A stretch of 12,074 nt of DNA from Anaeromyxobacter sp. GTDB taxonomy: Bacteria; Myxococcota; Myxococcia; Myxococcales; Anaeromyxobacteraceae. The translations under genes were made by a program, and so were the position numbers. This document shows positions 1-12,074 of this stretch, piece after piece. Location: assembly GCA_020028115.1 (NCBI GenBank), contig JAHWYA010000013.1:1-12074 (forward strand), given 5' to 3'. Under the pieces are notes generated by a model. The model worked only from the letters and a program-made list of their open reading frames with translations, was not told the DNA's origin and did not search any database. Numbering within the stretch: the first letter of the stretch is position 1; every line of letters begins with the position of its first letter.

Positions 1-884
<884 letters not shown>

Positions 885-905
885 CGAAGGAACACCAGGC
901 GAACG

Positions 906-947
906 GCGATGGCGGGGCCCCGTCGAATGACGGGCCCCCTCCATCGC
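906..947 (+). promoter_or_regulatory. Long GC-rich hairpin between tuf and rpsJ
   Basis: The arms 906-924 and 929-947 are inverted repeats of 19 nt with two mismatches and a GAAT loop. The outer 7 bp (GCGATGG with CCATCGC) and inner 6 bp are perfect. No T-run follows, so it is not a canonical intrinsic terminator. It occupies nearly half of the spacer separating the str end from the S10 genes. Plausible roles are partial termination or attenuation, an RNA processing or stability element, or a leader bound by L4 as in the E. coli S10 operon; none is shown by the sequence. The inverted repeat itself is clear and its function is inference. Confidence 0.55.
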
Positions 948-978
948 GCAGCGCCGGGCCAGCAGAAAAGGCTTCTCA

Positions 979-1284
<306 letters not shown>

Positions 1285-1295
1285 TCGAGGCGACC

Positions 1296-1916
1296 ATGGC
1301 CAAGTTCGACGTCTACGATCTCGAAAAGAAGAAGGTGGGCGAGCTCGATCTCGCCGACGCCGTCTTCGCCGGCGAGGTGAACGAGCACCTCTTCTACGAG
1401 GTGGTGAAGGCGAAGCTCGCCTCCGACCGCTCCGGCACCCACGCGGTGAAGAACCGCTCCCTCGTCTCCGGTGGCGGCAAGAAGCCGTGGAAGCAGAAGC
1501 ACACCGGCCGCGCCCGCCAGGGCTCGACGCGCGCCTCCCAGTGGGTCGGCGGCGGCAAGGCGATGGGGCCGAAGCCCCGCGACTACTCCTACGACGTGCC
1601 GAAGAAGGTGCGGAAGGCGGCGCTCCGCGCGGCCCTCTCGCTCCGGACCCGGGACCAGAAGCTCGTCATCGTCCAGGAGTGGAAGCCGGCGGCGCCGAAG
1701 ACCGACACGGCCGCCAAGGTGCTCGCGAAGCTCGGCGCGAAGAAGGCGCTCGTCGTCGACGGTCAGGCGAACGTCGCGCTCGCGAAGAGCGTCCGCAACC
1801 TCTCCGGCTCGGACTTCCTGCCGGTCGAGGGGCTCAACGTCTACGACATCCTGCGCCACGACGTCCTCGTCCTCACGGCCGAGACCGCCAAGGCGCTGGA
1901 GGCCAGCCTGTCATGA
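1296..1916 (+). CDS. rplD: 50S ribosomal protein L4
   Basis: L4 binds 23S rRNA early in 50S assembly. A long loop reaches into the peptide exit tunnel, and in enterobacteria L4 is the autogenous repressor of the S10 operon. The 206-residue protein has family length. The tunnel loop region is visible at about residues 53-95, rich in Gly, Lys and Arg, with [15 protein letters not shown] and then WVGGG. The C-terminal half has the globular [25 protein letters not shown] ending. GAGG lies just before the ATG at 1296. The stop TGA overlaps the rplW start by 4 nt, which implies translational coupling. It stands where rplC would normally be, directly behind rpsJ. Codon use is the C-ending type of this operon (CTC 18 to CTG 4 by my count), unlike tuf. 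Confidence 0.98.
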
Positions 1917-2209
1917 CGACCCTCCTCATCCAGGACGTGGTGAAGCGTCCGCTCATCACCGAGAAGAACGAGCGCGCGCGCGAGCTCGCGAGGCACTACG
2001 CCTTCGAGGTCCACCGCGACGCCACCAAGATCCAGGTGAAGCAGGCGGTGGAGAAGCTCTTCAACGTGCACGTCGAGGACGTGCGCACCGCCATCGCGCG
2101 CGGGAAGAACAAGCGCGTCGGCCGCAGCGTCGGCCAGCGCCCCAACTGGAAGAAGGCCTTCGTGACCTTGAAGGAGGGCGAGACGATCGCCCTCTTCGAG
2201 GGGACGTAG
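1913..2209 (+). CDS. rplW: 50S ribosomal protein L23
   Basis: L23 lies at the exit of the peptide tunnel and is the docking site for trigger factor, SRP and the Sec translocon. The 98-residue product has normal length. Near the N-terminus it has [13 protein letters not shown]; Glu17 matches the position of the trigger factor contact residue of E. coli L23. The hairpin loop (about residues 60-80) is basic, with [10 protein letters not shown] and then QRPNWKKA. The ATG overlaps the rplD stop as ATGA (1913-1916), and GGAGG at 1898-1902 inside the end of rplD serves as ribosome binding site, so rplD and rplW are probably translated in a coupled way. It ends in TAG, 16 nt before rplB. Confidence 0.98.
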
Positions 2210-2225
2210 GCGGACGGGAGAAGAC

Positions 2226-3074
2226 ATGGCCCTCAAGGAATACAGGCCCACGAGCCCGGCCCGCCGGCACATGACGGTCTCGGACTTCGCCGACGTCACC
2301 AAGGCGAAGCCCGAGAAGAAGCTGACGCGGCCGATGAAGAAGTCCGGCGGCCGCAACAGCCACGGCCACATCACGACCCGGCACGTCGGCGGCGGCCACA
2401 AGCGCCGCTACCGCGTGATCGACTGGCGGCGTGACAAGGACGGCGTCCCCGCGAAGGTCGCGGCGATCGAGTACGACCCGAACCGCACGGCGCGCATCGC
2501 GCTTCTGCACTACGCCGACGGCGAGAAGCGGTACATCCTCGCCCCGGTCGGCGTGAACGTCGGCGACGTGCTCCTCTCCGGCGAGACGGTCGACATCCGG
2601 CCCGGCAACACCCTGCCGATCCGCTCGATCCCCCTCGGCACCGTGCTCCACAACGTGGAGGCGCAGCCCGGCTCCGGCGCGAAGATGATTCGCTCCGCCG
2701 GCTCCTTCGGCCAGCTCATGGCGAAGGAGATCGGGTACGCCCAGATCCGCATGCCCTCCGGCGAGGTCCGCAAGGTCCTCGAGGACTGCAGGGCGACCAT
2801 CGGGCAGCTCGGCAACGTCGAGAGCTCGTCCGTCCGCATCGGCAAGGCCGGCAAGAGCCGGTGGCGCGGCATCCGGCCGACGGTCCGCGGCCTCGCCATG
2901 AACCCGGTCGATCACCCGCACGGCGGCGGCGAGGGCAAGTCGGGGCAGGGCAACCCGCACCCGGTGAGCCCGTGGGGCCAGAAGACGAAGGGCCTCAAGA
3001 CCCGCAACAACCGGCGCACCGACAAGTTCATCGTCTCGCGGCGCCGGCCCGGCGTGCGCAACACCCCGCACTAG
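2226..3074 (+). CDS. rplB: 50S ribosomal protein L2
   Basis: L2 is a core 50S protein needed for subunit association and for the peptidyl transferase region. The 282-residue product is close to the family's roughly 275. The N-terminal OB-like part carries [17 protein letters not shown] (about 55-71). The C-terminal SH3-like part carries [14 protein letters not shown] (226-239), including the conserved histidine cluster associated with peptidyl transferase activity, followed by a basic tail ending [21 protein letters not shown] sequence precedes the ATG at 2226. It ends in TAG, with rpsS starting 18 nt later. Nothing is unusual in the sequence. Confidence 0.98.
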
Positions 3075-3092
3075 CGTCGGAGAGAGCGACCC

Positions 3093-3398
3093 ATGGCGCG
3101 TTCGATCAAGAAGGGCCCGTTCGCGGACAAGCACCTCACCAAGAAGGTCGAGGACGCGAACAAGGGCAGCAAGAAGTCGGTCATCAAGACCTGGTCGCGG
3201 CGGAGCACGATCCTCCCGGACTTCGTCGGCCACACGTTCGCGGTGCACAACGGGCGGAAGTTCGTCCCGGTGTTCGTCACCGAGAACATGGTCGGCCACA
3301 AGCTCGGCGAGTTCGCGCCCACGCGGACCTTCCACGGCCACTCGGCCGAGAAGAAGGTCGCGTCCGCCGCGTCGCCCGCCCCGGCGGCGAAGAAGTAG
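3093..3398 (+). CDS. rpsS: 30S ribosomal protein S19, with a short basic C-terminal tail
   Basis: S19 is a 30S head protein that pairs with S13 near the A-site tRNA and bridge B1a. The product has 101 residues. The core shows [12 protein letters not shown] at the start, [20 protein letters not shown] in the middle, and the signature [19 protein letters not shown], ending near residue 88. Residues 89-101 ([12 protein letters not shown] type) form an Ala/Pro/Lys tail beyond the usual roughly 92-residue length. The ATG at 3093 follows GGAGAGAG. It ends in TAG, 12 nt before rplV, whose product begins with a similar Ala/Lys/Pro-rich segment. The core identity is certain; a function for the tail is not known to me. 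Confidence 0.97.
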
Positions 3399-3410
3399 CG
3401 AGGGAGAACC

Positions 3411-3854
3411 ATGGCGGACACGAAGAAGACCACGAAGAAGCCGGCCGCGAAGGCCGACGCCCCCGCGGCGGAGCCGAAGAAGGCCCCCGCCCGGAAGGCC
3501 AAGCCGGCGGCGCCGGCGGCCGGGCCGCACGCCTCCCTGCGCTTCCTCCGGATCGCGCCGCGAAAGGTGCGGCTCGTCGCGAACGAGGTGCGCGGGCAGA
3601 AGGTCGGCGACGCGCTCGCGATGCTCAAGTTCACGCCGCAGGCCGCCGCGCAGCCGCTCGCGAAGCTGCTCCGCTCGGCCGTCGCGAACGCCGAGCAGAA
3701 GGGCGGCCGGGTCGACGTCGACGCGCTGTTCGTCAAGACGCTGACCGTCGACGGCGGCCCGAAGATGCGCCGGTTCATGGCGCGCGCGATGGGTCGCGCG
3801 TACCGCGTCGAGAAGAAGACGAGCCACGTCTACGTCGAGCTCGGGACCGCGTAG
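3411..3854 (+). CDS. rplV: 50S ribosomal protein L22 with N-terminal Ala/Lys/Pro extension
   Basis: L22 binds all domains of 23S rRNA, and its long beta-hairpin lines the exit tunnel. The product has 147 residues against about 110 for the family. The extra length is an N-terminal segment, residues 1-40, made almost only of Ala, Lys, Pro and Thr (for example PKKAPARKAKPAAPAAG). The conserved fold begins at about residue 42 with LRFLRIAPRKVRLVANEVRG. The tunnel hairpin is at about 108-135 (KTLTVDGGPKMRRFMARAMG), followed by TSHVYVELG. I chose the ATG at 3411 because GAGGGAGAA lies just upstream and no in-frame Met occurs between it and the core, so the extension appears to be translated. It ends in TAG, and rpsC begins 25 nt later. 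Confidence 0.96.
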   Translation: MADTKKTTKKPAAKADAPAAEPKKAPARKAKPAAPAAGPHASLRFLRIAPRKVRLVANEVRGQKVGDALAMLKFTPQAAAQPLAKLLRSAVANAEQKGGRVDVDALFVKTLTVDGGPKMRRFMARAMGRAYRVEKKTSHVYVELGTA

Positions 3855-3879
3855 GACCGAAGGGAACGAGGAATAAGAC

Positions 3880-4554
3880 ATGGGACAGAAAGTCCATCCG
3901 ATCGGGTTCCGGCTCGGCGTCATCCGGTCCTGGGAATCGAAGTGGTACGAGGAGAAGAACTACGCGAAGTGGCTGCACGAGGACATCAAGCTCCGCGAGT
4001 TCGTGAAGGAGAAGCTCGGCCAGGCCGGCATCTCCCGGATCGAGATCGAGCGCGCCGCGAGCAAGGTGAAGATCAACGTGCACACCGCGCGGCCGGGCAT
4101 CGTGATCGGCAAGCGCGGTGCCGGGATCGAGACGATCAAGAAGGACCTCCAGGGCCTCACGGAGAACGAGGTCTACCTGAACGTCGTCGAGGTCCGTAAG
4201 GCCGAGACCGACGCGCAGCTCGTCGCCGAGAACATCGCGACGCAGCTCGAGCGGCGGATCGCGTTCCGGCGGGCGATGAAGAAGGCGGTGCAGACCGCGC
4301 AGAAGTTCGGCGCGAAGGGCATCCGCGTCGCCTGCTCCGGCCGGCTCGGCGGCGCCGAGATGGCGCGGTACGAGTGGTACCGCGAGGGCCGCGTCCCGCT
4401 CCACACGCTCCGCGCGGACATCGACTACGGGTTCGCCGAGGCGAAGACGACCTACGGCAAGATCGGCTGCAAGGTCTGGATCATGCGCGGCGAGGTCCTG
4501 CCGCAGTCCGCGGGCGTGCGCGCGCCGCGGTCCGCTGGCGGCCCGCGGCCGTAG
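3880..4554 (+). CDS. rpsC: 30S ribosomal protein S3
   Basis: S3 is a 30S head and neck protein at the mRNA entry channel with helicase-like function. The product has 224 residues, near the family size of 210-235. It starts with the typical [13 protein letters not shown]. The N-terminal KH domain has the GKRG loop at 77-80 within [14 protein letters not shown]. The C-terminal domain shows [20 protein letters not shown] and then [16 protein letters not shown]. The last 15 residues or so form a loose Pro/Arg/Gly tail ([10 protein letters not shown]). An AACGAGGAA sequence lies before the ATG. It ends in TAG, and rplP begins 33 nt downstream after GAGGAGAGAGG. Confidence 0.98.
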
Positions 4555-4587
4555 GCCCGGCGCCCGAACGAACGAGGAGAGAGGCAC

Positions 4588-5004
4588 ATGCTTCAGCCGG
4601 CGCGAACGAAGTACCGAAAGATGATGAAGGGCCGCATGCGCGGGAAGGCGTACCGCGGCTCCGATCTCAACCAGGGTGAGTACGGGCTCCAGGCGACGGA
4701 GTGCGGCTGGCTCACGGCGCGGCAGATCGAGGCCGCCCGTGTCGCCATCACCCGCTACGTGAAGCGCGGCGGGAAGCTCTGGATCCGGGTGTTCCCGGAC
4801 AAGCCCATCACGAAGAAGCCCGCCGAGACGCGCATGGGCACCGGCAAGGGCAACGTCGAGTACTACGTCGCCGTCGTGAAGCCGGGTCGCGTTCTCTACG
4901 AGCTCGCCGGCGTCGACGACGAGTCCGCGAAGAAGGCGTTCCACCTCGCGGCCCACAAGCTGCCCGTCTCCACCAAGATGGTGAAGCGCGGCACCACCCT
5001 GTAG
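4588..5004 (+). CDS. rplP: 50S ribosomal protein L16
   Basis: L16 helps organise the A-site region of the 50S subunit. The 138-residue product has family length. It shows [19 protein letters not shown] at the N-terminus, [21 protein letters not shown] in the centre, and the signature [20 protein letters not shown] from residue 82. Arg82 corresponds to the arginine hydroxylated by YcfD/RoxA in E. coli L16; whether it is modified here cannot be seen. GAGGAGAGAGG precedes the ATG at 4588. The stop TAG is part of TAGGAG (5002-5007), which serves as Shine-Dalgarno for rpmC. Confidence 0.98.
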
Positions 5005-5015
5005 GAGCACGAGCC

Positions 5016-5231
5016 ATGGCGACCGTGAAGGAGCTGCGCGAGCTCGACCCCAAGGAGCTCAGGGCGCGCGCGGCGGAGCTGGAGCAGACGATCTTCGAGC
5101 TCCGGAACAAGCACTCGACCGGCGTCCTCGACTCGACGGCGGACCTCTCGAAGACCAAGCGCGAGATCGCGCGGATCCTCACGGTGGCGCGCGAGAAGGA
5201 GATCGCGGCCGCCGGGAAGGCGAAGGAGTAG
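5016..5231 (+). CDS. rpmC: 50S ribosomal protein L29
   Basis: L29 is a small two-helix protein beside L23 at the tunnel exit, where it contributes to SRP and translocon docking. The 71-residue product is near the usual 60-70. It reads [22 protein letters not shown], then [20 protein letters not shown], then [15 protein letters not shown]; the last segment is the family signature. The ATG at 5016 lies 8 nt after TAGGAG, which includes the rplP stop. The last two codons (Lys-Glu, AAGGAG at 5223-5228) form the ribosome binding site for rpsQ. It ends in TAG with 4 nt before the next start. Confidence 0.97.
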
Positions 5232-5235
5232 CGAC

Positions 5236-5496
5236 ATGGAGCGCGGCAATCGCAAGTCCCGCGTCGGCGTGGTGGTCTCGAACAAGATGACCAAGACGGT
5301 CGTCGTTCGAGTCGAGCGCCGCGTCGCGGACCGGAAGTACGGCAAGATCGTGACGAAGGCCGAGAAGTACAAGGCTCACGACGAGGACCAGGCCTGCAAG
5401 ATCGGCGACCGGGTCCGCATGGTCGAGACGCGCCCGATGTCGAAGGACAAGCGCTGGCGCGTGGCCGAGATCCTCGAGAAGGCAGCGGAGGTCTAG
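5236..5496 (+). CDS. rpsQ: 30S ribosomal protein S17
   Basis: S17 is an OB-fold primary 16S rRNA binding protein of the 30S body. The 86-residue product has normal length. It shows [20 protein letters not shown] at 11-30, KYKAHDE at 44-50, and the S17 signature around residues 57-70 ([14 protein letters not shown]). The ATG at 5236 is 7 nt after AAGGAG, which lies in the final codons of rpmC. Its own final codons (Glu-Val) supply GGAGG (5487-5491) for rplN, whose ATG follows the TAG stop after 2 nt. This tight packing suggests coupled translation of rpmC, rpsQ and rplN. Confidence 0.98.
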
Positions 5497-5498
5497 CC

Positions 5499-5867
5499 AT
5501 GATCCAGATGCAGACCAACCTGGACGTCGCCGACAACAGCGGCGCGAAGCGCGTCCAGTGCATCAAGGTCCTCGGCGGCTCGCGGCGGCGCTACGCCTCC
5601 ATCGGAGACGTCATCGTCGTCTCGGTGAAGGAGGCGATCCCGCAGGCCAAGGTGAAGAAGGGCGAGGTCGCCCGCGCGGTCATCGTCCGCACGAGCCGCG
5701 AGGTGAAGCGGCCGGACGGGAGCTACATCCGCTTCGACGGGAACTCGGCCGTCCTCATCAACAAGGACAACGAGCCCATCGGGACGCGCATCTTCGGGCC
5801 GGTCGCCCGCGAGCTCCGCGCCCGCAAGTTCATGAAGATCATCAGCCTCGCGCCGGAGGTCCTCTAG
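5499..5867 (+). CDS. rplN: 50S ribosomal protein L14
   Basis: L14 lies at the subunit interface beside L19 and is the binding site of the silencing factor RsfS. In enterobacteria it opens the spc operon. The 122-residue product has exact family length. It shows [20 protein letters not shown] at the start, [21 protein letters not shown], then [15 protein letters not shown] and [17 protein letters not shown], ending [10 protein letters not shown]. The ATG is 2 nt after the rpsQ stop, so no promoter space exists here: the S10 and spc sections are continuous. GGAGG at 5855-5859 in its final codons serves rplX. It ends in TAG. Confidence 0.98.
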
Positions 5868-5869
5868 CC

Positions 5870-6184
5870 ATGGCCAGCATCCGCAAGGGCGACACCGTCC
5901 AGGTCATCTCCGGGAAGGAGAAGGGCAAGAGCGGCAAGGTCCTCGAGATCCTCCAGGCGAAGGGGCGCGTCCGCATCGAGAAGCTCATGACGGTGAAGCG
6001 CCACGTGAAGAAGGGGCGCAGCCAGACGAACCCGGAGGGCGGGATCGTCGAGAAGGCCGGCACCGTCGCGATCTCGAACGTGATGGTCGTCGGCAAGGAC
6101 GGCGCCGTCCGCCGCGAGGGGATCGAGCGGGACCTCGGGGCGAAGGAGAAGGCCCGCCTCGAGAAGCGCAAGGCGGCGAAGTAG
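5870..6184 (+). CDS. rplX: 50S ribosomal protein L24
   Basis: L24 initiates 50S assembly on the 5' domain of 23S rRNA and lies near the tunnel exit. The 104-residue product matches the family length. The KOW motif is clear at residues 5-32 ([20 protein letters not shown]), followed by [19 protein letters not shown] (54-72). The last 24 residues are atypical: where many bacteria have an EDGKKVR-type strand, this protein has [17 protein letters not shown], a highly charged, probably helical tail. The reading frame stays open to the TAG stop with operon-like codon use, so a frameshift is unlikely. The ATG is 2 nt after the rplN stop. Confidence 0.96.
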
Positions 6185-6242
6185 ACACCGACACACGCAT
6201 CGCCCGGCACGAGCGAAGGCCGGCCGAAGGCAAGGAGAAGAG

Positions 6243-6785
6243 ATGGCAGCGCGCCTGAAGGAGAGATTCGAGCGGGAGATCCGCTCCGAGCTGATGAAGG
6301 AGTTCGGGTTCAAGAACCCGATGCAGGCTCCGAAGCTCGAGAAGATCATCGTGAACATGGGCCTCGGCGAGGCCATCAACAACGGCAAGATCATCGACGC
6401 GTCGGTCGAGCAGCTCGGCCAGATCACCGGCCAGAAGCCGGTGGTGACGAAGGCGCGGAAGTCGATCGCGAACTTCAAGCTGCGGCAGGGGCAGTCCATC
6501 GGCGCGATGGTCACGCTCCGCGGCGACCGGATGTACGAGTTCTTCGACCGGCTCGTCTCGGTCGCGCTGCCGCGCGTTCGCGACTTCAAGGGCGTGTCGC
6601 CGAAGGCGTTCGACGGGAAGGGCAACTACACGCTCGGCATCCGCGAGCAGATCATCTTCCCCGAGATCAACTACGACAAGGTCGAGAAGATCAAAGGGCT
6701 CAACATCACGGTGGTGACCACCGCCCGGAACGACGAAGAGGGCCGAGCGCTCCTGCGCCATCTCGGCTTGCCGTTCCGCCAGTAA
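6243..6785 (+). CDS. rplE: 50S ribosomal protein L5
   Basis: L5 binds 5S rRNA with L18 in the central protuberance and contacts P-site tRNA. The 180-residue product has family length. It shows [15 protein letters not shown] (30-44), [20 protein letters not shown] (64-83), and [16 protein letters not shown] (127-142), ending [14 protein letters not shown] (6232-6237) lies 5 nt before the ATG. The 58-nt gap after rplX is wider than the neighbouring gaps. In E. coli the start region of this gene is the S8 repressor site for the spc operon. A similar control could exist here, but I cannot show the S8-binding fold. It ends in TAA. Confidence 0.98.
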
Positions 6786-6797
6786 GAGGAGAGGACG

Positions 6798-6983
6798 ATG
6801 GCGAAGCTTTCGAAGATGGCGCAGGCGAAGCGCAAGCTGAAGTTCCCGGTGCGCCAGTACAACCGTTGCCCGCTGTGCGGCCGTCCGCGGGCGTTCCTGC
6901 GGAAGTTCCAGATGTGCCGGCTCTGCTTCCGCAAGCGCGCGCTGCAGGGCGAGATCGTCGGCGTCATCAAGTCGAGCTGGTAG
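6798..6983 (+). CDS. rpsN: 30S ribosomal protein S14, zinc-binding type
   Basis: S14 is a late-assembling 30S head protein. At 61 residues it is the short, zinc-binding (type Z) form, not the roughly 100-residue form of E. coli. The four cysteines are C24 and C27 (NRCPLCGRP) and C40 and C43 (MCRLCFRK), followed by [14 protein letters not shown], the usual type Z ending. GAGGAGAGGA before the ATG provides a strong ribosome binding site. It is one of the smallest genes of the cluster and lies between rplE and rpsH as normal. The TAG stop starts TAGGAG (6981-6986), which serves rpsH. Confidence 0.98.
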
Positions 6984-6994
6984 GAGACCTCCCA

Positions 6995-7393
6995 ATGAGC
7001 TTCACCGATCCCATCGGCGACATGCTGACGCGCATCCGGAACGCGTCCTCGGCCCGGCACGAGAAGGTCCTCGTCCCGAAGTCTGGCCTCAAGGTCCGGA
7101 TCGCCGAGGTCCTCAAGGAAGAGGGCTTCATCAAGGACTTCGTCGTCCACCAGGACGGCGTCCAGGGCGCCATCACCATCCTCCTCAAGTACAGCGCCGA
7201 CCGCGAGCCCGCGATCAGCGACATCAAGCGCGTCTCGAAGCCCGGGCTGCGCCGGTACGTCGCGAACGATTCGATCCCGCGGGTGCTGAACGGCATGGGC
7301 ATCGCGATCCTCTCGACGTCGCACGGCGTCCTCGTGGACCGCGAGGCCCGCAAGCAGAAGGTCGGCGGCGAGCTGATCTGCACGGTCTGGTAG
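6995..7393 (+). CDS. rpsH: 30S ribosomal protein S8
   Basis: S8 binds 16S rRNA helix 21 and, in enterobacteria, represses the spc operon by binding the rplE start region. The 132-residue product has family length. It opens with [17 protein letters not shown], has the conserved [18 protein letters not shown] (102-119), and ends with GGELICTVW, matching the usual S8 C-terminus. I chose the ATG at 6995 because it starts exactly at the conserved N-terminus and lies 8 nt after TAGGAG formed by the rpsN stop. Its own stop also begins TAGGAG (7391-7396), serving rplF. Confidence 0.98.
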
Positions 7394-7402
7394 GAGCACG
7401 AC

Positions 7403-7945
7403 ATGTCCCGAGTCGGAAAGATGCCCGTCAAGATCCCGGAGAAGGTGAAGGTCTCCGTGGACGGCCACCTCGTGAAGATCGAGGGGCCGAAGGGCAAGAT
7501 GTCCTTCCCGTTCAACCCCCGCGTGGCGGTGAGCGTGGACAAGGGCGAGGTGCACGTCACGCGCCCCGACGAGTCCCGCATCGCGAAGGGCCTGCACGGC
7601 CTCACCCGCACGCTCGTCAAGAACGCGGTCGACGGCGTCGTGAAGGGCTACGACCGCGGCCTCGAGATCAGCGGCGTCGGCTTCAAGGCCGAGGTGAAGG
7701 GGAAGGACATCCACTTCACCCTGGGCTTCTCGCACCCCGTCGTCTTCAGGCTCCCCGAGGGCATCACCGCCGAGGTGGACGCCAAGCAGACGAAGCTGAC
7801 GGTCAAGGGGGTCGACAAGCACCTCCTCGGCCTCACCGCCGCGAAGATCCGCGCGCTCCGCCCGCCCGAGCCGTACAAGGGCAAGGGCATCAAGTACGCG
7901 GAGGAGATCGTCCGTCGCAAGGAAGGCAAGACCGGCGCCGCGTAA
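7403..7945 (+). CDS. rplF: 50S ribosomal protein L6
   Basis: L6 lies near the factor-binding site and the sarcin-ricin loop of the 50S subunit and is needed for late assembly. The 180-residue product has family length with the two tandem L6 folds. The N-terminus is [15 protein letters not shown]. The second domain has [24 protein letters not shown] sequence in the middle, and the C-terminal signature [19 protein letters not shown] starts at residue 155. The ATG is 6 nt after TAGGAG formed by the rpsH stop. It ends in TAA, and the 69 nt that follow hold a small hairpin before rplR. Confidence 0.98.
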
Positions 7946-7973
7946 GGCCCGGCCTCGTCTCAACCCCGCTCAT

Positions 7974-7992
7974 GCGGCGGCTGTACCGCCGC
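7974..7992 (+). other. Small GC hairpin just before the rplR ribosome binding site
   Basis: GCGGCGG (7974-7980) and CCGCCGC (7986-7992) form a perfect 7-bp stem with a CTGTA loop. It stands in the 69-nt rplF–rplR gap, immediately before AAGGAGG (7999-8005), a near-perfect Shine-Dalgarno. More CCG repeats follow the stem, so alternative pairings are possible. It may insulate or tune rplR translation; the role is inference. No T-run follows, so it is not a standard terminator. Confidence 0.4.
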
Positions 7993-8014
7993 CGCCGCAA
8001 GGAGGAAGAACGCC

Positions 8015-8374
8015 ATGGCGAAGCACACGACCGCGCGCGAGAAGCGCAAGAACCGCATCCGGAGGAAGCTCTCCGGGACGGCGGCGCGCCCGCGGCTCAC
8101 CGTCTACAAGAGCCTCAAGCACATGTACGCCCAGCTCGTCGACGACACGACGGGCCAGACGCTGCTCTCGGTGGGCACGACCTCGAAGTCGCTCAAGGGC
8201 GACGTCTCCGAGGACGACAAGACCGCCGCCGCGAAGAAGGTCGGCGCCGCGCTCGCGAAGGCCGCGATCGCGAAGGGCATCGAGGCGGTCGTGTTCGACC
8301 GCAACGGCTTCGATTACCACGGCCGCGTCGAGGCGGTGGCCGCCGCCGCCCGCGACGCCGGGCTGAAGTTCTAA
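8015..8374 (+). CDS. rplR: 50S ribosomal protein L18
   Basis: L18 binds 5S rRNA together with L5 in the central protuberance. The 119-residue product has family length. The basic N-terminus ([17 protein letters not shown]) precedes [20 protein letters not shown] (25-44). The end [19 protein letters not shown] and then AARDAGLKF is the usual L18 C-terminus. AAGGAGG at 7999-8005 lies 9 nt before the ATG at 8015, one of the strongest ribosome binding sites in the window. It ends in TAA, and rpsE starts 21 nt later after AGAGGA. Confidence 0.98.
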
Positions 8375-8395
8375 GCGCCGCAAGAGGATCCACGA

Positions 8396-8908
8396 ATGGC
8401 TACCCCCATCAACGCGAACGACCTCGAGCTCCAGGACAAGGTCGTCCACATCAACCGCGTCGCCAAGGTCGTGAAGGGCGGCCGCCGGTTCAGCTTCTCG
8501 GCGCTCGTCGTCGTCGGCGATGGCAACGGCTACGTCGGCGTCGGCCTCGGGAAGGCGAACGAGGTCCCCGAGGCGATCCGCAAGGGCGGCGACCAGGCGA
8601 AGAAGTCGCTCTTCAAGGTCCCGCTCGTCGGCACCACGATCCCGCACGAGGTGCTCGGGCACTTCGGCGCCGGCTGGGTGCTGCTCAAGCCGGCCGGCGA
8701 GGGCACCGGCGTCATCGCGGGCGGCCCGGTCCGCGCGGTCCTCGAGGCCGCGGGCATCCGCAACATCCTCACGAAGTGCCAGGGGTCGCGCAACCCGCAC
8801 AACGTGCTCAAGGCCACCGTCGCCGGCCTGAAGCGGCTCCGCTCCGTCGAGGACGCGGCGCGGCTCCGCGGCAAGCAGGCGGCCGACCTCACGGACTCGG
8901 GCGCGTAG
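8396..8908 (+). CDS. rpsE: 30S ribosomal protein S5
   Basis: S5 lies at the mRNA entry channel with S3 and S4 and affects decoding accuracy. The 170-residue product has family length. The dsRBD-like N-terminal domain has the signature [19 protein letters not shown] (28-46), followed by [15 protein letters not shown] (50-64). The C-terminal domain has [20 protein letters not shown] and [15 protein letters not shown]. The ATG follows AGAGGATCCACGA. The stop TAG starts TAGGAG (8906-8911), the ribosome binding site of rpmD. No anomaly is seen. Confidence 0.98.
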
Positions 8909-8919
8909 GAGAGATCGAG

Positions 8920-9156
8920 ATGGCTGCCATCCAGGTGAAGCTCGTCAGCGGGCTCGCGGGCGTTCCGGCCAACCACCGGCTCGTCGTCGTGGGGCTCGGC
9001 CTCAAGAAGCGCGACTCCACGAAGATCCTGCCGGACACGCCGCAGACGATGGGGATGATCGCGAAGGTCTCCTACCTCGTCGAGTGGAAGCGGGTGGACG
9101 CTCCCCCGCCCGTCGGGCGCAAGACGCGCAAGGCGAACGCCAAGGCGAAGGCCTAG
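8920..9156 (+). CDS. rpmD: 50S ribosomal protein L30 with basic C-terminal tail
   Basis: L30 is a small 50S protein that is dispensable in some bacteria. The 78-residue product is longer than the usual roughly 60. The core, residues 1-59, shows IQVKLVSGLAGVPANHRLVV, then LPDTPQTMGMIAKVSYLVEW, typical of L30. Residues 60-78 add a tail DAPPPVGRKTRKANAKAKA, rich in Lys, Ala and Pro. The ATG is 8 nt after TAGGAG supplied by the rpsE stop, and it begins at the conserved N-terminus. It ends in TAG. The tail resembles those on S19, L22 and L15 in this window. Confidence 0.96.
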   Translation: MAAIQVKLVSGLAGVPANHRLVVVGLGLKKRDSTKILPDTPQTMGMIAKVSYLVEWKRVDAPPPVGRKTRKANAKAKA

Positions 9157-9170
9157 CCTTCGCCACCAGG

Positions 9171-9195
9171 GCGCCGCGTGAGTTCCGCGCGGCGC
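9171..9195 (+). other. GC hairpin between rpmD and rplO
   Basis: GCGCCGCG (9171-9178) and CGCGGCGC (9188-9195) form a perfect 8-bp stem with a 9-nt loop. It lies in the 60-nt rpmD–rplO gap, just before the ribosome binding site AAAAGGAGA (9202-9210). It has no T-run and so is not a standard terminator. It may influence mRNA stability or initiation at rplO; this is inference. Confidence 0.4.
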
Positions 9196-9216
9196 GGTGA
9201 TAAAAGGAGACCCCTC

Positions 9217-9711
9217 ATGTCGCTGTCGAACCTCAAGGCGCCCAAGGGCGCCAGCCGCCGCAAGACCCGCGTCGGCCGTGGCCAGGCTTCTGGCCTCGGC
9301 AAGACCGCCGGCCGTGGCGGCAAGGGCCAGAAGGCCCGCTCCGGAAACATGCACTTCGAGGGCTTCGAGGGCGGCCAGATGCCGCTCCAGCGCCGCCTCC
9401 CGAAGTTCGGCTTCAACAACATCCACCGCCGCGAGCTCGAGGAGGTCCAGGTCACCGACCTCGAGGGGCTCTCGGGCACGGTCGATCCGGCCGCGCTCCA
9501 GGCGGCGGGGCTCGTCCGCGGGAAGCGCGACGGCGTCGTCGTCCTCGGGAAGGGCGAGCTGAAGGCCGCGGTCACCGTGAAGGTGCACCGGGTCACCGCC
9601 GGCGCGCGCGCGGCGATCGAGAAGGCCGGCGGGAAGGTGGAGCTCATCCCGCCGCCGGCGACGATGTACGAGAAGGCGAAGGCCGCGAGGCGCGCGGCCG
9701 CGGCGAAGTAG
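9217..9711 (+). CDS. rplO: 50S ribosomal protein L15
   Basis: L15 is a late-assembly 50S protein with a long basic N-terminal extension that threads through 23S rRNA. The product from this start has 164 residues, somewhat above the usual roughly 145-150. The N-terminal signature [18 protein letters not shown] runs over about 17-34, followed by KGQKARSG and then [13 protein letters not shown]. The extra length is a C-terminal tail from about residue 146 ([20 protein letters not shown]). I chose the ATG at 9217 because [12 protein letters not shown] is the conserved start and AAAAGGAGA lies 6 nt upstream. An in-frame GTG at 9178 would add 13 residues but lies inside a hairpin and lacks a good Shine-Dalgarno. 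It ends in TAG. Confidence 0.97.
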
Positions 9712-9727
9712 GGCGGGACGGGGTCCT

Positions 9728-9747
9728 GGCGCGCCTCGGCGCGCGCC
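9728..9747 (+). other. GC hairpin before secY, CTCG in the loop
   Basis: GGCGCGC (9728-9734) and GCGCGCC (9741-9747) pair perfectly around CTCGGC. An alternative 6-bp pairing leaves CTCG as a tetraloop (9735-9738). It fills much of the 49-nt rplO–secY gap. Similar palindromes with CTCG in the loop lie before adk and map. No T-run follows. It may be an mRNA stability or processing element, or a chance product of very high GC. Confidence 0.4.
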
Positions 9748-9760
9748 GGAAAGGCGAGCG

Positions 9761-11098
<1,338 letters not shown>

Positions 11099-11104
11099 CG
11101 CGGC

Positions 11105-11126
11105 AGGCCCGCCTCGCGGCGGGCCT
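11105..11126 (+). other. GC hairpin between secY and adk, CTCG in the loop
   Basis: AGGCCCGC (11105-11112) and GCGGGCCT (11119-11126) form a perfect 8-bp stem around the loop CTCGCG. It starts 7 nt after the secY stop and ends 9 nt before AGGAGG (11136-11141), the adk ribosome binding site. No T-run follows. It could mark the secY transcript end for processing or give partial termination. CTCG in the loop is shared with the hairpins at 9728 and 11799. Confidence 0.42.
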
Positions 11127-11147
11127 CGCGCCTCCAGGAGGTCTCGG

Positions 11148-11792
11148 ATGATCCTGATCCTTCTCGGTCCGCCCGGGGCGGGCAAGGGCACCCAGGCGAA
11201 GCTCCTCGCCTCGGAGTTCAAGGTCCCCCACGTCTCGACCGGCGACATGTTCCGCGACCACAAGGCGCGCGGAACGCCCATCGGCAGGAAGGTCCAGTCC
11301 ATCATGGACGCCGGCGGCCTCGTGACCGACGACGTCACGAACGAGATGGTGAAGGAGCGGCTCGGCCGCCCGGACGTCGCGAACGGCTTCATCCTCGACG
11401 GCTATCCGCGGACCGCGGCGCAGGCGCAGTACCTCGACCTGCTCCTCCACTCCCTCGGCCGCCAGATCACGCGCTGCCTCTCGTACGAGGTCGCCGAGGA
11501 GGTCCTCGTCGAGCGCATGAGCGGCCGCCGCTCCTGCCCGAAGTGCGGCACCGTCTACCACGTCTCGCAGAACCCGCCGAAGCGCGACGGCTTCTGCGAC
11601 CGCGACGACACGGGGCTCGTGCAGCGCGACGACGACAAGCCGGAGACCGTCCGCAAGCGGCTCCAGGAGTACCGCTCGAAGACCGAGCCGCTCCGCCAGT
11701 TCTACCGCGACCGGCACCTGCTCACCGAGATCGAGGGCGTGGGCACGCCGGACGGGATCCTCGCCGTGACGAAGAAGGCGCTCGGGCGGTGA
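11148..11792 (+). CDS. adk: Adenylate kinase, zinc-LID type
   Basis: Adenylate kinase converts ATP and AMP to two ADP in the cytoplasm. The 214-residue product has the long bacterial form. The P-loop GPPGAGKGT is at 7-15, STGDMFRDH at 30-38 binds AMP, and FILDGYPRT at 81-89 holds the conserved Arg88. The LID, about 123-160, carries C130, C133 (CPKCG), C150 and D153, a Cys3-Asp zinc site like that of Bacillus adenylate kinase. QRDDDKPETVRKRL (159-172) follows. AGGAGG lies 6 nt before the ATG. It stands between secY and map, a common arrangement. The stop is TGA. Identity is certain; actual zinc binding is inferred from the residues. Confidence 0.98.
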   Translation: MILILLGPPGAGKGTQAKLLASEFKVPHVSTGDMFRDHKARGTPIGRKVQSIMDAGGLVTDDVTNEMVKERLGRPDVANGFILDGYPRTAAQAQYLDLLLHSLGRQITRCLSYEVAEEVLVERMSGRRSCPKCGTVYHVSQNPPKRDGFCDRDDTGLVQRDDDKPETVRKRLQEYRSKTEPLRQFYRDRHLLTEIEGVGTPDGILAVTKKALGR

Positions 11793-11798
11793 GGGCGG

Positions 11799-11816
11799 CG
11801 CCCGGCTCGCCGGGCG
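11799..11816 (+). other. GC hairpin between adk and map, CTCG tetraloop
   Basis: CGCCCGG (11799-11805) and CCGGGCG (11810-11816) form a perfect 7-bp stem around a CTCG loop, starting 6 nt after the adk stop. It is the third palindrome with CTCG in the loop in this part of the window. No T-run follows, so simple intrinsic termination is not supported. Its function is unknown. Confidence 0.4.
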
Positions 11817-11841
11817 GTCCCGCCTCGCGCCGGCACGGTGC

Positions 11842-12074
11842 ATGGACGCGAGCGCGCGCGACCGGATCGTCCTCAGGACGCCCGACGAGATCGTCCGCAT
11901 CTCGGCGGCCTGCGCGCTCGTGCACGACGTGCTCGACGCGCTCGAGCGCGCCGCGGTGCCGGGCGTGACGACCCTGGAGCTCGACCGGATCGCGAACGCG
12001 CGCGCCCGCGCGGCCGGCGCGGAGCCGGCGTTCCTCGGCTACCACGGCTATCCCGCCTCGCTCTGCGTCTCGGT
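11842..12074 (+). CDS. map: Methionine aminopeptidase type I, 5' part
   Basis: This metalloenzyme removes the initiator Met from nascent proteins at the ribosome. Only about 77 codons are present; the gene runs off the window and the metal-binding residues are outside. The visible part starts MDASARDRIVLRTPDEIVRI and contains AVPGVTTLELDRIA (38-51) and FLGYHGYPASLCVSV (64-78). The last motif is typical of type I enzymes and includes the conserved active-site His (here His68). I chose the ATG at 11842 because homology begins shortly after it. There is no clear Shine-Dalgarno before it (GGCACGGTGC), and the frame is open upstream without a good alternative start. It follows adk by 49 nt with a hairpin between. 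Confidence 0.93.
   Translation, partial: MDASARDRIVLRTPDEIVRISAACALVHDVLDALERAAVPGVTTLELDRIANARARAAGAEPAFLGYHGYPASLCVS

Follow-up and report, generated by a model that had tools for sequence, protein, structure and literature searches.

Departure of rplC from the S10 operon of Myxococcota and a 23S rRNA-like leader RNA that may mediate L3 self-repression

The window analysed here (the whole stretch of 12,074 nucleotides from an Anaeromyxobacter sp.) opens with the end of a tuf gene followed by an S10 operon, the first features of which are listed in Table 1. The translation of the tuf part was found to be 77–80% identical to that of the gene upstream of rpsJ in loci L137–L140. The order rplD-rplW-rplB-rpsS-rplV-rpsC-rplP of the canonical operon is retained in the window, and the same succession, headed by rpsJ, is shared by Myxococcota and canonical bacteria. 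However, the canonical operon has rplC between rpsJ and rplD, in the position occupied here by a short spacer, whereas the Myxococcota operon is without rplC in every genome read at this junction. An earlier interpretation made from the letters of the window (the sequence-only reading) had claimed both this absence and a ribosome-binding GAGG before rplD; the absence was confirmed, and a Shine-Dalgarno-like GAGG is present.

Table 1. Position and identification of features at the start of the window.
Feature	Position	Strand	Identification
tuf (EF-Tu), 3' part	3..884	+	ORF; EF-Tu named from sequence; 5' part cut off by the contig start
rpsJ (S10)	979..1284	+	ATG at 979, stop TAG at 1282–1284; Pfam PF00338 Ribosomal_S10, 132.8 bits over 979–1281
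rpsJ-rplD spacer	1285..1295	+	11 nt, TCGAGGCGACC; Shine-Dalgarno-like GAGG at 1287–1290; read directly
rplD (L4)	1296..1916	+	ATG at 1296; Pfam PF00573 Ribosomal_L4, 226.5 bits over 1296–1913
rplW (L23)	1913..2209	+	Start overlaps the rplD stop; named from position and translation matches in other S10 clusters
rplB (L2)	2226..3074	+	ORF and comparison; the canonical S10 order goes on from here

The spacer between tuf and rpsJ (885–978) contains an inverted repeat near 914–950 which is poorly kept in relatives, while an alignment of 14 sequences shows conservation of the blocks GGCG.ACGGC and CGCGC.GCGCC that flank it. The spacer is possibly a leader of the S10 operon. Rfam (E up to 1) gave no match before rpsJ in the window or in two further loci (L293 and L294).

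The absence of rplC from this position was found to extend throughout the phylum. A Pfam search of 60 relatives detected L3 in 52 and S10 in 57. In a phylum set of 157 genomes with a completeness of at least 90, the relocated gene scored over the curated TIGR03625 cut-off used to call bacterial L3 in 151, and rpsJ was present in 154. The set was assigned to Myxococcota through named relatives, the S10 of G178 (the genome of L199, Archangium sp.) matching in place that of G083, a genome of the window's order. The solved relatives of the product of one such rplC (locus L051) are ribosomal L3 proteins. Among the matches listed, rplC was never adjacent to rpsJ, the closest pair being divergent and 4.9 kb apart (G165). 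Distances on the same replicon include 42 kb (G005), 59 kb (G050), 81 kb (G010) and more than 1 Mb (G075 and G028); rplC mostly occurs as a single gene away from the operon, and in many closed genomes it lies within 40–210 kb of rpsJ. With ten L4 queries, 55 of 56 rplC loci were found to be without rplD, the exception (L120) having it 5.2 kb off.

The rpsJ-rplD junction was read in 63 genomes of the phylum including that of the window, and rplD follows rpsJ without L3 in all of them (63/63). These genomes comprise 41 loci, one per genome (window included), and 27 clusters (L293–L317, L331 and L332), of which 22 add further genomes and five repeat genomes of the 41-locus set; loci L221, L223 and L224 are identical with G083, G163 and G162, respectively, having equal coordinates. 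The readings cover 26 of the 29 families, f18, f21 and f27 being those not among them. With the stop codon included, the gap values range from 2 to 142 nt, and that of the window (14) recurs in L025–L027, L030–L032, L034, L036, L037 and L048. Relocation of rplC is a trait of the phylum and is not special to the window genome. Relatives carry the gene elsewhere, and rplC is uncoupled from the S10 operon; the loss of any L4-type autoregulation, which the sequence-only reading had expected of a real break, would be a possible consequence, and the relocated gene shows a leader of its own.

The genome of the window (G000) is a MAG assembly of 2.97 Mb in 597 contigs. A search of this whole genome for L3, which had been proposed by the sequence-only reading, was run, and a profile that was positive in 14 of 14 control genomes gave no match anywhere in G000; the assembly is, however, only 66.62% complete. 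When the region around rplC of G005 was used as query against G000, the left flank of the relatives' rplC site was found on contig C310 and the right flank (typA) on contig C454. Neither contig extends to rplC, and the final 0.8 kb of C310 is unlike the relatives. The kinase-regulator-rplC stretch of G005 was not found in this 66.62% complete assembly, and the sigma factor matches in it (74–76%) sit on other contigs. The rplC of G000 most likely falls in a stretch missing from the assembly, between C310 and C454 and at or close to the relatives' site; a rearrangement at that site is possible. On C454 (L339), the interval from typA to the end of the contig, in which relatives carry rplC near typA, holds glycosyltransferase-like genes (469–3763), as read from the sequence.

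The break had been called rare, and among the bacteria sampled it is indeed uncommon. Named genome contigs were scanned with an L3 alignment (the first sequence of which is myxococcal), and in the best 80 of 588 confirmed loci, a non-random sample, rplD adjoins rplC in 71. In one more of these 80, from Brachyspira (L147), the contig ends too early, with rpsJ upstream of rplC. The eight of the best 80 without adjoining rplD are seven loci titled Myxococcales (2), Deltaproteobacteria (2), Proteobacteria, Archangium and Labilithrix, and one Omnitrophota MAG (L162). In the S10 tree, L149 (genome G174), which is among the seven, is placed outside Myxococcota. A second phylum set was drawn around G174, with S10 found in 57 of 59 genomes; 53 of the 57 are canonical (G186 being counted by an L3 adjoining a cut S10), and in the other four (G174, G185, G225 and G208) L3 is absent at the junction and rpsJ stands directly before rplD. 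In G185 and G225, rplC is divergent beside an FtsJ-like methyltransferase gene, a neighbour shared with some Myxococcota families. A second S10-like match, 40% identical, was also seen in these two genomes (G185:C294:4230-4484 and G225:C360:9628-9858).

In the Omnitrophota MAG, rplC (2691–3329) lies among genes named from sequence as acetate kinase, EF-P, topA and mnmE, and an S10 search of that genome found none. This is apparently an independent exit of rplC from the S10 operon. Given the exits in genomes of the G174-phylum set and in L162, rplC has therefore departed from the operon on more than one occasion; among the groups examined, fixation of the exit across a phylum was observed only in Myxococcota. 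The exit of a single gene from a ribosomal cluster, with the rest staying, is a known kind of event according to the available text of PMC8046335. That work concerns Gammaproteobacteria and Bacilli, and its main text, as far as available, is without rplC, whereas the Myxococcota event lies at the base of a phylum. No report of the Myxococcota relocation of rplC or of an L3 leader was found in the open-access literature.

In a tree built from eight proteins of the S10 cluster (S10, L4, L23, L2, S19, L22, S3 and L16), 29 Myxococcota genomes form one clade with a support of 1.0, next to a neighbour phylum (Desulfobacterota-like, with Syntrophus). The L3 proteins of 31 Myxococcota also form one clade (support 0.949), and most sub-groups are common to the two trees. 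The L3/L4 divergence ratio was 0.99 in Myxococcota, compared with 0.94 in the canonical neighbour set and 0.64 in a mixed set drawn from other bacteria. Compared with the neighbour set, L3 shows no acceleration following its relocation, though the ratio is above that of the mixed set. The simplest reading is one move before the ancestor of the phylum followed by vertical inheritance.

Two other accounts of the vacant junction were weighed against this. The sequence-only reading had left a choice between a gene lying elsewhere and an assembly deletion, and of these the former holds for the relatives, which carry L3 elsewhere, but the latter does not, as the junction recurs in 63 genomes. A collapsed deletion of about 620 bp that took rplC out of the MAG would be in keeping with a fragmented, incomplete assembly in which no L3 was found. 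However, close relatives, including the single-contig genomes G002, G005, G007 and G008, have an identical or nearly identical junction, and it recurs across the phylum in genomes which have L3 at another site. The same reading had also suggested comparing the junction in related genomes, and had named as damaging an assembly without L3 anywhere combined with relatives that all have rplC here; the first half of this pattern was found, but not the second, as no rplC is present at the junction in any of the 62 relatives read. Because closed relatives share the junction and have L3 elsewhere, an assembly deletion was ruled out, and we give it practically no credence. The other account is that a copy acquired from another lineage took the place of L3 at the stem of the phylum, the native operon copy being lost. 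It would suit a gene that lies apart from its old neighbours, and also a phylum that stands beside its neighbour phylum in the S10-cluster tree but is separated from it when the L3 tree is rooted at the midpoint. The nodes behind that deviating placement are weak, however (0.874, branch length 0.00), and against replacement stand the single L3 clade, its sub-groups being mostly those of the S10 cluster, and a divergence ratio close to that of the canonical neighbours. Horizontal replacement is not favoured by the trees and is considered unlikely.

A conserved new partner operon for rplC was considered and rejected, as the neighbours vary by lineage. In the family of the window (f1) these are a sigma factor, a histidine kinase, a response regulator and typA, and in other families an FtsJ-like methyltransferase or enolase. 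In family f18 (L111 6305–7621, and L112) enolase ends ~16 nt before rplC, an arrangement which suggests that eno and rplC may be co-transcribed there. In the window's family, promoter-like CTTGAC and TA.A elements upstream of rplC are kept in 10 of 10 aligned loci, as is a leader, and on the strength of this 10-locus alignment rplC probably has its own promoter; a consensus promoter scan of L051 under a strict rule found none.

Genes for two proteins without a Pfam match and for TPR proteins occur downstream of rplC, directly or after other genes, in most loci of f2–f6, f8–f11, f17 and f18 and in one of f7. The downstream genes of G050 encode 273, 441 and 512 aa, followed by a long TPR protein that is truncated where the locus ends. 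The available text of PMC2875238 gives 294, 442, 512 and 1202 aa for nfsA-D of Myxococcus xanthus, and nfs genes are described as relatives of gliding genes in the part of PMC3169522 available. The G050 genes fit nfsA-D in size and order. The sizes of the genes after rplC in a Myxococcus-like locus (L061 8704–16002) likewise fit the sporulation locus nfsA-D, which would place a growth gene beside a sporulation operon.

A hairpin was found upstream of the rplC Shine-Dalgarno sequence, ending 13–36 nt before the chosen rplC start. It consists of a stem 1 of 4–6 bp (typically 5, closed by C-G), an internal loop and a stem 2. The stem sequences change freely; the internal loop has C[U/G/A]C on its 5' side and mostly one pyrimidine on its 3' side. 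Relative to the chosen start codon, the element thus occupies the 5' region of its ribosomal protein gene. A descriptor of this design matched 27 of 90 upstream regions, a count which is not independent as the descriptor was written after viewing these first 90 regions; 50 dinucleotide shuffles gave a mean of 1.16/90 with a highest count of 5, and random windows gave 23/1800. As it had been written post hoc, the descriptor was therefore frozen and tried on 20 newly fetched loci, 13 of which were matched (12/19 without L375, which is from the same genome as L199, seen before); 15 of the 20 belong to family f4, and all 13 matches are within f4. By eye, L366 and L376 have near-variants of the leader.

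Covariance models were also applied. The first (R1), made from five seeds, found nine leader sites among 49 matches in 844 kb, and eight of its top 11 matches were rplC leaders; of the matched loci, L359 is closely related to a seed, and L068, L350, L352 and L353 belong to a family from which two seeds were taken. Applied to 46 loci lacking rplC, R1 gave 24 matches, all of 15.9 bits or less. In the 20 newly fetched loci it found 10 leaders at E up to 0.018, with one off-target match at E 0.32. The best five matches of a larger model (R2) in 873 kb were at leaders, with eight leader matches among 25, L066, L069 and L199 not being independent of the models. Two matches of R2, neither of them a leader, were obtained in 70 canonical or outgroup loci (563 kb), and no leader was matched by it in three loci of the G174-phylum set (L288–L290). 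Both models also give chance matches of 15–21 bits elsewhere in the loci.

Covariation was measured in an alignment (A4) of 24 rows which was fitted to the structure, takes in 23 of the 27 loci given and includes one off-target (chance) row. Within it 98.6% of cells are paired and eight of nine pairs are changed on both sides. The covariation score was 0.707, compared with 0.196 for shuffled alignments and at most 0.149 for slid controls. Two of five measures were not beyond shuffles, namely the count of doubly changed pairs (reached by 29 of 500 shuffles) and the pair types, which were no higher than in shuffles (313 of 500 reach the observed value). RNAalifold gave the same nine pairs as A4, and it is in A4 that the structure is supported by covariation. 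A hand alignment of 30 leaders has 147 of 150 stem cells paired, but its rows were picked for having stems and it is illustrative only; a MAFFT alignment of 17 leaders (A2) was misaligned on the 3' side and was excluded from the counts. Rfam gave no match over a leader at E up to 1 in five sources, at the gathering score in 16 sources, or at E up to 1 in 12 sources (six of them shared with the gathering-score set). An L20_leader match in L360 (E 0.085) was discarded, as it lies some 700 nt downstream of the leader. That the leader is a real structured, covarying RNA is well supported.

The structured leader is present in several families, with look-alike variants in others, and is not universal. 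The variant of the window's family f1 has the form GUCC-U-CCNNG / CNNGG-C-GGAC, with 96.8% of cells paired and two of nine pairs doubly changed. Families f19–f23 (CUCUG ... GAAU) and f24–f29 (C[A/U]AC ...), grouped by eye, have what appear to be further variants. Of the newly fetched loci outside f4, the one from f23 has the f19–f23 variant by eye, and the four from f11 have no leader by eye. Inspection of the upstream regions of several further families also showed no leader, and in six f4 loci of six genera (L061 and L132–L136) only a short GCGC hairpin was seen before the start.

A resemblance to 23S rRNA was found when R2 was run against 9.8 kb comprising the whole 23S of G050 with its flanks and part of that of G005. 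The best match (20.6 bits, E 0.0054) was to a helix of domain VI in G050, GGCAC-CGC-UGG...CCA-U-GUGCC, and the same helix of G005 was the third match (14.5 bits). By alignment, the helix corresponds to 2678–2733 of E. coli 23S in the record used, directly after the sarcin-ricin loop, and we take its base to be that of H96/H97. The 23S was found in seven of 12 more genomes, six of which were read at the helix, giving eight myxococcal 23S in total; RNAfold drew the helix shape in four of the eight and the others were read by alignment. The 5' loop is CGC in four, CUC in three and CAC in one. The C-G closing pair is present in seven of eight, and the 3' loop base is U in six and A in two. In the 30-leader hand alignment the loops are CUC, CGC and CAC, plus CAA and CUA in f24–f29, with mostly C or U on the 3' side, so the triplets CUC, CGC and CAC are common to leaders and 23S. 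The likeness of leader and rRNA site, seen in the best R2 match and in these shared triplets, is partial: CUC is found in both leader and 23S of G160 and of G111, the latter with C vs A as the 3' loop base, and G035 combines a CUC leader with a CGC 23S, with no base-by-base match within G111 or G035. R2 run on E. coli 23S gave no match at this helix, the sequence of which there (CGCAU-CAC-UGGU...GCUA-A-AUGCG) has the same 5-bp and 3x1 shape as the leader.

The hairpins may be read otherwise. They could be chance stems with a coincidental likeness to 23S, as the sequences are GC-rich, the motif is short, and both models score chance matches elsewhere in the same loci. Against this stand the recovery of leaders in the newly fetched loci by the frozen descriptor (13/20) and by R1 (10/20), the rate of 1.3% at which shuffles match, and covariation with low slid controls, which together make a chance origin very improbable. 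A structure that is real but not an L3 operator deserves more attention: it could bind another protein (e.g., L6) or an RNA chaperone, or act in mRNA stability or transcription. In the available text of PMC9687910, uL6 natively binds H97; moreover, some lineages do without the leader. However, the hairpin immediately precedes rplC and is like a helix of domain VI. For yeast, L3 is described as the major binder of domain VI (PMC4671574, as far as its text was available), and in PMC9687910 uL3 is tied to the stable domains 0 and VI except H96, with its 128–153 loop touching several of those helices. L3 is likely to be the ligand, and a leader serving some other function is regarded as a minor possibility.

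The reading preferred here, with a probability of roughly three in four, is that the exit of rplC from the S10 operon predates the last common ancestor of the Myxococcota examined, and that a structured leader mimicking 23S likely mediates self-repression by L3. After its exit, the relocated gene would have been passed on outside the operon, mostly as a single gene. In its architecture, and to some extent in its sequence, the leader corresponds to the base of the domain VI helix, and free L3 in excess over rRNA would bind this copy of its putative rRNA site. Bound L3 would then block access of the ribosome to the rplC start codon, and such private negative feedback at the level of translation would replace co-expression with S10-L4-L23-L2. 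It also seems fairly probable that, L3 having lost shared control, the Myxococcota made an L3 r-leader by copying the H96/H97 base of 23S, with a loop from the same set of triplets.

Leaders of ribosomal protein genes that copy rRNA are already known, and those for L20, eL15, S15 and S4 described in the available text of PMC7247131 share with the rplC leader a 5' structure, covarying stems and likeness to rRNA. Table 1 of that work, through its S15 rows, has no L3 ligand, which is the putative ligand here. The putative L3 leader was found neither in Rfam 15 by the searches above nor in those rows, and is thus new as far as these sources go, although of a known kind. The control of the E. coli S10 operon by L4, as described in the accessible part of PMC10931766, is likewise feedback of a ribosomal protein on its own mRNA, as proposed for L3; it differs in the protein and in that the target in Myxococcota lies outside the S10 operon.

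In Myxococcota, a break in a highly conserved gene order is tied to what is probably the departed gene's own control element. L3 is an early assembly protein; if it binds the leader, the hairpin would be a minimal model of the L3 site on 23S rRNA. In that case the lineages with, without and with altered leaders would provide a natural experiment on the loss and regain of ribosomal-protein feedback.
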